Source: a bacterium (GTDB taxonomy: Bacteria; CAIWAD01). Taken from it: DNA of 64,000 bases. Where the stretch lies: positions 79,270 through 143,269 of the forward strand of contig JAUXWS010000100.1 in NCBI GenBank assembly GCA_030685015.1. The letters are read 5' to 3'. The position numbers and the translations under genes are program-made. Below are positions 1-64,000 of the stretch, piece after piece. How positions within the stretch are numbered: position 1 is the first letter of the stretch; each line of letters opens with the position of its first letter. The notes under the pieces were generated by a model. That model was not told the origin of the DNA and made no database searches. It was given only the letters and a program-made list of their open reading frames with translations.

Positions 1-195
1 CGGCACCTCTTCTCCGGCGCCAGCTGCGCCTCGACAACCCTCTCCACCGACGGCCGCCTGGTCGAGTTCATCGCCACCGAGGTCACGCCGACCTGGGTGA
101 AAGGCTTCGCCTGCGACCAGCACGGGACCGCCCGGATGGCCTTCATGGTCAGCCTGCCCTCCTGGCAAACCGAGCTGGTGGACAACGAGAACTAG
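1..195 (+). CDS. Hypothetical protein, 3' part only
   Basis: An open frame enters from the left edge and ends at TAG 193-195, giving the last 64 residues of a protein (ending SWQTELVDNEN). A rho-independent terminator follows 26 bases later, which supports a real gene end. No family is recognised. It reads rightward, opposite to most of the element. Confidence 0.55.
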   Translation, partial: RHLFSGASCASTTLSTDGRLVEFIATEVTPTWVKGFACDQHGTARMAFMVSLPSWQTELVDNEN

Positions 196-220
196 CCAGC
201 ATCACGCGCCAAGCATCACT

Positions 221-240
221 AGGCCCCGCAAGGGGCCTTT
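221..240 (+). terminator. Rho-independent terminator
   Basis: GGCCCC, a GCAA loop, GGGGCC and then TTT form a compact hairpin with a short T run, just after the partial gene that ends at 195. Confidence 0.8.
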
Positions 241-355
241 CGCTATTCGCGCCAACCTATAACTTGTTTTCTAAGGTCCGATTCTTTTTCATCTTTATCT
301 TGACTTCGCAAAGTCCGGATGCGTAGTTATGCCCAACAAAAAGGGAGACAGACCA

Positions 356-940
356 ATGACGACCAAGACCAACACCCAGAACAACACAGACACACAGAAC
401 GCCACGCCGCTGCAGACCCTGCTGGCGGAACTGGCTGAAGCAAAGCGCCTGTATCTGGAAGCCGACCTTGCCTTCCGCAACATCATCAGGGCTGGATTGG
501 CGGACCACTGCCGGCAGGAGGCGGAGCACGCGGAAGACGCCCACAACCAGCTTCGCGCAAAGGAGCACCAGGTCCACGACTCCTTCGCCGACCTGGTCCA
601 GGCTGGCGACCCGGTCACCCGCAGCGGCTACAGCGACTGCCACGCTGGCTACGTCTTCCAGATCAACAAGACGCGCACCAAGCTCGCCATGCAGGACGGC
701 GACGCCCGGCTGCTGAACGGTGCCAACTCCGGCGAGCCCGACGCCCTGGTCTTCTCGCCCGGCGGATTCTGCGGACACACCAGCGGCACCCAGCGCTGGG
801 AGATCAAGCCCAGCGACCTCGCCCGGGTGACCGTCTTCACCCTGCGCAAGAACGGCCGGTGGATCGAGACTGGATCCACGCTCAAGCAAGGGCACCCGCT
901 CTGCGCCGGACACCACCACCACCACGACTTCAACTTCTAA
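356..940 (+). CDS. Conserved phage-type hypothetical protein with C-terminal His run
   Basis: This 194-residue protein starts at ATG 356, chosen because AAGGGAG lies at 341-347; an in-frame upstream start at 329 has no ribosome site. The N-terminus is polar (T/N/Q) and followed by a helical segment. The C-terminal half holds the stretch VFTLRKNGRWIETGS, which resembles a recurrent C-terminal module of uncharacterised phage proteins (recollection, not a search). It ends GHHHHHDFNF, a natural five-histidine tail that could bind metal. Function unknown. Confidence 0.7.
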   Translation: MTTKTNTQNNTDTQNATPLQTLLAELAEAKRLYLEADLAFRNIIRAGLADHCRQEAEHAEDAHNQLRAKEHQVHDSFADLVQAGDPVTRSGYSDCHAGYVFQINKTRTKLAMQDGDARLLNGANSGEPDALVFSPGGFCGHTSGTQRWEIKPSDLARVTVFTLRKNGRWIETGSTLKQGHPLCAGHHHHHDFNF

Positions 941-996
941 ACCCAGCCCACGCCTGGCGCCGGCCGCAAGGCCGGCCCGGGCCAAAGGAGAGCATC

Positions 997-1200
997 ATGT
1001 ACCAGAAGGCAATCGAAGAAGAACTCGCGCGGCAGGGCCGGATCGGCACCAACCCCCGCTGGGTCGAAGGCTGGATGCGACTCGAGTGCGGCACCCTCGC
1101 GATGGGCCGGGTAAAACGCGCATCAATTGACATGAGGTGGTGTATCAGTTTTGGATCAGCAGAGGAGAGGGAAAGTGTGTCAGTTTTCAATCGGCATTGA
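997..1200 (+). pseudogene. Small phage protein truncated by IS21-like sequence
   Basis: ATG 997 is preceded by AAAGGAGAGC. The first part (EEELARQGRIGT...WVEGWMRLECGTLA) looks like a short conserved phage protein. From about 1110 the reading frame runs into sequence made of IS-like terminal repeats, so the last ~30 residues (to TGA 1198-1200) are not original. The call is a 3'-truncated gene rather than a working 67-residue protein. Confidence 0.55.
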
Positions 1201-1204
1201 CATG
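1123..1204. mobile_element. IS21-family-like terminal repeat remnant
   Basis: Two copies of a motif of the form TGTxTCAGTTTTxxATCxgCA occur at 1141-1161 and 1176-1196, and ATTGACATG occurs at 1126-1134 and 1196-1204. IS21-family ends are known to carry multiple imperfect repeats of this kind. No istA or istB gene is present. It looks like a solo end left after deletion. The family assignment is by recollection of the motif style. Confidence 0.4.
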
Positions 1205-1291
1205 CCAGGTCGGCACCGCCGGCCCGTGACCCTCGATAGGTGTTTGGTGCAGTATCCGTCCTGCGCCAGTCCGTGAAACCAAGTCGGGATT

Positions 1292-1380
1292 CGCCCAACG
1301 CCTTCATCTCAAAGAACCGAAGAATTGTCGGAAGGAATCTCTGCGCCTACTTGACTCTGGAGACCTCATAAGTGTTAGGC
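1292..1380 (-). other. attC-like site / boundary of an AT-rich gene block
   Basis: On the minus strand GCCTAAC (1380-1374) directly follows the two-gene block, and GTTGGGC (1298-1292) lies 89 bases from its outer edge. These match the RYYYAAC and GTTRRRY core consensus of integron cassette sites, and 89 bp is a normal attC length. Internal pairing between the arms is weak, so this is a candidate only. The 10-mer GTTAGGCGAT at 1374-1383 recurs inverted at 2357-2366, so the block has terminal inverted repeats whatever its origin. Confidence 0.35.
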
Positions 1381-1390
1381 GATATAATTT

Positions 1391-1780
1391 TTATCTGTTT
1401 GGCATCAATCTAACAAGGTCACCAACTTGTGCTTCATTAAATGGAAGTTCTTCCTTCTTCAACTCTGTCTCTTCGAAATCCCCAACCGCCCAAGCCATAG
1501 ACCCTAACCCAGTTTTTCTCTTTGTTGTAACCGGCGTGGATTGTATCATGTCAGATTCAATTGTACTTATTTTCTGCTGCACATGGATCGCCCTTCCTGT
1601 GCCTCTTACGATTTCAACAGTTTCTAATTCTTCTCCTGTATCTGGATCAGTTATCATTTCACCAAGCGTATAAATCAAGAATTTTTGACCTTTAGATATT
1701 TTATGGTCTGATCCAACATTTACGATCACTTGATATGGCGAAACTATTTTCACCACCTTTGGGTTGAGACTATCAGACAT
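1391..1780 (-). CDS. Small beta-rich hypothetical protein, cassette gene B
   Basis: A 129-residue soluble protein beginning MSDSLNPKVVKIVSPYQ. It has a repeated beta-strand pattern with small turn motifs (VNVGSDHKISKGQKF, DPDTGEELETVEIV) like a compact barrel domain, and an acidic C-terminus. Its start overlaps the end of the upstream gene (1773-2324) by 8 bases, so the two are translationally coupled and probably act together; the partner is a membrane protein. Base composition is clearly more AT-rich than the surrounding element, a sign of transfer. Function unknown. Confidence 0.75.
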   Translation of the reverse strand: MSDSLNPKVVKIVSPYQVIVNVGSDHKISKGQKFLIYTLGEMITDPDTGEELETVEIVRGTGRAIHVQQKISTIESDMIQSTPVTTKRKTGLGSMAWAVGDFEETELKKEELPFNEAQVGDLVRLMPNR

Positions 1781-2324
1781 GAGATCCTCCCTGAACTGTT
1801 GTGTTTAGATTATCTGCAGTAACTTCAGGTGTAGCAAAGAGCAGAGCTTTCCTGGAGTCTTCTTCGAAATACTTCCGAAGTTTCGAATCTTGTATATTAC
1901 CAACAGGCACTGCTTGTACTTCACTGAAATTCGAATCCAATACTCGAGCTATTAATACTGGCTGTCTTGCTCCAGAGCTCTGACAAAATAGCGTGATTAG
2001 CTGTCCAGTTCTAATATTTTGATTCGGCTGAAAAACAATAAGCGTTAAACCTGCGTTAAGTCCGTCACCTTTAATATAGCTCACCGCCTTTATTTTCGGA
2101 AATGATTCTTTAAACAGCGAATATGCGAATGAAATACATTTTGCTATTATTGAAATTAACAATAAAACGCAAACGAGATATAATGTGTGATTTATTGTCC
2201 ACCAAGAGAACTCGCGATGAGCAATAATTGCGCTCGCGAGTCCTAGCCCAGTGAAGGCAATATGAAATAGCTTCCATTTTTGAAAAATGAGCCTTAGCGT
2301 AAAAGCAAGAGTGTCTTTATCCAT
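1773..2324 (-). CDS. Two-helix membrane protein, cassette gene A
   Basis: 183 residues: an N-terminal region with two hydrophobic segments (around residues 20-37 and 47-70, LYLVCVLLLISIIAKC), then a cytosolic or periplasmic domain with an LIVFQPNQNIRTGQLITLF core. It starts 36 bases inside the right inverted repeat and overlaps the next gene by 8 bases. The pair forms an AT-rich unit with no neighbours of similar composition. No family is recognised. The layout (a membrane anchor plus a small soluble partner in a mobile block) would fit a defence or toxin role, but nothing in the sequence proves it. Confidence 0.75.
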   Translation of the reverse strand: MDKDTLAFTLRLIFQKWKLFHIAFTGLGLASAIIAHREFSWWTINHTLYLVCVLLLISIIAKCISFAYSLFKESFPKIKAVSYIKGDGLNAGLTLIVFQPNQNIRTGQLITLFCQSSGARQPVLIARVLDSNFSEVQAVPVGNIQDSKLRKYFEEDSRKALLFATPEVTADNLNTTVQGGSHV

Positions 2325-2356
2325 CTTGATATGTCCTCTATCTCTTAATCTGCTGA

Positions 2357-2403
2357 TCGCCTAACGGTGGCTTCAGCCGCGCAGCGCTTGGCGCGGCGCT
2401 TGC
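2357..2403. repeat. Inverted repeat end plus GC hairpin
   Basis: ATCGCCTAAC (2357-2366) is the exact reverse complement of GTTAGGCGAT at 1374-1383. It is followed by a hairpin GCCGCGC...GCGCGGC (about 2377-2398). On the minus strand this reads as the right half of an integron attC (stem, then GTTAGGC). The left half is missing, perhaps removed by the adjoining IS remnant. Confidence 0.4.
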
Positions 2404-2618
2404 CTTTGTCCTCTTGAAAGTCTTTCAGCACCAGCAGCAAGCGCCGTGACAGGCGCAAAGTCGGCTGCAAGCATTGATACTCATAGAGGTCTCCTCCCTG
2501 CGCGCATCGCCCGATACACGCGGAGTAACAACATCCCGAAAGGAGGAGACCATGCGCTTCTACACGGGCCAGCATCGCTTCACCTGCGGAGTCGACTTGC
2601 ACGCCAGCACCATCCGGC
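2404..2618 (+). mobile_element. IS110-family (IS1111-like) 5' remnant
   Basis: After the ribosome site AAAGGAGGAGACC, ATG 2551 opens MRFYTGQHRF-TCGVDLHASTI, the characteristic start of IS110/IS1111 transposases, whose DEDD domain begins with the GVDLHA motif. The frame then passes, near 2614-2618, into the reverse complement of a vsr gene, so only about 21 transposase residues and the upstream non-coding end survive. IS1111-attC elements are known to insert in integron attC sites, which fits the attC-like sequence at its left. The outer boundaries are approximate. Confidence 0.6.
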
Positions 2619-2749
2619 AGATCCCGACGATGGAGGCGATAGCGAAACCCCATGCCATGCACCAACCGACGAACAATAAGTTCGGGCCCCGTGTCGCGCG
2701 ACTTCACAGCGCGCATGATTCGGCTGCGCTGCTCCGGCGACTCGGTCAC
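2614..2749 (-). pseudogene. vsr: Truncated very-short-patch-repair endonuclease Vsr
   Basis: From GTG 2749 the protein begins MTESPEQRSRIMRAVKSRDT and runs to HRRDLP, the standard Vsr N-terminus. It then crosses into the IS110-type remnant and loses the catalytic domain (no FVHGCFWHxH motif). The frame stays open to 2345 but encodes foreign residues. The start overlaps the stop of the gene at 2746-3678 (GTGA), so vsr was the third gene of the restriction-modification operon. Vsr repairs T:G mismatches made by deamination of m5C; this copy should be inactive. Confidence 0.85.
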
Positions 2750-3678
2750 TTGTGAATCTCAACCTTCAAACTTGGATCGGTTTCGACCTCTTCCACGATC
2801 TCGTTGTAGCGTGTCACAAGGTCGCTTACTGCAACTCGTCGACCATCCGCTGCGAACTTGCCCAGCTCATACAGGTTGAGTGCCACAAACTGTTCGACCT
2901 CAAAGACGTCAATTCGCTCGCCAAGATTTGCATTCTCAGCTAAAACCTCGATGGCAGTAAGACCACGGGCCATCGTTACGATAATTGGTCGGAAACCATC
3001 ATTGATGTTGTCGCGGCAACGCTCAATGACAGCCTCGCCTGGCGAAGTCGTGACGTGGATTGCCACGTCGCCTAAGAAGAAATCGCCAGCTCTGCCGGAT
3101 TGGGCGTCTGAGGTCGAAAAGCTGTTATGCTTGAATGAGCCGCTACCCATAGCACAGTCAAGCTTAGCACCGACCAAGTGTTGCAGCACCGCTCCGGCAT
3201 ACTGCATACCCGGATTGCTCTTCTGGCGCTCTTCGGCTTGGGCAATGACGTCTCGAACCAAAGTGCGAAGACTGCGCGAGGCGTCAAGTCGAATCTTGAA
3301 AGGCTTGGCAGCAAAGAACGCGTGAACGCGCTCAATCCAGTAGGCCTCAATCAAATCCAGATCTACTTCACCTTGCTTGGCCACGCCATTGAGGAATCCT
3401 ACGTAGTCGCGCATGTTGCTAAGGCTGCCACGGCTCGTACGACCGCCTTCAGCCGCGAGCACGCGATCGATTCCATGCTTCACCAGAACAGCTTGGACCG
3501 GCGATTTACCCAGGCCAAGCACCTGACCTCCGCCTTCAGTGAGCAGCTTCTCGGGATCAAGTGGAAAGCCTAACTTGCGCGCATGCTGAGTGACAACGAG
3601 CGCCACGCATAGCGACCCCTTCTGACCAAATCTTCGATCTTTGCTGAAATTGTGTAGTGCATCAAGTAGATCCGTCAT
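2746..3678 (-). CDS. DUF4928 family protein, probable type II restriction endonuclease
   Basis: 310 residues, beginning MTDLLDALHNFSKDRRFG. The central and C-terminal region (SGRAGDFFLGDVAIHVTT, EVLAENANLGERIDVFEVEQ) matches the DUF4928 family as I recall it, which is found next to C5-methyltransferases. The D-(x)n-hydrophobic-H strand and later E-V-E-Q are possible nuclease positions, not proven. Its start overlaps the methyltransferase stop by one base (TAATG) and its stop overlaps the vsr start, so all three are coupled. The linkage implies that it cuts the sequence its partner methylates. Confidence 0.7.
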   Translation of the reverse strand: MTDLLDALHNFSKDRRFGQKGSLCVALVVTQHARKLGFPLDPEKLLTEGGGQVLGLGKSPVQAVLVKHGIDRVLAAEGGRTSRGSLSNMRDYVGFLNGVAKQGEVDLDLIEAYWIERVHAFFAAKPFKIRLDASRSLRTLVRDVIAQAEERQKSNPGMQYAGAVLQHLVGAKLDCAMGSGSFKHNSFSTSDAQSGRAGDFFLGDVAIHVTTSPGEAVIERCRDNINDGFRPIIVTMARGLTAIEVLAENANLGERIDVFEVEQFVALNLYELGKFAADGRRVAVSDLVTRYNEIVEEVETDPSLKVEIHK

Positions 3679-4826
3679 TATGCGGCCTTTTTCTCTTCAT
3701 CTACCACAGCTGCCAACAATGGCTCAAGTATGTTTTCTGCCAAGAACCGAACCACAGGGACGGCTACTCCATCGCCTGCAAGATGATATGCCTCGTTATA
3801 GCTACCTGGAATGATGTAGGATTCAGGAAGGCCCATAAGGCGCACAGCTTCACGCGGCGAAAGCAATCTTGAGCGAATGTGCTTGCCGTCGATGAGCATT
3901 ATTATCTGCCGACTTGAACCACCCGTCGGCGTGCGCAGGCAGCCAGCCACATTATCGAATCTGATCTCAGCACGCTGCATCTTCTCCCCATCTGGTCCAT
4001 CTGCGCGAGTTCGCTTGTAGATTGTGCCTACCACACGATGGCCGGCCATCTTGGCCGCCTTAACCTTCAATTGGTTGAGGGGATTCATTAAGGCGAGCAG
4101 TTTTTTCGTTTCAGCCCCTGTGTGCCATGTGACTCCCTGTGGGTCTTCTTCCACCAAGTCCGCAAAAATCGATGTGCGAACTGGGGGAGATGGTAGACGC
4201 CACCAGATCCAAGAATCCTGCGATCGCTTAGACAGTTTGCCATAGGATTCGATTAACACCGAAGAGTGCCAATCCAAACTGGGCGCTTCTGCGACGAGAG
4301 CGGGAGGAACAGGAATCGACTTATGCACTCCAACAATGAAAAGTCGTGGCCGAGATTGTGGGAGAAAATGCGCCGCATCAATGACCATTGCTCCAAATCG
4401 ATAATCAGCTCCAGCAATTGCGGCGCAGATGGCGGCAAAGTCTTTCCCATCATGAGAGCTAATTGCACCGACAACGTTCTCTAGCGCAATAACGTGGGGG
4501 GCTCGGTTTTCGGCAACCAACGATTTGATGAGCTTCCAAAAAGGCCAAAATGTACCGGAACGCTCGCCACTAAGCCCCGCCCCAGCGCCAGCCAGTGAGA
4601 GGTCTTGGCATGGAAAAGATGCCCACGCTAAGTTCGCATGGCCTGGAAGATCTACCGTTGTGAGCTTTGCGACGTCGCCAATTTTCAGGTCATCACTGCC
4701 CCAATTCGCAACGTAGCTGATCGCTTTTTTCAGATCAAAGTCGTTGGAAAACGAGCACTCCCAGCCTTCTCCAAGGCCAGCGCGCGCCATGCCTCCGCCG
4801 GCGAAAAACTCATAGAAACTGCGCAT
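3678..4826 (-). CDS. DNA (cytosine-5)-methyltransferase
   Basis: 382 residues with the ordered C5-methyltransferase motifs: SAM-binding FYEFFAGGGMARAGLG (4-19), catalytic PCQ with Cys73 in ASFPCQDLSLAG, ENV at 116-118, QSRPRLFIVG (157-166), and a C-terminal motif (PREAVRLMGLPESY) that ends the target-recognition region. GGAGAAAAG lies before ATG 4826. It is the first gene of the operon with the DUF4928 nuclease and vsr. The recognition site cannot be read from the sequence. It protects the host from the partner nuclease and stabilises the element. Confidence 0.93.
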   Translation of the reverse strand: MRSFYEFFAGGGMARAGLGEGWECSFSNDFDLKKAISYVANWGSDDLKIGDVAKLTTVDLPGHANLAWASFPCQDLSLAGAGAGLSGERSGTFWPFWKLIKSLVAENRAPHVIALENVVGAISSHDGKDFAAICAAIAGADYRFGAMVIDAAHFLPQSRPRLFIVGVHKSIPVPPALVAEAPSLDWHSSVLIESYGKLSKRSQDSWIWWRLPSPPVRTSIFADLVEEDPQGVTWHTGAETKKLLALMNPLNQLKVKAAKMAGHRVVGTIYKRTRADGPDGEKMQRAEIRFDNVAGCLRTPTGGSSRQIIMLIDGKHIRSRLLSPREAVRLMGLPESYIIPGSYNEAYHLAGDGVAVPVVRFLAENILEPLLAAVVDEEKKAA

Positions 4827-5506
4827 TTGACTTTTCTCCCCGCTGCGGGCTCAATGTAACACAGGCGTGCCCATGCAAGGTGTACTTCTCGGCCCAGTAG
4901 GAAATACCAGGCGCGCGCGGAAGGACCCCTTTCAGCCGGGGTGCCCCGGCGGGGCATACCGCTTTCCCCCAGACCACCCCCCCCCGCCGGCCGCCAGGTG
5001 CCTGTTGGCCGCCAAGGGGAAGCGCCCAGCGACGCCCGCCCCGCCAAGCCCGCGCCCCGGGCACAACCTGCCGCTTCCAGCGCACGCGCAGCCGGATCCC
5101 CGCCGGCCAGCTTGCCGGCCAGGCCTGCCCTCGGGCACGCCGTGCTCGCGCCCGCCCCGCACGCGCCCGCCAAAGGCCCGCGTCCCGCCCGCTGTGCCCC
5201 GATCCGCCCCAAGCCCGGCCCGTCCACGCCTGGCGGGGCACGCGCCGGCGACAGCCCGCCAGGTGCCTGCTCTCGACCAGGCCCACCAGGCCCGCGGCGC
5301 CTGGCGGATTCACTTATAAGTTAACCCGGCCAGGCCGGGCCGGCGTTCCGGGCCAGGCTGAAACGTCCGATAACAGCGAATCTCGGACCTTTGCCTGCGC
5401 ACCTGGCATGCTATCCCTTTGACTATCAAAAGCCGCCTCGTACAGGGGCGGCATGATCTCGGACATGATTTTGCAGTTTTCGCCCCACGCCAGGCCCAGG
5501 GCCCCG
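4827..5506. other. GC-rich stretch with no convincing gene
   Basis: About 680 bases, strongly C-rich on the plus strand from 4910 to 5310. Open frames exist on both strands, but their translations are low-complexity P/R/A/G and lack ribosome sites. The palindromic 10-mer CAGGTGCCTG occurs at 4995-5004 and 5260-5269, and again at 5765-5774 inside the next gene. An AT-rich patch (TTATAAGTTAAC) near 5315 could belong to a promoter. It may be a decayed gene. Confidence 0.5.
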
Positions 5507-6175
5507 TCAATCCCCGAAGGGATCCGGCGACTCGTCCCCGTCCTGGCCCACTTCCATGCAGGCGCCTGGCCGGCCCATGGCCTCCACGCCCAGCCCACGC
5601 GGCGCACCGCCGGCCTGTAAGGCCTTCAGCTGGCCAGGGGTCAGCACGCCCCGCACGCGCTCCAACAAGGCGCCCACGCCCGCGGCTGCCGCCAACGCGC
5701 CCAAGCCCGCTCCCTTGCCCTTGTCTCCTCCGCCCTGCTCCTTGGGCGTCGCCTTCAAGTTGCGCAGGTGCCTGTCCACAATCTTGGACAGGAAGTCCAT
5801 GGCCTTGGGGTCCAGCGCCGCGCCGTCGTAGAGCAGGCGCACGTAGGCCGCGCCGGCCACCAGTATCTGGCGCAGGTCCGCGCCCGTGTTCAGCCCGGCG
5901 TAGTCCCGGTAGACCTCAGCGACGTAGCCCTCCAGGGCCCGCTGCCGGTCCTTCTCTTTGGCGAAGACCTCCGGCACGACCACGCCAGGCGGCAGCTCGA
6001 CCTTGGCCTCCAGGTCGCCGGCCGTCACGTCCTGGTGGTGTTGGCAGCGCAGTCCCGGCGCAACCACCAGAGCCTGGCAGATCCTGCCGCCATCCAGCTC
6101 CTTGCCGCAGCGCGGCGCCGTCACGATCGGGCTATCCCGCCCGCCGGTGTCGACCTTTCGCGGATCCCGCTTCAT
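5507..6175 (-). CDS. Phage protein with N-terminal zinc-finger-like cluster
   Basis: 222 residues from ATG 6175, preceded by GGGGAGGGG. Residues ~20-45 hold CGKELDGGRICQALVVAPG then LRCQHHQ, a Cys/His cluster like the short zinc motifs of phage HGGxSTG-type proteins. The middle is helical (YRDYAGLNTGADLRQILVAG) and the C-terminus is G/A-rich, ending DPFGD. It lies alone between the GC-rich stretch and the nuclease gene. A terminase-small-subunit-like role is conceivable but unsupported. Function unknown. Confidence 0.65.
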   Translation of the reverse strand: MKRDPRKVDTGGRDSPIVTAPRCGKELDGGRICQALVVAPGLRCQHHQDVTAGDLEAKVELPPGVVVPEVFAKEKDRQRALEGYVAEVYRDYAGLNTGADLRQILVAGAAYVRLLYDGAALDPKAMDFLSKIVDRHLRNLKATPKEQGGGDKGKGAGLGALAAAAGVGALLERVRGVLTPGQLKALQAGGAPRGLGVEAMGRPGACMEVGQDGDESPDPFGD

Positions 6176-6410
6176 CGCCCCTCCCCTGGTTTCGGCCCCG
6201 GACCCGGCTGCCAAAGCTGGGGCCGGGATCTCACGCAGACAATATCCTGCAATTGTGCCCGTGCGTTGACCGTTGTGGATCCGGCCTGTGCCATCCACAT
6301 AGCGGATACACAAACCGCCCTCTCACACTTCGATCAATCAGCCTCACACGATGCTTTCTCAAATCTGAGAATCCGGCTCCCGTTTTCTCATTTCTGAGAA
6401 AGTGCATCGT

Positions 6411-7784
6411 TCATACACGAATCCTGCGCTTGGCTTTCGGCCGCTTCACGCGTGTCGGCTTGAGCTCCGTGTCCTCCACCGGCTGCTTGTAGGCTTGCAG
6501 CTTGGGGTTGGGCATGGTTTCGATCAGTGGCGCGATCTCGGCCTGCAGTTCTTTGAAGGCCGTGACCGTGAGCCGGCCCTGGGCGTCTTTCATGACCAGG
6601 TCGAATTCGGTCTTCGAGATGCGTCCAATGCGGCGCATGACTTCCGGGATGGTGCGTCGGTAGGCTTGGGCCAGCAGGCTGACCACCTGGTGCGGATCGA
6701 GGAAGGTGGTCTCGTTATTGGCGCTGGCGCGGAAGAGGTGGGTGGGCGTCTCGATCTGGTCGTGTCCGATGAGGTGGATTTTCATGAGGTCGGCCAGTTC
6801 TTCTTTCTGGCGGTAGAGGATCTTGGCGGCATCGGAGGCGCGTTCGTATTCGACGGCGATGGCGGCCAGGTCGTTGGGGTCGATGTGGGCTTCGGGCAAG
6901 CCGCGGGCGACGATCTCTTTCCAGAGTGGGCATCTGGTTTTGTGATCGCAGTAGGCGCAGTACTTGTTGAGCATGGGTTTGAAGTGGGTGCTGTTCTCGC
7001 ATCGTCTGACGAGGGTGACGATTTGGTGGAGTGCGCGGTCGAGGTCGGACGCGCTGCGTGTGGTGCGTTGCGAGACGCCGTGGCGCAGGAGGACGAATTC
7101 GAAGTCGACGGGTGTTTCCGGCGTGACGGCCAGCGCTTCGGACTCGCGGATGGCGATCTCGTAGATGGACGGCTGCAGGGATTGCCTGAGTTCGTCCTTG
7201 GTGTAGTACAGGCGGTTGGTCTTGTAGTCTTTGATTCGGACGACGCCTTCTGGCGTGACCTCGAGGCGGTCGATGAATCCGATGAGGAGGATATCGCCGT
7301 CGGGTTCTTCGAGCACGAGTTCGAATGGCCATTCGAGCCCGATGATTTGGTCGGCGTAGAAGTCGCCGGCCTTGAGGTACTCGATGAGGATGGCCTGTGC
7401 GTCGGCCAGGATTTGGCCGCTTGCGGTGGGTTGTTCCTTGAAGGCTTGGGTGAGGCACTCGAGCATGAGTTTCTGGTGGCGGTTGATACGGCCTTTGAAT
7501 CTGGCTTTCAGGAGGACGTGCCCAGCGAGTTCGAGTGCCTTATGGCACAGGGTGCCGAGTTCGGCTGGCGAAGTGATGCTTGGGATGGGCTTGACGCAGT
7601 CGGCGCCGTAGATCTTGGGGTCGAGGTACCTGGCCTTGTAGGCGAGTGGGCACCTGGCGTAGGCGTCGAGGCGCGAGAAGGACCAGTGGTCGTTATGGAC
7701 GGTGAAGCCTTCGGGGATCTGCGGGTTGAGCAGGGGCACGTTTGGGGCGCAGGGCGCCAGGGGCGCCACGTGGGGCGTTGTCAT
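6411..7784 (-). CDS. RecB/AddB-type PD-(D/E)XK nuclease with Fe-S cysteines
   Basis: 457 residues from ATG 7784 (AGGA nine bases upstream; a longer frame exists but is low complexity). WSFSRLDAYARCPLAYKARY is the typical N-terminal motif of the PDDEXK_1 family, GTLCHKALE supplies its conserved His, and FIDRLEV...VRIKDYKTNR carries the catalytic D/K strand. KYCAYCDHKTRCPLW (about 320-335) with the early Cys makes the four-cysteine iron-sulfur site of AddB/Cas4-like nucleases. It probably processes DNA ends in element recombination or replication. A structured 550-base leader lies upstream. Confidence 0.88.
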   Translation of the reverse strand: MTTPHVAPLAPCAPNVPLLNPQIPEGFTVHNDHWSFSRLDAYARCPLAYKARYLDPKIYGADCVKPIPSITSPAELGTLCHKALELAGHVLLKARFKGRINRHQKLMLECLTQAFKEQPTASGQILADAQAILIEYLKAGDFYADQIIGLEWPFELVLEEPDGDILLIGFIDRLEVTPEGVVRIKDYKTNRLYYTKDELRQSLQPSIYEIAIRESEALAVTPETPVDFEFVLLRHGVSQRTTRSASDLDRALHQIVTLVRRCENSTHFKPMLNKYCAYCDHKTRCPLWKEIVARGLPEAHIDPNDLAAIAVEYERASDAAKILYRQKEELADLMKIHLIGHDQIETPTHLFRASANNETTFLDPHQVVSLLAQAYRRTIPEVMRRIGRISKTEFDLVMKDAQGRLTVTAFKELQAEIAPLIETMPNPKLQAYKQPVEDTELKPTRVKRPKAKRRIRV

Positions 7785-7960
7785 GCAAGGGTCCTCGTGG
7801 TTGGGCGATGGTGGGGGTCGCGTGCCGTGTGGGGCGCCTGGGGCCGCTTCGCGGCGGGCGGGCGCGGCGGGCGGCGGGGGCGAAGAGGAAGACCGTCGGT
7901 TAGCGGGGAAACGTGCGCGCGGACGTGGGGCCAATGGCGAGAGGCTGTTCTGTACCCTCT

Positions 7961-8179
7961 CTGCCCAAAGGCTGCCAAAACCTGATTTTCCGGGGGTGTC
8001 TCCCTGTGGTCAAGCGACGAAAAAGCGACTGCCCGATGGACACTGCCCGCATCGACGTTTTTATTCTTAAAAAACAAAAAATCTATGTCAGTGCGGGCAG
8101 AGGCCAATGGGCAGGAATTTTGAGTGTCCAGGGTAGGGAGAGACCCCTGTGGGACGAGGTTTTGGCAATCTTTGGGCAG
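7961..8179. repeat. 220-bp imperfect palindrome (giant hairpin)
   Basis: The left arm 7961-8006 (CTGCCCAAAGGCTGCC...GGGGTGTCTCCCTG) matches the reverse complement of 8131-8179 (CTGCCCAAAGATTGCC...GGGGTCTCTCCCTA). An inner arm 8029-8056 (CTGCCCGATGGACACTGCCC...) matches the reverse complement of 8087-8114. The tip is an A/T-rich loop (8057-8086). The sequence between the inner and outer arms also pairs partly. It sits in a 555-base gene-free stretch upstream of the nuclease gene. It could be a structured RNA, a replication or packaging signal, or a MITE-like element. Confidence 0.85.
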
Positions 8180-8219
8180 GCGCAAAGCTACGGGCTTGTC
8201 TTGTCGACCAGACCTGACC

Positions 8220-8307
8220 CAGTGCAAAGTGAACCAGTGGGGCAACAAGCTCAGACTAACTTGTATCACGGGAATATGGAAACTGACCCATTGGCTCACT
8301 TTGGATG
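8220..8307. repeat. Second inverted repeat next to the giant palindrome
   Basis: CAGTGCAAAGTGAACCAGTG (8220-8239 onward) pairs with the reverse complement of 8283-8307 (CATCCAAAGTGAGCCAATGG). The arms are about 25 bases, with a ~37-base loop that itself contains ACAAG...CTTGT. It lies between the HTH gene stop at 8341 and the larger palindrome, so the whole 7961-8307 interval is folded structure. Confidence 0.8.
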
Positions 8308-8340
8308 TGAGGCAGGCGTGGTTTCGATTTTGCCAATTGT

Positions 8341-8781
8341 TCACAATTCCTCCCGCCACTCGCGGAGCAGGCGCGCTGGCGCGTTGTTGGACAGATCAAT
8401 CCACTCCTGGATGCGCACGCGGTCTTCGGGATGCCCGGGCGCGCGAGTTCGATTCAGCCAATTGGAGACCGTGTTGCGTGGGTATCCCAGGACGTTGGCG
8501 AGTTGCCTGACGCTGAGGTTGAGGTCCTTCCTTTGCCCGCACAGGTCGGCCAGGAGTGGGTCTTTGATCTTGCCGCCAGGCGTGCGCTTGACGCGTGGCG
8601 CGCGCGGCGTGGGTGGTTTGCTGGCCTCTGCCTCCATCTCTGCGCGGGCCTTGTGCTCGCGCAGGTGGTCGCCCAGGGTTTGTTCCACGATGCGCAGGCG
8701 GTTGTCTATCTCTCGCATGAAGAGTGCGGCCTTGTCCATGCGCTCGCAAAGCCTGGTGATTTGGGCGCGGGTGTCGCTCAT
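8341..8781 (-). CDS. Coiled-coil protein with C-terminal XRE-type HTH
   Basis: 146 residues. Residues 1-55 are charged and helical (ITRLCERMDKAALFMREIDN), a likely dimerising coiled coil. After a basic linker (RAPRVKRTPGGKIKD), LNLSVRQLANVLGYPRNTVS-NWLNRTRAPG is a helix-turn-helix of the phage Cro/CI (XRE) class. ATG 8781 overlaps the upstream stop as ATGA. It is probably a DNA-binding regulator, and the palindromes just downstream of its gene are natural candidate binding sites. Confidence 0.78.
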   Translation of the reverse strand: MSDTRAQITRLCERMDKAALFMREIDNRLRIVEQTLGDHLREHKARAEMEAEASKPPTPRAPRVKRTPGGKIKDPLLADLCGQRKDLNLSVRQLANVLGYPRNTVSNWLNRTRAPGHPEDRVRIQEWIDLSNNAPARLLREWREEL

Positions 8782-9020
8782 GGGTTACCATCCGCATTGG
8801 CGCGTGCAGCTTGTCGCTGCAGCAAGGACTTTTTCCAGGCGGCTTCGGAGAGCGTCCAACGCACGGCATTGTCGATGGCAATTGATGTAGATGTCTGGTT
8901 TCTAGGATTAGCCGAGGCGCTAAGGAGTGTGGTCTCGATGACTAGAAAGCGATCCCAGTTCGCCAGCAGCGTGTCGCATTCGTCGTCACTCAGCCAGTGC
9001 GGAAAATCGCAGGGCTTCAT
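8778..9020 (-). CDS. Small hypothetical phage protein
   Basis: 80 residues from ATG 9020 (AAGGACGG upstream): MKPCDFPHWLSDDECDTLLA and a helical C-terminus. Its stop overlaps the HTH gene start (ATGA), making a two-gene operon. A conserved WDRFLVIE core is visible but no family is recognised. Confidence 0.65.
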   Translation of the reverse strand: MKPCDFPHWLSDDECDTLLANWDRFLVIETTLLSASANPRNQTSTSIAIDNAVRWTLSEAAWKKSLLQRQAARANADGNP

Positions 9021-9156
9021 TCTGTCCGTCCTTTCGTTCTCGTTATCCTTGTCCTCCAATGTGTTCCGCTTCGTTGCGATGTCCACATGTCGCATGGATT
9101 TACGGCCGTTCCAAGGGCTGGGGCCCTTGGGCCGGCCCCGTGGTGCGTATTGTTGT

Positions 9157-9786
9157 TCAGTTCTGGCCGGGCACGCCCGCGGCCGCGTCGGAATGGCCAA
9201 GTGAGACGACCTTGCGGACAGCCATTGCATACGCCTGTCCAGCCTGCAGGCCAATGCGGCAAGCCGCGGCGAGCTCCTCGTTGACGAACTCTGCGACGAT
9301 TCGCTCAACGGCGTCGCCGACCTGGCTGTCGGGGGGAAGCACGAGGCCCCGGTGGTAGCCGACCAGGCAGGCCCTGCAGATGTCCTCGATGGGCTGGATG
9401 CCCGCGGCGGACGCCTGGGCGGCCTCGATGTCCGCGTGGGCCTGCCGCAGCGACGTCACCAGCTGGGTGATGTGGTCGGCGACGCTGACGAGCTCGTCGT
9501 CGTCCTTGCCGGGGCGCAGGACGGCGTAGTTGGCGTCGGCGAGGGCGCGACGGGCGGCCACCAGCGCATCCAGGGGCGCCTGGGTGTCGCGCGCGATAGC
9601 CGCCTGGAAGATGCGCTTGCCCCAGTCGAAGGCCTGGGCGTAGGCGTTCCATTCATCCTGGGTGGTGAACTGGGCCTGTGCGGCGGAGAGGACCTCCTCC
9701 CTGGATAGCTGGCCGTCGGTGAGGCCGAGGTCGCGGCCTTTGATGTGGGCCTTGTTGATGTTGTGGATCTGGTCGGGCGTGTTCAT
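9157..9786 (-). CDS. Hypothetical helical phage protein
   Basis: 209 residues from ATG 9786, with AAGGAG upstream (the longer frame to 9879 is discarded for lack of a ribosome site). The protein is mostly helical and A/E/Q-rich (ADIEAAQASAAGIQPIEDIC). Positions of interest are a C-R-A-C-x-x-G-Y-H-R-G pattern in the middle and a GLQAGQAYAM helix near the end. A divergent hairpin region lies upstream. No function assigned. Confidence 0.65.
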   Translation of the reverse strand: MNTPDQIHNINKAHIKGRDLGLTDGQLSREEVLSAAQAQFTTQDEWNAYAQAFDWGKRIFQAAIARDTQAPLDALVAARRALADANYAVLRPGKDDDELVSVADHITQLVTSLRQAHADIEAAQASAAGIQPIEDICRACLVGYHRGLVLPPDSQVGDAVERIVAEFVNEELAAACRIGLQAGQAYAMAVRKVVSLGHSDAAAGVPGQN

Positions 9787-9825
9787 TTCACTCGGCTCCT
9801 TGTTGTTCACAGTTGGTAGAGTGCC

Positions 9826-9866
9826 CCCACCAGCCCGTGCATGGGGCGTGGGCTGGTGGGTTGTTT
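9826..9866 (+). terminator. Strong 11-bp hairpin between gene 9157-9786 and the 9880 end
   Basis: CCCACCAGCCC (9826-9836) pairs perfectly with GGGCTGGTGGG (9850-9860), followed on the plus strand by TTGTTT. It lies after the stop of the leftward gene at 9880 and before the leftward gene at 9786. The T run fits plus-strand termination. On the minus strand no U run follows, so for leftward transcripts it would be only a pause or processing hairpin. Confidence 0.6.
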
Positions 9867-9879
9867 CACGTGGAGGCAC

Positions 9880-10380
9880 TCATGAATGCGGACGTGTTGA
9901 CGTCACTTCTTGTTCAGTTCTACTTGAGCCCCGTGTATCATGGAGATCAGAAGAAGGCTCTGCAGGAGAATCCGCACAGGGCGATTTGGAACATCCACAA
10001 GAAGGCGGCGGCGTTTCTTGTGGAAGCGGAGACGCAGCCCGAGGAAGGAAATCCGATGGGGTGCGTGGTGAATCTGCCAGAGCTTCGGTAAGCGCATCAC
10101 CAGCGGGTGAATCCTCCGGCATAGCCTTGGTCTTCACGACGAGCTCATTGTTGAGATGCAAGTACCAGTTGTGCTCATGCAGCACGGCGTGGGCGGCGTC
10201 CTTGGCCGTATTTGTCAGCAGATCGCGGAACGGCGTGGACGTGTGCGGGTGGTAGCTGGCGGCGAGTAGTGCCTGGTGCAGCTCCTGAAAGCGGCGCCAG
10301 CCGGCGTAGACGGCTGCCCGTTGGTGGAAGCTGAGGCGGCTGAAGGGCTCAGGGATGGTGTGCTCGGACATGGTGGTCAT
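9880..10380 (-). CDS. Hypothetical phage protein
   Basis: 166 residues if started at ATG 10380, which overlaps the upstream stop (ATGA); ATG 10371 sits better behind AAGGAAGG and is an alternative. The N-terminal ~100 residues (FSRLSFHQRAAVYAGWRRFQ, HAVLHEHNWYLHLNNELVV) look like a folded helical domain. The last ~60 residues are P/S/T-rich and of doubtful reality because a plausible opposite-strand frame covers the same bases. Confidence 0.55.
   Translation of the reverse strand: MTTMSEHTIPEPFSRLSFHQRAAVYAGWRRFQELHQALLAASYHPHTSTPFRDLLTNTAKDAAHAVLHEHNWYLHLNNELVVKTKAMPEDSPAGDALTEALADSPRTPSDFLPRAASPLPQETPPPSCGCSKSPCADSPAEPSSDLHDTRGSSRTEQEVTSTRPHS
9882..10091 (+). CDS. Possible antisense small gene
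   Basis: ATG 9882 has GTGGAGGCACTC upstream and opens a 69-residue frame (MNADVLTSLLVQFYLSPVYH ... NPMGCVVNLPELR) with normal amino-acid composition. It lies opposite the P/S-rich tail of the gene at 9880-10380, and that tail looks less protein-like than this frame. Only one of the two is probably translated over this interval. Function unknown. Confidence 0.35.
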   Translation: MNADVLTSLLVQFYLSPVYHGDQKKALQENPHRAIWNIHKKAAAFLVEAETQPEEGNPMGCVVNLPELR

Positions 10381-10559
10381 CCTTCCTTGATGGTGGTGGT
10401 GTTCCTTCGGACCCTTGCCCCGCAGGCCTTGCAGCGCGCCAAGCGCTTGCTTGTGGCGCGGGTTCCATGTCCGCACTCCGGGCACATGGATCCGTTCTGC
10501 AGGAGGATGGCCACCAAGAGGTACAGGCCTGGCCGGGAGGCAATGGATGGCGTGTTCAT
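10377..10559 (-). CDS. Small zinc-ribbon protein
   Basis: 60 residues from ATG 10559 (AGGGAGGA upstream). CPECG and CKACG, 17 residues apart, form a classic four-cysteine zinc ribbon, followed by a basic tail (RVRRNTTTIKEG). It overlaps both neighbours by ATGA. It probably binds nucleic acid or acts as an adaptor in phage transcription or replication; which one is unknown. Confidence 0.75.
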   Translation of the reverse strand: MNTPSIASRPGLYLLVAILLQNGSMCPECGHGTRATSKRLARCKACGARVRRNTTTIKEG

Positions 10560-10843
10560 CTTCCTCCCTTTGCGAGAAAGCCTTTGTACCCGGCCAGCCA
10601 TGCCTCGGCCTGCTCGTGATCGTTCTTGGCGTGGCGGTAGGTCGACGTGCCGGGATAGTTCTTGTAGGCGCCCATCGTTGTTTTGGCGGCGTCGGATGCC
10701 TCAGCCGCGGTGTTCTGTGCGCCACTCAGCAGCCCCCTCGCCTCGGCAAGCTCGGCGGCCTGCGACTCCAGCAGCGCGGCGGCACGATTGCAGTTGATTC
10801 CCCCGATCACCCTGATTGCTTTGGCGAGTTCTTTCGCGTCCAT
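10556..10843 (-). CDS. Hypothetical helical protein
   Basis: 95 residues: MDAKELAKAIRVIGGINCNR followed by an A/E/Q-rich helix that ends in an HEQAEAWLAGYKGF segment. AAAGGAGGAGTGAC precedes the start. It overlaps the next gene by ATGA. The N-terminal part resembles short phage proteins that begin with a helix ending INC-x-R-A, but no function is known. Confidence 0.65.
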   Translation of the reverse strand: MDAKELAKAIRVIGGINCNRAAALLESQAAELAEARGLLSGAQNTAAEASDAAKTTMGAYKNYPGTSTYRHAKNDHEQAEAWLAGYKGFLAKGGR

Positions 10844-10923
10844 GTCACTCCTCCTTTGCGCCGATCGGCGCGGTTGGGGTTTTGGGTCTTATTGTCCTCG
10901 CTCTCTTCGGATGCGCTGGTCAT
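10807..10923 (-). CDS. 38-residue microprotein
   Basis: ATG 10923 has the strong site AGGAGGCAATC and overlaps the upstream gene's stop (ATGA), like its neighbours. The protein is polar and charged (MTSASEESEDNKTQNPNRAD then a basic RRKGG tail), and it overlaps the following gene by 37 bases. Too short to classify. Confidence 0.5.
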   Translation of the reverse strand: MTSASEESEDNKTQNPNRADRRKGGVTWTRKNSPKQSG

Positions 10924-11393
10924 GATTGCCTCCTGTAGTCGCTTGCCCGGCGGCCGTAGCACTCGCGGGCGTAGAGGCCGCGGCGTCCACACTTGCCCGC
11001 CTCGCATCTTCGATCGTTGTGCGGGATGGGCTGTTGGCTCCAGCGGCGGCCGAACTCCCCTTTGGTTGGCTTTGGACCTTGGGGGCGTGATCTACGTGGT
11101 GCTTTGGCCGTTCTGCGGTTGAACGGCCAGCGGGCGAGCAGCTTGGCCTTGATGGGTGCCAGCTCCTTGGGGAAGTGGGCCACCAGCTGCCAGCGCACCA
11201 GCATGATCCGCAGGCCCCAGCTCTCGCGGATGACGCCAAGGCCCCAGGGCGGGAGTTGGATGGCGGCCAACCACAGGGCCCAGGCGCTGCAGGTGGCGCC
11301 GTTGGCCCTGGGCGAAAACCATCCCCACTCGGCCTGGTGTAGCTGGTGGACGAACAGGCACGCGGCAAAGAGGCGGCGGCGTAGGCGCTTCAT
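10920..11393 (-). CDS. Hypothetical protein with hydrophobic N-terminal half
   Basis: 157 residues from ATG 11393. After a basic start (MKRLRRRLFAACLFVHQLHQ) there is a tryptophan-rich hydrophobic stretch (WALWLAAIQLPPWGLGVI) and a basic C-terminus with three cysteines (CEAGKCGRRGLYARECYGRR). It may be a membrane-associated protein with a metal site. Start and stop overlap both neighbours (ATGA). Confidence 0.55.
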   Translation of the reverse strand: MKRLRRRLFAACLFVHQLHQAEWGWFSPRANGATCSAWALWLAAIQLPPWGLGVIRESWGLRIMLVRWQLVAHFPKELAPIKAKLLARWPFNRRTAKAPRRSRPQGPKPTKGEFGRRWSQQPIPHNDRRCEAGKCGRRGLYARECYGRRASDYRRQS

Positions 11394-11716
11394 GCGGGCT
11401 GCCCTTCCCGCTTGGCAATCCCGCGCCGGTTCTCTTCCTCGTCGAGCCACCCGCGCAGTTCGGCAAGCACCTCTGGCGGGGCGTCGATGATGGCCTCGGG
11501 GAGCAGCTCGCGGACGAGGGCCAGGGGCGACTCCCCCGCCTCATCAAGGGCCGCGCATGCTTTCTCTGTGGCCGTCGTCGCCTCTTGCCTGTCGTTCAGT
11601 GCATCTTCCCACTCCTCGCCGCTCTCCTTGTCGGGATTGCTGTCGAGCAAGACGAATCGGTCATGGCACTTAGTTTGATGCTTTGCCGCCTCGATGAGCC
11701 TCTGCACGCTGTTCAT
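11390..11716 (-). CDS. Small acidic hypothetical protein
   Basis: 108 residues, helical and acidic (KESGEEWEDALNDRQEA, LRGWLDEEENRRG). It is coupled to both neighbours by ATGA overlaps. No motif is recognised. Confidence 0.62.
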   Translation of the reverse strand: MNSVQRLIEAAKHQTKCHDRFVLLDSNPDKESGEEWEDALNDRQEATTATEKACAALDEAGESPLALVRELLPEAIIDAPPEVLAELRGWLDEEENRRGIAKREGQPA

Positions 11717-11943
11717 TTCGCGCCCTCCACTGCCTCGTAAGTCGCCTCGAAGATGTCCGGCTTGCAGGGGTATGTTTCCCCCTGGATTCCTGTAATGATC
11801 CAGTCCCCAACGGTCACCAAGTGTGGCCCCTCAAGTGTGTCGATGATTGGGTTCCCTCTCGGGTCTGGGACAACCTTTTGGTGGTCGCCCATCTTGAACC
11901 ACTGCACAGCGTCAATCACGACTGGCTTCTTGCGAAACTTCAT
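11713..11943 (-). CDS. Conserved phage protein of the KPVVIDAVQW type
   Basis: 76 residues from ATG 11943: MKFRKKPVVIDAVQW, then VTVGDWIITGIQGETYPCKP-DIFEATYE. This start/end pattern is a widespread small phage and prophage protein family of unknown function; the match is by recollection. ATGA overlaps on both sides support the chosen start. Confidence 0.8.
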   Translation of the reverse strand: MKFRKKPVVIDAVQWFKMGDHQKVVPDPRGNPIIDTLEGPHLVTVGDWIITGIQGETYPCKPDIFEATYEAVEGAK

Positions 11944-12524
11944 TCCGCGTCTCCTTCCCGCTTGGTGAGGGCCGCGCACTCGGGGCAGGGCTGGGCCTGC
12001 TGCGCCCATTCCCACTTCCCTCGATCAAGGCACTCGACGATAGCGAGCGCTACGGCGGCTGTTTGGACGGCCTCCTCACGCATCCGATCCAGCCCGCCCT
12101 TGTTCCCACCAAAGCGCGTCTGGAGAGACGCCTGCGCCAGTTCTCCGACCTCCTCAGTCAGGATAGTCAGGTAGGTGAACGGGTCATGGTTCTGCTCGCC
12201 CCACTTTGCGTCTTGCCTGCCGCGTTCGTTTATGACCGAGGACAGAGCAGCACTGCAATTCTGCGGCTCTGGCTGGGCCTGCTGCGCCATGCAGCGGCGG
12301 AGGGCATGTTGAAGCACTGTTACAGTATGATCTGGATGCCAAGGTTCTTCAAGCGCGGTCAACTCCCCGTTCGTCAGCTCGAACCTCGCGGGCTGGGCTG
12401 GCTCGGCCCGGAGGCGGGAGAGCTCGGCATCAAGCGCCATGACTCGGCACTCATCATTTACGCATCTGCCGTTCTCGGTTTGGTGGCCGCAGTGCCAGCA
12501 ATACTTCGTGTCCATCGTGCCCAT
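11940..12524 (-). CDS. MazG-like nucleotide pyrophosphohydrolase with zinc finger
   Basis: 194 residues. Residues ~9-26 (CWHCGHQTENGRCVNDEC) form a small zinc ribbon. The C-terminal domain (VINERGRQDAKWGEQNHD, LTEEVGELAQASL, EEAVQTAAVALAIVECL) is the all-alpha MazG-like fold, with the EEVGE motif and a second acidic helix binding Mg and substrate. Such enzymes hydrolyse NTPs or dNTPs and in phages may lower (p)ppGpp signalling or clean nucleotide pools. GGGAGGAGTGACAG marks the start. Confidence 0.8.
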   Translation of the reverse strand: MGTMDTKYCWHCGHQTENGRCVNDECRVMALDAELSRLRAEPAQPARFELTNGELTALEEPWHPDHTVTVLQHALRRCMAQQAQPEPQNCSAALSSVINERGRQDAKWGEQNHDPFTYLTILTEEVGELAQASLQTRFGGNKGGLDRMREEAVQTAAVALAIVECLDRGKWEWAQQAQPCPECAALTKREGDAE

Positions 12525-12564
12525 CTGTCACTCCTCCCTTGCGCCAGAAGGCGCGGTTGCTCCC

Positions 12565-12939
12565 CTATCTCAACATCTCGATGTAGTGGATGGCGGGCGC
12601 GGTCCAGAAGGTCCCCAGGCCGGAGTGGTACCGCTGCCCTTCGTCGTTGATGTAGAACACGCGCCAATAGAGGCGTGTGCCTGCCGGCAGCGTGCCTGGG
12701 AAGCGGTAGCGCGTGGTTGTCACCTGGACCTCGATCAGCGGATTGTCCAGGGCCGGGTTGTCGGCCACCTGGAGCACCCAGTTGTGGTAGCCGGGCTTGG
12801 GAATCCAGATGAAGAGCGTGCCGGTGGTTGGAACAAAGTGCTGGCCATAGGTTGGCGTGACCAGCTCGGGGGTGTCCTGGGCGAAGGCGCCAAGTGCCAG
12901 GATGAGGGTGAGGATGAGGGCAAGTGCACGGTTCTTCAT
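12565..12939 (-). CDS. Secreted single-domain Fn3-like protein
   Basis: 124 residues with a clear signal peptide (MKNRALALILTLILALGAFA, cleaved after A-Q) and one beta-sandwich domain (TLFIWIPKPGYHNWVLQVAD, GTRLYWRVFYINDEGQRYH). The same pattern (LRW.P......ELDI.......T.RTFWRITWVDKTGRRYP) forms the C-terminal domain of the C10 protease at 15130-16548, so the two share a module. It may be a partner, inhibitor or surface adhesin exported by the host. RBS AGGAG. Confidence 0.7.
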   Translation of the reverse strand: MKNRALALILTLILALGAFAQDTPELVTPTYGQHFVPTTGTLFIWIPKPGYHNWVLQVADNPALDNPLIEVQVTTTRYRFPGTLPAGTRLYWRVFYINDEGQRYHSGLGTFWTAPAIHYIEMLR

Positions 12940-12999
12940 CGTTGGGTCTCCTATAGATGCGTGAAATCCTTGTCCATCAATGCGTTGTCAACTGTCGAT

Positions 13000-13530
13000 C
13001 TAGTCCTTGGAAGATCCAAGCGAACGGTGCCACTGCCGCCATCCTGCCATCCAGCGGCCCAGCCAGCTGCTGGTTTGCTTGGTCGTATTATCCTGCGCCA
13101 TCCGTAGCACCTGCTCCTCCAGCGCCGCCTGCCGCTTCCACGCCGTGTCCCGCTGGTGGATGAGGGCGTTCAGCGCGCCCTGCGTGGCTGGCTGTCCGTC
13201 CATGTGCGGCTGCAATCGATTGAGGTGCTTGACGTCAAGCTCAAGTTTGGCCTTGATCGCCTGGAGCCGCTCGTGCTCGTTATAGAAGGCCCGGCGAGAC
13301 ATGGTGGAGGTGGTCATGGCAAGCTCACGGAGCCAGATCTGGTAGCGGTCGTCGGCCGTGGACTTGCGGACTAGCGAGAGAGACGACATGGGAACGCGGC
13401 AGCGCTTGTTCAGCAACCAGGCGACGTCGGCGCCGGCAGCGAGTCCCGTCTTGGTGACGATGTGGGTTGTGTAACCGCCGATGGTGTGAAGCCGGACGCG
13501 GTCCCCTCGCTCGATAGTGAGCTCAGACAT
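13000..13530 (-). CDS. Hypothetical protein with SH3-like start and coiled coil
   Basis: 176 residues. The N-terminal ~55 residues (ERGDRVRLHTIGGYTTHIVT, CRVPMSSLSLV) look like a small KOW/SH3-like barrel. A long charged helix follows (AFYNEHERLQAIKAKLELDV) and then a basic tryptophan-rich end. The start overlaps the 59-residue gene upstream by 8 bases. Function unknown. Confidence 0.62.
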   Translation of the reverse strand: MSELTIERGDRVRLHTIGGYTTHIVTKTGLAAGADVAWLLNKRCRVPMSSLSLVRKSTADDRYQIWLRELAMTTSTMSRRAFYNEHERLQAIKAKLELDVKHLNRLQPHMDGQPATQGALNALIHQRDTAWKRQAALEEQVLRMAQDNTTKQTSSWLGRWMAGWRQWHRSLGSSKD

Positions 13531-13702
13531 GTTCGGCTCCTTCTGTGGCCGGCCTTGCGCGTCGCGCCCTGGCCTTGTGGATGGTGGCCTCGATGATGGA
13601 GGTGTCGCCCCAGCGGGACGCCAGCTTGGCGATGGCGTTCTCCAGGTCGGCCCGCGTGACGGGCCCTCCGACGGTGATGGTCATGACGTAGGTGGGCTTC
13701 AT
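13523..13702 (-). CDS. 59-residue hypothetical protein
   Basis: ATG 13702 overlaps the stop of the upstream gene (ATGA), and TGA 13525-13523 overlaps the next start. MKPTYVMTITVGGPVTRADL then ENAIAKLASRWGDTSIIEAT suggest a small alpha-beta fold. Perfect coupling on both sides makes it a real operon member despite its size. Confidence 0.65.
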   Translation of the reverse strand: MKPTYVMTITVGGPVTRADLENAIAKLASRWGDTSIIEATIHKARARRARPATEGAEHV

Positions 13703-14073
13703 TCCGGATCCTCTACTGCTTCGGGTTGGGGTTGGTCCACCAGGCTGCCGACGGTGGCCACGTATGCCTTGCGCGCCTTCGCATCCACCAGCACCAGGTC
13801 CATGGTGCGCGCAAAGGTCCGCCAGCCGGCGCGGGGCGTCAGCCAGCAGACTTGGCGGTCGGTGATGCCCTCGACGCGCCGCGGTGGGTTGTCAGCCGCC
13901 AGCGGCCAGTGGGCAAAGCGCGCCCAGCATCCAGCCACGATGGTGGGATTGGCGCTGCGCGGAACCGCGCGCGAGAATGATGTGCTGCCATTGGCGGTCT
14001 TGGGGCTTGCGCAAATCGCCACCTGGTCGTGTGGGATGTCCACCAGGCGCATGATGTCCTTGGTCTTATCCAC
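13699..14073 (-). CDS. Hypothetical phage protein
   Basis: 124 residues if started at GTG 14073, which has AGGAG ten bases upstream and overlaps the previous stop by 8 bases. An in-frame TTG at 14103 has no ribosome site. The sequence shows a mixed fold (MRLVDIPHDQVAICASP, AGWRTFARTMDLVLVDA) and a helical acidic end. No family recognised. Confidence 0.6.
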   Translation of the reverse strand: MDKTKDIMRLVDIPHDQVAICASPKTANGSTSFSRAVPRSANPTIVAGCWARFAHWPLAADNPPRRVEGITDRQVCWLTPRAGWRTFARTMDLVLVDAKARKAYVATVGSLVDQPQPEAVEDPE

Positions 14074-14590
14074 GGGGTGTCGCTCCTGCCTTTTCGCTTC
14101 CAAGCCGCAGCACGCAGGCGACGAGGACGTGCAGGCATTGCCCGCGCGTGCACAGGCCGATGTGGGCCTCTTCGGGCTGGCACGCCAGGACCTGGGCCAG
14201 CCAGGCGTAGGCGTCCTCCCTTGCGCGTGGGCGCTCTTCGATGGGCCGGCTGTTCCAGACGAGGTCGAACACGCTGTGCGTGGCGTGCCGCCAGGCGCGC
14301 AGGCTGCTGGTGGCGGCCGCGGGTTCCACGGGCCAGCCGGATGGCTGGGCGCGCACCAGGCCCGTGCACGCTGGGTGGCTGGGGCAGCCCCAGAACAGGC
14401 CGTTGTTGCTGTTCTTGAGCGTCATGCGCCGATTGCAGCGCGGGCACCTGGGGCGCTCCGCTGCCGGGATGCCCAGGGCATGCGCGAGGTCGCGTGACTG
14501 CGCGGGGCACTGTCCAGCTGGCGGGGGTGGCGGTGGCGTGGTTGGCTTTGTGCCCAAGCCGCCCTTCTTGATGCTACCCTCGTGGATCAT
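14066..14590 (-). CDS. Topoisomerase-type zinc finger / DUF3268-like protein
   Basis: 174 residues. A proline-rich lead is followed by CPRCNRRMTLKNSNNGLFWG-CPSHPAC, a four-cysteine finger like those at topoisomerase I C-termini. Then comes RAWRHATHSVFDLVWNS with RAREDAYAWLAQVLACQP, the R-xx-H-x-x-F-D / AYxWLA pattern of the DUF3268 family. Such proteins occur in phages and plasmids. A nucleic-acid-binding role is likely; the target is unknown. Confidence 0.7.
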   Translation of the reverse strand: MIHEGSIKKGGLGTKPTTPPPPPPAGQCPAQSRDLAHALGIPAAERPRCPRCNRRMTLKNSNNGLFWGCPSHPACTGLVRAQPSGWPVEPAAATSSLRAWRHATHSVFDLVWNSRPIEERPRAREDAYAWLAQVLACQPEEAHIGLCTRGQCLHVLVACVLRLGSEKAGATPRG

Positions 14591-14618
14591 GCGGGCTGGC
14601 CGCCAACGACCTGGTGCT

Positions 14619-15128
14619 TCATGCCTTCACCCTCATTCGATACTCCTCCTCACGGGCATAGGTGCCGGCAAGCGACTGCAGGCCCCTGATTACCCGCATC
14701 GCTTCTTCTCGCTCGGGGAAATCGACCCTACTCAGGATATTGGATAGGTTGTTCAGGTTGACCTGCAGGTACTGGGCTGGCGTGTAGGTCTTTCGGCGTA
14801 GCCACTCTTCTTCGACTTGGCGATTCCACTCTTCGTCATCGGAGGCACATTCATGAGTCGATTCGTTTGTACTGGCGACATCATTCGTGTTGGAATCCAT
14901 CAGGTGGTGGTGAGCTTCGTCTATGACAGCACCAGGGTGCAGGGAGTCTTCCTTGGCCCTGACGGGTATGCCCTTGCCGAGGACGTCACCTTCGTCGACG
15001 GACGTTGGGGTTTTGTCCACGATGGGACAGGTGATTTCCGTGCGGACTTGTTCGAGCACCTGATTCCCTTCGTTGACTTCCTGCGCAAGGTTGAGGGGTC
15101 GCAGAGGTGGAAGCGTTGATGCGGTCAT
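14619..15128 (-). CDS. Hypothetical phage protein
   Basis: 169 residues from ATG 15128, behind GGGAGGCCATGAG and directly after the protease stop. The N-terminal half is polar and partly disordered. The C-terminal half (RRKTYTPAQYLQVNLNNLSN, REEAMRVIRGLQSLAGTYA) is helical and more convincing. A plus-strand frame (14853-15119) with its own ribosome-like site lies opposite the N-terminal half. Confidence 0.55.
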   Translation of the reverse strand: MTASTLPPLRPLNLAQEVNEGNQVLEQVRTEITCPIVDKTPTSVDEGDVLGKGIPVRAKEDSLHPGAVIDEAHHHLMDSNTNDVASTNESTHECASDDEEWNRQVEEEWLRRKTYTPAQYLQVNLNNLSNILSRVDFPEREEAMRVIRGLQSLAGTYAREEEYRMRVKA

Positions 15129-15129
15129 C

Positions 15130-16548
15130 TCATGGCCTCCCGGAAGTCATCGCCGGGCGTCCGCTACCGGGATGCGTGAGGGGGCTCAGGCCCGTAACGA
15201 AGCTGCAGGGCTCCACGGGGTAGCGCCGGCCGGTCTTGTCCACCCAGGTGATGCGCCAGAAGGTGCGCGTGCTAGGCGCCAGGCCGCTGATGGTGTGCTG
15301 GGTGTAATGTCCCTGGAGGATGGCGCGGCGCGCCACGGGCGAGAATTGCGCGTTGTACGCGATGTCCAGCTCGATGCGGGCCATGTCCTGCCGAGGCTTC
15401 CAGCGCAGGAGCACGGCGTGGGGTGGGACGTTGTGATCGCCGTCGCGCGGGGCGATCAGCTCTTCGACGCGCGGTTGGATGCCGACCACCATGCCCTGGA
15501 CGCTGGTGTAGTCGCGGATCCCGAATGGCGTGATGCTGTCCAGCGTGTACCAGCCGTTGTAGGACCCGCCCCAGCCGAAGTTGAGGTGCTTGTAGCCGTC
15601 GGATCGCCAACCATCCAGGTTGAATGCATGCCCGCCCGTGGGCCCTTGGCCGCGGTGGACGATGGGCCGGCCGGCCTGCAGCTCTTCTGGGATGAGTGCC
15701 TCCCATGTCTCCGGGGGCGTGGAGCTGCGCCACACCATGCGCGCCGTGTCGGCATAACGCAGGAAGAGGCGCAGGGCGGACACCACCATGGAGCTCTGGG
15801 CGCTGGAGCTGCTCGGGCCGTAATTCATGCGCACGCCCACGCCGGCCATGTAGAGCAGGCGCGCCACGGCGTCCGTGATGCCGGCGGCGGCCATGTCCTT
15901 CCATGCCGGGGTCTCCTCCGCCATGTACATGGTGATCTGGCCGTACCGATCGTGCTCGTAGCTCTGGACCCGCTGCCCGCGCCAGGGGTGCTGGTGGTGA
16001 AAGAGGACCTGGGCCAGGGCGACGGCCACGCAGCCCACGTAGGCGTGGCCACCAGGCCCTGCGGGATCGCTGGGGCAGTGGGCGTTCCACCCATTGCCCT
16101 GGTTCCATCTGGCGGCCAAGAGGGGTTGGATCTCGTCGACGGTGGGGGTGGCGGCGCGCCCGTTACTGTCCAGGAGGGCGTCCCACTTCTGGCGGTAGAT
16201 GTTGCTCCTGGCGGCCTTGTCCGGATCCGCCTGGCGGGCCAGCAGGATCTCCGTGCCCCAGCCGTGGAGGAGCTCGGCCAGCCCGGGGTGCATGGCCTGG
16301 CCGGTGAGGAACTCCCCTGCGGCAGCCCAGCCCAGGATAGGCTCCGCTTGCATGTCGCCGGCGACGAGGGCGAAGCCAACACCGTCGGACACGATGTGGA
16401 GCCCGGGGAGCTCATCATCCAGGGTGATGGTGTCGAGGACGACGGGTGCCATGCGCACGGCCTCCAGCACGCGGGGGCGCTCGAACCTGGACAGCCACGT
16501 GCTGGCGGCCTGCAGGGCAAGCTCGGGGGAAACGGGTTCTGCGCTCAT
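15130..16548 (-). CDS. C10-family (streptopain-type) cysteine protease with Fn3-like C-terminus
   Basis: 472 residues. Residues ~1-110 resemble the SpeB pro-domain (GVGFALVAGDMQAEPILGW). The catalytic domain starts around WNQGNGWNAHCP (148-159). Cys173 in AYVGCVAVALAQ and His307 in TGGHAFNLDG are the expected dyad, and LNFGWGG...NGWYTLD follows as in streptopain. Residues ~365-460 form a beta-sandwich also found in the secreted protein at 12565-12939. No signal peptide is visible, unusual for a family that is normally secreted. Its role in the element could be maturation, host lysis or interference; unknown. It ends just before the gene at 14619. Confidence 0.85.
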   Translation of the reverse strand: MSAEPVSPELALQAASTWLSRFERPRVLEAVRMAPVVLDTITLDDELPGLHIVSDGVGFALVAGDMQAEPILGWAAAGEFLTGQAMHPGLAELLHGWGTEILLARQADPDKAARSNIYRQKWDALLDSNGRAATPTVDEIQPLLAARWNQGNGWNAHCPSDPAGPGGHAYVGCVAVALAQVLFHHQHPWRGQRVQSYEHDRYGQITMYMAEETPAWKDMAAAGITDAVARLLYMAGVGVRMNYGPSSSSAQSSMVVSALRLFLRYADTARMVWRSSTPPETWEALIPEELQAGRPIVHRGQGPTGGHAFNLDGWRSDGYKHLNFGWGGSYNGWYTLDSITPFGIRDYTSVQGMVVGIQPRVEELIAPRDGDHNVPPHAVLLRWKPRQDMARIELDIAYNAQFSPVARRAILQGHYTQHTISGLAPSTRTFWRITWVDKTGRRYPVEPCSFVTGLSPLTHPGSGRPAMTSGRP

Positions 16549-17153
16549 GCGGGGGTCCTTTCAGTCTGCGGGATGGCGGTTGCGGCCGGCTGGCCCAGCG
16601 TGCGTAGGTGGAGGTCGACGGCACCGGTCAGATCTGCGATGTCCATGGCAAGGCCAAGGACGTCGTGGTGGGCTGGCATTGGCCACCAGGTGGCGGGGAG
16701 CTCCGTGCCCTCGGCCGGCGGCGTCGACCAGCTGGTGCGGCCGATGATGCCCATGGCCTGAAGGGCTGCCAGGGCGTTCACCACTTGGGTCGTGGACAAG
16801 CGGGTGACCAGGGACAGCCCGCGCGTGGCGGATCGCTGGGGTCCCATGAGGCAGATGGCGCCCAGCACGCGGCGATGGGTGGGGCCAAGCCCGTCAAGTG
16901 CCGTGGTGGGGCGCAGCAGGCCATCAGCCGGGGCCTGTGCAGCGATCCACTCCGCGTCGGCCCTGTGCCGCAATTGCTCGTAGGTCTCGTTGTAGCGGCC
17001 GACACAGGCAATGGCGCGTCCACACGCTGGGCACCAGCGCAGTTCGACGGCGGTCTTGGGTGGGTCGGTTTCCATGAGGGGATAGCTCAAGTGGCGCATG
17101 GTGTTTGGGTTGCTGCAGGCGCAGGGCCCGGGCTGGTCAAGGCATTCCTTCAC
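16545..17153 (-). CDS. Zinc-site / winged-helix-like phage protein
   Basis: 202 residues from GTG 17153 (AAGGAGAATGATCAC upstream). The N-terminus has Cys pairs (CLDQPGPCACSN, WCPACGRAIACVG). The middle (THRRVLGAICLMGPQRSATR, LSTTQVVNALAALQAMGII) reads as a winged helix. The stop overlaps the protease start (ATGA), so it may regulate or accompany the protease. Confidence 0.62.
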   Translation of the reverse strand: MKECLDQPGPCACSNPNTMRHLSYPLMETDPPKTAVELRWCPACGRAIACVGRYNETYEQLRHRADAEWIAAQAPADGLLRPTTALDGLGPTHRRVLGAICLMGPQRSATRGLSLVTRLSTTQVVNALAALQAMGIIGRTSWSTPPAEGTELPATWWPMPAHHDVLGLAMDIADLTGAVDLHLRTLGQPAATAIPQTERTPA

Positions 17154-17157
17154 GTGA

Positions 17158-17541
17158 TCATTCTCCTTCGACTGGTCGGGTCATGGCTCGGCTGATCGCG
17201 CGGCCCGTTGCGATGAACCAGGTGTCGCTGTGGGGCGGGATGTTCGCCGGGTTGTGGGCTTGGTCGGCTTGGCGGCGCTGGACGTCCACCAGCCCATGTT
17301 CGCAGCAGGTGTCCCACAGGCGCAGGCGGCGTCCGGGCTCGCCGGTTGCCAGCTGCTCTCTGATCTCCAGCTGAGTGAGGTGCGGGCGCAGGGCGTCCAC
17401 CAGATCCTCCAGCAGGCGCTCGGCATAGGATCGCGGCAGGTCGGGCAGGTGGCGGTCGGGGATTTCCGCCTTCCAGCAGATGATGAGCGTGCAGTCCATC
17501 ACGAGACGCGCACCGCGATCGGTTGGAAGCCCAGGGCTCAT
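17158..17541 (-). CDS. Hypothetical protein
   Basis: 127 residues with a hydrophobic strand near the start (VMDCTLIICWKAEIPD), a helical middle (YAERLLEDLVDALRPHLTQL) and a CCEHGLVDVQRR segment. Coupled to the upstream gene by a 4-base overlap. Not recognised. Confidence 0.6.
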   Translation of the reverse strand: MSPGLPTDRGARLVMDCTLIICWKAEIPDRHLPDLPRSYAERLLEDLVDALRPHLTQLEIREQLATGEPGRRLRLWDTCCEHGLVDVQRRQADQAHNPANIPPHSDTWFIATGRAISRAMTRPVEGE

Positions 17542-17822
17542 GGGTTGGTCCTAGCGGGGATGGCGGTCCAGTCTTGTGTGCGCAGCCAGGCCAGCAGGTC
17601 GATGCCGTCCATCGTGCCCTTCTGCCAGTGGGTGTCGATGTGCTTGCGAACGCGGGCCCGGGCGCGGCGCTGACGCACCTCGGGGGGAAGCTTCTGGTTC
17701 ATCCGCTTGGCGATGGCCATGGCGCCGGCGCGCATTGCTTTGTCGATGGCGATCAGGCTTTCGGTGGTTCCGATGTAGGGCCGGCCCAGGAAGAAGTGCC
17801 CGGTTGCGGGGTGACTAGCCAT
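17538..17822 (-). CDS. Small basic hypothetical protein
   Basis: 94 residues from ATG 17822 (AAGGGAGACG upstream), overlapping the previous gene by 8 bases. A basic helix (RQRRARARVRKHIDTHWQKG) suggests nucleic-acid contact, and the rest is neutral and helical. No family assigned. Confidence 0.58.
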   Translation of the reverse strand: MASHPATGHFFLGRPYIGTTESLIAIDKAMRAGAMAIAKRMNQKLPPEVRQRRARARVRKHIDTHWQKGTMDGIDLLAWLRTQDWTAIPARTNP

Positions 17823-18240
17823 GGATGTCGTCTCCCTTGCGCTGGGCATGCTGGGCGGCGTGAATGGCTCGTGTGATGCGCTTGGTGGCGTTCAGGACGT
17901 GGATCTGATTGTGGTAGATGGGCCCACCGGCAGTGACGGTATCCTGCAGGCAGCCCTTGACCAGGTCGTGCAGCTGGTTCTTGCGCAGGCCCCTGCATCG
18001 CAAGGCCACCAGGTGGGGTAGCTCGTCCCAGGACGTGTAGCGGGCGACATGCAGGGCGTCCATGATGTCGGCGAGCACCTCGGCCGCGCTCTTGGTGCTG
18101 GGCGGGGAGCCTTTGGTGGGTGCTGGCTGCTGCTCGGCTTTCGACTCGGCCTTCGGCTCGGCCTGCTGCTCGCAGACCTCGTTTACCAGGAATCTGTCGC
18201 CTGGGAGCAGGTCGTTGCGTCTGGAGCGATTGGGCGTCAT
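17815..18240 (-). CDS. Hypothetical protein
   Basis: 141 residues from ATG 18240, which overlaps the HU-like gene's stop (ATGA). A Q/E/K/P-rich linker (EQQAEPKAESKAEQQPAPT) separates a short N-terminus from a helical C-terminal domain with CRGLRKNQLHDLVKGCLQDT. Function unknown; it is co-expressed with the HU-like protein. Confidence 0.6.
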   Translation of the reverse strand: MTPNRSRRNDLLPGDRFLVNEVCEQQAEPKAESKAEQQPAPTKGSPPSTKSAAEVLADIMDALHVARYTSWDELPHLVALRCRGLRKNQLHDLVKGCLQDTVTAGGPIYHNQIHVLNATKRITRAIHAAQHAQRKGDDIHG

Positions 18241-18527
18241 GACGCACAGCCCTTCCTGCGCGCGTTGGCGGTTCTGGCTCTCAGGTGGGCACGCAGGAGG
18301 GGCGAGGGGCTGAAGGCAATCTGATGTTTGTCCTGGCCTTTCCAGGGCCGAACCCGGCACGCGAGGATGCCGATGTGCTCCAGGCTCAGGGCGTCACCGG
18401 GCTGCAGCGTCTCGGTCAAGTCCAGCATGGCCCGGATCACGTCGCCCACCGCCCGTTGCCCATCGCGCGCCGAGTATCCGTAGGCGGCGCGCAGGCGTTT
18501 GACCAGGTCCTTCTTCGAGTAGTTCAT
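18237..18527 (-). CDS. HU/IHF-like DNA-binding protein
   Basis: 96 residues from ATG 18527 (GAGGA upstream). MNYSKKDLVKRLRAAYGYSA...AVGDVIRAMLDLTETLQPGD followed by LSLEHIGILACRVRPW matches the HU/IHF fold: two helices, then the beta region with the G-x-L/F turn. The DNA-bending arm is short (KGQDKHQIAFSPSPLL). It probably compacts or bends element DNA for replication or recombination. Confidence 0.82.
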   Translation of the reverse strand: MNYSKKDLVKRLRAAYGYSARDGQRAVGDVIRAMLDLTETLQPGDALSLEHIGILACRVRPWKGQDKHQIAFSPSPLLRAHLRARTANARRKGCAS

Positions 18528-18585
18528 GCAGTGTCCTCGCATGGAGAGTGCCGGGGCCGCGGGCGCCCCGGCCGTCCGGGGTGGG

Positions 18586-19191
18586 CTATTCGCCGAAAGG
18601 ATCGCCGGCTTCCGGCGCCTGCGTTCCCGCGTCGTCCTCGGGTTCGGGCACGGGTTGGCTGCGACGACGGCTGGGGGGCATGGGCAGCACCAGGGCGGGT
18701 GCCTTGCCGGCATCGTCTCCGTCTCCGTCTCCGTCTCCGGCGGCGGCTCCGGCTGCGGCATCCTGGCCCGTGGGCTTGCCCAGTTCGATGAGGGTCACGC
18801 GGCCGGTGAGCTCGTCGAAGTCCGCGCGGTAGTGGAACTCCTGCATGAACAGGGGGTAGCGCTTGCGCATGGCGTTCAGGTCATCGCCGGGCTGGCGCAG
18901 CTTGACCAGCAGTCCCTCCACGTAGGCGATCGTGGCCTGGCAGCGGATCACGTCGTTCATCTTCTCGCAGGACTTCAAGGCCACGGCCGCGGCATTTGAG
19001 TCGGCCAGCATGCTGCCGAAGATGGCGGGCCAGCCTGGGCTACTGGTGGTGGCCCGGAAGGTGAACGCCTCCTTCAGCAGGCGGTCATAGGCGTCCACGT
19101 CCGCGTTGGGTGGTTTCCCCTCTTGCCCTTCATTTGCTGCCTTCAGCCGGTCCGGATCGGGCTGGCGGGGTTCGCGCTTCTCGTGTCTCAT
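18586..19191 (-). CDS. Hypothetical protein with GD-repeat and acidic tail
   Basis: 201 residues from ATG 19191 (GGAG six bases before). The folded part (AYDRLLKEAFTFRATTSSPG, NDVIRCQATIAYVEGLLVKL, RYPLFMQEFHYRADFDELTG) is followed by a low-complexity tail with GDGDGDGDD, coded by a short repeated hexanucleotide, and a second acidic stretch ending GDPFGE. The DPFG-type acidic tip recurs in the protein at 5507-6175 and resembles tips used to dock on replication proteins (inference). Confidence 0.6.
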   Translation of the reverse strand: MRHEKREPRQPDPDRLKAANEGQEGKPPNADVDAYDRLLKEAFTFRATTSSPGWPAIFGSMLADSNAAAVALKSCEKMNDVIRCQATIAYVEGLLVKLRQPGDDLNAMRKRYPLFMQEFHYRADFDELTGRVTLIELGKPTGQDAAAGAAAGDGDGDGDDAGKAPALVLPMPPSRRRSQPVPEPEDDAGTQAPEAGDPFGE

Positions 19192-19210
19192 GTGGGTCTC
19201 CATTTGGGTG

Positions 19211-19702
19211 TTACTGGTGGTGTGCATTTGGCGGGGGCGTGGCCTCGTCGCCACGATAGGCGGACAAGGCGACATCCAGAGTGGTGACGGCGTCATCGCG
19301 CAGGGTCGCGTCGCGGCGGGTTTCGGGGTGCATGACCGCCAGCAGCTCGCGCGCGCCGGCGAGGGCGTTCAGCATATTGGCCATGCGCAGGAGCAGGGAT
19401 TCCCGGGCGCGCTTGTCGTCCAGGGCCGCGCCTTCCTGCACGCGCTCGCGCAACACGGCGGCTTCCAAGTGGCCCATCTCGCCCGTGCCCAGGATCACTT
19501 CGGCCAGCAGGGTTAACACGGCTGCAGCGGCCTCGGACTGCGCAGCCGTGGGCAGGGCGGCGTCCGACAAGCCGCGCGCCAGGCTGCGGCGCCACAAGGC
19601 GCGGTCGGAAGCCAGCCGGCGGCGCAGGTGGATGCGGAACCAGATGATGGCCGTGGCCACGGTGATGGCGACCAGCGCCAGGCAGGTGAGGGGGTGGATC
19701 AT
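19211..19702 (-). CDS. Membrane-anchored hypothetical protein
   Basis: 163 residues with one N-terminal membrane helix (LTCLALVAITVATAIIWFRI) and a long helical soluble part. ATG 19702 overlaps the upstream stop (ATGA). The topology resembles holin- or spanin-associated phage proteins only in outline. Function unknown. Confidence 0.6.
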   Translation of the reverse strand: MIHPLTCLALVAITVATAIIWFRIHLRRRLASDRALWRRSLARGLSDAALPTAAQSEAAAAVLTLLAEVILGTGEMGHLEAAVLRERVQEGAALDDKRARESLLLRMANMLNALAGARELLAVMHPETRRDATLRDDAVTTLDVALSAYRGDEATPPPNAHHQ

Positions 19703-19965
19703 GGGGTTGGCTCCTGTCGATGGGAGAGGATGAAGTCAGCGACGTCGATGGCGCGGTAGAGGACGGCCTTGCAAACCTTGGTGTGGGCGATTCCAAGTCG
19801 CCCTGCTTGCCTACGGGTTCGAAGCGTGATGGGGCTGATGCGCAATACCTTAGCCAGTTCGTTCTCAGTTAGAAACGTTGGCAAGGCCGGCGAGGCGTAG
19901 CCGAGCTCTGCGTAGATGGCGGTGATGAGGTCCTGGCGCTGCGCGTCTCTGGTGGTGGTTGTCAT
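19699..19965 (-). CDS. MerR/excisionase-type HTH protein
   Basis: 88 residues: LTENELAKVLRISPITLRTR-RQAGRLG is the helix-turn-helix of the AlpA/Xis/MerR-like family, followed by a strand and helix (VLYRAIDVADFILSHR). This fold is used by phage excisionases and small regulators. Coupled to both neighbours by ATGA. The integrase is far away (34.7 kb), so a regulator is as likely as an excisionase. Confidence 0.72.
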   Translation of the reverse strand: MTTTTRDAQRQDLITAIYAELGYASPALPTFLTENELAKVLRISPITLRTRRQAGRLGIAHTKVCKAVLYRAIDVADFILSHRQEPTP

Positions 19966-20198
19966 CGTGCTGCCACCAGGCGGTTGATGCGCCTGGAGGC
20001 CCTTGCCATCTGGCGGCGTGTTCTTGCCAGCTGCTTCGTGCGGGACCGCCCGCGGCGCACCTTGGCACGACTTGCCTTGCGCAGGCGCTGTTCGGATTCA
20101 GTCAACCGAGGGGTGGCAGGTTTGCGGCGCGGGGATTGCCGGGGGCTGTTGGCCATCATCAGCGCCGTGGCCAAGAGGCCCATGCTGTGCGCGCTCAC
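19962..20198 (-). CDS. Small highly basic protein
   Basis: 78 residues from GTG 20198 (AAGGAGGCCACGC upstream; GTGA overlap with the previous gene). After a short hydrophobic start (MGLLATALMMANS) nearly every third residue is Arg or Lys. It would bind DNA or RNA non-specifically. Confidence 0.5.
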   Translation of the reverse strand: MSAHSMGLLATALMMANSPRQSPRRKPATPRLTESEQRLRKASRAKVRRGRSRTKQLARTRRQMARASRRINRLVAAR

Positions 20199-20620
20199 GC
20201 GTGGCCTCCTTCCATCAGCGGGTCGATGCCGTGGGGGCGCGCGCTGGGCGTGGTGTCCTCTTCTTCGATCCCTGATTCGGGCAAAGTCTCTAGGGTGTAG
20301 ACCGGGATCCCGCGCTCCATGGCGTCTGCGTACTCATCGCGGCATCCTTGGCTCCGTGTCCAATCGCCTGCCATGAGCACGGCTTCGCAGGTTCGCATGA
20401 GGCCCAGTGTGCCAGCCAGCCAGAGCTCGTTGTCGATCTCGGGCGCCAGCCGGTCAAACCCGCCCGTGTTGACCGTGGGCATGACGGGGTACCAGCCGCG
20501 CCTGGCGGCCGCAAGGCCAGCCAGCTTGGCGCCCTGGACGTGCATGTCCGTCAGCTCGGGCGAGCCCGCCGTGTAGGGGTGCGCGATGTAGCAGCGCGGG
20601 GGGATGAAGGGGTGATGCAA
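20195..20620 (-). CDS. DUF4406-like nucleoside 2-deoxyribosyltransferase-fold protein
   Basis: 141 residues. CYIAHPYTAGSPE at the start, GWYPVMPTVNTGGF, LMRTCEAVLMAGDWTRSQGC-RDEYADAMERGIPVY match the pattern of DUF4406 and related deoxyribosyltransferase-like proteins (YI.hP....S, W..S.G...E...A). These occur in phages, with a suspected role in nucleotide salvage or base modification. The 46-bp repeat ends 23 bases before its start codon, which suggests that this gene heads an operon. Confidence 0.78.
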   Translation of the reverse strand: MHHPFIPPRCYIAHPYTAGSPELTDMHVQGAKLAGLAAARRGWYPVMPTVNTGGFDRLAPEIDNELWLAGTLGLMRTCEAVLMAGDWTRSQGCRDEYADAMERGIPVYTLETLPESGIEEEDTTPSARPHGIDPLMEGGHA

Positions 20621-20642
20621 GGGTCAGCCTCCGCCATTGGTG

Positions 20643-20688
20643 TTTCCCACCAACTGCGAGGCGAAAAGGGCGTTTTTGGACAGGGGGT
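20643..20688 (-). promoter_or_regulatory. 46-bp repeat, copy 1 (putative element promoter or operator)
   Basis: A 46-base sequence (minus strand ACCCCCTGTCCAAAAACGCC to GCAGTTGGTGGGAAA) is identical to 32805-32850. Both copies lie between a stop codon and the ribosome site of the next leftward gene, 19-23 bases before the ATG. No sigma-70 consensus is seen. It is a candidate recognition site for the element's own sigma-like factor. Confidence 0.7.
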
Positions 20689-20702
20689 GAGAAAAACTTC
20701 AG

Positions 20703-21110
20703 CTAGATCGGCATGATCTCGGCTTTCCAGGAACGCCGGATGATTACGATCTCGGCCGTCCGTGGAGATTGAAAGGCGGCCATTGGGCCCAGCTTGCGGC
20801 CTTCGCTTAGGTCGTCCATCAGGTCATGCAGCATGATCATGCCTGCCCGGCGGAACACGGCCCATGCGGCGCGCTGGCCATACTTGCTGCGGCCGGCAGC
20901 GATGTAGGCCTTCCGTGCACGGCGGATGAGGGCTTCCAGCCAATCCTCCCTGGCAAGGCCCGCACAGCAATGCTGCTTGACGGCGTCCAGATACGTGTAG
21001 CCCGATTCGTCCACGCCAAAGGCGGCCAGGAACTCCCAGTTGAGCCAGCGCGGCTCCGTGTTCACGTCGTGGCGCACGTGCTTGCGGCGTGGGGTCGATG
21101 GCTTCGCCAT
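20703..21110 (-). CDS. Hypothetical basic phage protein
   Basis: 135 residues from ATG 21110. A basic N-terminus (AKPSTPRRKHVRHDV) precedes a folded domain (WLNWEFLAAFGVDESGYTYL, WLEALIRRARKAYIAAGRSK). The gene ends 15 bases before the 46-bp repeat. Not recognised. Confidence 0.6.
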   Translation of the reverse strand: MAKPSTPRRKHVRHDVNTEPRWLNWEFLAAFGVDESGYTYLDAVKQHCCAGLAREDWLEALIRRARKAYIAAGRSKYGQRAAWAVFRRAGMIMLHDLMDDLSEGRKLGPMAAFQSPRTAEIVIIRRSWKAEIMPI

Positions 21111-21137
21111 GGCGGGCAAGGCCCTCCGGATGGGTGG

Positions 21138-21764
21138 CTACGCTATCTCTCGCTGAAGCGCCATGGCCGCGTCCAGCAGGCGCAGGGCCTGGTCGCGTTC
21201 CAGCGGACGCGGCCAGCTGCCAATCACGGTCTGGCCATCCGCCAGGGACTGCAGGACATCAGCGGCCGCGGCCAGGCAATCCGCCTGCACCTCCATGAGC
21301 AACTGCAGCCGCAGGGGAAGCGGCTGCGCGGCGCTGGCCAGGATGCAGACCTGGTGGACGCTTCGGATCCGATCGCCCAGCACGGCTGGCGGGGAAGCCC
21401 GCACCTGCTCGATGATGGTCTCGAACTCGCGCGCCAGCTGCGCGGCCTCCTCCTGCGCTTGCGCCTGGACGAAGGCCCGACGGAGGAGATTGCGCGCGCT
21501 GATGCGCTCCGCCCTGCCCGAGTCCTCCCCGGACACGAGAAGGTCGCGTGCCGCCAGCTCATGCCTCTGCCGGGTCAGGAAATAGGCGCCGCGGATGTCG
21601 CGCGTGGAAAACGGTTGCAGGCGCCCGAGCTTCTCGTCCAGGGACAGGGCCTGCCGATCCAGTAGCTGCAGGATCTCCCAGGCGCCCGGCGTGGCGAAGA
21701 AGGCCGGCCGCTCGCCGGATGGCCATCGGTCGATGGCGTCAGTTGGCACTGGCCACCTCGCCAT
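21138..21764 (-). CDS. Hypothetical helical protein next to SMC-like ATPase
   Basis: 208 residues from ATG 21764; GTG 21749 behind GAGG is an alternative, and both overlap the ATPase gene's end. The protein is strongly helical (QAQAQEEAAQLAREFETIIE, RDQALRLLDAAMALQREIA). Its overlap with the ATPase gene suggests a partner subunit, but no family is recognised. Confidence 0.62.
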   Translation of the reverse strand: MARWPVPTDAIDRWPSGERPAFFATPGAWEILQLLDRQALSLDEKLGRLQPFSTRDIRGAYFLTRQRHELAARDLLVSGEDSGRAERISARNLLRRAFVQAQAQEEAAQLAREFETIIEQVRASPPAVLGDRIRSVHQVCILASAAQPLPLRLQLLMEVQADCLAAAADVLQSLADGQTVIGSWPRPLERDQALRLLDAAMALQREIA

Positions 21765-23058
21765 CCACGATGTGGATTCCAATCTCCTCGCTGGTGGCCA
21801 GCTCCATCAAGACCAGCACGCCGTGCTCGGCGGCCCACTCCGAAACCCGGGCCCGGGTCTTCTCAGTCATCATCGAGGCCTCGCGCAGGGCCAGGAACTT
21901 GAGCTTCGGATGCATGGCCGCGCCCATGGCCAGGGACACCTCCAGGCGCTGGGCGTCGCTGGCCTGCTCGAACGGCCGATCCTTGTAAGTCACCTGGCCC
22001 TCGTCGGTGATGGACAGCCCGTCGATGGGGAAGTGGGCTGACAGAATCACTTGGCTGATCTCGTCGTCGACGGCGTCAATGCGGGTCGTCAGATCGGCGC
22101 TCTCTTTCTGCAGGCCCTTCACCGAGGTCTCCTCCTCGCGGTAGCGCTGGGCGCCGCGCGCCTTCTCGTTGGTCTCCTCGGCCGTGGCCAGCTGGGTCTC
22201 CAGGTCCTGCAGCTTCGGATCCACCAGCGCATCCACCTCGGCCTTCAGATCGCGGCCCGTTTCCACCAGCTCAGTAACGCGCGTGCGCGCGGCTTCCAGC
22301 TCCTCTTCCAAGCGCTTGACCTCGGCCTTGGCAGTGACATGCGCCTGGCGCAGATCTTGGAGTTCCTGCCGCTTGGCGTCGTGGGCCTTCTTCAGCGCTC
22401 TTGCAGCTTCCAGATCCTGTGACAGCTCGGTCAGGCTGACCAGCGCTGGCGCGTCCTTGCCCGGCATGGGCAGCGCCTCCAACCTGGACTCGGCGCTCTT
22501 GAGGTCGCGGTTCACGTCGGTGCGCTGGTCGTACACGATCTGGCGCTTCTGTTTCAGCGCATCGATGGGCGCTTTCACGCCGGCCATATCGATCAAGACG
22601 CGACTGCGCCCTTCGGGCTTCATGCGGATGAACTCGGAGGGGTCGAAGGTCAGCGTGTTGAAGAAGGCGTCCAGGATGGTCTGCGGGCTGGGGAAGCTCC
22701 CCTTGTCCGGCGTCCAGATCTTCAGGCCCCAGCCGCCCTCAACCGTGACGGTGCGTGTCACGCGGATCCGGCGCAGGCTCTCCGGGCATGCGTCGTCCTC
22801 GGGGGCGAGGTCCAACGTGATCTCCGCCTGCTCCGCGCCCTCGTGCACGGGCTCGCGCGGCGTGACCTTGGCGCCGCCCAGGGCGGTCCAGATGGCCTGG
22901 ATGACGCTGGTCTTGCCCTCGCCGTTCTCGCCGGAGAGGATGGCGGTGTGGGCCTTCGGGTCGAAGGCGATCTGCACGGCCTTCAGGCGCAGGAAGTTCT
23001 CGGCCTTGAGGGCGATGATGCGGTAGCTGTCCGCCAGTTTGTGCGGTTCTTTAGGCAT
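21739..23058 (-). CDS. SMC/SbcC-like recombination ATPase
   Basis: 439 residues. Walker A is GENGEGKTS near residue 43. A central coiled coil (VKRLEEELEAARTRVTELVE) splits the head, and ASDAQRLEVSLAMGAAMHP with KFLALREASMM near 380 are the ABC signature and Walker B regions. Phages often carry such an AAA/SMC-type ATPase beside nucleases and recombinases. It likely works with the PD-(D/E)XK nuclease or the helix-rich neighbour in DNA-end processing. Confidence 0.88.
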   Translation of the reverse strand: MPKEPHKLADSYRIIALKAENFLRLKAVQIAFDPKAHTAILSGENGEGKTSVIQAIWTALGGAKVTPREPVHEGAEQAEITLDLAPEDDACPESLRRIRVTRTVTVEGGWGLKIWTPDKGSFPSPQTILDAFFNTLTFDPSEFIRMKPEGRSRVLIDMAGVKAPIDALKQKRQIVYDQRTDVNRDLKSAESRLEALPMPGKDAPALVSLTELSQDLEAARALKKAHDAKRQELQDLRQAHVTAKAEVKRLEEELEAARTRVTELVETGRDLKAEVDALVDPKLQDLETQLATAEETNEKARGAQRYREEETSVKGLQKESADLTTRIDAVDDEISQVILSAHFPIDGLSITDEGQVTYKDRPFEQASDAQRLEVSLAMGAAMHPKLKFLALREASMMTEKTRARVSEWAAEHGVLVLMELATSEEIGIHIVDGEVASAN

Positions 23059-23431
23059 GGGGCGTCTCCAGGTTGGTGCTGTGTTGCAGGCGATTCATGC
23101 GCGCCCAGACGTCGTGCAGGGCGGCGCGGTAGGAATGATCGGCGGCGGCCGTGGTAGCGGCCTCGGTCTTGAAATTGAAATAGGTGATGCAGCGTGCGAG
23201 GGCCTCCACCACAGCCCGGAGCTGGCGCTCGTCCACGATGATTCGCCAGCGGTAGTCGGCGCTCGGCGTTTCGATGATCTGGCCCAGGGACATGCGGGCC
23301 ATCATATCCAGGTCCATGTGGACGGAGAGGCGTTCCAGGTGCTGGCGGTCGCGGGCCCGGATCTGGTAGCGGTCCGGTTCCAGCCGGCTGCGGGTGATGC
23401 TGTAGTAGCCCAGGGTGGTGAACAGCCACAT
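23051..23431 (-). CDS. Hypothetical protein between primase and SMC-like ATPase
   Basis: 126 residues from ATG 23431 (AAGGACC upstream). MWLFTTLGYYSITRSRLEPD...QIRARDRQHLERL, then DYRWRIIVDERQLRAVVEAL resembles small conserved proteins made beside phage replication genes (similar to DUF6900 or gp-type two-strand folds, by impression only). Overlaps the ATPase start by 8 bases. Confidence 0.62.
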   Translation of the reverse strand: MWLFTTLGYYSITRSRLEPDRYQIRARDRQHLERLSVHMDLDMMARMSLGQIIETPSADYRWRIIVDERQLRAVVEALARCITYFNFKTEAATTAAADHSYRAALHDVWARMNRLQHSTNLETPHA

Positions 23432-23444
23432 GGGATTGGTCCTT

Positions 23445-26345
23445 TCAGAAGGGGAGGTCTTCAGCGTCGTGGATGGTGGCCTGGACCGGGCGTGGTGCGG
23501 CCTGGGGCGGGGCAGGCGCGGCACTGGCGAGAACTGTGGGCTCGCTCACCGCTTCTTCGGCATCGAGGCCGTGCATGCGTTGCAGGGCTTGGCGCAGGTT
23601 GTCGGGACGGATCTTGAGAATTCGCTTGCGGGCGCCACCTACAGTGATCCTGGTGATGTCGGCCTCTTCGATGACGTGCTGTGTCTTGAGTAGGTTGGTT
23701 AGGCGGTTGCTGGTCAAATCTTTTTCGAATGGCCATGCACCGTCTTCATCGAGTTCAGCCTGGATGGCCTTGGCAAGCCCCTTGCCCACGAACTTCCACG
23801 CCTCTCCAAACACATCGTAGTCGCGCTGGTTGTCGCCGGTGATCAGGTTGAGGGTGGTCTGCAGGATCAGGATGTCGACGCTTTCCCGGCGGGCTTCTTC
23901 CTCGCGCTCGGCTTCCTTTTTGCGCTGTGTTGTCAGGATGATGTCCACCAGGGACTTCGTCTCATCCCACTGCGCGTCCTGATCAACCAACCGTGCCATG
24001 GCAATCAGGGATATCCAGATCTCGTACTCTCGGTTCTCGATCTCAGTGTAGGCTCCCATCAGGTCCACCGTGTAGATCCGCCAGACCTCATGGAACCGGG
24101 TCAGCGCCATGCAGTGCATCATGTTCCGCAGATCCGCAGACAGGCGTGCAACTTCTTCCACTTTCTGCGCGTGGTGAAACAGGTTGATACCCTTCTGCTT
24201 GCGAAGGCAGTGAATGGTGACACATCGATTGCCAAAGACCGGATCGATCTTGCTGATGCTTCCCAGGCATTTTGGGCTGAACGCATCGAAGGCCTCGACC
24301 TGATTGGTCTCCGTGTTCATCCGGTACACCAGTGCCCCATCTGCGTAGGAGTCCAGGAAGAGGGAGCGGGTGGCGGCTTCGATAGTGCCAGCTTTTGGGA
24401 AGGACAGTTTCTCTGCTTCGTCCATGAGCAAGGTGGATTGGGATCCATCTACCGTGCGGTAGAGGGCTGCGTCGGAAATGTTGGACGTCTTGATGGCGTT
24501 GAAAGCAAGGGATTCGATAAAACGAAGACTGAGGCTCTTCCCTGATCCAGACCCTCCGTTGAAGTGCAGATATCCCACACGACCGAACACTGGGAAGAAG
24601 TAGGTCATCATGACCCAAAGGGTCACGATGTCGTACTCATGATCGGCGGGGTACCAAATGAACCGCTTGATCAGGTCACGCATCCGCATGAAGACCTTGG
24701 CCGCGTTGGGCGTATTGCCCTCCGGATCCGCCAGCAAGCGTTCCATGCTGAATGGGGCATCCCCGCGTGTCCACCGGGGCAGGCCCTCGTTGGGGAAGCG
24801 GATTCGCCCCTTGGATTGGGTGGACCGCTCCGCGTAGGGCACCAGGGAAACGACGGCTTTGCCATCCTGGCTGGTCGATTCGATGACAAACGGGGAGTAC
24901 GGCTCATCGGACCTGGGGCGCAGCCACACGCCGATGTTGGCTGTGGGGGTCTCGCGGAAGTCAAAGCCCAGGGCCGCCCGATAGGGGACCTCATCCTTGA
25001 AAACGACGCCCGAACCTGGCGTTGGTTGTGCGGATGTCGATGGGGATTCCTGCGCCTTGAAGGTCAAAGTGGGGGCGGGGATGGTCTTGGCCTGGGCCCT
25101 CATCATCTCACGCAGGGATGTTGGGCGTGATCCGACTTGCGCGGCAATGGTCTTGAGATGAATGTCCTGCAGGTTGCCTTCCAGCGCTCTGACATCGGCC
25201 AGCAGTTCGCGCAAGGTAGCCTGGGCGTCGCGGGTCAGACGCTCGCCTGCCTTCACGTCGGGCAGCTGCGCGATCTGGTACTCCACCAGGTCCGGCGCGC
25301 CATCCAGCAGCGCCTGGAACTCCTCCTTGGTCCCACCAGCCCGGGCCCAGTCGTTGAGGTCATTTACCTCTGGCATGTGCAGGATGCAGACCTCGCCATC
25401 CGGCATGGCGGCCTGGATGGCCCGCGCTGACTTCAGCACTCGACCGCGGCCGGTGTCGTCGTTGTCCCAGATCAGTGTCACGCGGCGCTGCCCGCGGAAC
25501 AGGTCCGCATGCTTGGAAGCCTCCACGCCCAGGCACGCGACGGCCTGGTGTCCAAACTGCATGGCCGTCCAGCAGTCGGGGACGCCCTCGGTCACCACCA
25601 CCTTGCGGGACTTGTGACCGAGGGCATCCTCGTTGTAGAGGCCTGCCGGCTGGCCGGCCAGGTGCATGTACTTGCGCTTTTCAGTCGGATCCAGCGTGCG
25701 GAAGGTCATGCCCGTCACGCGCTGGCGGGCGAGTAGGGGGATGGACAAGCGCGGGCCAAGGAAGAGGATGTTGCCGCTCTTGTTACGCAGGCCGGCGGCG
25801 TCGAAGTCCTCCTTGCTGAACGCCTCCAGCCTGGGGTGCCGTTCACGCCACTCATAAAGCTTCTGCAGGTCCAGGAGGCCCAAGCACTGATCCTTGATCA
25901 GATCCTCCGTGAAGCCGCGGGAAAGCAGGTAGTCGCGCGCGCTGGCAGCCGTCGAGTTTTCCATGAGCAGCCAGCTGTGGGCCACCTGGGCGACAACGGT
26001 CAGCACCTCCTCACGCTGGTGCCTTGCCTCGACTTCGGCCTTCTCTTCTTCGGTGGGCGGCCGCATCTCGATGCCCAGCAGGTCGGCGCTGATCTTGACA
26101 GCCTCCTTGAAGGACACGCCCTGCTCGGCCATCACATAGTCAATGGGGCTGCCACCACACGGGGTCGTCTGGTGGCTGGGGCACCACCAGGAGTTGGTCT
26201 CGCTGTAAACGATGAACGATCCGTTTTTGTCCGCGTGGCCTGGGAGCGGGCAGCAGATGGGCTTTCGTCCCGTGTGATGCGGAACGAGCTTGTCCATGGT
26301 CAGATCGTGCTTGATGCGCTCGACGAGGTCCCGGTAGTGGCCCAC
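23445..26345 (-). CDS. Phage primase-helicase
   Basis: 966 residues from GTG 26345. A CHC2-type zinc finger (ICCPLPGHADKNGSF, WWCPSHQTTPCGGSP, about 30-66), a TOPRIM domain near 250-310 (VVVTEGVPDC, LIWDNDDTGRG) and a C-terminal NTPase with Walker A GGSGSGKS near 598 and LLMDEAEKLS as Walker B. It makes primers and unwinds DNA at the element's fork. The ATPase part resembles DUF927-type or D5-like helicases rather than DnaB. Confidence 0.93.
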   Translation of the reverse strand: MGHYRDLVERIKHDLTMDKLVPHHTGRKPICCPLPGHADKNGSFIVYSETNSWWCPSHQTTPCGGSPIDYVMAEQGVSFKEAVKISADLLGIEMRPPTEEEKAEVEARHQREEVLTVVAQVAHSWLLMENSTAASARDYLLSRGFTEDLIKDQCLGLLDLQKLYEWRERHPRLEAFSKEDFDAAGLRNKSGNILFLGPRLSIPLLARQRVTGMTFRTLDPTEKRKYMHLAGQPAGLYNEDALGHKSRKVVVTEGVPDCWTAMQFGHQAVACLGVEASKHADLFRGQRRVTLIWDNDDTGRGRVLKSARAIQAAMPDGEVCILHMPEVNDLNDWARAGGTKEEFQALLDGAPDLVEYQIAQLPDVKAGERLTRDAQATLRELLADVRALEGNLQDIHLKTIAAQVGSRPTSLREMMRAQAKTIPAPTLTFKAQESPSTSAQPTPGSGVVFKDEVPYRAALGFDFRETPTANIGVWLRPRSDEPYSPFVIESTSQDGKAVVSLVPYAERSTQSKGRIRFPNEGLPRWTRGDAPFSMERLLADPEGNTPNAAKVFMRMRDLIKRFIWYPADHEYDIVTLWVMMTYFFPVFGRVGYLHFNGGSGSGKSLSLRFIESLAFNAIKTSNISDAALYRTVDGSQSTLLMDEAEKLSFPKAGTIEAATRSLFLDSYADGALVYRMNTETNQVEAFDAFSPKCLGSISKIDPVFGNRCVTIHCLRKQKGINLFHHAQKVEEVARLSADLRNMMHCMALTRFHEVWRIYTVDLMGAYTEIENREYEIWISLIAMARLVDQDAQWDETKSLVDIILTTQRKKEAEREEEARRESVDILILQTTLNLITGDNQRDYDVFGEAWKFVGKGLAKAIQAELDEDGAWPFEKDLTSNRLTNLLKTQHVIEEADITRITVGGARKRILKIRPDNLRQALQRMHGLDAEEAVSEPTVLASAAPAPPQAAPRPVQATIHDAEDLPF

Positions 26346-26357
26346 GTGCTTCCCCTG

Positions 26358-28424
26358 CTATCGAATTGCTGCCATGAAGAGGTCGTCGCCCCGGGCTGCC
26401 AGGATGGCCGCCGTTGCGTCGTATTGGTGCTCGTTTCGGTCCTTGGTCACGTCCCAGGCCGCCCCGGCCCAGGGCCTGCCATCCCGGGCCTGCGTGGCCC
26501 GCACCACGTCCGCCACGCGGCCCTTGGTCGCGGTCAGGCCGCCACCCACCTTCTCCTTGATCTCGCCCGGCAGGAGCCAGACGGTGGGCACCTCGTGGTA
26601 GACGCGCGCCGCCACCAGCAGGGCCTTGGCATAGGCCAGGCCTTTCAAGGCAGCGGCGCTCTGCGCGCCGGAGGACGGGGTCTCACAGCAGAGGATGGCG
26701 GGCGGGTGGGCCAGCAGGAAATCGCGGATCCCGCTGGCCAATATCTCCAGCCGGCGGCCGTCGTCGTCGGCTTTGCGCAAGCCTAGCTTCCTGTCAGACG
26801 GCGCGGTCACCAGCGTGGTTATGGCCACGGGCCACCAGGCGCCCAGGTCCACGGCGACGAGGGCGAAGTGCGTGAAGCTCGGGTCCATGCCGACGGCAAA
26901 GCGGGCGGGCCCGCCTGGCCGGATCAGGATGGCCGGAGCGTCCAGGGCGGGGATGGGCAGGGTCTCCTGCTGCCGGCTCTGTCCTGCCGGCGCAGCCTTC
27001 ACGATCGTAGCGCGCAGCGTCTTGTAGGCGGCGCGCCGGCCGGCGTACTGGCGCAGCAGGGGCTTCGAGTCGTTGTCCACGTTGACGACGGCGCTGTCGA
27101 TGAAATCGTACACGTCGCCCCGGGTCTTGCCCGGCGCCGCGCGCATGACGCGGCCCACGCGCTGCTCCACGCGGCCTTCCGCCTTGGCAGGGAAGGTCAA
27201 GAGCAGGGTGTTGAGCTCGGGGATGTTGAGGCCCTCGTCGGCCACGGTCGAGGCAAAGAGGACGCGCACATGCCCGGACCGAACCGCGTGCCGGATCATG
27301 CGGCGCGTGTCCTTCTTCACCTTGCCGGCCAGGAGCTCGCCCTCGATGCCTCGGGCTTTGGCTGCTTGGAACAGCGGCTCCAGGTGGTCGCCCACGCGCG
27401 CGGACAAGACCAGGATCACGCGCTCCTCGTCGTGGTACAGCTCCTCCAGCGTGTCCAGCACCAGCTTTCGGCGGGCTTCATCCTTGGCCAGGGCGTCGGT
27501 CATGTCCTGCCAGTCGCTGGCGCCGCGATAAGGAAACTCGAAGGCGGTGTGGACCTCGTGGATGACAGCCGGGACCAGGTAGCCGCCGGCCAGCAGGTCC
27601 TCTTGGCGCGTCTGGTGGATGATGGGGCCAAAGGTGTGCAAGAGCTTGGGGGTCAGCCCGTCCTCGCGCTCGGGCGTCGCCGTCAGCGCCAGGCGCCACC
27701 TGGCCGGGCAGGCATTCACCACGCGATCAAAGGTGCTGGCCGGGCAGTGGTGGCCCTCGTCCAGGATGAGGCAGCCAAAGGGCGCCAGAGCGCTCTTCAG
27801 GCCCTGGGCGTCCAGTCGCGTCAGGGCCTGGACGGTGGCCACCATGATGGGTGCATCCTGGTCCTGCTTGGTGGACGAGAAACTGGCGGGCAGGAATCCA
27901 AGCTGCTCTTCGACCTCGTCCTTCCACTGCTCAAGCAGGTCCAGCGTGTGGACTAAAATCAGCGTGCGCTGTCCAATCTGGGCCAGGGCGGCCAGGGCCG
28001 TGTAGGTTTTGCCGCCTCCGGCGGGGATGACCACCACGCCCTGAAGCTTCTTCACCATCGCCAGCCTGGCCGCTTCCTGGTAGGGCCGCAGCGCGGGCTC
28101 AAAGGCCGGGATGCTGGCCGGCCACACAGCCCGGCGGTCAGCAATTCCGGGCCATGGGACCAGCACGTCCTTCAGGAGGGCGATCGCTCCACGTGGAGCG
28201 CACCAGCGGCCTTGTGCGTTGACGTGGAAGCCCTCCAGCCGCTTGGGCACATCCCGCCAACGGCCGTCCACCTTTTCCTTGGGCACCTGGATACCGCGCT
28301 TCTTGGCCGCGATGTAGGCGGGGTTGGGATAGGACAAGGCGCGCTCCAACTGCTCGCGGGCGCGGGCAGGAAGATCGCGGATCGGCACTCGGATGAGACT
28401 GTCCACCAGGATCGGGCTGCTCAT
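26358..28424 (-). CDS. SF2 helicase fused to RuvC-type Holliday-junction resolvase
   Basis: 688 residues. Residues ~110-480 are an XPB/UvsW-type superfamily 2 helicase: PAGGGKTYT (~138), CLILDEGHHC (~226), LALTATPERED, and motif VI EQRVGRVMRAAPGK. Residues ~505-688 are RuvC-like: Asp in FAVGMDPSFTH (~513), Glu in CCETPSSGAQSAA (~578) and Asp in EHQYDATAA (~668). Branch migration and resolution would sit on one chain. Coupled by 4 bases to the methyltransferase gene. Confidence 0.9.
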   Translation of the reverse strand: MSSPILVDSLIRVPIRDLPARAREQLERALSYPNPAYIAAKKRGIQVPKEKVDGRWRDVPKRLEGFHVNAQGRWCAPRGAIALLKDVLVPWPGIADRRAVWPASIPAFEPALRPYQEAARLAMVKKLQGVVVIPAGGGKTYTALAALAQIGQRTLILVHTLDLLEQWKDEVEEQLGFLPASFSSTKQDQDAPIMVATVQALTRLDAQGLKSALAPFGCLILDEGHHCPASTFDRVVNACPARWRLALTATPEREDGLTPKLLHTFGPIIHQTRQEDLLAGGYLVPAVIHEVHTAFEFPYRGASDWQDMTDALAKDEARRKLVLDTLEELYHDEERVILVLSARVGDHLEPLFQAAKARGIEGELLAGKVKKDTRRMIRHAVRSGHVRVLFASTVADEGLNIPELNTLLLTFPAKAEGRVEQRVGRVMRAAPGKTRGDVYDFIDSAVVNVDNDSKPLLRQYAGRRAAYKTLRATIVKAAPAGQSRQQETLPIPALDAPAILIRPGGPARFAVGMDPSFTHFALVAVDLGAWWPVAITTLVTAPSDRKLGLRKADDDGRRLEILASGIRDFLLAHPPAILCCETPSSGAQSAAALKGLAYAKALLVAARVYHEVPTVWLLPGEIKEKVGGGLTATKGRVADVVRATQARDGRPWAGAAWDVTKDRNEHQYDATAAILAARGDDLFMAAIR

Positions 28425-29656
28425 GCACCCTCCGCTTCGAGTTCAAGCCCGAGCTGGCTGATCCGCTCGTCCTGAAGCGATTTGTACGCTGGGTTCAGTT
28501 CGCAGCCCACCCATTGCCGGCCCAGCGATTGCGCAACGGCGGCCGTGGTTCCGCTGCCGAGGAAGGGGTCGAGCACGATGTCGCATGGGGCGCTTCCGGC
28601 CAGGATGCATGGCTTGATCAGGTTAGGTGGGTAGGTTGCGAAGTGGGCGCGGGAGTAAGGATGGCTGGCGACCGTCCACACGTCGCGCTTGTTGCGCGTC
28701 TGTGTGACAGCCCGGAAGGCCCGGTCGCCTGTCTTGCCAGCAAATGAACCCTTTGCCGCAGACGGTCTGGCAGCCCGACCATCTTGGTGGAAGCTCCCAT
28801 GCGCGCGTTGGGCAGTGTCCCAGCCAGCCGGGGCTGGCATTCGATTGCCGCGGTTGGGAGCCTGACCTGGAGCAGCGTATCCGGGGCCTGTGAGGTCGTG
28901 TTGGTTGATGCCAACCGATGACTCAGCAATCGCCTCCGCGTCGTAGTAGTACCGCTCGCTCTTCGCCAGCAGGAACAGGTATTCGTGGGCGGAAGTCGGG
29001 CGGTCGCGCACCGACTCGGGCATGGGGTTTGGCTTGTGCCAGATGATATCCTTGCGCAGGTACCATCCGTCCGCGCGCAGGGCGAAGGCGATCATCCACG
29101 GGATTCCAACGAGGTCCTTCGATTTCAAGCCCGGTACCAGCCTGTCGCTGCGTGGGATCTGCACGTTGTCTCGGCGACGGCTGACGCAAACCTTGTGCGC
29201 TCCACCCATTCCGTGCTTCTTCCCGTAATCTTCCAGGGCGTCGTCGCAATGGCGGGTGCCCGCGTAGCAGTCTCCCATGTTTAGCCAGAGCGTCCCGTCG
29301 TCGGAAAGGCAGTCCCAAACGAGCCGGAACACGGACACCATGCGCTCGACGTATTCCTCAGGAGTTTGTTCAAGCCCTATCTGCTGGTCCACGCGCCGGG
29401 CGCCACAGCGCGCGCAAACAGGGCGGTCCAGGCGATCGGCGGCGGACACGTTGCGGGACTGCCTTGCCGCGCTGTCCTTTGGCCCACTCCAGCGCTTGAT
29501 CTCGTGCCCACAGGTGGGGTCTCCGCCATCCCATTTGGCCGTCCCGTAATCCCGCAGTCCCCAATAAGGCGGGCTTGTGACACAGCAACGGGCACCAAGG
29601 CCAGCCAGGCGCGGCAGTACATCGAACACGTCGCCGAAGTGGCAGCGGTTGATCAT
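28421..29656 (-). CDS. Beta-class site-specific DNA methyltransferase
   Basis: 411 residues. Catalytic motif TSPPYWGLRDYG lies near the N-terminus and SAM motif DPFLGSGTTAAVAQ near residue 365, the order of beta-class N4-cytosine/N6-adenine enzymes. An insert holds zinc-type cysteines (CGHEIKRW, CARCGARR). No restriction partner is adjacent, so it is likely an orphan that protects element DNA from host restriction. The target base is undetermined. Confidence 0.92.
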   Translation of the reverse strand: MINRCHFGDVFDVLPRLAGLGARCCVTSPPYWGLRDYGTAKWDGGDPTCGHEIKRWSGPKDSAARQSRNVSAADRLDRPVCARCGARRVDQQIGLEQTPEEYVERMVSVFRLVWDCLSDDGTLWLNMGDCYAGTRHCDDALEDYGKKHGMGGAHKVCVSRRRDNVQIPRSDRLVPGLKSKDLVGIPWMIAFALRADGWYLRKDIIWHKPNPMPESVRDRPTSAHEYLFLLAKSERYYYDAEAIAESSVGINQHDLTGPGYAAPGQAPNRGNRMPAPAGWDTAQRAHGSFHQDGRAARPSAAKGSFAGKTGDRAFRAVTQTRNKRDVWTVASHPYSRAHFATYPPNLIKPCILAGSAPCDIVLDPFLGSGTTAAVAQSLGRQWVGCELNPAYKSLQDERISQLGLELEAEGA

Positions 29657-31632
29657 GCGAATGGGTCCTCGCTGGTGGACAGAAAGCTCCCGATGGCGCC
29701 CACCTCGCGGCTCAGCATGCCGCCAGGGATGGCCTTCAGGAACTGGCGCCCGTACTTCTTGCTGGCCACGCGCCCGTCCAGGAGCAGGACCACGCCGCGG
29801 TCATCATGCCGGCGGATCAGGCGGCCGAAGATTTGCTTCCAGGTGATCAGGGCGACAGGCAGGCTGTGGTTGAAGAACCAGCCCTTCTCATCATGCTCGG
29901 CGATGTAGTCCATGACGGGATCCGCCGGCGAGGGGAAGGGCAGGCGGTCCAGGGCAACCAGGGACAGGGACTCGCCCGGCACGTCCACGCCCTGGAAGAA
30001 GGTCCGCGTGGCGAAAAGCACGCTGGAGACGTCCTCCTGAAAGCGCTTGATGAGCTGGGTGGAGGGGGCGTCGCCCTGGCGGTGGCAGCGGTAGCCGGCC
30101 TTCTCGAACTCCGGCGCCAAGAGGCCGTGGGCGGACCGAAGGCCCTGGCTGGAGGTGAACAGCAGGAGCGCGCGCCCCTTGGAGTGCAGCACGGCCTCGT
30201 GCAGGAGGTCGTGCACGCGGTCGCGGAACTCGGGCGCGTTGGGCTCGGGCAGCCCATCCGGCACCACCAGCAAGGCTGACGAGTTGAAATCGAAGGGGCT
30301 GGGCAGCACGACCTGGCGTGTTTCCTCGCTAAGGCCGATGCGATCGCGCACGAAGCGGAAGTCCTCGCGCGTGGTGGTCAGTGTGGCGCTGGTGCCAATG
30401 AAGCTCGACACCCAGGGCAGCAGGTGCTGGCGGACGAAGGGGGCAATGGAGACGGGCTTGCCGCAGAGCTTCCACGTGTCGCCGGATGCCGATTCCACGC
30501 GCGCCACCCAGTAAACCCAATCCTCGTGCTCCTGCCAGATGAGGCCCTTCACGCGCTGCGCCAGTTGCCGGCACTGCTCCTCCTGGCGCTCCAGCTGGGC
30601 AAATTCCTTCGTGTCCTCGGTGTACCGGCGCTTGGACTCGCGTAGCTCGCGCACGGCGTCGCGCAAGGCATCCAGGATGGGTCCGTCGTCGATCAGGCCC
30701 GCTTCCTTGATGCGGCCGCTGCCCTGGGCCGCATGTTTGAGCTGCATGACCTTGATGGCGTGGGCCAGGTTATCGGCAGCGCGGTCCAGGTCCTCGTAGC
30801 CGTGACGGGAGAGGTGGCGCTTGAATCCCCGGAAGCTCCAGCGCCCGATCTCCTCGCCAGCGAAGTCGCTACCGATGTCCGGGATCTCGTGGGCCTCGTC
30901 GCAGATGAGGACGTCGAAGGGCGGCAGCACTTGGCCGAAGCCTGCCGTGGCTTTCTGCACCATGAGATGGGCGAAGAGCAGGTGGTAGTTGCAGACCACG
31001 ACCTGGGCGTCTTCGGCCTCTTCGACGGCGGCCTTGTGGAAGCATTTGAGCGTGCAGCCCGCGCACTCGCTGGTGTCGGATACGGCGAAGTGCCGCCAGA
31101 CGCGCGTGCTGGGCTTGAAGGAAAGCTCGCTGACATCGCCCGATCCCGTCGCCCGCGCCCAGGCCATGACGCGATCGAACTCGTCTTTGTCATCGTCCTG
31201 GACGGCCCCGGCGAAGAGGTGGCTTTGGTGCTCCAGGAATCGGTCTGCGCACAGGAACTGGCCGCGGCCCTTGAGCAGCGTGAAGCCAAATGGCTCGGGC
31301 AGCACGCGTGCCAGGAAGGGCAGGTCCTTCTGCACCAGCTGCTCCTGCAGGGCGATGTTGGCCGTGGCGATGAGGACGCGCTGGTTGGTGGCCAGGGCGT
31401 GCTGGATGGCGGGGACGGAGTAGGCGAGGGTCTTGCCCGTCCCGCATGGAGCCTCCACCAGCAGGTTGCGGCCAGCATCCAGGGCTGCCGCCACTTCCCG
31501 CGCCATGACCAGCTGGCTTTCGCGCGCCTGGTAGCCGGGCAGGTGCTGGGCCATCAGTCCGCCAGGGCCAAAGACATCATCGGCTGTCAGTCTGGTCTTG
31601 AGAGCGTCGTCCAAGAATGCGTCCAGGGGCAT
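29653..31632 (-). CDS. DinG/XPD-like Fe-S helicase
   Basis: 659 residues. Walker A EAPCGTGKTLAYS (~62), DEAH box CDEAHEIPD (~242), and cysteines in FLCADRF plus ECAGCTLKCFHK (~180-190) that match the iron-sulfur cluster of DinG/XPD helicases. The C-terminal half keeps LLLFTSSQGLRSAHGLL and a motif VI QIFGRLIRR. It unwinds 5'-3' and could remove R-loops or proteins at forks. ATGA overlap with the methyltransferase gene. Confidence 0.92.
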   Translation of the reverse strand: MPLDAFLDDALKTRLTADDVFGPGGLMAQHLPGYQARESQLVMAREVAAALDAGRNLLVEAPCGTGKTLAYSVPAIQHALATNQRVLIATANIALQEQLVQKDLPFLARVLPEPFGFTLLKGRGQFLCADRFLEHQSHLFAGAVQDDDKDEFDRVMAWARATGSGDVSELSFKPSTRVWRHFAVSDTSECAGCTLKCFHKAAVEEAEDAQVVVCNYHLLFAHLMVQKATAGFGQVLPPFDVLICDEAHEIPDIGSDFAGEEIGRWSFRGFKRHLSRHGYEDLDRAADNLAHAIKVMQLKHAAQGSGRIKEAGLIDDGPILDALRDAVRELRESKRRYTEDTKEFAQLERQEEQCRQLAQRVKGLIWQEHEDWVYWVARVESASGDTWKLCGKPVSIAPFVRQHLLPWVSSFIGTSATLTTTREDFRFVRDRIGLSEETRQVVLPSPFDFNSSALLVVPDGLPEPNAPEFRDRVHDLLHEAVLHSKGRALLLFTSSQGLRSAHGLLAPEFEKAGYRCHRQGDAPSTQLIKRFQEDVSSVLFATRTFFQGVDVPGESLSLVALDRLPFPSPADPVMDYIAEHDEKGWFFNHSLPVALITWKQIFGRLIRRHDDRGVVLLLDGRVASKKYGRQFLKAIPGGMLSREVGAIGSFLSTSEDPFA

Positions 31633-31723
31633 GGCGCGGGTTGCTCCAGTTGGGAAAGTCGGCCCGGCCGGCTAGAATGCGCGCGTGCCGACCGGGCCTG
31701 GTGTGTGGGGTGTGGGTCCTGGA

Positions 31724-32476
31724 TCAGGCGAAGGCGTCGTCCTCGCCGTCACCTGCGGCGTGGCGCAGGGCTTCTTCTTCCTGGGTGACCCAGCTCTGCG
31801 CCTCTTTGAGGCACTTGGCGGGCAGCTCGCGGATCTTCTTGATGCCGAACTTGGCCAGGAACTCGGCCATCATGGCGTCGCCCTTTTCGCCCAGGCTCGC
31901 TCTGAGCGTCTTGAGGCGGGCGATCAGGTCGTTGCCGTCATCCTGGGTGATGATGGTGGCGGGTTCATCCTTGGTGGATTTGGTGGCGCCCTTCTTTTTG
32001 CTGTCGTCGCCCGTGGCCTCGTCGGCCTTCTCCAGGTCGTGGAGCTCCAGCTCGTCCAGCTGGGCGCGCAGCTCGTCATTGATGGCGCCTTCGGGCAGGA
32101 CGGAGTAGGTCGTGTCCGTTCCCGTCCCGTCGCGCTCGACCTCAAAGACCTGGGAGTCGATGCCGTACTTGGCGTCCATCTTGGCGACGGCCTTGTAGAA
32201 GGTCTTCGAGTTTTCCAGGATCTTCACGCAGATGACCTGGAAGCCGTTCTTGGTCTTCTCGACCACGGCTGCGTTCATGCTGGTCTTGAGCACCTTGGGC
32301 TTGCCGCAGCCCGGCTTCCAGGGGTAGCTCTTCCCGCCCTCCCAGTAGATTTCCTTCAGGTGGGGCTCGCCCAGGAAGGCGACCAGGTGCTTGTCGCCAT
32401 CGTCGAACTTCAGGAACAGTCCGCTCTCCAGGTCGTGCTCGTCGAAGCGTTCTTTCATGGTGTCGAACCGGCCCAT
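31724..32476 (-). CDS. Putative ssDNA-binding protein
   Basis: 250 residues from ATG 32476 (AAGGAGG upstream; the longer open frame is discarded). An OB-like core (GLFLKFDDGDKHLVAFLGEP, FQVICVKILENSKTFYKAV) is followed by a charged linker, a helical segment and an acidic tip (GDGEDDAFA). This layout, with its place between the helicase and primase operon genes, matches phage gp32/SSB-type proteins. The assignment is by architecture, not by a hit. Confidence 0.65.
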   Translation of the reverse strand: MGRFDTMKERFDEHDLESGLFLKFDDGDKHLVAFLGEPHLKEIYWEGGKSYPWKPGCGKPKVLKTSMNAAVVEKTKNGFQVICVKILENSKTFYKAVAKMDAKYGIDSQVFEVERDGTGTDTTYSVLPEGAINDELRAQLDELELHDLEKADEATGDDSKKKGATKSTKDEPATIITQDDGNDLIARLKTLRASLGEKGDAMMAEFLAKFGIKKIRELPAKCLKEAQSWVTQEEEALRHAAGDGEDDAFA

Positions 32477-32501
32477 GGTGGGTCCTCCTTGGTGATGTGG
32501 A

Positions 32502-32786
32502 TTAGTGCTGGATCTTGATGACGTCGAGCAGGTGCAGAATGGCCGGGTGCTTGCGCAGGTTGAAGGGCGGGGGTGGCGCCACTGGCGCGCGCATGTCGGC
32601 CAGGGGCTCCAGGCATCCGCGGAAGGCCTTCTCCACGCAGCGGCAGAGGGTGACCACGGCGGGGTCGGGGATGGGGTGCTCGGCGACGATGCCGCCCACC
32701 TGGAGCGCCAGCTCCAGGAAGGCGCCGCGCACGCGGGCTTCGATCTGGTCCACCTTGGTGGCGTCGGTGGGATTGGGCTTGGACAT
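32502..32786 (-). CDS. Small hypothetical protein heading the replication operon
   Basis: 94 residues: helical N-terminus (IEARVRGAFLELALQVGGIV) and a proline-rich linker before NLRKHPAILHLLDVIKI. The start has GAAGGAGTGACAGG and lies 19 bases after the second 46-bp repeat, so it is the first gene of that operon. Confidence 0.62.
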   Translation of the reverse strand: MSKPNPTDATKVDQIEARVRGAFLELALQVGGIVAEHPIPDPAVVTLCRCVEKAFRGCLEPLADMRAPVAPPPPFNLRKHPAILHLLDVIKIQH

Positions 32787-32804
32787 CCTGTCACTCCTTC
32801 GTCC

Positions 32805-32850
32805 TTTCCCACCAACTGCGAGGCGAAAAGGGCGTTTTTGGACAGGGGGT
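32805..32850 (-). promoter_or_regulatory. 46-bp repeat, copy 2 (putative element promoter or operator)
   Basis: Identical over 46 bases to 20643-20688. It starts at the stop codon of the sigma-like gene and ends just before the ribosome site of the next gene. Same strand and same relation to the downstream ATG as copy 1. Confidence 0.7.
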
Positions 32851-33560
32851 CAGGATTCTTCTGGATTTCTTTCGCGGAGACGCTTGAGCAGTCTTTTGTG
32901 CCGCTTCTGGACGGTGAAATAGTCTTCGTCAGCTGCGGCAGCCAACTCGTGCAGCGTATAGCCGTAGACATATAGCCCCACCAGCACGCTGCGCTCGGCA
33001 TCGGTAATGGGCATGTCCAGGATCAAGTCCTGCAGCGCCTGGTAGGCGTCGGCACGGTCGTCGGGCAGGCTGTCAGCCATCAGGGCCTCGTCGGGCGTGG
33101 CTGTGACCCTCTCGGCGCGATTGCTCTGCCATAGCCCCTCATGATAGGCCAGCCGTCGGCGTGCATCATTGGCGATCTCCTGCTCCAGGTATGCATCCGC
33201 CAGGCGTTTCTCACTCAGATTGAGCAGCGTCTCCAGGAACGCCATCACGATCGAGCTGTGCACTTCCTCCCTGCTTTGGGCAGGCAAGTGGTATCGCCCT
33301 GCCATGGCCTGCAGCGCCGGCGCGTATGTGACCAGCAGCCAGAGCTGGATGCTGGGTGCCTCTGGTGCGCCGGTCTGCAGGTGGCGGATGCAGGCACTGA
33401 GCGCCGCCTGGCGGGCCGCTTGGCGTTCCTTGGCCCCAGGGCCCAGGAGGGTCATGAAGTCGGCCAAGGTGGGCGGCAGGCCCGGTTCCCGGGCCGCAAG
33501 GGACAGGTAGTCGGATGTGGATGCCGGGGTGTAGGCGTCGGCGTGTTTGGTGGGCAGCAT
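32850..33560 (-). CDS. Sigma-70-like factor
   Basis: 236 residues. The C-terminal part (MPITDAERSVLVGLYVYGYT-LHELAAAADEDYFTVQKRHK then RLLKRL) is a region-4-type helix-turn-helix of ECF/sigma-70 proteins. The middle (SREEVHSSIVMAFLETLLNL) could stand for region 2. The first ~60 residues are specific. It likely directs host polymerase to element promoters; the 46-bp repeats, one directly behind its own stop, are the obvious candidate targets. Confidence 0.72.
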   Translation of the reverse strand: MLPTKHADAYTPASTSDYLSLAAREPGLPPTLADFMTLLGPGAKERQAARQAALSACIRHLQTGAPEAPSIQLWLLVTYAPALQAMAGRYHLPAQSREEVHSSIVMAFLETLLNLSEKRLADAYLEQEIANDARRRLAYHEGLWQSNRAERVTATPDEALMADSLPDDRADAYQALQDLILDMPITDAERSVLVGLYVYGYTLHELAAAADEDYFTVQKRHKRLLKRLRERNPEES

Positions 33561-33670
33561 GACCCTGCTCCAGCGCTGGGGTCAGCGCCGGCGCGGGGTC
33601 GCCGGGAGGCATGATCAGGGCCCGGGCGCAGGGTGTTGCGCGCCGGGGCCGACAGGTTATTGGGGATTGG

Positions 33671-33710
33671 ACAGAGTCCACCCAGGCGGCCTGCTTTACA
33701 GAGTCCACCC
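33671..33710. promoter_or_regulatory. Tandem 13-bp direct repeats upstream of the sigma-like gene
   Basis: ACAGAGTCCACCC occurs at 33671-33683 and 33698-33710, 27 bases apart, in the region that must hold the sigma-like gene's promoter. Spacing near 2.5 helical turns and identity suggest an operator pair. Confidence 0.5.
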
Positions 33711-33816
33711 GGCCCGTGGAAAACACGGGCATGGCAAGGGCATGGAGTGGCCCTAAGCCGACTGCGTCCTTTGCGTGCGCCTAGTGATCAGGCCAGGCGC
33801 GGACTGTCGACCCGGG

Positions 33817-33909
33817 CTACGAGATGTGGATGGGGTTGGATCGGAAAACGGTGGAATGCAGGAAGTGGCGCAGAGTGGCGCGCGAAGGGGCGTGGACGTA
33901 GTGGGTCAT
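33817..33909 (-). CDS. 30-residue leader-like ORF upstream of the sigma gene
   Basis: ATG 33909 has AGGAGCATCCC and opens MTHYVHAPSRATLRHFLHST plus ten residues (TAG 33817). It is the only frame with a ribosome site in the 1.1-kb gap between sigma and integrase genes. It could be a microprotein or an upstream regulatory ORF. Confidence 0.4.
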   Translation of the reverse strand: MTHYVHAPSRATLRHFLHSTVFRSNPIHIS

Positions 33910-34265
33910 GGGATGCTCCTGGTGCTGTGCAAGACGAGTAGCCAATTTCGAGGTAGGCTGCCCGCCCGTGTTTATAAGCCGAAACCGAGTTGTCGAAACG
34001 CCCCACCAGGTGGGCGCCCGGGGTCCTCACGGAACTCCCGCAACTCGGTTTCAGCAGGGGCTGAAAGTACCAAACTGTGGGGGGTCGCGTGTGGCCCGTG
34101 CACCGCTGTCGCGCAGGGGTTGGATACAAGCTGATTGAAGCCGGGGAAAGATGCAAGCTGGTATTCTGAGCCGCCAGCTTTATTTGAAGCAATCGGCGAA
34201 TGGGCGCATTAAGCGATGTGCGGGATGTGATTCGTGGGCAGCTGTCGCTGCCGTTTCCCCATCAT
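33910..34265. other. Gap with no gene seen
   Basis: No frame with a ribosome site and protein-like composition. A short palindrome CGCCCCACCAGGTGGGCG lies near 34000. The region probably holds promoters for leftward early genes, but no clear -10/-35 pair is visible. Confidence 0.4.
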
Positions 34266-34296
34266 GCAAAACCCCCAGTGACAAACTAGGGGCTTC
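34266..34296 (-). terminator. Rho-independent terminator of the integrase transcript
   Basis: Read on the minus strand, AAGCCCCTAGT, a TTGTC loop, ACTGGGGG and TTTTGC form a stem and T run. It lies downstream of the integrase and its relic, in the right direction. Confidence 0.75.
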
Positions 34297-34312
34297 GCAT
34301 GTAGCCTGACTC

Positions 34313-34349
34313 GGGGCCCCGGAGTTGCTGCTCTTGGGGCCCCATATTT
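34313..34349. repeat. GGGGCCCC hairpin
   Basis: GGGGCCCC at 34313-34320 and again at 34336-34343, each self-complementary and pairing with the other, followed on the plus strand by ATATTTT. It may be a plus-strand terminator that insulates the leftward integrase from readthrough. Confidence 0.5.
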
Positions 34350-34435
34350 TCGCCATTTATCAAGAGAATTCCAAAGAAATTCCAATGGTTCTGTAGAACT
34401 TGTTAGACCAATGTCAATTGAATGACGTCGCCAAT

Positions 34436-34632
34436 CAAGAAGTTCTCCCTTGTTCTGCTATACGAAGCACCTCTTCCATCGCATGTTCCACGCTTGCCCG
34501 CACGGATGCAGTGCCAAGGGGGGAGATCTCAGTGGTCGCCTTCGATTCAAGCCCCAGTGTTTCTTGATGATCTACAGCGGTGACCCTGTGTCGATTTGAA
34601 AGGCGGAGAGGCTGCGCCGAAGGTCATGCGTG
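34436..34632 (-). pseudogene. C-terminal relic of a second tyrosine integrase
   Basis: The minus strand encodes LTHDLRRSLSAFQIDTGSPL, a frameshift or stop, then HQETLGLESKATTEIS and ASVRASVEHAMEEV. This parallels the end of the intact integrase just upstream (HDLRRSLASFQIDTGTPLEV, KTLGHESKVTTEIYARM, VRASLERAVDEM). The catalytic GHES has become GLES and the tyrosine is lost. It is a decayed duplicate or the remains of an earlier element integrated at the same site. Confidence 0.85.
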
Positions 34633-34681
34633 AGCAAGCTCGTGATACAAACCGAAAGCACAAACCGAAAGCCTTCATTGG

Positions 34682-35830
34682 TCACTTGGTCTCTGACTTC
34701 AGCATCTCGTCCACGGCCCGTTCCAAACTTGCCCTGACGGGCTCCAGCGCCATTCTGGCGTAGATCTCAGTGGTCACCTTGGACTCATGGCCCAGGGTCT
34801 TTTGGATCACCTCAAGCGGCGTGCCCGTGTCGATCTGGAAGGAAGCCAGGCTGCGGCGCAGATCGTGCAGGTGTAGGTCCTTCAAGCCGGCGCTTTCGCA
34901 GATCCGCCTCCAACCCGCCTTCGGCTCAACCATGTGGTCGTTCGTCCCTCTGCCGGGGAACACGAATGGCCCCTTGATGACTGATTTTCTAGCCCGCAGA
35001 ATGGCGACGACGTGACTGCTTAGCACAACAGGCAGCTCAAATCCCGTCTTGGACTCCTCTGCTGGCACAACCCAGAGCCCCTTCAACAGCGAGACATGCT
35101 GCCATCGCATGGCCTGCAGGTTCGAACGCCGTGCGCCGGTGAACAATGCGAGAAGCACGAACTCCCGGACGTCACGATTCGGTTCTTCTTCGACCGCCTT
35201 GAAGAAGCCGGCCAGCTCCTCGACTTCCAGACGCCTGGACCGTGACCGCTCACGATAGAACGTGATCGCCGTTGCCGGATTGGGGATATCCAGTTCGTGC
35301 TCGCGTATGGCTCGGTTGATGGCGGCGCGCAGGAGGGCAATGACGCGATTCGCTGCCATGCGCCCATTTTCTTTACCGATCTGCTGGTGAAATGCCGTCA
35401 CCTCATGGCGTCGAAGTGAAGCCAATGGTCGTGAATCGCCCCAGGGGCCGATGTGCTTACGCCATTGTCCGTTGTAGCTGATCACCGTGCCCGGCGCTCG
35501 ATGATCCTGCGCATGCGCCAAGTACTCATTCATGACCTGATGCAGGTAGAGGGGCGCACGCTTCTGCCGCTCGTAGGGGTTCCCGCATGTGAGCTTGGTG
35601 ATGATCTCAGCCGCTATGGCCCGCGCTCGCGAAATCGAAACTTCACCTAGTGCACCGATGCGCTGGACGATCTTCCCCCCTGCGTGCTTCTTCACGACGT
35701 AGAAGGATTTTGCTCCGCTTGAAGTGATCTGCATGGCCAACGCAGGGACCTGGTCATCGTGGACAAATTCGCGGGGTTTGTCTGTTGTGATGGCGCTGAG
35801 GGCAGCCACGGAAAAGCGGAAACGGCGCAT
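34682..35830 (-). CDS. int: Tyrosine recombinase (phage integrase)
   Basis: 382 residues from ATG 35830. A DUF4102-type arm-binding N-terminus (FVHDDQVPALAMQITSSGAK, FYVVKKHAGGKIVQRIGALG) is followed by the SAM-like core (YLAHAQDHRAPGTVISYNGQ) and the catalytic domain with Arg in FTGARRSNLQAMRW, HDLRRS, LGHES and the Tyr nucleophile in TEIYARM. It recombines the element at the tRNA-Met 3' end just to the right. It reads away from the attachment site. Confidence 0.95.
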   Translation of the reverse strand: MRRFRFSVAALSAITTDKPREFVHDDQVPALAMQITSSGAKSFYVVKKHAGGKIVQRIGALGEVSISRARAIAAEIITKLTCGNPYERQKRAPLYLHQVMNEYLAHAQDHRAPGTVISYNGQWRKHIGPWGDSRPLASLRRHEVTAFHQQIGKENGRMAANRVIALLRAAINRAIREHELDIPNPATAITFYRERSRSRRLEVEELAGFFKAVEEEPNRDVREFVLLALFTGARRSNLQAMRWQHVSLLKGLWVVPAEESKTGFELPVVLSSHVVAILRARKSVIKGPFVFPGRGTNDHMVEPKAGWRRICESAGLKDLHLHDLRRSLASFQIDTGTPLEVIQKTLGHESKVTTEIYARMALEPVRASLERAVDEMLKSETK

Positions 35831-35863
35831 GAAAATCTCGACCCTATGATGCCTTTGTATCAC

Positions 35864-36017
35864 GGCTTCGGTTGCACCCCGGTTGCACCTTTTTCAGATT
35901 TCGAGCGAACGGAGCGAACGGAGGCCGCGCTCATGGTCGGATAAATTCCTTGATAAGCCAAAGGGATAGAACAGAGCGAGCAGGAGCGAACGAAGGCATA
36001 TACAGCGTAAGTTCTTT
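35864..36017. other. Element end: attP-side arm region
   Basis: This ~150-base AT-richer gap between the integrase and the tRNA fragment should hold integrase arm sites. The short repeated pattern GAGCGAACGGAGCGAACGGA (from 35902) followed by GAGCGAGCAGGAGCGAACGA (from 35975) gives five GAGCGA/AGCGAACG units, plausible direct arm-type sites. Confidence 0.45.
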
Positions 36018-36059
36018 CTCATAATCTCTTGGTCGCAGGTTCGAGTCCTGCTGGGCCTA
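36018..36059 (+). other. attR: 3' fragment of tRNA-Met(CAT)
   Basis: CTCATAATCTCTTGGTCGCA then GGTTCGAGTCCTGC and TGGGCCTA correspond to the anticodon loop (CAT), variable loop, T-arm and acceptor 3' strand of a bacterial elongator tRNA-Met. The bases upstream do not pair with the anticodon stem, so the 5' half is missing. This is the displaced host end of the target gene; the intact tRNA should be at the far end of the element. Confidence 0.85.
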
Positions 36060-36236
36060 TCTCATCTGAAACGACGACTGTCATCAATGGCAGTTGTCAA
36101 TTGGATGACCACATGGCAACGACTCGGGCTTTCCCGCAGCCAGCGCCCCAGTCAGATTCGTTTGTCACCCATCCTTCATTCCTCCTTCGCCCCCACCCTT
36201 GACATTCCTCCAGCGGGATGCTTCATTGTTTCGTCA

Positions 36237-36256
36237 TTTAGCTAAACAACTAAACG
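36237..36256 (+). promoter_or_regulatory. Putative ArsR operator
   Basis: TTTAGCTAAA (perfect palindrome, 36237-36246) followed by a second CTAAAC, immediately before the arsR ATG at 36261. AT-rich inverted repeats over the start are typical ArsR-SmtB family operators. Confidence 0.5.
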
Positions 36257-36260
36257 AGAC

Positions 36261-36635
36261 ATGACCAGGACCCTCGACATCCTCAAAGCTCTGGCGGATG
36301 GCAACCGACTGCGCATCCTGGCAGCCCTGCTGCGGGTGGAGGAGCTGTGCGCCTGCCAGATCATCGATCTGCTGGGCGTCAGCGGCGCCACCACCAGCCG
36401 CCATCTGGCCCTTCTGGCCAATGCCGGCCTCGTCACAGGACGCCGGGCGGGGCGCTGGATCCACTATCGCCTGGCCGGGAACGTCCTGGATGACGACCTG
36501 CTGATCCAATGGCTGAGCGGGAAACTGTCCATGGCCCCGGAGCTGGAGAGGGACCGTGGTCGCCTGGCGGAGATCCTCTCCTGTCGTCCGGAGGATATCT
36601 GTGCGCGGCAGCGCGTAGGAAGCTGCTGTGGTTGA
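36261..36635 (+). CDS. arsR: ArsR-family arsenic-responsive repressor
   Basis: 124 residues. The winged helix (LGVSGATTSRHLALLANAGL...GRRAGRWIHYRL) is standard for ArsR/SmtB proteins. The ELCACQI motif (Cys30, Cys32) near the start of the DNA-recognition region is the classic As(III) site, and SCCG ends the protein. It represses the four-gene arsenic cluster and its own gene until arsenite binds. Confidence 0.93.
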   Translation: MTRTLDILKALADGNRLRILAALLRVEELCACQIIDLLGVSGATTSRHLALLANAGLVTGRRAGRWIHYRLAGNVLDDDLLIQWLSGKLSMAPELERDRGRLAEILSCRPEDICARQRVGSCCG

Positions 36636-36668
36636 TTCGCCGCATCGCGGCAGTAGCGGAGTGTTCGA

Positions 36669-37100
36669 TTGGAACGGCTGAGGGTTCTCTTCCTGTGCAC
36701 AGGGAACAGCTGCCGAAGCCAAATGGCGGAGGGCTGGGCACGCACCCTGAGAAGCGATCGCCTGGAAGCGTTCTCCGCCGGGCTGGAGGCCCATGGCCTG
36801 AATCCACTGGCCGTGCAGGTGATGGCCGAGGCGGGTGTCGACATCAGCGGACAGGCCTCCCGGCGGCTGGACCAATGGCACGGTCAGGACTTCGATGTGG
36901 TGGTGACGGTGTGCGGCCACGCCCATGAAACCTGCCCGGTGTTTCCCGGCAAGGCGCGCATTGTCCATCGCGGCTTCGATGATCCTCCCCGTCTGGCCGC
37001 GACCCTGCCCACGATTGAGGAAAAGCTGGCGGTCTATCGGCGTGTGCGCGACGAGATCCGCGCCTTCGTGGAAGACTTGCCGGAGATGTTGCAACGCTAA
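36669..37100 (+). CDS. arsC: Thioredoxin-coupled arsenate reductase
   Basis: 143 residues from TTG 36669. LFLCTGNSCRSQMAEG is the low-molecular-weight phosphatase P-loop with Cys10 and Cys15; VCGHAHETCP supplies Cys82 and Cys89, exactly the relay positions of the Gram-positive plasmid pI258 enzyme. It reduces arsenate to arsenite for export by Acr3 or methylation by ArsM. Confidence 0.95.
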   Translation: MERLRVLFLCTGNSCRSQMAEGWARTLRSDRLEAFSAGLEAHGLNPLAVQVMAEAGVDISGQASRRLDQWHGQDFDVVVTVCGHAHETCPVFPGKARIVHRGFDDPPRLAATLPTIEEKLAVYRRVRDEIRAFVEDLPEMLQR

Positions 37101-37145
37101 GTAGCTTTCGCCCTGCCGGGGCGCAACCAAACCATGGAGTCAACC

Positions 37146-37934
37146 ATGTCCGAGACACACAAGGACCAAGTCCGCGCCGCCGTGCGCGGCCGCTATGGAG
37201 AGATCGCCACGCTGCAGGCCGGGAGTTGCTGCGGAGGCGGCTCACCCTGCTGCGATCCGTCGGAGGCGTCTCTCGCCAGTGCCCGCCTGGGCTACACCGC
37301 GGAGGAACTGGCCGCCATCCCGCAGGGAGCCAACCTGGGACTCGGTTGCGGCAATCCGCAGGCCATCGCGGCGCTCAAAACGGGTGAAGCCGTTCTTGAC
37401 CTGGGCAGCGGCGCCGGCTTCGACTGCTTCCTGGCTGCCCGCCAGGTGGGCGCCAATGGGCGCGTCATCGGCGTGGACATGACGCCGGACATGATCAGCC
37501 GAGCCCGCGCCAACGCCGAGTCCGGCGGCCATGCCAATGTGGAATTCCGCCTGGGGGAGATCGAGCATCTGCCTGTGGCCGACCAATCCATCGATGTCAT
37601 CATCTCCAACTGCGTCATCAATCTCTCGCCCGACAAAGGCCAGGTCTTCCGCGAGGCCTTCCGCGTCCTGCGGCCCGGCGGTCGCCTGGCCATCAGCGAC
37701 GTGGTGGCCCTGGCCCCCTTGCCGGAAGCGCTGCGCCTGGACCTTGAAGCCTACGCCGGCTGTGTGTCCGGGGCCGCGCTCGTGCCCGAGGTGGAGGCCA
37801 TGCTCAAGGAGGCGGGCTTCCGCCAGGTCCGTGTGACAGTCAAGGATGAGAGCCGCGCCATCATCAAGGACTGGTTCCCCGGCAGCGGGGCGGAGGAGGC
37901 GGTCGCGTCGGCCACCATCGAGGCCATCCGCTGA
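37146..37934 (+). CDS. arsM: Arsenite S-adenosylmethionine methyltransferase
   Basis: 262 residues from ATG 37146 (GGAG nearby). [20 protein letters not shown] is the SAM motif. Cys68 (LGLGCGNP), Cys156 ([10 protein letters not shown]) and Cys206 (AYAGCVSGA) are the three conserved arsenite-binding cysteines. Extra N-terminal pairs ([10 protein letters not shown]) are common in bacterial ArsM. It makes methylated, volatile arsenicals. Confidence 0.95.
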
Positions 37935-37978
37935 CCTTTATCCATCGCATCTCCAATCCACCCAAGAAAGGCAGTCGC

Positions 37979-39187
37979 ATGGGCAACACCGCCTGTCCAG
38001 TTGAAGCGCGCCACATGAGCAGCGTGTTCGAGCGCTGGCTGACCCTGTGGGTCGGCCTCTGCATCGTGGGCGGGATCCTCCTGGGGAAAATCGCCCCAGG
38101 TTTGGCCCGGACCCTGGACGCCATGTCACTGACGGTGGACGGAGCCCCTGTCGTCTCCCTCCCCATTGCCATCTGCCTCTTCCTCATGATGTACCCGATC
38201 ATGGTGAAGATCGACTTCGGCGCCGTGCTCACGGCCGGCCGCAGCGGCAAGCCCGTCCTCCTCACCTTGTTCATCAACTGGGCGATCAAACCATTCACCA
38301 TGGCCGCCATCGCCACCCTCTTCCTGGGCGTGGTCTTCAAGGGCTTCATCGGTCCTGAAGCGGTGGACCTGGTCAAAATGCCGCTGGGGCTGGATCTGCC
38401 GGTGGGCGCCGCCCACGGCGCCGGACGGGTCGTGCTGCATGAAGGGCTGAAGATGCTGGAGATCCCGCTCTGGCGAAGCTACCTGGCCGGGGCCATCCTG
38501 CTCGGCGTGGCGCCCTGCACAGCCATGGTGCTGGTCTGGGGTTATCTGGCGCGCGGCAATGACGGACTGACCTTGATCATGGTGGCCATCAACTCCCTCA
38601 CCATGCTCCTGCTCTACGGCATGCTGGGCGGTTTCCTGCTGGGCGTCGGCCGGCTGCCTGTGCCCTGGCAGGCGCTCCTCTTGTCCATTGCCACCTACGT
38701 GGCGCTTCCCCTGGCCGCCGGCTACCTCTCCCGGCGCTGGATCCTGGCCGCCAAAGGAGAGGAGTGGTTCCGCCGCCGTTTCCTGCCCTTCCTCACGCCC
38801 ATCACCATCACGGCCCTGCTCGCCACCCTGGTGCTGCTCTTCTCCTTCAAGGGCGAGACCATCCTGGCCAAGCCCCTGACCATCCTATGGATCGCCGTCC
38901 CGCTTTTCCTGCAGACCGTCCTCATCTTCGCCCTCGCTTTCTGGCTGGCCCGCCGCCTGGGCCTGGCCTATGAGGACGCCGCCCCGGCCGCGCTCATCGG
39001 CGCCAGCAACCATTTCGAAGTGGCCATAGCCACGGCGGTCATGCTCTTCGGCCTTTCCTCGGGAGCGGCCCTGGCCACCGTGGTGGGCGTGCTGATCGAA
39101 GTGCCGGTCATGCTGATGCTGGTGGAAGTATGCAAGCGCAGTGAGCGCCTCTTCCCGCCACGAGGGAGCCTCTCACGCCAAGCATGA
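37979..39187 (+). CDS. acr3: Acr3-type arsenite exporter
   Basis: 402 residues, about ten membrane helices. [14 protein letters not shown], the functional Cys in [17 protein letters not shown] and the [20 protein letters not shown] stretch are Acr3 hallmarks. It pumps As(III) out with the proton motive force and is the last gene of the cluster. Confidence 0.95.
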
Positions 39188-39591
39188 CGCCCGTCATATC
39201 CGCAGATTGACGAAGGGGTTGACAGCCGATGATCCGCCCGATGCTGAACATTCATGCCAAAAATCGGACATGGTGCGATCCAATGACATGGGCCATCCAG
39301 CAGAAGGCAAACCCTCTTCAAGTACGGAACTGAAGCAAGCCTCTGCGCGAACGCCCATTTGCATCTGATAACTGAACTATTAATTAATAAACCCATTCTG
39401 CCGCGCACCGAGATCTCCTTGCACATCATGTTGTTGCCACACGCGCGCCTCACAGCTCATGCTGGAATGGCCCGCCCCTTGCTCGCCACCCCCCGCGTCC
39501 GCATGCCCGAGCGGCTTCACACACGGCTGAAACGGCTGATCCCCTGTCGCTCAGTGCGATCACGATCGGCACAGAAAAAAAGGAGTTCCCC
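39188..39591. other. Intergenic region with no gene seen
   Basis: About 400 bases. It holds TTGACA-like (39220) and AT-rich (ATTAATTAATAA near 39377) tracts fit for a promoter of the next gene. The frames present lack ribosome sites. Confidence 0.5.
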
Positions 39592-41130
39592 ATGCGTTTC
39601 TTGTCCACCCTACTGCTTCTGCCATTGGCCTTGCAGGCCGTGGCAACCGTCCCCGGGACAGGGACGGGCCAGGGTCCCATCGTCGACCGCGACCTCAACA
39701 CCGTGATCATCACGGAATCCGGCTTCATCACCCTTTCCGCTGACGGCCTGGGCACTGTGAACAGCAGCGGTCTCATCCAGGTTGACAAGCCCAGCGCCGG
39801 CGCCACCGTGCGGGCGGCCTATCTGGCGGCGGCCAGCACCGGCTTCTCCGGCTATGCCATCCCCGACGGTTGCATCGCCCTGGACGGCACGGGCGTATCC
39901 TGGTTCTCCAGCACCCCAAGCGGCATCTTTTCTCAGAACCACTTCGCCAATGTGACGGCCATCGTCGCGCCGGTGCTCAACGCCGCCGGCGCCGGCATCA
40001 CCAGTCTGGTGATCGACGAGTGCGACACCTGGAACATCGACGGATCGGCCCTCTACGTCATCTTCGACGACCCGGCCACCACCGTCTTCCGCACGGCGGT
40101 CATCGCCTTCGGCGCCCAGTCCACCACGGGCGACACCTTCGCCATCGGCTTCGGGCAGCCGGTGGACATGAGCCTGAACCCCGTCATCGAGATGGGCCTG
40201 GCCATCAGTTTCGGCTACGCCCGCGGCACCTGCCAGACCAGCTTTGTGGACGTCAACGGCAGCCGTCTGACCTCCAGCGCCGGCGGCAACGACGACGGCG
40301 AGGACAACAACGGCGCCCTCATCACGGTGGGCGGCATCGGCGACCTTCTGGCCAATCCGGCCGATCCCTTCCACGAGGATCCTTGCGTCTTCGATGACTT
40401 CACCCTTTATGACGACGAGCGCTACAACATTGCCGGCTTCGTCAACGACGGCGACACGGGCATGTCCGCCACCACCTTCAACCCCTCCAACGACGACAAC
40501 ATCTTCGTTGCCCATCTGCTGCTGGACTTCGCCGCCGTGGTGGGCGAAGGCGCTGTGCTGACCCCGTCCGACGCCGTCAACTGCCTCTGTGACCAGCATG
40601 TTGTGACCGTCACCTTGCAGGACAACAATGGCAACCCGTTGGTCAACACGGGCGTGACCATCGAGGTGATCGCCGGCCCCTCCACGGGCGCCGGGGCCAG
40701 CGGCTTCACCGATGGTGGTGGCCAATTCTCCTTCACCTACAGCAGTTGCGTGGAAGGCCAGGACGTGATTGTCGCCTACTTCACGAACAGCCAGGGGATG
40801 ATCCAGTACAGCAACCTGGCCTACAAGACGTGGCAGCGTTGCACGGTGGATGCCGGCGAGACGGCGGAGAGCTTCACCCTGGCCCAGAACACGCCCAATC
40901 CCTTCAACCCGGCCACCACCATCTCCTTCACCCTGCCCGAGACGGGCGCGGCCCAGGTGCTGGTCCACAGCCTGGCCGGCGAGCTGGTGCGCAGCATCGA
41001 CCTGGGCATCGCCGCCCGCGGCACGCACCAGGTGGTGATCGACGGCCGTGAGCTGGCCAGCGGCGTCTACGTCTACACGCTGCAGAGCGAGTTTGGCACC
41101 ATCAGCCGCAAGATGGTCCTCATGAAATAG
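39592..41130 (+). CDS. Secreted protein with Ig-like and T9SS type A sorting domain
   Basis: 512 residues. Signal peptide (MRFLSTLLLLPLALQAVAT), a beta-rich body (VRAAYLAAASTGFSGYAIPD, IAFGAQSTTGDTFAIGFGQP), an invasin-type Big_1 domain near 330-415 (VVTVTLQDNNGNPLVNTGVT), and a C-terminal domain (NTPNPFNPATTISFTLPETG ... SGVYVYTLQ...KMVLMK) of the Por/type IX secretion sorting class. It is exported and anchored or released at the surface by T9SS. Ribosome site AAAAAAGGAG. Ligand unknown. Confidence 0.85.
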   Translation: MRFLSTLLLLPLALQAVATVPGTGTGQGPIVDRDLNTVIITESGFITLSADGLGTVNSSGLIQVDKPSAGATVRAAYLAAASTGFSGYAIPDGCIALDGTGVSWFSSTPSGIFSQNHFANVTAIVAPVLNAAGAGITSLVIDECDTWNIDGSALYVIFDDPATTVFRTAVIAFGAQSTTGDTFAIGFGQPVDMSLNPVIEMGLAISFGYARGTCQTSFVDVNGSRLTSSAGGNDDGEDNNGALITVGGIGDLLANPADPFHEDPCVFDDFTLYDDERYNIAGFVNDGDTGMSATTFNPSNDDNIFVAHLLLDFAAVVGEGAVLTPSDAVNCLCDQHVVTVTLQDNNGNPLVNTGVTIEVIAGPSTGAGASGFTDGGGQFSFTYSSCVEGQDVIVAYFTNSQGMIQYSNLAYKTWQRCTVDAGETAESFTLAQNTPNPFNPATTISFTLPETGAAQVLVHSLAGELVRSIDLGIAARGTHQVVIDGRELASGVYVYTLQSEFGTISRKMVLMK

Positions 41131-41160
41131 GCTTCAAGCCACAACATCATCCGCCACCCA

Positions 41161-41187
41161 GGGGGCGGTCCACGGACCGCCCCCTTC
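41161..41187 (+). terminator. Rho-independent terminator
   Basis: GGGGGCGGTC and GACCGCCCCC form a perfect 10-bp stem with a CACG loop and a short T end. It follows the T9SS-protein stop by 30 bases. Confidence 0.85.
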
Positions 41188-41367
41188 GTTTGGCCCCGGG
41201 CCGCGTGATCATCCTCCCCCCCGCGTCTTGGCCTCCCCAGCCCGCTCTTCGGCCCGCTTTCCATCGGCTCGACATAATTGATTCGGGTCAATACTTGCTA
41301 CCAACAAATTATTTTCCTAGAATGGGCCCGGTCAGATCATGATCCAGCGATTCTTGTTGGAGGACAA

Positions 41368-42753
41368 ATGGATTGCTTTCGAGCTTGGGGGGGGCGGGCC
41401 TTGCCTTCCGCCCTTGTCTTGGTCCTGGCGCTCAACACCCACGCCGGTGAGCGGCTGAGTCTGGAGGAGGCCCTGGCGATAGGCCGTGAGCATTCCCGCG
41501 TGGCGAAAGCCGCCCGGGAACGTTACGCCAGCGCCGGTGAGATGCGCTGGGAGGCCCTGGGCCGCATGATGCCCAAGGTGGACCTGCAGGAAGTGGCCAT
41601 CCGCAGCGAGCAGCCCGGCGAGGTCTTCGGCCTGATGATGAACCGCCGCGAGCCCGTGATGGACCTCATCGCGGCCAACAGCATGATGTTCAGCCAGGGG
41701 CAGCCCTACGTGGCGGATCTGGTCAACCCGGATCCCATGAACACCTACATCACGCGGGTGACGGCGGAGATGCCCCTCTTCACCGGCGGCATGATCGTCA
41801 ACCGTGTCCGCCAGGCCGGCCTGGCGGCCGACGCCCTTCGCCTGGAGAGCGGCCGCCGCATCGACCAAGTGGAATTCGACGTGGCCCGCGCCTGGACCGA
41901 CGCGGCCAAGGCGCGGGAATACCTGGACCTGCTGGGCCGCGCCCGGGAGACCACGCGCGCCCACGTCCGCATGGCCCGCGACTACCAGGAGGCCGGCTTC
42001 CTCGTGTCCAGCGAGGTGCTGCGCGCCGAGGTTTACCTGGCCGAGATGGACGAGATGGTGATGCGGGCTGAAAACGGCGCCCGCCTGGCCCAGGCCGCCC
42101 TCAACTTCCACCTGGGACTGGATCAGGGCCTGGTCCACGATCTGGACGGCCTGCCCCGGCTGCCTCTGGCCGACGAGGAGTTGACCGCCTGGACCTCCCG
42201 CGCCCTGGAGGCGCGCAAGGATCTGGACGCGGCGCGCCGGCAGCTCAAGGCCGGCGAGCTGGAGCCCTGGGTGGCGGCGGCGGCCTTCTCGCCCACGGTG
42301 GGCCTGCAGGCCGGCTATGACTGGTACGACGACAAGGTCTTCGGCACGGCGGAGGGCAGCTATTCCATCAAGGCGGCCCTCACCCTCAATGTGTTCCGCG
42401 GCGGCGGCGACCGCGCCCGCCTGGCCCAGGCCCGCCACAACGCCCGTGCCTGGCGCGAGGATGTGGACCGCTTCACGGAGGGCGTGCGGCTGGAAGTCCA
42501 GCAAGCCTGGGGCGACCGGCATTCCGCGAGCCTGCGCCACCAGGCCGCCAGCCAGGCTCTGGCCGCAGCCGGCGAGAACCTGCGCGTGGTGGAGGACCGC
42601 TTTCGCGAGGGGGTGGCGCGCATGATCGACCTGCTGGACGCCGAGACCGCCCTGCGCGAGGCGGAAGTGCGGGAGCTGGTCGCACGCTACGACAGCCACA
42701 TCGCCCACTTCCAGCTGCGGCACGCCGCCGGGCTGGCCATTCTCGACCAATGA
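41368..42753 (+). CDS. TolC-family outer-membrane efflux channel
   Basis: 461 residues from ATG 41368 (GGAGGACAA). Signal peptide (SALVLVLALNTHA), then LSLEEALAIGREHSRVAKAA and the two-fold helical/beta repeat of the OEP family (FEVDVARAW-type strand at VEFDVARAWTDAA; VRLEVQQAWGDRHSASLRHQ). It forms the exit duct of the RND pump encoded downstream. It is the first gene of a six-gene operon. Confidence 0.9.
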   Translation: MDCFRAWGGRALPSALVLVLALNTHAGERLSLEEALAIGREHSRVAKAARERYASAGEMRWEALGRMMPKVDLQEVAIRSEQPGEVFGLMMNRREPVMDLIAANSMMFSQGQPYVADLVNPDPMNTYITRVTAEMPLFTGGMIVNRVRQAGLAADALRLESGRRIDQVEFDVARAWTDAAKAREYLDLLGRARETTRAHVRMARDYQEAGFLVSSEVLRAEVYLAEMDEMVMRAENGARLAQAALNFHLGLDQGLVHDLDGLPRLPLADEELTAWTSRALEARKDLDAARRQLKAGELEPWVAAAAFSPTVGLQAGYDWYDDKVFGTAEGSYSIKAALTLNVFRGGGDRARLAQARHNARAWREDVDRFTEGVRLEVQQAWGDRHSASLRHQAASQALAAAGENLRVVEDRFREGVARMIDLLDAETALREAEVRELVARYDSHIAHFQLRHAAGLAILDQ

Positions 42754-42770
42754 AGACAGGAGATAGCCTC

Positions 42771-43838
42771 ATGAGGACAACGCATGTGGTGGTGGCCGGG
42801 GCCCTGGCGCTGCTGGCCCTGGGTTGCGGGGGTGGACACCCGGAGGGCGCCGCGCGCCAGGCGACTCCTGTGGACGCCACGCTGGCCCTGGTGGAGGAGC
42901 GGACGGAGCCGCGCCCCATCGAGGCGCAGGGCGTGGTGATGCCGGAGCAGGAGACCTTCCTCTCCAGCCGGGCGATGGGTCCCGTCGTGGCGGTGCATGC
43001 CGCCGCCGGCGACGTGGTGCAGGCGGGACAGGTCCTCCTTGAGATCCAGCAGGATCTCAGCCATGGCCAGCTGGCCCAGGCCCACGGCGCCAGGGCACAG
43101 GCCGAGGCGGCCCTGGCCCTGGCCCGCCGCAATCTGGAGCGCTTCCAGAAGCTCTATGACAAGAACTCCTGCTCGGAGCTGGAGCTGGACATGGCCCGCC
43201 TCCAGTTCGAGCAGGCCAAGGGCGCCGTCGAGCAGGCCTCCGGCGCCGTCTCCTCGGCCGGCAGCGTGGCCGACGAAAGCCAGGTGCGCGCCCCCTTCCA
43301 CGCCGTGGTGGTGGAGCGCATGGTCAACGTGGGCGATCTGAGCGCCCCGGGCCGTCCCCTCTTCCGCCTGCAGTCGCAGACAGGACGCCGCCTGTGGCTG
43401 GCCGTGCGCGAGACGGACGCCCCCCACGTCAAGGTCGGCATGGAGCTGCCCGTCACCCTGGACAGCCGGCCCGACCTGGGCACCATCGCCGGCCGCGTGG
43501 TGGAGATCGTGCCCGCCGCCGACATGGCCACCCACACCATCACCGTGCGGGTCGACCTGGGGCGCGGTCCCATCATGAGCGGCCTCTCGGGCAAGGCCCT
43601 CATCCCGGGCGACGAGCGCCGGGTGCTCCTGGCCCCCGGCGAGGCCATCCATCGGGCGGGCGGCCTCGCCCTGGCCACCGTGGTGGACGCCGATGGCCTG
43701 GCCCGCACCCGCGCCGTGACGACGGGATCCCGCCGCGACGGATTTGTCGAGGTGCTGAGCGGCCTGTCCGCCGGCGACCGCGTGGTCAGCCCCCTGACGG
43801 CCCCCATCGCCGACGGCACGCCCGTCCGCGCCAACTGA
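42771..43838 (+). CDS. RND-pump periplasmic adaptor lipoprotein
   Basis: 355 residues from ATG 42771 (AGGAGATAGCCTC). Lipobox LALLALGCGGG. The lipoyl/barrel-sandwich hybrid has halves VVAVHAAAGDVVQAGQVLLE and VRAPFHAVVVERMVNVGDL, split by a helical hairpin of A/Q-rich repeats. It links the inner pump with the TolC channel. Confidence 0.92.
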   Translation: MRTTHVVVAGALALLALGCGGGHPEGAARQATPVDATLALVEERTEPRPIEAQGVVMPEQETFLSSRAMGPVVAVHAAAGDVVQAGQVLLEIQQDLSHGQLAQAHGARAQAEAALALARRNLERFQKLYDKNSCSELELDMARLQFEQAKGAVEQASGAVSSAGSVADESQVRAPFHAVVVERMVNVGDLSAPGRPLFRLQSQTGRRLWLAVRETDAPHVKVGMELPVTLDSRPDLGTIAGRVVEIVPAADMATHTITVRVDLGRGPIMSGLSGKALIPGDERRVLLAPGEAIHRAGGLALATVVDADGLARTRAVTTGSRRDGFVEVLSGLSAGDRVVSPLTAPIADGTPVRAN

Positions 43839-43849
43839 AGGGAGCCCTC

Positions 43850-46800
43850 ATGAGCGAGCACAACACCGTCCCGCCCGATGCACCGGAAACCCAGGCGGGG
43901 CGAAGCCTGGCCGAGGTGGAGCGCGAAGCCCTGCGCGTCAAGATGGGCCGGCGCAGCATCGGCCTCAGCGGGCGCATCGCCGGCGCCTTCCTCGACAGCA
44001 AGCTGACGCCCCTGCTCGTGGTGGCCGCCCTGCTGCTGGGCATCTTCGCCGTGGCCGTCACGCCGCGCGAGGAGGAGCCGCAGATCAAGGTGCCCATGGT
44101 GGACGTCATGCTGGGTTTTCCCGGCGCCAGCGCCAAGGAGGTCGAGCAGCGGGTCATCTCCCCCGCCGAAAAGCTGATCTACGAGATCGAGAACGTGGAG
44201 TATGTCTACTCCACGTCGATGCCCAGCGGCGGCATGGTCATCGTGCGCTTCAAGGTGGGCACCGACCCCGACCAGGCGGTCCTGCGCGTCCATGCCAAGC
44301 TGATGAGCGCCATGGATCGCATGCCGCCCGGCGCCATGCAACCCCTGGTCAAGCTTGTCACCATCGACGACGTGCCCGCCGCGGCCTACACCCTGTGGGG
44401 GCGGGGCAAGAGTCCGGGCGAGCTGCGCGCCGTGGCGGAGGAGCTGAACGCCCTGCTCACGCGCCACGACCGCGTGGCCCAGACCACCATCCTGGGCGGG
44501 CAGCCCCGCGTGGTGAAGATCACCTTTGACAAGAGCCGCCTCTCCTCCTTCAACGCCAGCCTGTTGCAGGCCTGGCAAGCCCTGCAGGGCGCCAACTGGA
44601 GCCTTCCCGCGGGCGCCATGTCCAGCGGCGACCAGGAGCTGGAGGTGCAGGTGGGCGACTTCCTGCGCAGCGCCGACGAGGTGGCCACCGTCGTCGTCGG
44701 GTCCTACCAGGGCCGCCCCGTTTACGTCCGTGACGTGGCGACGGTGGAGGACGGCCCGGCCGACCCCACCCAGTACGTGTGGATGGGGACGGGCCCCGCC
44801 GCCGCCGAAAAGGGCGCGTCGCCGGGCCAGGACACGCCCGCCGTCACCCTCAGCATCGCCAAGAAGCCGGGCACCAACGCCGTGGAGCTGGTCGCCGACC
44901 TGGACCGGCTCATCGCCGACCAGTCCGGGCGGGTCATTCCCGGCGACGTGACGGTCACCAAGACGCGGGATTACGGCGCCACGGCCGGCGAGAAGTCCAA
45001 CGAACTGATCTTCCACGTCTTCCTTGCCACCATCTCCGTCGTCATCCTGATGGGGATCATGCTGGGGCGGAAGGAGGCCATCGTCGTGCTGGTGGCCGTG
45101 CCCGTCACCCTGGCCCTCACCCTGGCCGCCAGCTACTTCTTCGGCTACACGCTCAACCGCGTCACCCTCTTCGCCCTCATCTTCTCCATCGGCATCCTGG
45201 TGGACGACGCCATCGTCGTGGTGGAGAACGTGCACCGGCACTACCAGCTAAGGTGGACCAACGCCCGGCACGCCACCATCTTCGGCGTGGACGAGGTGGG
45301 CAACCCCACCATCCTGGCCACTTTCACCGTGATCGCCGCGCTGATGCCGCTGGCCTTCGTCAGCGGGCTGATGGGACCCTACATGCGGCCCATCCCCGTC
45401 AACGCCTCGGCCGCCATGTTCTTCAGCCTGCTCGTCGCTTTCGTCGTGTCGCCCTGGCTGACCTACCGCCTCTTCAATCGTGGCGCGAAGAAGGACGGAG
45501 CGGACCTGGGCCACCAGCATTTCGACCAGACCGAGGAGGAGACGCGTCTGCACAAGGGCTATGCCAGGCTGATGCGTCCCCTGCTGCAGAATCCGCGCCG
45601 GCGCTGGGCGGCCCTGGGCGGCGTGGCGGCCCTCCTGCTGCTCTCCATGGCGCTTGTTCCCATGCGCGCCGTGCTTGTCAAAATGATGCCCTACGACAAC
45701 AAGAGCGAGATCCAGGTGGTGATCGACGCGCCGGAGGGTTACCCCCTGGAGCGCACCAACGCCGCCGCCCGCGATCTGGCCCAGGTCTTCGCCGGCCTGC
45801 CCGAAGTGACGGACTACCAGATCTACGTCGGTACCAGCGCGCCCTTCAATTTCAACGGACTCGTCCGGCACTACTTCCTGCGCAACCAGGCCAACCAGGC
45901 GGACATCCAGGTCAACCTGGTGGAAAAGAAGCATCGCCAGGACGCCAGCCACGACTTCGCCAAGCGCGTGCGCGGTCTGCTGCTGCCCATCGCGGAGCGG
46001 CATGGCGTCAACATCAAGGTGGCCGAGGTGCCGCCCGGTCCGCCCGTCCTGAGCACGATGGTGGCGGAGATCTACGGCCCCTCCGACGAAGGCCGCGTGG
46101 AGGTGGCCCGCCAGGTGCGCGGCATCCTGGAGAGCACCGAGGGCATCGTCGACGTGGACTGGATGGTGGAGGAGAACGCTCCGCGCGCCGAGCTGGTGGT
46201 GGACCGCGAGAAGGCGATGCGGAGCGGTGTCACGGCCGAAATGGTGGCGCGCACACTGCGCCTGGCCCTGGCCGGGGCCGACGCCGGGCTGCTGCACGTG
46301 GAGCTGGACCGCGCCGCCGTGCCTCTGCGCATGCAACTGGAGCGCGGCCAGCGCAGCCGGGTGGAGGATCTGCTCGACCTGACCGTGCACTCGGCCGAAG
46401 GGCGCATGATCCCGCTGGCCGAGCTGGTGCGCGTCGAGGAGCGCCAGCGCGAGTCCTTCATCTACCACAAGAACCTGCAACCGGTGACCTACGTCATCGG
46501 CGAGGTGGCGGGCAGCGCCGAGTCGCCCGTCTACGGCATCCTCAACATGAACCCGCGGGTGGAGGCGATCACCGCGCCGGACGGACGTCCCCTCGAGGTG
46601 ATGAGCACGCACATGCCGGAGAACTCGCAGCGCTACGCGCTCAAATGGGATGGCGAGTGGCACATCACCTACGAGGTCTTCCGCGACATGGGCATCGCCT
46701 TCGCGGTGGTGATGGTCCTCATCTACGTGCTGGTGGTGGGCTGGTTCGGCAGTTTCGTCACGCCGCTCATCATCATGGCGCCCATCCCTCTCACCCTCAT

Positions 46801-47182
46801 CGGCATCCTGCCCGGGCACGCCGTGCTGGGCGTCTTCTTCACCGCCACCTCGATGATCGGCTTCATCGCCCTGGCCGGCATCATCGTGCGCAACTCGATC
46901 CTGCTGGTGGACTTCATCAACCTGGAGATCCGCAGCGGCGAGAGCCTGGAGAACGCCGTGATGAAGGCCGGTGCCGTCCGGTTCCGGCCCATCCTGCTGA
47001 CCGCCCTGGCCCTGGTGGTGGGCGCTGGTGTGATCTACCTGGACCCCATCTTCCAGGGTCTGGCCGTGAGTTTGATCGCCGGCGTGCTGGTCTCGACGGC
47101 GCTCACCCTCGTCGTCATCCCGCTGCTCTACTTCATGTACCTGGCGAAAGTGGGCACCGGCATCGTGCTGGAGAAGGAATAG
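43850..47182 (+). CDS. RND-family efflux pump inner-membrane subunit
   Basis: 1110 residues from ATG 43850 (GAAGGGAG). One N-terminal helix (LTPLLVVAALLLGIFAVAVT), a large periplasmic loop, then TM2-6 including GILVDDAIVVVENVHRHYQ with the paired proton-relay aspartates, and a matching second half ending in IVRNSILLVDFINLEIRSGE. Substrate could be metals or hydrophobic compounds; the ars cluster nearby and the PII-like partner fit metal stress, but the class cannot be fixed by eye. Confidence 0.93.
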   Translation: MSEHNTVPPDAPETQAGRSLAEVEREALRVKMGRRSIGLSGRIAGAFLDSKLTPLLVVAALLLGIFAVAVTPREEEPQIKVPMVDVMLGFPGASAKEVEQRVISPAEKLIYEIENVEYVYSTSMPSGGMVIVRFKVGTDPDQAVLRVHAKLMSAMDRMPPGAMQPLVKLVTIDDVPAAAYTLWGRGKSPGELRAVAEELNALLTRHDRVAQTTILGGQPRVVKITFDKSRLSSFNASLLQAWQALQGANWSLPAGAMSSGDQELEVQVGDFLRSADEVATVVVGSYQGRPVYVRDVATVEDGPADPTQYVWMGTGPAAAEKGASPGQDTPAVTLSIAKKPGTNAVELVADLDRLIADQSGRVIPGDVTVTKTRDYGATAGEKSNELIFHVFLATISVVILMGIMLGRKEAIVVLVAVPVTLALTLAASYFFGYTLNRVTLFALIFSIGILVDDAIVVVENVHRHYQLRWTNARHATIFGVDEVGNPTILATFTVIAALMPLAFVSGLMGPYMRPIPVNASAAMFFSLLVAFVVSPWLTYRLFNRGAKKDGADLGHQHFDQTEEETRLHKGYARLMRPLLQNPRRRWAALGGVAALLLLSMALVPMRAVLVKMMPYDNKSEIQVVIDAPEGYPLERTNAAARDLAQVFAGLPEVTDYQIYVGTSAPFNFNGLVRHYFLRNQANQADIQVNLVEKKHRQDASHDFAKRVRGLLLPIAERHGVNIKVAEVPPGPPVLSTMVAEIYGPSDEGRVEVARQVRGILESTEGIVDVDWMVEENAPRAELVVDREKAMRSGVTAEMVARTLRLALAGADAGLLHVELDRAAVPLRMQLERGQRSRVEDLLDLTVHSAEGRMIPLAELVRVEERQRESFIYHKNLQPVTYVIGEVAGSAESPVYGILNMNPRVEAITAPDGRPLEVMSTHMPENSQRYALKWDGEWHITYEVFRDMGIAFAVVMVLIYVLVVGWFGSFVTPLIIMAPIPLTLIGILPGHAVLGVFFTATSMIGFIALAGIIVRNSILLVDFINLEIRSGESLENAVMKAGAVRFRPILLTALALVVGAGVIYLDPIFQGLAVSLIAGVLVSTALTLVVIPLLYFMYLAKVGTGIVLEKE

Positions 47183-47240
47183 TCACGCAACCGGCCTGTC
47201 GCCGGAGCGCGGCGGGCCGGTCTTCGAACCGGAGGTGGAG

Positions 47241-47429
47241 ATGAACATGAACGCGATCCTGAGAGGCATGGCCGGTTTCTTCACGCTGCTCTCGCTGGCG
47301 CTGGCCCACTGGCACAGTCCCAACTGGCTCTGGTTCACGGCCTTCGTCGGCCTCAACCAGCTGCAGAGCGCCTTCAGCGGCTGGTGTCCGGCCATGTGGA
47401 TGTTGCGCCGGGCCGGCGTGCGGGAATAG
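47241..47429 (+). CDS. DUF2892 (YgaP-like) small membrane protein
   Basis: 62 residues from ATG 47241 (GGAGGTGG). Two short membrane helices (RGMAGFFTLLSLALAHWHSP, LWFTAFVGLNQLQSAFSGWC) with the C-P pair of the DUF2892 family. Members often accompany rhodanese or efflux genes. A role in sulfur or metal handling at the membrane is inferred. Confidence 0.85.
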   Translation: MNMNAILRGMAGFFTLLSLALAHWHSPNWLWFTAFVGLNQLQSAFSGWCPAMWMLRRAGVRE

Positions 47430-47438
47430 GAGGCTGAC

Positions 47439-47723
47439 ATGAAGATGCTGATGGCGATCATCGACAACCGGCGCCGCGTGGAGCTGGAGCTGGTCCTGCA
47501 GAAGGCCGGCGTCACGGGTTGGACGGAGATTCCCGAGGTCCACGGCATGGGCACGACCGGTCCGCGGCTGGACTCGGCCGCGCACCCGGGCAGCAGCGCC
47601 ATCATCCAGGCGCTGATCGAGGACGACCAGCTGGTGGGTGTGGTGGAGACGATCCGCCACTACTGCGACCAGTGCCGGGAGCACATCAAGCTCCTGCACT
47701 GGGATGTTACCATGTCGATGTAG
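47439..47723 (+). CDS. PII-like regulatory protein of RND operons
   Basis: 94 residues: MKMLMAIIDNRRRVELELVL, AGVTGWTEIPEVHGMGTTGP, DDQLVGVVETIRHYCDQCRE. The ferredoxin-like betaalphabeta repeat and the T-loop-like insert match PII-like proteins that are commonly co-transcribed with RND pumps. They are thought to sense metal or a nucleotide; here CDQC and a nearby His could bind metal. Confidence 0.78.
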   Translation: MKMLMAIIDNRRRVELELVLQKAGVTGWTEIPEVHGMGTTGPRLDSAAHPGSSAIIQALIEDDQLVGVVETIRHYCDQCREHIKLLHWDVTMSM

Positions 47724-47810
47724 GATGGATGATGGCGGGGCGGCGCCCTGCCGGAGACGCGGACCGGGGGGATGATGGTAAGGTTCAAGTGGAAAGGAGT
47801 GCCGGGACCC

Positions 47811-47969
47811 ATGCAGGACCTCTTGCAGATCCTGGCCTTTGTCGCGGTGTGGATCCTCCTGCAACGGGTGATCCTGCCGCGTCTGGGCATCGGGACGTGA
47901 ATGTCGGGACCGGCGGGCGGTGCCTGCCAGGTGGATCCCAAGAAGGACGACACCAACGACGGCAAATGA
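47811..47969 (+). CDS. Candidate 52-residue membrane selenoprotein (in-frame TGA)
   Basis: ATG 47811 (AAAGGAG upstream) opens MQDLLQILAFVAVWILLQRV then ILPRLGIGT, a single membrane helix. The TGA at 47898-47900 is followed in frame by MSGPAGGACQVDPKKDD-TNDGK and a true stop at 47967-47969. If TGA is Sec, the product is ...LGIGT-U-MSGPAGGAC-..., a Sec/Cys pair 10 residues apart next to the membrane. It ends the efflux operon. Without Sec it is a 29-residue peptide. Confidence 0.6.
47898..47928 (+). promoter_or_regulatory. Candidate bacterial SECIS element
   Basis: Eleven bases after the TGA, GGCGGGC (47912-47918), loop GGT, GCCTGCC (47922-47928) form a 7-bp stem with one G-U pair. Bacterial SECIS hairpins are known to lie directly behind UGA, with G and U in a small apical loop about 16-37 bases downstream; this fits. 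Confidence 0.5.
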
Positions 47970-48018
47970 GTCCCGGCCAGCCGGCCGGCAGACGGCGGGC
48001 CTGAACCCGCGTCGGACT

Positions 48019-49590
48019 ATGCGGCACGGGGCCTTCCTGGCGGGAGCGGCCCTGTTGCTGCTTTGGCTGGCCTGGGGGGCGGACCGGCCCTGGTGCCTGG
48101 ACGACGGCCTGCGCCTCTTGGCGGCCTCCGGTCCGGCGGTGGAGCGCGTGGCCGAACTGGACGCCGTGGTCAATACCGGACCGGCCGCGCCCGTCCTGCC
48201 CGACCAACTTGAGCGCACGACCTTTCCGGTGGTGCAGCCCTTCGTCCATTGGGAGGGGGGACGTCCCCTCCTCGTCTTCCCGCCGCTCTATCTGACCCTC
48301 CTGTGGATGGCGTCGCGCCTGGGCGCGGCGGGACCTGTCCTGCTCGCTTTGCTGACAGGTCTGCTGGTGGCCTGGGCGGCGAGGCGCTTCCTGCGGCGGG
48401 AGGGGCTTGCGGGGCATCGCCCCGCAAGCGGGTGGCTGGTCGGCCTGCTCGCCTCGCCCGTGTTGTTCTACCTGGGAACCAGCTGGGAGATCGGGCTGAC
48501 GACAGCCCTGTTGCTCCTGCTGCTGCAGGAACGGCGGGATCCGCTGCCGATAGCGGCATCGCCGCTGTACGGCCTGCTACCCTGGCTGCGGCCGGAGGCG
48601 GTGCTGCTCTGGGCGGGCGGCCTGCTGCTGCTGCGGGGCTGGCGGCGCAGACTGCTCTCCGCAAGCGGCTTCCTGGCGGGCGCGCTACTGCACAGGTGGC
48701 TGACGGGGTCCTGGATCGGGCTGCAGATGATGGAGAACTGGGGGCATCGCCCCCTGAACCCCTTGACCAACCTCGCGGCCTTCTGGCTGCCGGCCCCAGC
48801 GGGGCCGTGGCTGTGGGCGGGCCTGGCCGTGCTGGCGACCTTGATCGCCAGCCAATGGCGCGACACGCGTGTCCAGGTTGTCGCCGCGCTGATGTGGGTG
48901 GGTCTGGCCGGCGCTTTCGCCGCGATGCAGCGAAACGGGGACCACCAGCTGCTGCCTTGCTGGGGAGCCCTGCTCACGGCGCCGGCCGCCGTGGCGCTTC
49001 TGGCCCGTTGGGCCGCCGGCCGCGGCTGGCGGGGCATCGCCCCTGAAGCCGCGCTATTGTCAGGTTACCTGCTGATCGTCAGCCTGGCCAGCCCGGTGGA
49101 TCTGGGCTTCCATTGGGGCCCGCGCTTGCATGTGCCCGCCCTGGTGCCGCTCAGCCTATGGTACCTGACAAGAGGCCCGTCCGGCTGGCCCCGCCGCCTG
49201 GGCCTGGGCTTGGCTCTGTCCGCCCAGCTCATCTCGCTGCTGCTGTTGAACGGACGTCGCCAGCTGGTGGCGGAGCAGGATGTCGTCCTGGCGGGGCTGA
49301 GCGCCCCGGCCCTGGTCACCAGCGAGCTCTATCTGCTGGGTGATCATCCGTGGTTGGCCCGCGGCCGCCTCGTCCATCTCCCCTGGGGCGAAGCCCCGGC
49401 CCGCGCCCTCATCCCCGCCTTGCGCCAACGCGGCGTGCGGGAGATCGACCTGCTCACGCCCCCCGGCCATCCCCTGCCTGTCTACCTGGGGGAGGTTCTG
49501 GGCCTGCGGCCCGACCCCGCATTCCGCCTGATTCCCGGCTCCCGGCTGGGCCAGGCGCAGGAATGGCGACGCCTCACACTTCCCGATTGA
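48019..49590 (+). CDS. Polytopic membrane protein, possibly glycosyltransferase-like
   Basis: 523 residues from ATG 48019. At least nine hydrophobic helices (FLAGAALLLLWLAWG, LVGLLASPVLFYLGTS, LPLSLWYLT-type stretch near 400) and a C-terminal soluble domain (ALIPALRQRGVREIDLLTPP). The N-terminal periplasmic loop with CLDDGLRLL recalls GT-C-type or LA_3751-like proteins, but no catalytic DxD or ExD is certain. Function unknown. Confidence 0.7.
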   Translation: MRHGAFLAGAALLLLWLAWGADRPWCLDDGLRLLAASGPAVERVAELDAVVNTGPAAPVLPDQLERTTFPVVQPFVHWEGGRPLLVFPPLYLTLLWMASRLGAAGPVLLALLTGLLVAWAARRFLRREGLAGHRPASGWLVGLLASPVLFYLGTSWEIGLTTALLLLLLQERRDPLPIAASPLYGLLPWLRPEAVLLWAGGLLLLRGWRRRLLSASGFLAGALLHRWLTGSWIGLQMMENWGHRPLNPLTNLAAFWLPAPAGPWLWAGLAVLATLIASQWRDTRVQVVAALMWVGLAGAFAAMQRNGDHQLLPCWGALLTAPAAVALLARWAAGRGWRGIAPEAALLSGYLLIVSLASPVDLGFHWGPRLHVPALVPLSLWYLTRGPSGWPRRLGLGLALSAQLISLLLLNGRRQLVAEQDVVLAGLSAPALVTSELYLLGDHPWLARGRLVHLPWGEAPARALIPALRQRGVREIDLLTPPGHPLPVYLGEVLGLRPDPAFRLIPGSRLGQAQEWRRLTLPD

Positions 49591-49596
49591 TCGCAA

Positions 49597-50391
49597 TCAG
49601 TCGCGGCGGGGCAGCCGCACCCCTGCCCGGCCCTCGTTCATGATGTCGATGTCTTCCTGGGGATGGTCAAGTTCCATGGGCATGGCCGTGTCCAGGGCGG
49701 CCTGCACCGGGCTGGAGACCGTCACCTCGGCCGGCGGCGCCAAAACGAGGTAGTCCGTGGCGGGTGGCAAGCCCAGTTCCGCGGCGCGGCCGCGAAGCAA
49801 CTCCTGCAAGCGGCGGGAGCCCTGGGTCTGGTCCGCCGCCAGGACCTCCAGTTCAAGAAAGGGCGTGATGGCCGGCCAAAGGCGGGGATTGACCGCCACT
49901 TCGCCCGCGTGGATGTCCACAACATAGGTGCGGACGGCCCGTTCGGCCGACGCGCGGGGCAAGACATCGGCATGGGCCATCCAGATCGTGTAGCCCAAGT
50001 GCTCAATGGCCCATGCCTGCAAATCGGCCGCTTCCTCTTCCACCGTGCGACGTCGCGACCGGACGGCCTGGTTCGAAGCTCCCCGCGGATTGGCCATCGC
50101 CTGGACTTGGGGCGGACGTCCACCGGGCCGCGCCCCCTCTCCCGCCGGCCGGCTGCCCTGATTCCTGGCACCTTCACCGCTTGCGGGCCGTTGGCCCTGC
50201 CCCTCCCGGGTCTCACCCCCCGGCGCCCCCGAGTTGGAGCCTCCACCCGGTGCCGCCTGGCTGCCGCTTCGCGGGCGGCCACCGCCCCGTCCAGCGCGTC
50301 GCCGCGGGCGACCGGAATCGCCCCGCCCAGGGGCGCCCCCACCAGAGGGAGGTCTGTTTCCAGGGGGATTGACGGGGGAATCTGCTGCCAT
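49597..50391 (-). CDS. G/R/P-rich disordered protein with C-terminal domain
   Basis: 264 residues from ATG 50391. Residues ~1-110 are nearly all G, R, P, S and A with RGG-like repeats (GRPRRRAGRGGGRPRSGS); the C-terminal half is a compact domain (LGYTIWMAHADVLPRASAER, NPRLWPAITPFLELEVLAAD). The basic disordered half suggests RNA binding or condensate-like behaviour. Family unknown. It converges on the gene to its left and follows the flagellins. Confidence 0.65.
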   Translation of the reverse strand: MAADSPVNPPGNRPPSGGGAPGRGDSGRPRRRAGRGGGRPRSGSQAAPGGGSNSGAPGGETREGQGQRPASGEGARNQGSRPAGEGARPGGRPPQVQAMANPRGASNQAVRSRRRTVEEEAADLQAWAIEHLGYTIWMAHADVLPRASAERAVRTYVVDIHAGEVAVNPRLWPAITPFLELEVLAADQTQGSRRLQELLRGRAAELGLPPATDYLVLAPPAEVTVSSPVQAALDTAMPMELDHPQEDIDIMNEGRAGVRLPRRD

Positions 50392-50505
50392 GGTGCCTGC
50401 CCGATTGATGACTGTTGGGTGACTCGCTTGCAATCTGCGGAATTGACGCCATGGAAGAAAGTTCGGGCGGGTGGGCTTGTCCGCCGCGACCACGGAGGGA
50501 GGAAA

Positions 50506-50540
50506 AAGGAAAGCCGGCGCTTGCCAACGCCGGCCCCTTT
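50506..50540 (-). terminator. Terminator of flagellin gene 1
   Basis: On the minus strand GCCGGCG, loop TTGGCAAG, CGCCGGC then TTTCCTTTTT. It lies 25 bases after the flagellin stop. Confidence 0.85.
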
Positions 50541-50558
50541 TCCTGCCGAACTGATCGA

Positions 50559-51413
50559 TCAGCGGAGCAGCTGGGCCACCAGGGAGGGCAGCTGGTTGGC
50601 TTGCGCCTGCATGGCAATGCCCGACTGCATCAGGATCTGGGCCCGGGTGAAGGCCGCCATCTCCTCGGCCATGTCCGCGTCGCGGATCATGCTCTCGGAG
50701 GCGACCGCATTCTCCCGTGAGATCTGCAGGTTCTGGACCGTGGCCTGCAGGCGGGTGACATAGGATCCGATGCGGGTTCGCTCGGTGTCCTTGGTGTCGA
50801 TCACCGCGTCCATCGTGTCGATGGCGCTCTGGGCGGCCGCCGTGTTCAACAGGTTCACGTCGAGCAGGCCCAGACCCGAGGAGGTCATGTCGGCCAGATG
50901 GACGTAGTAGAAGTCCTGGTTGGACACGTTGTAGGTCCCGATGTGCAGCTTGATCCCCTGGCTGCCGGGGCCGACGGCGCCCTCGGCGTAAGTGCCGTCG
51001 ATCAGGTAGAGGCCGTTGTAGTTGGTGACATTGGCGATCCGCGTGATTTCGCTCTTCAACTGCTGGAACTCCGTGTCCAGGTAGCTGCGGTCCAGGCTGG
51101 TCAGGGTGCCGCTGGATGCTTCAATGGACAGGGCCCGCATGCGAATCAGCTTCTCGTCAATGGTCGCCAGGGCTCCTTCGGCGGTGGCCAGCATGTTGAT
51201 GGCGTAGTTGGCGTTGCGTTCCGCCTCGGTCATGCTGGAGATTTGCGCGCGCATCCGCTCTGATACGGCCAGTCCCGCCGGATCGTCCCACGCATAGTTG
51301 ACGCGCAGGCCGGATGAGAGCCGGGTGACCGCCCGATCAAGGGCGTGCTGCGTGTTGGCCAACTGGCGATGAACGCCGATTGCCAACGGATTCTGGTTGA
51401 TTCTCAGACTCAT
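50559..51413 (-). CDS. fliC: Flagellin, copy 1
   Basis: 284 residues: the N-terminal D0/D1 (MSLRINQNPLAIGVHRQLAN, LSSGLRVNYAWDDPAGLAVS) and C-terminal D1/D0 (LQATVQNLQISRENAVASES, AQANQLPSLVAQLLR), with a very short central region (IGTYNVSNQDFYYVHLADM), so the outer D2/D3 domains are almost absent. Its paralogue lies upstream at 51707. Exported by the flagellar type III system to build the filament. Confidence 0.95.
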   Translation of the reverse strand: MSLRINQNPLAIGVHRQLANTQHALDRAVTRLSSGLRVNYAWDDPAGLAVSERMRAQISSMTEAERNANYAINMLATAEGALATIDEKLIRMRALSIEASSGTLTSLDRSYLDTEFQQLKSEITRIANVTNYNGLYLIDGTYAEGAVGPGSQGIKLHIGTYNVSNQDFYYVHLADMTSSGLGLLDVNLLNTAAAQSAIDTMDAVIDTKDTERTRIGSYVTRLQATVQNLQISRENAVASESMIRDADMAEEMAAFTRAQILMQSGIAMQAQANQLPSLVAQLLR

Positions 51414-51460
51414 CAGTCAATCCCCCTTGGATTGCGACCTGCTAAAAGACAAAGTCCACG

Positions 51461-51486
51461 AGCACTCTTCTGCCTTCTGTAATCCA
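51461..51486 (-). promoter_or_regulatory. Conserved leader block upstream of flagellin 1
   Basis: Minus-strand CAGAAGGCAGAAGAGTGC (51478-51461) preceded by CATCCTGGA also occurs upstream of flagellin 2, at 48 and 44 bases from the ATG. No sigma-28 consensus and no sigma-54 GG-N10-GC spacing fits both copies, so it may be a regulator site or mRNA leader motif. Confidence 0.5.
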
Positions 51487-51647
51487 GGATGTCACGAGGT
51501 CCGGCCTTGCCAGGGACTCTCATCCATTCCCTGCGTCTCCGGGCTGCTACCTTTGTCGGGAGAATCAAGAAAAGCTTGAGGGGGCGGGGGCCTGGACTTG
51601 AGCCTGGAAGCGGGCAGGGGGCGATTCTTGGGCCGCAGGCCCGCTCC

Positions 51648-51682
51648 AGTAAACAAAACCGGCGCCCCGCGGGGCGCCGGTC
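51648..51682 (-). terminator. Terminator of flagellin gene 2
   Basis: A near-perfect GC palindrome (ACCGGCGCCCC/GGGGCGCCGGT, 51658-51682), followed on the minus strand by TTTTGTTT, directly after the flagellin 2 stop. Confidence 0.85.
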
Positions 51683-51706
51683 CTCAATCTGCTCCGAGTG
51701 GTTGGA

Positions 51707-52561
51707 TCAGCGCAGCAGACCCGCCACGATGGAGGGCAGGTTGTTGGCTTGCGCCTGCATGGCGATGCCGGCTTGCATCAGAATCTGGGCGCGGGTGAAG
51801 GCCGCCATCTCCTCGGCCATGTCGGCGTCGCGGATGGTGGACTCCGAGGCGACGATGTTCTCCTTGGAGATCTGCAGGTTCTGCACGGTCGCCTGGAGAC
51901 GGGTGACATAGGAGCCGATGCGCGTGCGCTCCGTGTCCTTCACGTTGATGGCCGAATCGAGGGTGTCAATGGCACTCTGGGCGGTGGCGGTGTTCGTCAA
52001 ATCAACGGATGCGAGGCCCAGGCCGCTGGACGTCATGTCTCCCAGGTTCACATAGTAGAAGTCCTGGTCGGAGACGTTGTACGTCCCAATGTGCAGCTTG
52101 ATGCCTTGTCCACCGGGGCCAGCGGCGCCTTCAGCATAGGTTCCGTCGATGAGGTACAGACCGTTGTAGTTCGTCACGTTGGCAATGCGCGTGATCTCGC
52201 TCTTCAGCTGCTGGAACTCCACATCCAGGTAGCTGCGGTCCAGCGAGGTCAGCGTGCCGTTGGACGCCTCAACCGCCAATGCCCTCATGCGGATCAGTTT
52301 CTCGTCGATGACACCCAGGGCGCCTTCCGCCGTCGCCAGCATGTTGATGGCATAGTTGGCGTTGCGCTCGGCCTCGACCATGCTGCTGATCTGGGCGCGC
52401 ATCTTCTCGGAGACGGCCAGTCCTGCCGGATCGTCCCACGCATGGTTGATGCGAAGGCCGGAAGAGAGCCGGGTGACCGCCTGGTCCAGCGAGTACTGGG
52501 TGTTCATCAGTTGCCTGTGAACCCCGATCGCCAGCGGGTTTTGGTTGATTCTCAAGCTCAT
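51707..52561 (-). CDS. fliC2: Flagellin, copy 2
   Basis: 284 residues, same length as copy 1; I count 36 differences (about 87% identical) with no gaps. Differences cluster at 19-27, 84-101 and 185-215, while both ends are nearly invariant. Tandem duplication followed by divergence. The two may mix in one filament or be switched. It has its own leader and terminator, so is separately transcribed. Confidence 0.95.
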   Translation of the reverse strand: MSLRINQNPLAIGVHRQLMNTQYSLDQAVTRLSSGLRINHAWDDPAGLAVSEKMRAQISSMVEAERNANYAINMLATAEGALGVIDEKLIRMRALAVEASNGTLTSLDRSYLDVEFQQLKSEITRIANVTNYNGLYLIDGTYAEGAAGPGGQGIKLHIGTYNVSDQDFYYVNLGDMTSSGLGLASVDLTNTATAQSAIDTLDSAINVKDTERTRIGSYVTRLQATVQNLQISKENIVASESTIRDADMAEEMAAFTRAQILMQAGIAMQAQANNLPSIVAGLLR

Positions 52562-53069
52562 CAGTCACTCCCCTGTTCGGATAGACCTGCTACTACAGTC
52601 CCTTGCACTCTTCTGCCTTCTGCAATTCCAGGATGCTTGAAGCGCCCTCCGCCTGCCGCATCAATGTCTCCCCTTTGCGGCCTGCGGAAATGGGCTGAAC
52701 TTCATTTCGGGAGCTTTCGTGATTTCTGGAGTCCCGCGACGCGCGGCCGCGCTGGCACCCACCCGGAGCGGCCCCTGACCGGCGTTCAGGTCTCCTTGCG
52801 AAGCCGTCAGCTGCAGAACTTTTCCATTGGTGATCATCATGATCCTGGCGAATCGCGACCAACTCCGTTCCCTCTTCAGACCGAGCGGGGGCGGTCGTGA
52901 GGGTCGACTAGGGCCACTTCTGGACTTGGGAAGTTCCAACCTGTTCATGAGCCCGCCGGCGCCCTGCCCGACTTGCTCCAGGTTGGATTCCAGCGGACCA
53001 ATCCATACTCTCGCAAGGCGGTGAAGCGGTGGATACCCCGCGAAACGAATTCAAGCTCAGGTGATTTGC
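52562..53069. other. Divergent intergenic region
   Basis: About 500 bases between flagellin 2 (leftward) and the lipoprotein operon (rightward). It carries the conserved flagellin leader block (minus strand, 52605-52622). A frame at 52593-52862 on the minus strand is low quality and ignored. No other element is recognised. Confidence 0.55.
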
Positions 53070-54326
53070 ATGCGAAAGCGCTGGCTGGCGATCCTGCCGC
53101 TGTTCTGGTCCTGTGCCGACAACCTGCCGGATCCCACCGTGGTGGATCCGGCCCTCAGCGCCATCCACCTGCCCGAGGTGATCGTGGCCGGCTGGCCCGA
53201 GGCCCTGGAGTTCCGCGCCAAGGCCAGTCTCCCGGCGACGGGGGAGTGGCGGGTGGAGCTTCGCGTGAGCGGTCCGGAGCTGCCCACGCCCCTGGATTAC
53301 CTGCTTCTGGACGATGGCGACTACTTGGTCTTGACCGATCCCGGCCCCGGCCAGGAGGCCCAAAGCGGCGACAACGTGGCGGGGGACGGCTGGTTCACCA
53401 CCCGCCTGGCGGCGGATTTCGCCACTGGGCTGGGAAGCTTCACCTTCCGCTTCCGCCTGGTGGGGAACGGCGTGGAGCGTGACTTCCGCCAGGTGACGCG
53501 GGAGCGCCTCGTCAACCGCGCCCCAGAGGTTTTCGCCGTCGAGGCGCCGGCCCTGCTGCCTTCGGGTGGCCATTTCACAGCGACGGCGCGGGCGGCGGAC
53601 CCGGACGGGGCGGAGGATCTGGCCACCGTCCAGTTGCGGCAGACGGGCGGCGGCATGCGCAGCTGGGCCTTCACCCCTGGCGGCGACAGCCTGTGGACGG
53701 TGACAGTGGGGCCGGAGCTGGCCGCCGGGCGGCAGGGCCCGGACACCCTGCGCGTGACGGCGACGGACCGGGTGGGCCACGAGGCCGAGCGCTCGCTGGT
53801 CGTGGACCTGGAGAACGGCCCGCCCGCCCTGGCCGGCGCGGACCTGCAGTTCTACCTGCGCCTGGGCAACGGCGGCTACCAGCCGCTCGACACGGGGGAC
53901 ACCATCCACCTGTTCGTGCCCAGCACCGACCCGGCTGACTCCAACATCTATCTGATGACGATCCCCGCCTTCGATCCCCAGACCCTGGCCGACATCAGGG
54001 AGGTCACCTGGGAGATCACGGCTATGGACAATCCGGCCCAGACCCTGACCCAGTCCATGTCGGATCCAACGGGTGACGGGATCTATCAGGCGGGCATCAC
54101 TCTGGCGGGTCGACCGGTGCCTTACCAGTACACCATGTATTTCCTGCGCTTCCTGGCTTATGATCAATTCCACGTGTCTCCCCTGGAGGAACGTTTCATC
54201 CGTATCCACAACCTGAACGAAGCTCCGGGGCAGCCGGATGCTTGGCCGGCCGGGCTGCGGAGCGAGGGCATGGCCCTGCGGCCCCTGCCCCATGTCTGGC
54301 GCGTCAGCGCGGAGGCGCTCCGATGA
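53070..54326 (+). CDS. Lipoprotein with repeated Ig-like domains
   Basis: 418 residues from ATG 53070. Lipobox LAILPLFWSCADN. Beta-sandwich repeats follow (EWRVELRVSGPELPTPLDYL, PSGGHFTATARAADPDGAED, AGRQGPDTLRVTATDRVGHE). The stop overlaps the next start (ATGA), so it is co-translated with the propeller protein. It is probably an outer-membrane or surface structural protein. Confidence 0.75.
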   Translation: MRKRWLAILPLFWSCADNLPDPTVVDPALSAIHLPEVIVAGWPEALEFRAKASLPATGEWRVELRVSGPELPTPLDYLLLDDGDYLVLTDPGPGQEAQSGDNVAGDGWFTTRLAADFATGLGSFTFRFRLVGNGVERDFRQVTRERLVNRAPEVFAVEAPALLPSGGHFTATARAADPDGAEDLATVQLRQTGGGMRSWAFTPGGDSLWTVTVGPELAAGRQGPDTLRVTATDRVGHEAERSLVVDLENGPPALAGADLQFYLRLGNGGYQPLDTGDTIHLFVPSTDPADSNIYLMTIPAFDPQTLADIREVTWEITAMDNPAQTLTQSMSDPTGDGIYQAGITLAGRPVPYQYTMYFLRFLAYDQFHVSPLEERFIRIHNLNEAPGQPDAWPAGLRSEGMALRPLPHVWRVSAEALR

Positions 54327-55900
54327 AGCGCGCCATGTTGGTCCTTGTGCTGGCGGCCGCCTCCTTCGCCGCGTTGCCGGAGGCCCGCCTCTCCTTGCGG
54401 CCCGGCGAGTTGGGCGGCCTCTTCGACCAGTCGCCCCATCCGCCCTTCCCCGGCATGGTGAGCAACTCCATCACGCAAATGCGCCTGGTGGTGGAGGGCG
54501 CGGACACCCTGCTCTACGGCGCCAACAGCTTCGGCGTGCTGCGCTCCACCGACTTCGGCGCAAGCTTCGTCACCTTCACCGACAGCAGCGGCGTGGGACG
54601 GGGCGGCGTCTCCGGCCTGGCGGCCGGTCCCGGCCTGCTGGCCGCCGCCACGGTGGTGGACACCTCCATCGCCAACGTGCAGGGGGCCGGCACGGGGATC
54701 GGTTTCAGCCAGGACCGAGGCGGCACCTGGACCTGGCTGCCCCAGCCCATCGACGAGGTCTTCGACACCAGCATCGACCCACGCCAGTGGATCGCCACCG
54801 ACTGCGAGACGGGGGACAGCCTGCACTGGCTGATCGAGCTGCCCAACCGCACGCCGGTGGAGAACATCACCTGGGGCCTGGCCCTGGAGGGCGACAGCGC
54901 CATCTGGGCCGCCAGTTTCGCCGGAGGCTTCCGTCGCTACAGCCTCGCCACGGAGTGCTGGCGCCTCTTCGTGCCGGACCGCGAACGCTTCCAGCCCGTG
55001 ACCCACCTCAACCACCGCGCCTTCAGCGTCCTCGCCAGCGTGAACGGCGTCTGGGCGGGCAGCGCGGGCGGCCTCAACTTCCTGCCCTGGGACAGCCTGC
55101 ACGCCCCCGGCGACAACCGGCTGGGCCGCGGCTGGCGCCGCTTCGACTTCCAGCATCCGCAGCTGGACGGCAGCCCCACCATCACGGGCAACTGGGTGGT
55201 GACGATGGAGCAGAACCTGCTGCCCGACGGCCGCGACGAGATCTGGGTGGCGGGCTGGGCCACCTTCGCCAGCGTGGGCGACTACTACGGCCTCAGCTGG
55301 ACGGGCGACGACGGCGCCAGCTGGACCGAGGTGGAGGACCTGCGCGGGGTGAAGATCTGGGACCTGGCCTTCGACGGCGAGGACGTGTGGGTGGCCAGCG
55401 ACACGGGCCTCTGGAAATCCAACCGGCGCGGCGCGGCGGGCAGCTGGTCCAACTACGGCCAGCTTCGCGACGGGCAGACGGGCCGCTTGATGCTCAGCCC
55501 CACGGTCTACGCCGTCGAGGTGGTGGGCGGCCGCTTGCTGGTGGGAACGCCGCGAGGGCTGTTCAGCAGCGGCGACCGCGGCAACACGTGGACCAGCACG
55601 CATCACGAGCCCTCCGGCCCCCGCTTCTTCCCCAACCCCTTCTCGCCCCGCGTCCACGGCGCGGCCACCCTGGCGGTGAAGGCGGAGCGGGCGGGCGGCG
55701 CCAGCATCCGCATCTATGATTTCGCCATGGATCTCGTGAAGTCGGTGGCGGACGGTGTGGCTGTCCCCGCCGGCCAGAGTGTCGAGTTCTACTGGGACGG
55801 CACCAACCGCCGCGGCGATCTGGCGGCCAACGGTGTGTACTTCTATCTGGTGGAGGCCCCCGGCATCTCGACCTGGGGCAAGTTGATGGTGGTGAAATGA
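54323..55900 (+). CDS. Beta-propeller secreted protein with FlgD-like C-terminal domain
   Basis: 525 residues from ATG 54323. Signal peptide (AMLVLVLAAASFAALPEA); repeated propeller-type blades (FGVLRSTDFGASFVTF, GIGFSQDRGGTWTWLP, YGLSWTGDDGASWTEVEDLR, RGLFSSGDRGNTWTST); then FFPNPFSPRVHGAATLAVKA and a FlgD-like Ig end (FYWDGTNRRGDLAANGVYFY). Such tails are common in T9SS-linked phyla. It is coupled on both sides by ATGA. Confidence 0.82.
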   Translation: MKRAMLVLVLAAASFAALPEARLSLRPGELGGLFDQSPHPPFPGMVSNSITQMRLVVEGADTLLYGANSFGVLRSTDFGASFVTFTDSSGVGRGGVSGLAAGPGLLAAATVVDTSIANVQGAGTGIGFSQDRGGTWTWLPQPIDEVFDTSIDPRQWIATDCETGDSLHWLIELPNRTPVENITWGLALEGDSAIWAASFAGGFRRYSLATECWRLFVPDRERFQPVTHLNHRAFSVLASVNGVWAGSAGGLNFLPWDSLHAPGDNRLGRGWRRFDFQHPQLDGSPTITGNWVVTMEQNLLPDGRDEIWVAGWATFASVGDYYGLSWTGDDGASWTEVEDLRGVKIWDLAFDGEDVWVASDTGLWKSNRRGAAGSWSNYGQLRDGQTGRLMLSPTVYAVEVVGGRLLVGTPRGLFSSGDRGNTWTSTHHEPSGPRFFPNPFSPRVHGAATLAVKAERAGGASIRIYDFAMDLVKSVADGVAVPAGQSVEFYWDGTNRRGDLAANGVYFYLVEAPGISTWGKLMVVK

Positions 55901-56889
55901 TGCGCGCCCGCCCCTGGATCCTGCCGGGCCTGGCCTCCCTGGCGCTGGGCGGCCTGCTGGCCTCGCCCAACCCCGCGGCGGCCGACGAGAACAGCAACGG
56001 CGGCACGGCGGGGGCCCTGCGCCGCGTGGGGCACTCCGCCGCCCTGATGGCCTTGGGCAACGCCGGGGCGGCCTATCCGCTCTCCGCCGAATCGCGCCTG
56101 GTCAATCCGGCCCTCATCGGCTGGTGGCGCACGCGCCAGGCCAACCTGGACTGGCACAAGCTTTCCCTGGACCGCGACCTGGTGGGCGTCCACCTGCTGT
56201 GGCCCCTGCAACCCATGGGCGCTTTCGGGCTCAGCTTCCAGCGCGCCGCCGTGGACGGCATTCCCGAGACCACCACCTGGGGCGAGCCCACCGGACGCAG
56301 CCTGGAAGCATCGGACAACCTCTTCAGCTTCGGCGTGGCGCTCAACCCATCGCGCTTTCTGGCGCTGGGCGTGAACATGAGCATCCTTACCAGCGGCTTC
56401 TCCGGCATGGACGAGGGGAGCACCGAACTGAAGGAGACCACCGCCGCCTTCGACCTGGGCTTCTCCGTGCGACCCCGCTCCAACCTGTGGGCCGGCCTCA
56501 GCGTGCAGAACCTGGGCGGCTCCCTGGCCTGGGACTCCAGCACCCTCTGGGGATCCGGCCGGGGCGGCTCCAGCGAGGACGATCTGCCCGTCCTCCTCAC
56601 GGTGGGGCTGGGCGGCGAGTTCATCCACGACCGTCTTCTGCTTGTGCTGGATTACGAGGCGAGCGACGTGGACGCCTGGGACCTGCGCGGCGGCCTGGAG
56701 TGGCGCAGCCCCCCCGGCGAAATGGGCAGTTGGGCCCTGCGGGCGGGCTGGGACGACGGTTCGCCGGCCCTCGGGCTGGGCTTCGCCTGGCCCTTCGACC
56801 GCTTCGAGGCGGGTTTGGACTACGCTGTCACCTTCCACGAGAACGATCCGGACGAGATCCATGTCATCACATGGCGGGTGACTTTCTGA
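55897..56889 (+). CDS. PorV/PorQ-like outer-membrane beta-barrel protein 1
   Basis: 330 residues. Signal peptide (ILPGLASLALGGLLASPNPA A), SAALMALGNAGAAYPLSAES...VNPALIGWW near the start is the PorV/UPF0164-type motif (GxxAxAxxxxxxxNPA), then alternating barrel strands. PorV-family proteins shuttle or anchor T9SS substrates, so the partner may be the FlgD-tailed protein made just upstream. Confidence 0.8.
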   Translation: MMRARPWILPGLASLALGGLLASPNPAAADENSNGGTAGALRRVGHSAALMALGNAGAAYPLSAESRLVNPALIGWWRTRQANLDWHKLSLDRDLVGVHLLWPLQPMGAFGLSFQRAAVDGIPETTTWGEPTGRSLEASDNLFSFGVALNPSRFLALGVNMSILTSGFSGMDEGSTELKETTAAFDLGFSVRPRSNLWAGLSVQNLGGSLAWDSSTLWGSGRGGSSEDDLPVLLTVGLGGEFIHDRLLLVLDYEASDVDAWDLRGGLEWRSPPGEMGSWALRAGWDDGSPALGLGFAWPFDRFEAGLDYAVTFHENDPDEIHVITWRVTF

Positions 56890-56974
56890 CACGTGCGTTC
56901 CATCGGGGGATCCCGGCCATGCACCGCGACAGGGCCCGTGGTCGCCGACAGGTTGTTGGGGGAGGTGCTTGCCC

Positions 56975-57877
56975 ATGCGTGGATTCGCCGTCTCACTGGC
57001 TCTGACGCTGGCCGGCGCCGGCCTGGCGCAGGGCGCCACCGGGCTGGCCTTTCTCAAGATCTGCCCGGACGCCGCCTCCTCGGCCCTGGGCGAGAATGGC
57101 GCCGTGGGCTGGCGGGACGCGCTCAGCCCCGTGCGCAACCCGGCCCTGGCCCCGCCCGACGAGCTGACCCATCTCGCCATCACCCGCTCGGACTGGATCT
57201 TCGAGTCCGACTACCTGGCCCTGGCCTTCCGCTCATCCTTCAGGACCTGGTCCTGGGGGGCCGACCTGCGCGTGCTCAGCTCCGACAACTTCGAGCTGCG
57301 GGATGGTCCCAATCCCGATCCCACCGGCGAGTTCCGCCTGGACGACCTGGCGGTCGGCCTCTCCCTCTCCGTCCCGCTCAAGGAGAATCTGCGGGCCGGG
57401 GCGGCCCTGCGCCGCATCCAGGAAAAAATGTACAACGAGAACTCGCGGGGCTGGACCGGGGATCTGGGCCTGCGCTGGGAGCGTCGCCGCGAGGTGGGGC
57501 GCCTGGTCGCCGTGTCGGCCACGGCACGCAACCTGGGCTACTCGTCGGACTTCGTGAACGAGGCGCCCGATCCGCCCCGCACCCTGGGCCTGGGCGCCGA
57601 ATGGCAGGGCGAACTGCCCCTGGGCGGGTGGAGCGGCGGCCTGCAGGCCGAGCTGCGCCATTTGCAGGATGACGGGAGCCATCTCCATCTTGGCGCCGAG
57701 GCCATGCCGGTGGCCGGCCTGACCCTGCGCGGCGGCTGGATGAGCGGCTACGAGGAGCGGGGCTCCACCCTGGGAGTGGGTTTCGCTTGGCGCAACCTGC
57801 GGCTGGATTACGCCTGGCTGCCCTTCTCGAGCGCCCTGGCCGATGTCCACCGCTTCACTTTCTCCTTCGCTTTGTGA
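56975..57877 (+). CDS. PorV/PorQ-like outer-membrane beta-barrel protein 2
   Basis: 300 residues from ATG 56975 (GGGGAGGTGC). Signal peptide (FAVSLALTLAGAGLAQGATG), SSALGENGAVGWRDALSPVR with NPALAPPDELTHL in the usual place, then barrel strands (SFRTWSWGADLRVLSSDNFE, GVGFAWRNLRLDYAWLPFSS) and a terminal aromatic signature (FSFAL). A diverged companion of the preceding protein. Confidence 0.8.
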   Translation: MRGFAVSLALTLAGAGLAQGATGLAFLKICPDAASSALGENGAVGWRDALSPVRNPALAPPDELTHLAITRSDWIFESDYLALAFRSSFRTWSWGADLRVLSSDNFELRDGPNPDPTGEFRLDDLAVGLSLSVPLKENLRAGAALRRIQEKMYNENSRGWTGDLGLRWERRREVGRLVAVSATARNLGYSSDFVNEAPDPPRTLGLGAEWQGELPLGGWSGGLQAELRHLQDDGSHLHLGAEAMPVAGLTLRGGWMSGYEERGSTLGVGFAWRNLRLDYAWLPFSSALADVHRFTFSFAL

Positions 57878-57940
57878 CACCGGCCGGGCCATCCGGCGGT
57901 GCGATAGATGCAGCCTCATCAGTTTCAAGGAGACCGCGAC

Positions 57941-59056
57941 ATGGCCAAGTACCGCATCGCCTGGTTGCCCGGGGACGGCGTGGGCAACGACGTGATGGAC
58001 GCCACCCGGCCCGTCCTCCAGGCCCTGGGCTTCGAGGCAGAATACATCCACGGGGACATCGGCTGGGAGTTCTGGTGCCGGGAGGGCAACCCCCTGCCCG
58101 ACCGCACGCTGGAGGTGCTGCGCTCCACCGACGCCGCCCTCTTCGGGGCCATCACCTCCAAGCCCAAGGAGGAGGCGGTGGAGGAGCTGGCGTCGGAACT
58201 GCGCGGCAAGGGCTACGACTACTTCAGCCCCATCGTCCGCCTGCGCCAGGAGTTCAACCTCCACACCAACCTGCGTCCCTGCAAGGCCTATCCGGGCAAT
58301 CCGCTCAACTACAAGGAAGGCATCGACCTGGTGATCTTCCGCGAGAACACGGAAGGCAGCTACGGCGGCGTGGAGTTCCATCCGCTGCCCCAGCAGGTCT
58401 ACGATGCGCTCTGCCTCAACCCGAAAATGAAGAAGTTCGGCGCCTTCGACCTGGCGGACATCGCCCTCTCCACGCGCATCATGACGCGGCAGGGTTGCCG
58501 GCGCATCGTCAAAGCCGCCTTCGACTACGCCCGCACGTACGGCCGCAAGAGCGTGACCGTCGTCGAGAAGCCCAACGTCCTGCGCGAGACGGGCGGCCTC
58601 ATGATCCGCGAGGCCCGCAAGGTGGCGGCCGACTACCCGGAGATCCAGCTCTGGGAGACCAACATCGACGCGCAGTGCATGTGGCTGCTGAAGAATCCCT
58701 TCGACTATGACGTGCTGGTGGCCGAGAACATGTTCGGCGACATCATCAGCGACCTGGGCGCCCAACTGGTGGGCGGCCTGGGCTTTGCCGCCAGCGGCAA
58801 CATCGGCGACAACTACGCCGTCTTCGAGCCCACCCACGGCAGCGCCCCGAAGTATTTCGGGCAGAACAAGGTCAACCCCATGGCCATGTTCCTCACGGCC
58901 AAGATGATGCTGGAGTGGCTGGGCGAGAAGCCCATGGCCGACCGGCTGGAGGCCGCCATCGCCGCCGTGCTGAAGGAGGGGAAGGCCCGCACCTACGACA
59001 TGGGCGGCACGACGGGGACGCAGGAGATGGGCGAGGCCGTCATCGCCAAGCTGTAG
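57941..59056 (+). CDS. Isocitrate/isopropylmalate dehydrogenase family enzyme
   Basis: 371 residues from ATG 57941 (AAGGAGACCGCGAC). WLPGDGVGNDVM at the N-terminus, the substrate arginines in IVRLRQEFNLHTNLRPCK, FRENTEGSYGG, NMFGDIISDLGAQLVGGLG for metal (Asp), and EPTHGSAPKYFGQNKVNPMA for the cofactor. NAD or NADP isocitrate, isopropylmalate and homoisocitrate enzymes share this fold; no leuB neighbours are present, so isocitrate-type use is favoured. Confidence 0.88.
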   Translation: MAKYRIAWLPGDGVGNDVMDATRPVLQALGFEAEYIHGDIGWEFWCREGNPLPDRTLEVLRSTDAALFGAITSKPKEEAVEELASELRGKGYDYFSPIVRLRQEFNLHTNLRPCKAYPGNPLNYKEGIDLVIFRENTEGSYGGVEFHPLPQQVYDALCLNPKMKKFGAFDLADIALSTRIMTRQGCRRIVKAAFDYARTYGRKSVTVVEKPNVLRETGGLMIREARKVAADYPEIQLWETNIDAQCMWLLKNPFDYDVLVAENMFGDIISDLGAQLVGGLGFAASGNIGDNYAVFEPTHGSAPKYFGQNKVNPMAMFLTAKMMLEWLGEKPMADRLEAAIAAVLKEGKARTYDMGGTTGTQEMGEAVIAKL

Positions 59057-59063
59057 GACCGGC

Positions 59064-59684
59064 GTGACACGGATCGACACGACATCCGAGGGGAGCGGAA
59101 GGCGGGGCAACCTCCTTCCGCTTCGTCTTTTCCTGGCCACCGCGCTGGCCGGTTGCGCCCTCTTCGAGCCCCGCGACAGCCAGCAGCCCGACGACGGCGA
59201 CCACCTCGCCTGGCGGCCCCCCATCAGCCCCGACGCCGTGCTGGCCAACCTGGCCACGGTGGTGGCGGCCCTGGAGCCCGTTGTCTACGGGGAACTGCTG
59301 GCGGACAGCGGCTGGACGCGGCCTTTCCGTTTTGTGGCGGATCCGGCCGTGGCCGGCCAGGGCCTGAGCTGGGGTCTGGACGAGGAGCTGGCCGCCTGGC
59401 AGCGTTTCTGCGACCATTACGAGGCTCTCCAGGCGCGGCCCTCCCTGCACCTCCTGCGCACGGACTCGCTCACGGCGGGGGATTCCGCCTCTTACACGGC
59501 CGACTACCGCCTGGCGCTGCCCGCCTCGGCGGGTCGCTCCGACGAGGCCTGGGCCGGCACCCTGCGCCTGGGCCTCTCGCGCAACCTGCTCAACGGCGAC
59601 TGGGCCATCCATCGCTGGGAGGATTGGGGCGCCGACAGCCTGCCCTCCTGGACGCAGCTCAAGCAGGTCTTCCTGTGGCCATGA
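59064..59684 (+). CDS. Small lipoprotein A
   Basis: 206 residues from GTG 59064. Lipobox LFLATALAGCALF. The mature part is a mixed alpha-beta domain (VVAALEPVVYGELLADSGWT, SYTADYRLALPASAGRSDEA, NGDWAIHRWEDWG) like NTF2/SnoaL-type or DUF-type folds, where the tail RWEDW is typical of such cone domains. Its stop overlaps the next start. Similar in plan to the next gene. Function unknown. Confidence 0.65.
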   Translation: MTRIDTTSEGSGRRGNLLPLRLFLATALAGCALFEPRDSQQPDDGDHLAWRPPISPDAVLANLATVVAALEPVVYGELLADSGWTRPFRFVADPAVAGQGLSWGLDEELAAWQRFCDHYEALQARPSLHLLRTDSLTAGDSASYTADYRLALPASAGRSDEAWAGTLRLGLSRNLLNGDWAIHRWEDWGADSLPSWTQLKQVFLWP

Positions 59685-60232
59685 GCTCTTCCTTCCCCCT
59701 GCCAGGGGGAAGATCAGGATGGGGGTTGATGGCCGGCCTCCTCTTGGCCATCTCCTGCGACAACCCCTTCGCCCCGCCCCTGGGCGACCCGCTCTCCCTC
59801 TGGACGGACCAGAGCACCGTGGGAGGGCTGCTGGAGAATTTCCGCAGCTCCTACATCCACCGCGACAGCCTGCGCTACGCCGAGTGCCTGGCCTGCCCGG
59901 ACTACCAGTTCAATTTCTTCAACACGGAACTGGGCGAGTACGACATGATGCCCCGCGAGACGGACCTGCTCTCCACCGGCCGCCTCTTCCGCCACTACCC
60001 GGAAGTGGACCTGCGCTGGGTGGGCGTGGGGGAGGATCTGGCCGATCTGGCCACGCCGGACTCCCTGGTCCGCTTCGCCATTCTCTTCGAACTGCGCCTT
60101 GGCCAGAGCGTGCTGGCCGGCCACGCCACCTTCACCGTGATCAAGTCCGTTCCGCTTGATGAGTTCTGCCAAAGTCCGATCTTTGGCCCTACGCCGGTCT
60201 TCCGCATCATCCAGTGGGACGACGATCTGTGA
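59681..60232 (+). CDS. Small lipoprotein B (N-terminus encoded by a REP-like repeat)
   Basis: 183 residues from ATG 59681, which overlaps the upstream stop (ATGA). Lipobox GLMAGLLLAISCDN. Mature part: VGGLLENFRSSYIHRDSLRY, FNTELGEYDMM, HATFTVIKSVPL...FRIIQWDDDL, a cone-shaped SnoaL-like pattern as in lipoprotein A. Residues 4-16 are coded by a palindromic repeat (59691-59730). ATG 59729 would skip it but would leave too short a signal peptide. Confidence 0.65.
   Translation: MSSSFPLPGGRSGWGLMAGLLLAISCDNPFAPPLGDPLSLWTDQSTVGGLLENFRSSYIHRDSLRYAECLACPDYQFNFFNTELGEYDMMPRETDLLSTGRLFRHYPEVDLRWVGVGEDLADLATPDSLVRFAILFELRLGQSVLAGHATFTVIKSVPLDEFCQSPIFGPTPVFRIIQWDDDL
59691..59730 (-). repeat. REP-like palindromic repeat, copy 1 (inside a coding region)
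   Basis: Reverse complement of this stretch reads AACCCCCATCCTGATC then TTCCCCCTGGCAGGGGGAAG, matching the repeats at 63912 and 63962. The TTCCCCCTG/CAGGGGGAA arms form a hairpin. Confidence 0.75.
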
Positions 60233-61074
60233 TCCGCCTGTCCGCTTGGCTGCTCTCTTTCCTGCTCCTCATCCTGCCCCTGGCGGGACCGCCCCTCCAT
60301 GGAGCGGCCGGCCGCATCCTGCTCATCCTGGACGACATGGGACACCCCATCGGCGCGGAGCGCCTGGCCGCCTGCCAAGCCCTGCCGCCGGAGGTGGCCT
60401 TCTCCATCATCCCCGGCACGCCGCTGGCCGCGCACCTGGCGGATCGCTGCACCAGGCTGGGCCGCGACTACCTGGCCCATCTGCCCTGGGAGCCGCTCAA
60501 CCCGCACCTGCCCGCCGAGCGCCTGCTGCTGCCGGTGAAAGCCGGCCCCGACCAGATGGAGGCCCTGGTGTCCCGCGCCCGGCGCGAACTGCCGGACATG
60601 GTGGCCGCCAACAACCACCAGGGGTCGCGCGCCAGCCTGGACCGACGGTTCCTGGAAACCTTCGCCCGGACCTGGCAGCCCTTGGGCTTGCCTTTCATCG
60701 ACAGCCGCACCATCGCCGGCTCGCGGGTGCCGGACGTGCTGGGCGCCGCCGGCATCCCCGTCCACGTCAACCGCATTTTTCTGGACCATGTGGACAGCGA
60801 CGAGGCCATTGCCGCCGAGCTGAAAACCTTGGAGTCCCTGGCCCGCCGCGAGGGGACTGTCATCGCCATCGCCCACCCTCGGCCGCGCACCCTGCGGCTG
60901 CTGGCGCGTTGGCTGGACGGCCTGCCCCCCGACCTGGCGCTGGCGCCGGCCCGCCTGGTCCTGTCGGCGCCACGGCCGGGCGACTGGCTGGCGCAGCGCG
61001 CGCCGGAGGCCGCGGCGCCGCAAAAGACGACGGGCTGGCCGAGCACGGCCTTCCCCGCCGCCATGGAGGATTGA
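60229..61074 (+). CDS. YibQ-like divergent polysaccharide deacetylase
   Basis: 281 residues from GTG 60229 (GTGA overlap). Signal peptide (LSAWLLSFLLLILPLAGPPL); GRILLILDDMGHPIGAERLA, FSIIPGTPLAAHLADRCTRL, YLAHLPWEPLNPHLPAERL, AANNHQGSRASLD, FIDSRTIAGSRVP, GTVIAIAHPRPRTL match the divergent deacetylase (DUF610/YibQ) family. Possible peptidoglycan or glycan deacetylation in the periplasm. Confidence 0.82.
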   Translation: MIRLSAWLLSFLLLILPLAGPPLHGAAGRILLILDDMGHPIGAERLAACQALPPEVAFSIIPGTPLAAHLADRCTRLGRDYLAHLPWEPLNPHLPAERLLLPVKAGPDQMEALVSRARRELPDMVAANNHQGSRASLDRRFLETFARTWQPLGLPFIDSRTIAGSRVPDVLGAAGIPVHVNRIFLDHVDSDEAIAAELKTLESLARREGTVIAIAHPRPRTLRLLARWLDGLPPDLALAPARLVLSAPRPGDWLAQRAPEAAAPQKTTGWPSTAFPAAMED

Positions 61075-61075
61075 G

Positions 61076-61789
61076 ATGAGACTGGGCGTCAACATCGACC
61101 ACATCGCCACCCTGCGCCAGGCGCGGCAGGGCATCGAGCCCGATCCGCTCCATGCCGTGGGGCTGGTGGAGCGCGCCGGGGCGGACGGCATCGTCTGCCA
61201 CCTGCGGGAGGATCGCCGCCACATCTCGGACCGCGACCTCAAGCTGTTGCGCGCCGTGGTGGGAACGCACCTCAACCTGGAGATGGCGGCCACCGAGGAG
61301 ATGGTCAACATCGCCCTGGACACGGCGCCCGACATGGTGACGCTGGTACCCGAGCGCCGCGAGGAGCTGACCACCGAGGGCGGGCTCAATCTGCGGGCGG
61401 GCGGCGACGATCTGGCCCAGCGCATCCGCGTCCTGCGCAACCACGGCATCGTGGTCAGCGTCTTCATCGATCCCGAGCTGGACCAGGTGAAGGAGGCGCG
61501 GCGCCTGGGGGCGCAGTTCGTGGAGCTGCACACGGGCGACTACGCCGCCCAGCGCGGCGAGGCGGAGCTGGAACAGGCCGCCGAGCGCATCCGCGAGGCG
61601 GCCATCGCGGCGCGCCGCTTCGGCCTGCGGGTCAGCGCCGGCCACGGCCTGAACTACCCCAACGTGGGGCGCATCGCCGCCATGCCGGAGATAGAGGAGC
61701 TGAACATCGGCCACTCCATCATCGCCCGCGCCGTCTTCGCGGGCCTGGAGGCGGCGGTGCGGGACATGCTGCGGGCCATGGGTCGCTGA
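61076..61789 (+). CDS. pdxJ: Pyridoxine 5'-phosphate synthase PdxJ
   Basis: 237 residues starting one base after the upstream stop. LGVNIDHIATLRQARQG is the PdxJ N-terminal signature; GADGIVCHLREDRRHISDRD, HLNLEMAATEEM, LVPERREELTTEGGL, FIDPELDQVKEARRLGAQFV, VSAGHGLNYPNVG and NIGHSIIARAVFAGLEAAVR follow. It closes the ring of vitamin B6 from 1-deoxyxylulose-5-phosphate and aminoacetone phosphate. The tryptophanase downstream needs its PLP product. Confidence 0.96.
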   Translation: MRLGVNIDHIATLRQARQGIEPDPLHAVGLVERAGADGIVCHLREDRRHISDRDLKLLRAVVGTHLNLEMAATEEMVNIALDTAPDMVTLVPERREELTTEGGLNLRAGGDDLAQRIRVLRNHGIVVSVFIDPELDQVKEARRLGAQFVELHTGDYAAQRGEAELEQAAERIREAAIAARRFGLRVSAGHGLNYPNVGRIAAMPEIEELNIGHSIIARAVFAGLEAAVRDMLRAMGR

Positions 61790-61790
61790 T

Positions 61791-61822
61791 CCCCGTCCCC
61801 CGGCCAGGGGGACGGCCGGGAA
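61791..61822 (+). repeat. REP-like palindrome, copy 2 (variant)
   Basis: GTCCCCCGGCCAGGGGGAC (61795-61813) is a near-perfect hairpin of the same CCCCC/GGGGG type as the other repeats, between pdxJ and the tnaA leader. It is less similar in its flanks. Confidence 0.5.
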
Positions 61823-61830
61823 GGAGCTTC

Positions 61831-61866
61831 ATGATGAAGAAGAGCGCCACTCTATTGCAGACCTGA
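61831..61866 (+). CDS. 11-residue upstream ORF (possible tnaA leader)
   Basis: ATG 61831 with AAGGAGCTTC opens MMKKSATLLQT and stops at 61864-61866, ten bases before the tnaA start codon and over its ribosome site (GAGGAGCAC). Known tnaC leaders carry a key tryptophan, which this lacks, so only the arrangement is similar. Confidence 0.4.
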   Translation: MMKKSATLLQT

Positions 61867-61876
61867 CGAGGAGCAC

Positions 61877-63232
61877 ATGGACTTCCCGGCGGAACCCTTT
61901 CGCATCAAGGTGGTGGAGCGCGTCAAGCGACTGACGCGCGCCGAGCGTGACGAGAAGATCGTGGCCGCCGGCTACAACCTCTTCAGCCTGCGCGCCGAGG
62001 ACATCTTCATCGACCTGCTCACGGACTCGGGCACCAGCGCCATGAGCGACAACCAGTGGGCCGGCATCATGCACGGCGACGAATCCTACGCCGGCAGCCG
62101 CAACTACTACCACTTCGTCGAGGTCGTGCGGCGCATCTTCGGTTACGAGCACGTCATCCCCACCCACCAGGGCCGTGTGGCGGAGAACCTGCTCTTCTCC
62201 ACCCTGCTCAAGCCGGGCATGGCCGTGCCCAACAACATCCACTTCGACACGACGCGGGCCAATGTCCAGGCCAACGGCGGTCTCGCCCTGGACTGCGCCG
62301 GTCACGTGGCCTACGAACCGGAGACGGAGCACCCCTTCAAGGGCAACATGGACCTGGACCGCCTGGAGCACACCATCAAGCAGGTGGGGGCCGACAACAT
62401 TCCCGTCGTCATGCTCACCATCACCAACAACAGCGGCGGCGGCCAGCCGGTCTCCATGCAGAACGTACGCGAGACGAGCGAACTGGTCCGCAAGTACGGC
62501 ATCCCGCTCTTCTTCGACGCCTGCCGCTTCGCCGAAAACTGCTGGTTCATCAAGCAGCGCGAGGCGGGCTACCAGGACCGCAGCGTCCTTGAGATCGCCC
62601 AGGAACTCTTCACCTACGGCGACGGCTGCACCATGAGCGCCAAGAAGGACGCCCTGGTCAACATCGGCGGCTTCCTCTGCCTCAACGACGGCGAGCTGGC
62701 CCAGCGCATCAAGAACAAATTGATCCTGATCGAGGGCTTCCCCACCTACGGCGGCCTGGCCGGCCGCGACCTGGAGGCCGTCGCCCGCGGCCTGGAGGAG
62801 GTGCTGGAGGAGGATTACCTGGCCTACCGCATCGGGCAGGTGAAGAGCCTGGCCGACGAGCTGGACGACGCCGGCATCCCCTTCATCAAGCCGGCGGGCG
62901 GCCACGCCGTGTACCTCAACGCCAAGAAGTTCCTGCCGCACATCCCGCCGGAGCACTTCCCCGGCCAGGCCCTCGCCGTGGAGCTTTACCGCGAGGGCGG
63001 CGTGCGGGCCTGTGAGATCGGCAGCCTCATGTTCGGCGAGAGCGAGGCGCCGGAGATGGAGCTGGTGCGCCTGGCCATCCCCCGACGCGTCTACACCGGC
63101 GCCCACATGAAGTTCGTGGCCGACGCGCTGCGCGGGATCCATCAGCGGCGTGACCAGCTCAAGGGCTACCGCATCGTGTGGCAGCCACCCATGCTGCGCC
63201 ACTTCACCGCTGTGCTGGAGCCCTTGCCCTGA
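61877..63232 (+). CDS. tnaA: Tryptophanase
   Basis: 451 residues. PTHQGRVAENLLFS, DACRFAENCWFIKQREAGY, MSAKKDALVNIGGF with the PLP-lysine pair at 256-257, and GGHAVYLNAKKFLPHIPPEH. Two positions separate it from tyrosine phenol-lyase: EIGS near residue 380 (lyases have ERG with a key Arg) and LRHFTA at the end (lyases have LRFFTA). Both are of the tryptophanase type. It makes indole, pyruvate and ammonia. Confidence 0.93.
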   Translation: MDFPAEPFRIKVVERVKRLTRAERDEKIVAAGYNLFSLRAEDIFIDLLTDSGTSAMSDNQWAGIMHGDESYAGSRNYYHFVEVVRRIFGYEHVIPTHQGRVAENLLFSTLLKPGMAVPNNIHFDTTRANVQANGGLALDCAGHVAYEPETEHPFKGNMDLDRLEHTIKQVGADNIPVVMLTITNNSGGGQPVSMQNVRETSELVRKYGIPLFFDACRFAENCWFIKQREAGYQDRSVLEIAQELFTYGDGCTMSAKKDALVNIGGFLCLNDGELAQRIKNKLILIEGFPTYGGLAGRDLEAVARGLEEVLEEDYLAYRIGQVKSLADELDDAGIPFIKPAGGHAVYLNAKKFLPHIPPEHFPGQALAVELYREGGVRACEIGSLMFGESEAPEMELVRLAIPRRVYTGAHMKFVADALRGIHQRRDQLKGYRIVWQPPMLRHFTAVLEPLP

Positions 63233-63239
63233 GGGCGGC

Positions 63240-63911
63240 GTGAGACAGGCCGCCTTCAGGCTCCGCGCCGTCCTGCTCGACATGGACGGCGTGCTGATCG
63301 ACTCGCAGCCCAACCATGTGCGGGCCTGGCAGGCCGTCTTCGCGGCGCGAGGCGTGGCGCTGGACGCCATGCTCCCCCTGCAGCGGGAGGGCGAGAAGGC
63401 GCTGGACACCTGCGCCTGGATCTGCCGGGAGCTGGGACTGGACTGGGACAGCAGGGAGCGCGAGGCCCTGGTGGCGGAGAAGCGCCGCATCTTCCGCGCC
63501 CTGCCCGGTAGCGATGTCTTTCCCGGAGCGGTGGACCTGCTCGACGGCCTGGCGGCGCGCGGTCTTCCCGCGGCCCTGGTGACGGGCTCCACCGTGGTGA
63601 ACGCGCGGGCCCTCGTGCCGGCCGCCCTGTGGGCGCGTTTCGGGGCGGTGGTGACGGCGGAGGACGTGGCCCGGGGCAAGCCCGACCCGGAGGGCTACCG
63701 CAAGGCGGCGGCGGCCCTGGGCGTGACGCCGGACTCCTGCCTGGCGGTGGAGAATGCCCCTTTCGGCATCCAGGCTGCCCGGGCGGCGGGTTGCCGCGTG
63801 CTGGCCTTGACCACCACCCTGCCGGCGGAGTGGCTGGCGGAGGCGGACGAGATCAGCGGGCGGCACGAGGTCGTGCTGGAGATTGTTGACGGGTTGTCGC
63901 GGAGGCGATGA
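63240..63911 (+). CDS. HAD-superfamily phosphatase / beta-phosphoglucomutase-like
   Basis: 223 residues from GTG 63240 (GAGGGCGGC). RAVLLDMDGVLIDSQPNHVR supplies the DxDGV nucleophile motif, LVTGSTVVNA the Ser/Thr motif, and KPDPEGYRKAAAALGVTPDS...VENAPFGIQAARAAGCRVLAL the Lys and acidic motifs with a phosphoglucomutase-like cap. Substrate not known. Confidence 0.85.
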   Translation: MRQAAFRLRAVLLDMDGVLIDSQPNHVRAWQAVFAARGVALDAMLPLQREGEKALDTCAWICRELGLDWDSREREALVAEKRRIFRALPGSDVFPGAVDLLDGLAARGLPAALVTGSTVVNARALVPAALWARFGAVVTAEDVARGKPDPEGYRKAAAALGVTPDSCLAVENAPFGIQAARAAGCRVLALTTTLPAEWLAEADEISGRHEVVLEIVDGLSRRR

Positions 63912-64000
63912 GCCCCCATCCCGACCTTCCCCCTGGGAGGGGAGTGGGCTGGGCGCCATGAACCCCCATCCCGACCTTCCCCCTGGGAGGGGAGTGGGCT
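63912..64000 (+). repeat. Tandem pair of REP-like repeats (copies 3 and 4)
   Basis: CCCCCATCCCGACC then TTCCCCCTGGGAGGGGAGTG at 63912-63950 repeats at 63962-64000, offset 50 bases. The second copy runs to the window edge. Each holds a CCCC/GGGG hairpin and lies just after the HAD gene. Confidence 0.85.

Follow-up and report, generated by a model that had tools for sequence, protein, structure and literature searches.

The window, a 64,000-nt stretch of a bacterial contig, carries on its forward strand an efflux operon of TolC, adaptor (MFP) and RND permease genes, correctly recognized in the preliminary description, followed by two small genes and a short frame with an internal TGA. The features are as follows.

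41368-42753, + strand: TolC-family outer membrane efflux protein (Pfam OEP, 7e-39)
42750-43838, + strand: RND periplasmic adaptor (TIGR01730, 189 bits, above cut-off)
43850-47182, + strand: RND permease, AcrB/CusA superfamily (Pfam ACR_tran, 1e-147; under every NCBIfam subfamily cut-off)
47235-47429, + strand: YgaP-like transmembrane small protein (PF11127, 5e-11)
47439-47723, + strand: P-II-like, transporter-associated regulator (PF00543, 1e-6; NF045581, 44.5 bits, narrowly under the cut-off of 45)
47794-47799, + strand: Shine-Dalgarno-like AAGGAG, 11 nt 5' of the ATG (direct sequence read)
47811-47969, + strand: predicted selenoprotein gene, 52 aa, Sec30 (homologues in >130 genomes)
47814-47885, + strand: predicted transmembrane helix, residues 2-25, N-out/C-in (AlphaFold; positive-inside charges)
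47898-47900, + strand: UGA predicted to encode Sec, codon 30 (TGA in 90 of the loci examined; TGC in L049 and L198)
47912-47928, + strand: bSECIS-like hairpin, 7-bp stem, GGU loop at 47919-47921 (hairpin tests)
47925-47927, + strand: codon of Cys39, putative resolving Cys of Sec30 (Cys after Sec in 64 of 72 homologues)

The permease scores 205 bits against TIGR00914, the CusA/CzcA heavy-metal RND model, short of its cut-off of 701. Elsewhere in the window, on the minus strand, lie two neighboring flagellin-like ORFs (50559-51413 and 51707-52561), 284 aa each and highly alike.

Read directly, the frame at 47811-47969 (+) is MQDLLQILAFVAVWILLQRVILPRLGIGT-U-MSGPAGGACQVDPKKDDTNDGK-stop, 52 aa with U as Sec30. 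Codon 30 is TGA and is followed by 22 codons, one of them for Cys39, before a second TGA closes the frame; this is exactly as claimed in the preliminary description. Codon 30 can be read in two ways: i) UGA30 is translated as Sec; or ii) it is a true stop, leaving a 29-residue membrane peptide, and the conserved stretch downstream is either a hairpin that is not translated or some unrelated ORF. Ordinary gene calling would give the second. On the sequence evidence assembled below, the gene almost certainly encodes a selenoprotein, and a true stop at codon 30 is hardly credible.

The genome from which the window comes (97% complete) has the equipment to insert Sec. Its tRNA-Sec was found by both Rfam and ARAGORN, SelB and SelD score above their cut-offs (for SelB, the curated one), and a SelA-like ORF, identified by reading rather than by a family model, lies just upstream of selB. 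Possession of selA, selB, selC and selD is a membership criterion for bacterial selenoproteins, and its absence had been named as a refutation of the Sec reading; all four genes are there, selA by reading. The SelD frame has an in-frame TGA of its own within the motif CSGGU (G000:C37, L191/L124), and SelD is probably itself a selenoprotein, so that the predicted selenoproteins of this organism number at least two.

The hairpin downstream of codon 30, described beforehand as a 7-bp stem with a GGU loop, is present as GGCGGGC-GGT-GCCTGCC at 47912-47928. One of its seven pairs is G-U, and the loop starts 18 nt after the TGA. At -11.5 kcal/mol (p = 0.02 vs shuffles) it is only mildly unusual at its GC content, so the case rests on the homologues. 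The bSECIS rule places a G in the first two loop positions and the loop 16-37 nt after the UGA (quoted in PMC13188914). Minimum-energy folding of the downstream 45 nt gave a weak signal (mean z -1.0) and was replaced by a hairpin test under this rule. Among 90 TGA loci, the best rule-obeying hairpin averages -9.3 kcal/mol, compared with -2.2 kcal/mol in dinucleotide shuffles, and reaches p <= 0.05 in 69. In 88 of 89 loci, vs 43% of shuffles, the distance from the TGA to the loop start is 15-24 nt; the window, at 18 nt, is within the rule, and two loci, at 15 nt, fall just short of it. Stems are mostly 6-8 bp, the loop most often begins with GG, and the stem sequences vary freely across homologues while pairing is kept. 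A control stretch further downstream also gave some hairpin signal (z -0.67), partly from overlap.

A protein search of 98 genomes recovered homologues from distant groups, each interrupted by a single in-frame TGA at the corresponding position. When a 14-row profile was run over 386 diverse genomes, the family was found in 42, which belong to 33 family-level groups by table count. SelB is above cut-off in all 42 of these genomes vs 169 of the 386 overall (hypergeometric P = 3e-17, a value too small owing to relatedness, though chance would remain a very improbable explanation even if only the 33 groups were counted). Conversely, the family occurs in 42 of the 169 SelB-bearing genomes of this broad sample, about a quarter. 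A genome of the window's own genus (G001, 90% complete) has neither the family nor SelB. Wider searches added 35 of 195 genomes in the G179 phylum, which includes Anaeromyxobacter (the L186 protein is identical to that of the named record L050 from this genus), 6 of 8 in the G080 phylum and 53 of 82 in the G324 phylum. In total, the profile searches place homologues in more than 130 genomes. A scan of viral contigs returned three pattern matches, none of them a relative.

The Sec codon was read codon by codon in 92 loci and the window. It is TGA in 90 of the loci read, and the exceptions are CGA (L104), TAA (L197) and TGC (L198). Another TGC form, L049, was found in genome contigs outside the 92 loci, and its frame continues through the same motif. 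Homologues with Cys at the TGA position had been proposed as a check and are a criterion for bacterial selenoproteins; L049 supplies one and L198 a second. In the genome of L049 (G586) no SelB match reaches the cut-off, whereas the three TGA genomes tested alongside pass, which is what Sec/Cys exchange predicts. The L198 gene (G627:C5:1378067) retains a GC-rich downstream hairpin, GCCGC-ACACC-GCGGC, perhaps a SECIS relic. The L104 frame (G249:C168:3078-3197), with Arg at the Sec codon, has only a very short tail and no start codon that can be clearly assigned, and looks decayed.

The L197 homologue (G640:C54:21468-21593) is the one that favors termination at codon 30: it has TAA there with the downstream motif kept, which may reflect recent decay, an error or a true stop. 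Against termination stand the conservation of the frame beyond the TGA and its continuation as TGC in L049 and L198, the five genomes in which it runs on to a fused thioredoxin domain, and the presence of SelB in 42 of 42 positive genomes. The frame past the TGA is conserved, with M, A, L or G as the next residue and then usually a Cys; in close pairs, substitutions by codon position after the TGA are too few to inform. An in-frame TGA with continued coding, a further criterion for bacterial selenoproteins, is thus seen in the 90 TGA loci, with a conserved frame after the codon and the thioredoxin fusions. Homologues ending at the TGA position had been named as the other refutation, but those found run past it with a conserved tail, and the membrane selenoprotein first proposed is strongly supported by the Sec machinery, the homologues in >130 genomes, the hairpins and the co-occurrence with SelB.

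AlphaFold predicts one helix, residues 2-25, with the remainder disordered; the pLDDT is 92 over residues 1-10 and 85 over residues 11-20. In 67 of 72 homologues, more positive charge lies on the C-terminal side of the helix than on its N-terminal side. By the positive-inside rule the N-terminus would then be external and Sec cytosolic, so Sec is probably located at the cytosolic face of the membrane (N-out/C-in). The helix leads into the motif (I/V)LP(R/K)xGxxT-Sec, with Thr directly before Sec in 69 of 72 homologues. The preliminary description had stressed a Sec/Cys pair. Cys39 is indeed present and a Cys follows Sec in 64 of the 72 tails, but the spacing is variable (the Cys comes no more than six residues after Sec in 40 tails and is one of the last four residues in 14) and the near-invariant feature is Sec, not the pair. 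Eight of the 72 tails have no Cys ahead of any thioredoxin domain, which means that not every member can form an intramolecular Sec-Cys bond.

Five genomes (L084, L103, L188, L189 and L190) carry fused forms, in which a linker after the TGA leads in frame to a complete thioredoxin domain; that of L084 matches Pfam Thioredoxin at 4e-29. Gene neighbors were counted at 72 loci as near (within 1.2 kb) or far (>3 kb), using tblastn with named neighbors; greedy ORF calls were often in the wrong frame at GC-rich loci. Since the queries were picked after the neighbors had been viewed, the near:far ratios, in which the far counts are the control, illustrate rather than test the association: thioredoxin 11:1 and TlpA-like 12:0 (these two overlap), DUF302 12:1, FmdB zinc ribbon 9:0, PDO-like thioredoxin 4:0, ArsR 6:2, YgaP-TM 5:2 and RND 4:0. 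The listed neighbors are nearly all on the same strand as the selenoprotein gene; at least one lies within 1.5 kb in 41 of the 72 loci, and about 31 of 72 have none. In 20 further loci from the G324 phylum, outside the query choice, FmdB directly follows the gene in 13, and DUF6132, thioredoxin, PDO or DUF302 are also around. In L088, L091 and L098 the genes for ArsR, thioredoxin, a TlpA-like protein and the selenoprotein follow one another in that order, all on the same strand. Another locus encodes, roughly 3 kb away from its selenoprotein gene, a Sulf_transp (YeeE/YedE) protein fused to a rhodanese-like domain (L110:9252-10337).

The window order TolC-MFP-RND-YgaP/TM-PII-selenoprotein recurs, with changes, in two relatives (G002 and G003), and RND pumps are also near L102, L106, L108 and L181, a total of 6 of 72 loci. 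The link to an RND pump, part of the original proposal, thus stands for the window operon but not for the family, whose usual partners are thiol-redox genes; as a general rule it was rejected. This bears on the idea that Sec binds or senses a metal or metalloid (Cu, Hg, As, Cd) for the adjacent pump, as a soft-metal chaperone and not a redox relay. Selenolates do bind soft metals, and RND, YgaP-TM, P-II-like or ArsR neighbors are found in several lineages; in Geobacter, P-II-NG proteins are reported to cluster with CzcABC pumps (PMC7726332, from 2020). The chaperone is nevertheless unlikely: thioredoxin fusions and thioredoxin, TlpA, FmdB or DUF302 neighbors are far commoner than RND, and there is no conserved His or second Cys to form a metal site, eight tails having no Cys at all.

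The thioredoxin fusions, the neighbors and the Cys statistics instead back the redox and thioredoxin parts of a Sec/Cys relay that is tethered to the membrane and kept reduced by cytosolic thioredoxin, which is the reading we favor, with some confidence. In such a relay, UGA30 would be decoded as selenocysteine with the aid of the hairpin just downstream, and the helix would set Sec a few residues past the membrane on the cytosolic side, within (I/V)LP(R/K)xGxxT-Sec. Sec would then react with a target near the membrane, for which oxidised thiols, persulfides or polysulfides, peroxides and thiophilic metal species are candidates. It would next pair with the Cys of the flexible tail as a selenenylsulfide, and thioredoxin would presumably be the reductant that reopens this bond. 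In the lineage of the window, where the gene ends an RND efflux operon, the relay may serve the stress response of that operon.

Two more specific functions were considered. A narrower form of the thioredoxin relay would be dedicated to defence against reactive sulfur (persulfides and polysulfides) under control of an ArsR-type sulfur sensor. ArsR-family persulfide sensors exist (SqrR/BigR), and ArsR, TlpA, thioredoxin, DUF302, YgaP-TM and the Sulf_transp/rhodanese fusion occur in some neighborhoods; neither sulfide:quinone oxidoreductase nor persulfide dioxygenase was found as a recurrent neighbor, however, and this restriction is doubtful. A membrane peroxidase, in which thioredoxin drives the reduction of hydroperoxides (lipid or other) at the surface of the membrane, would suit a Sec at the membrane interface coupled to thioredoxin, and OsmC-like, rubrerythrin and CMD neighbors are seen in single loci. 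It is less probable still, as such peroxidase-type neighbors are rare (1-2 loci each) and the protein has no catalytic fold, its tail being predicted disordered. For the family as a whole, the broader proposal, which we consider about evenly balanced, is that it is widespread and nearly Sec-obligate, and provides the membrane-tethered, thioredoxin-coupled redox peptide of an unrecognised thiol-stress system with FmdB, DUF302 and DUF6132.

None of the 42 members from the broad sample matches NCBIfam (June 2026), and in Pfam only DUF5337 appears, in 2 of the 42 at E = 0.005, which is noise. A PDB profile search found no sequence relative of solved structure. A 2026 review of 119 prokaryotic selenoprotein families (PMC13188914) has no entry with this architecture or motif, and the accessible part of the deep-Sep paper has no such family. 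No account was found in the literature covered, to which bioRxiv preprints and most subscription journals do not belong, and an earlier description is possible. By sequence criteria, this would thus be a tiny, widespread membrane selenoprotein family absent from every catalogue searched. It was overlooked because the ORF before the TGA has about 30 codons at most, and because methods based on Cys/TGA pairs have almost no Cys homologues to work with here.

With the catalogued prokaryotic selenoproteins the family shares the UGA and bSECIS hairpin, the Sec machinery and a likely redox role. In architecture the closest likeness is to selenoprotein S and SelK of eukaryotes, which also have a single transmembrane helix and a flexible tail that holds Sec together with a paired Cys. 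SelS is a proposed reductase with a Cys174-Sec188 bond (PMC3628699). Here, in contrast, the protein has only ~50 residues and Sec is at the membrane edge, ~5 residues after the helix, not C-terminal. The likeness is a working analogy and not membership; the search of solved structures found no sequence relation. GrdA, the glycine reductase selenoprotein A, is likewise a selenoprotein for which Cys homologues are almost lacking, and such cases have been called scarce (PMC1914089); it is soluble and unrelated, and two Cys homologues were found here. The UxxC or membrane-tethered thioredoxins resemble the five members with a thioredoxin domain after the Sec segment, but here Sec is outside that domain and most members do not have one.

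If the Sec reading is right, many bacterial selenoproteomes would be incomplete, as gene callers would end the protein at about residue 29. The family would also show that Sec may be close to indispensable in a selenoprotein family, which earlier surveys held to be very rare (PMC1914089). The protein would offer a minimal, 50-residue model of Sec chemistry at the membrane and, by architecture, a bacterial counterpart of SelS/SelK, and its neighborhoods may point to a function for the DUF302, DUF6132 and FmdB proteins.
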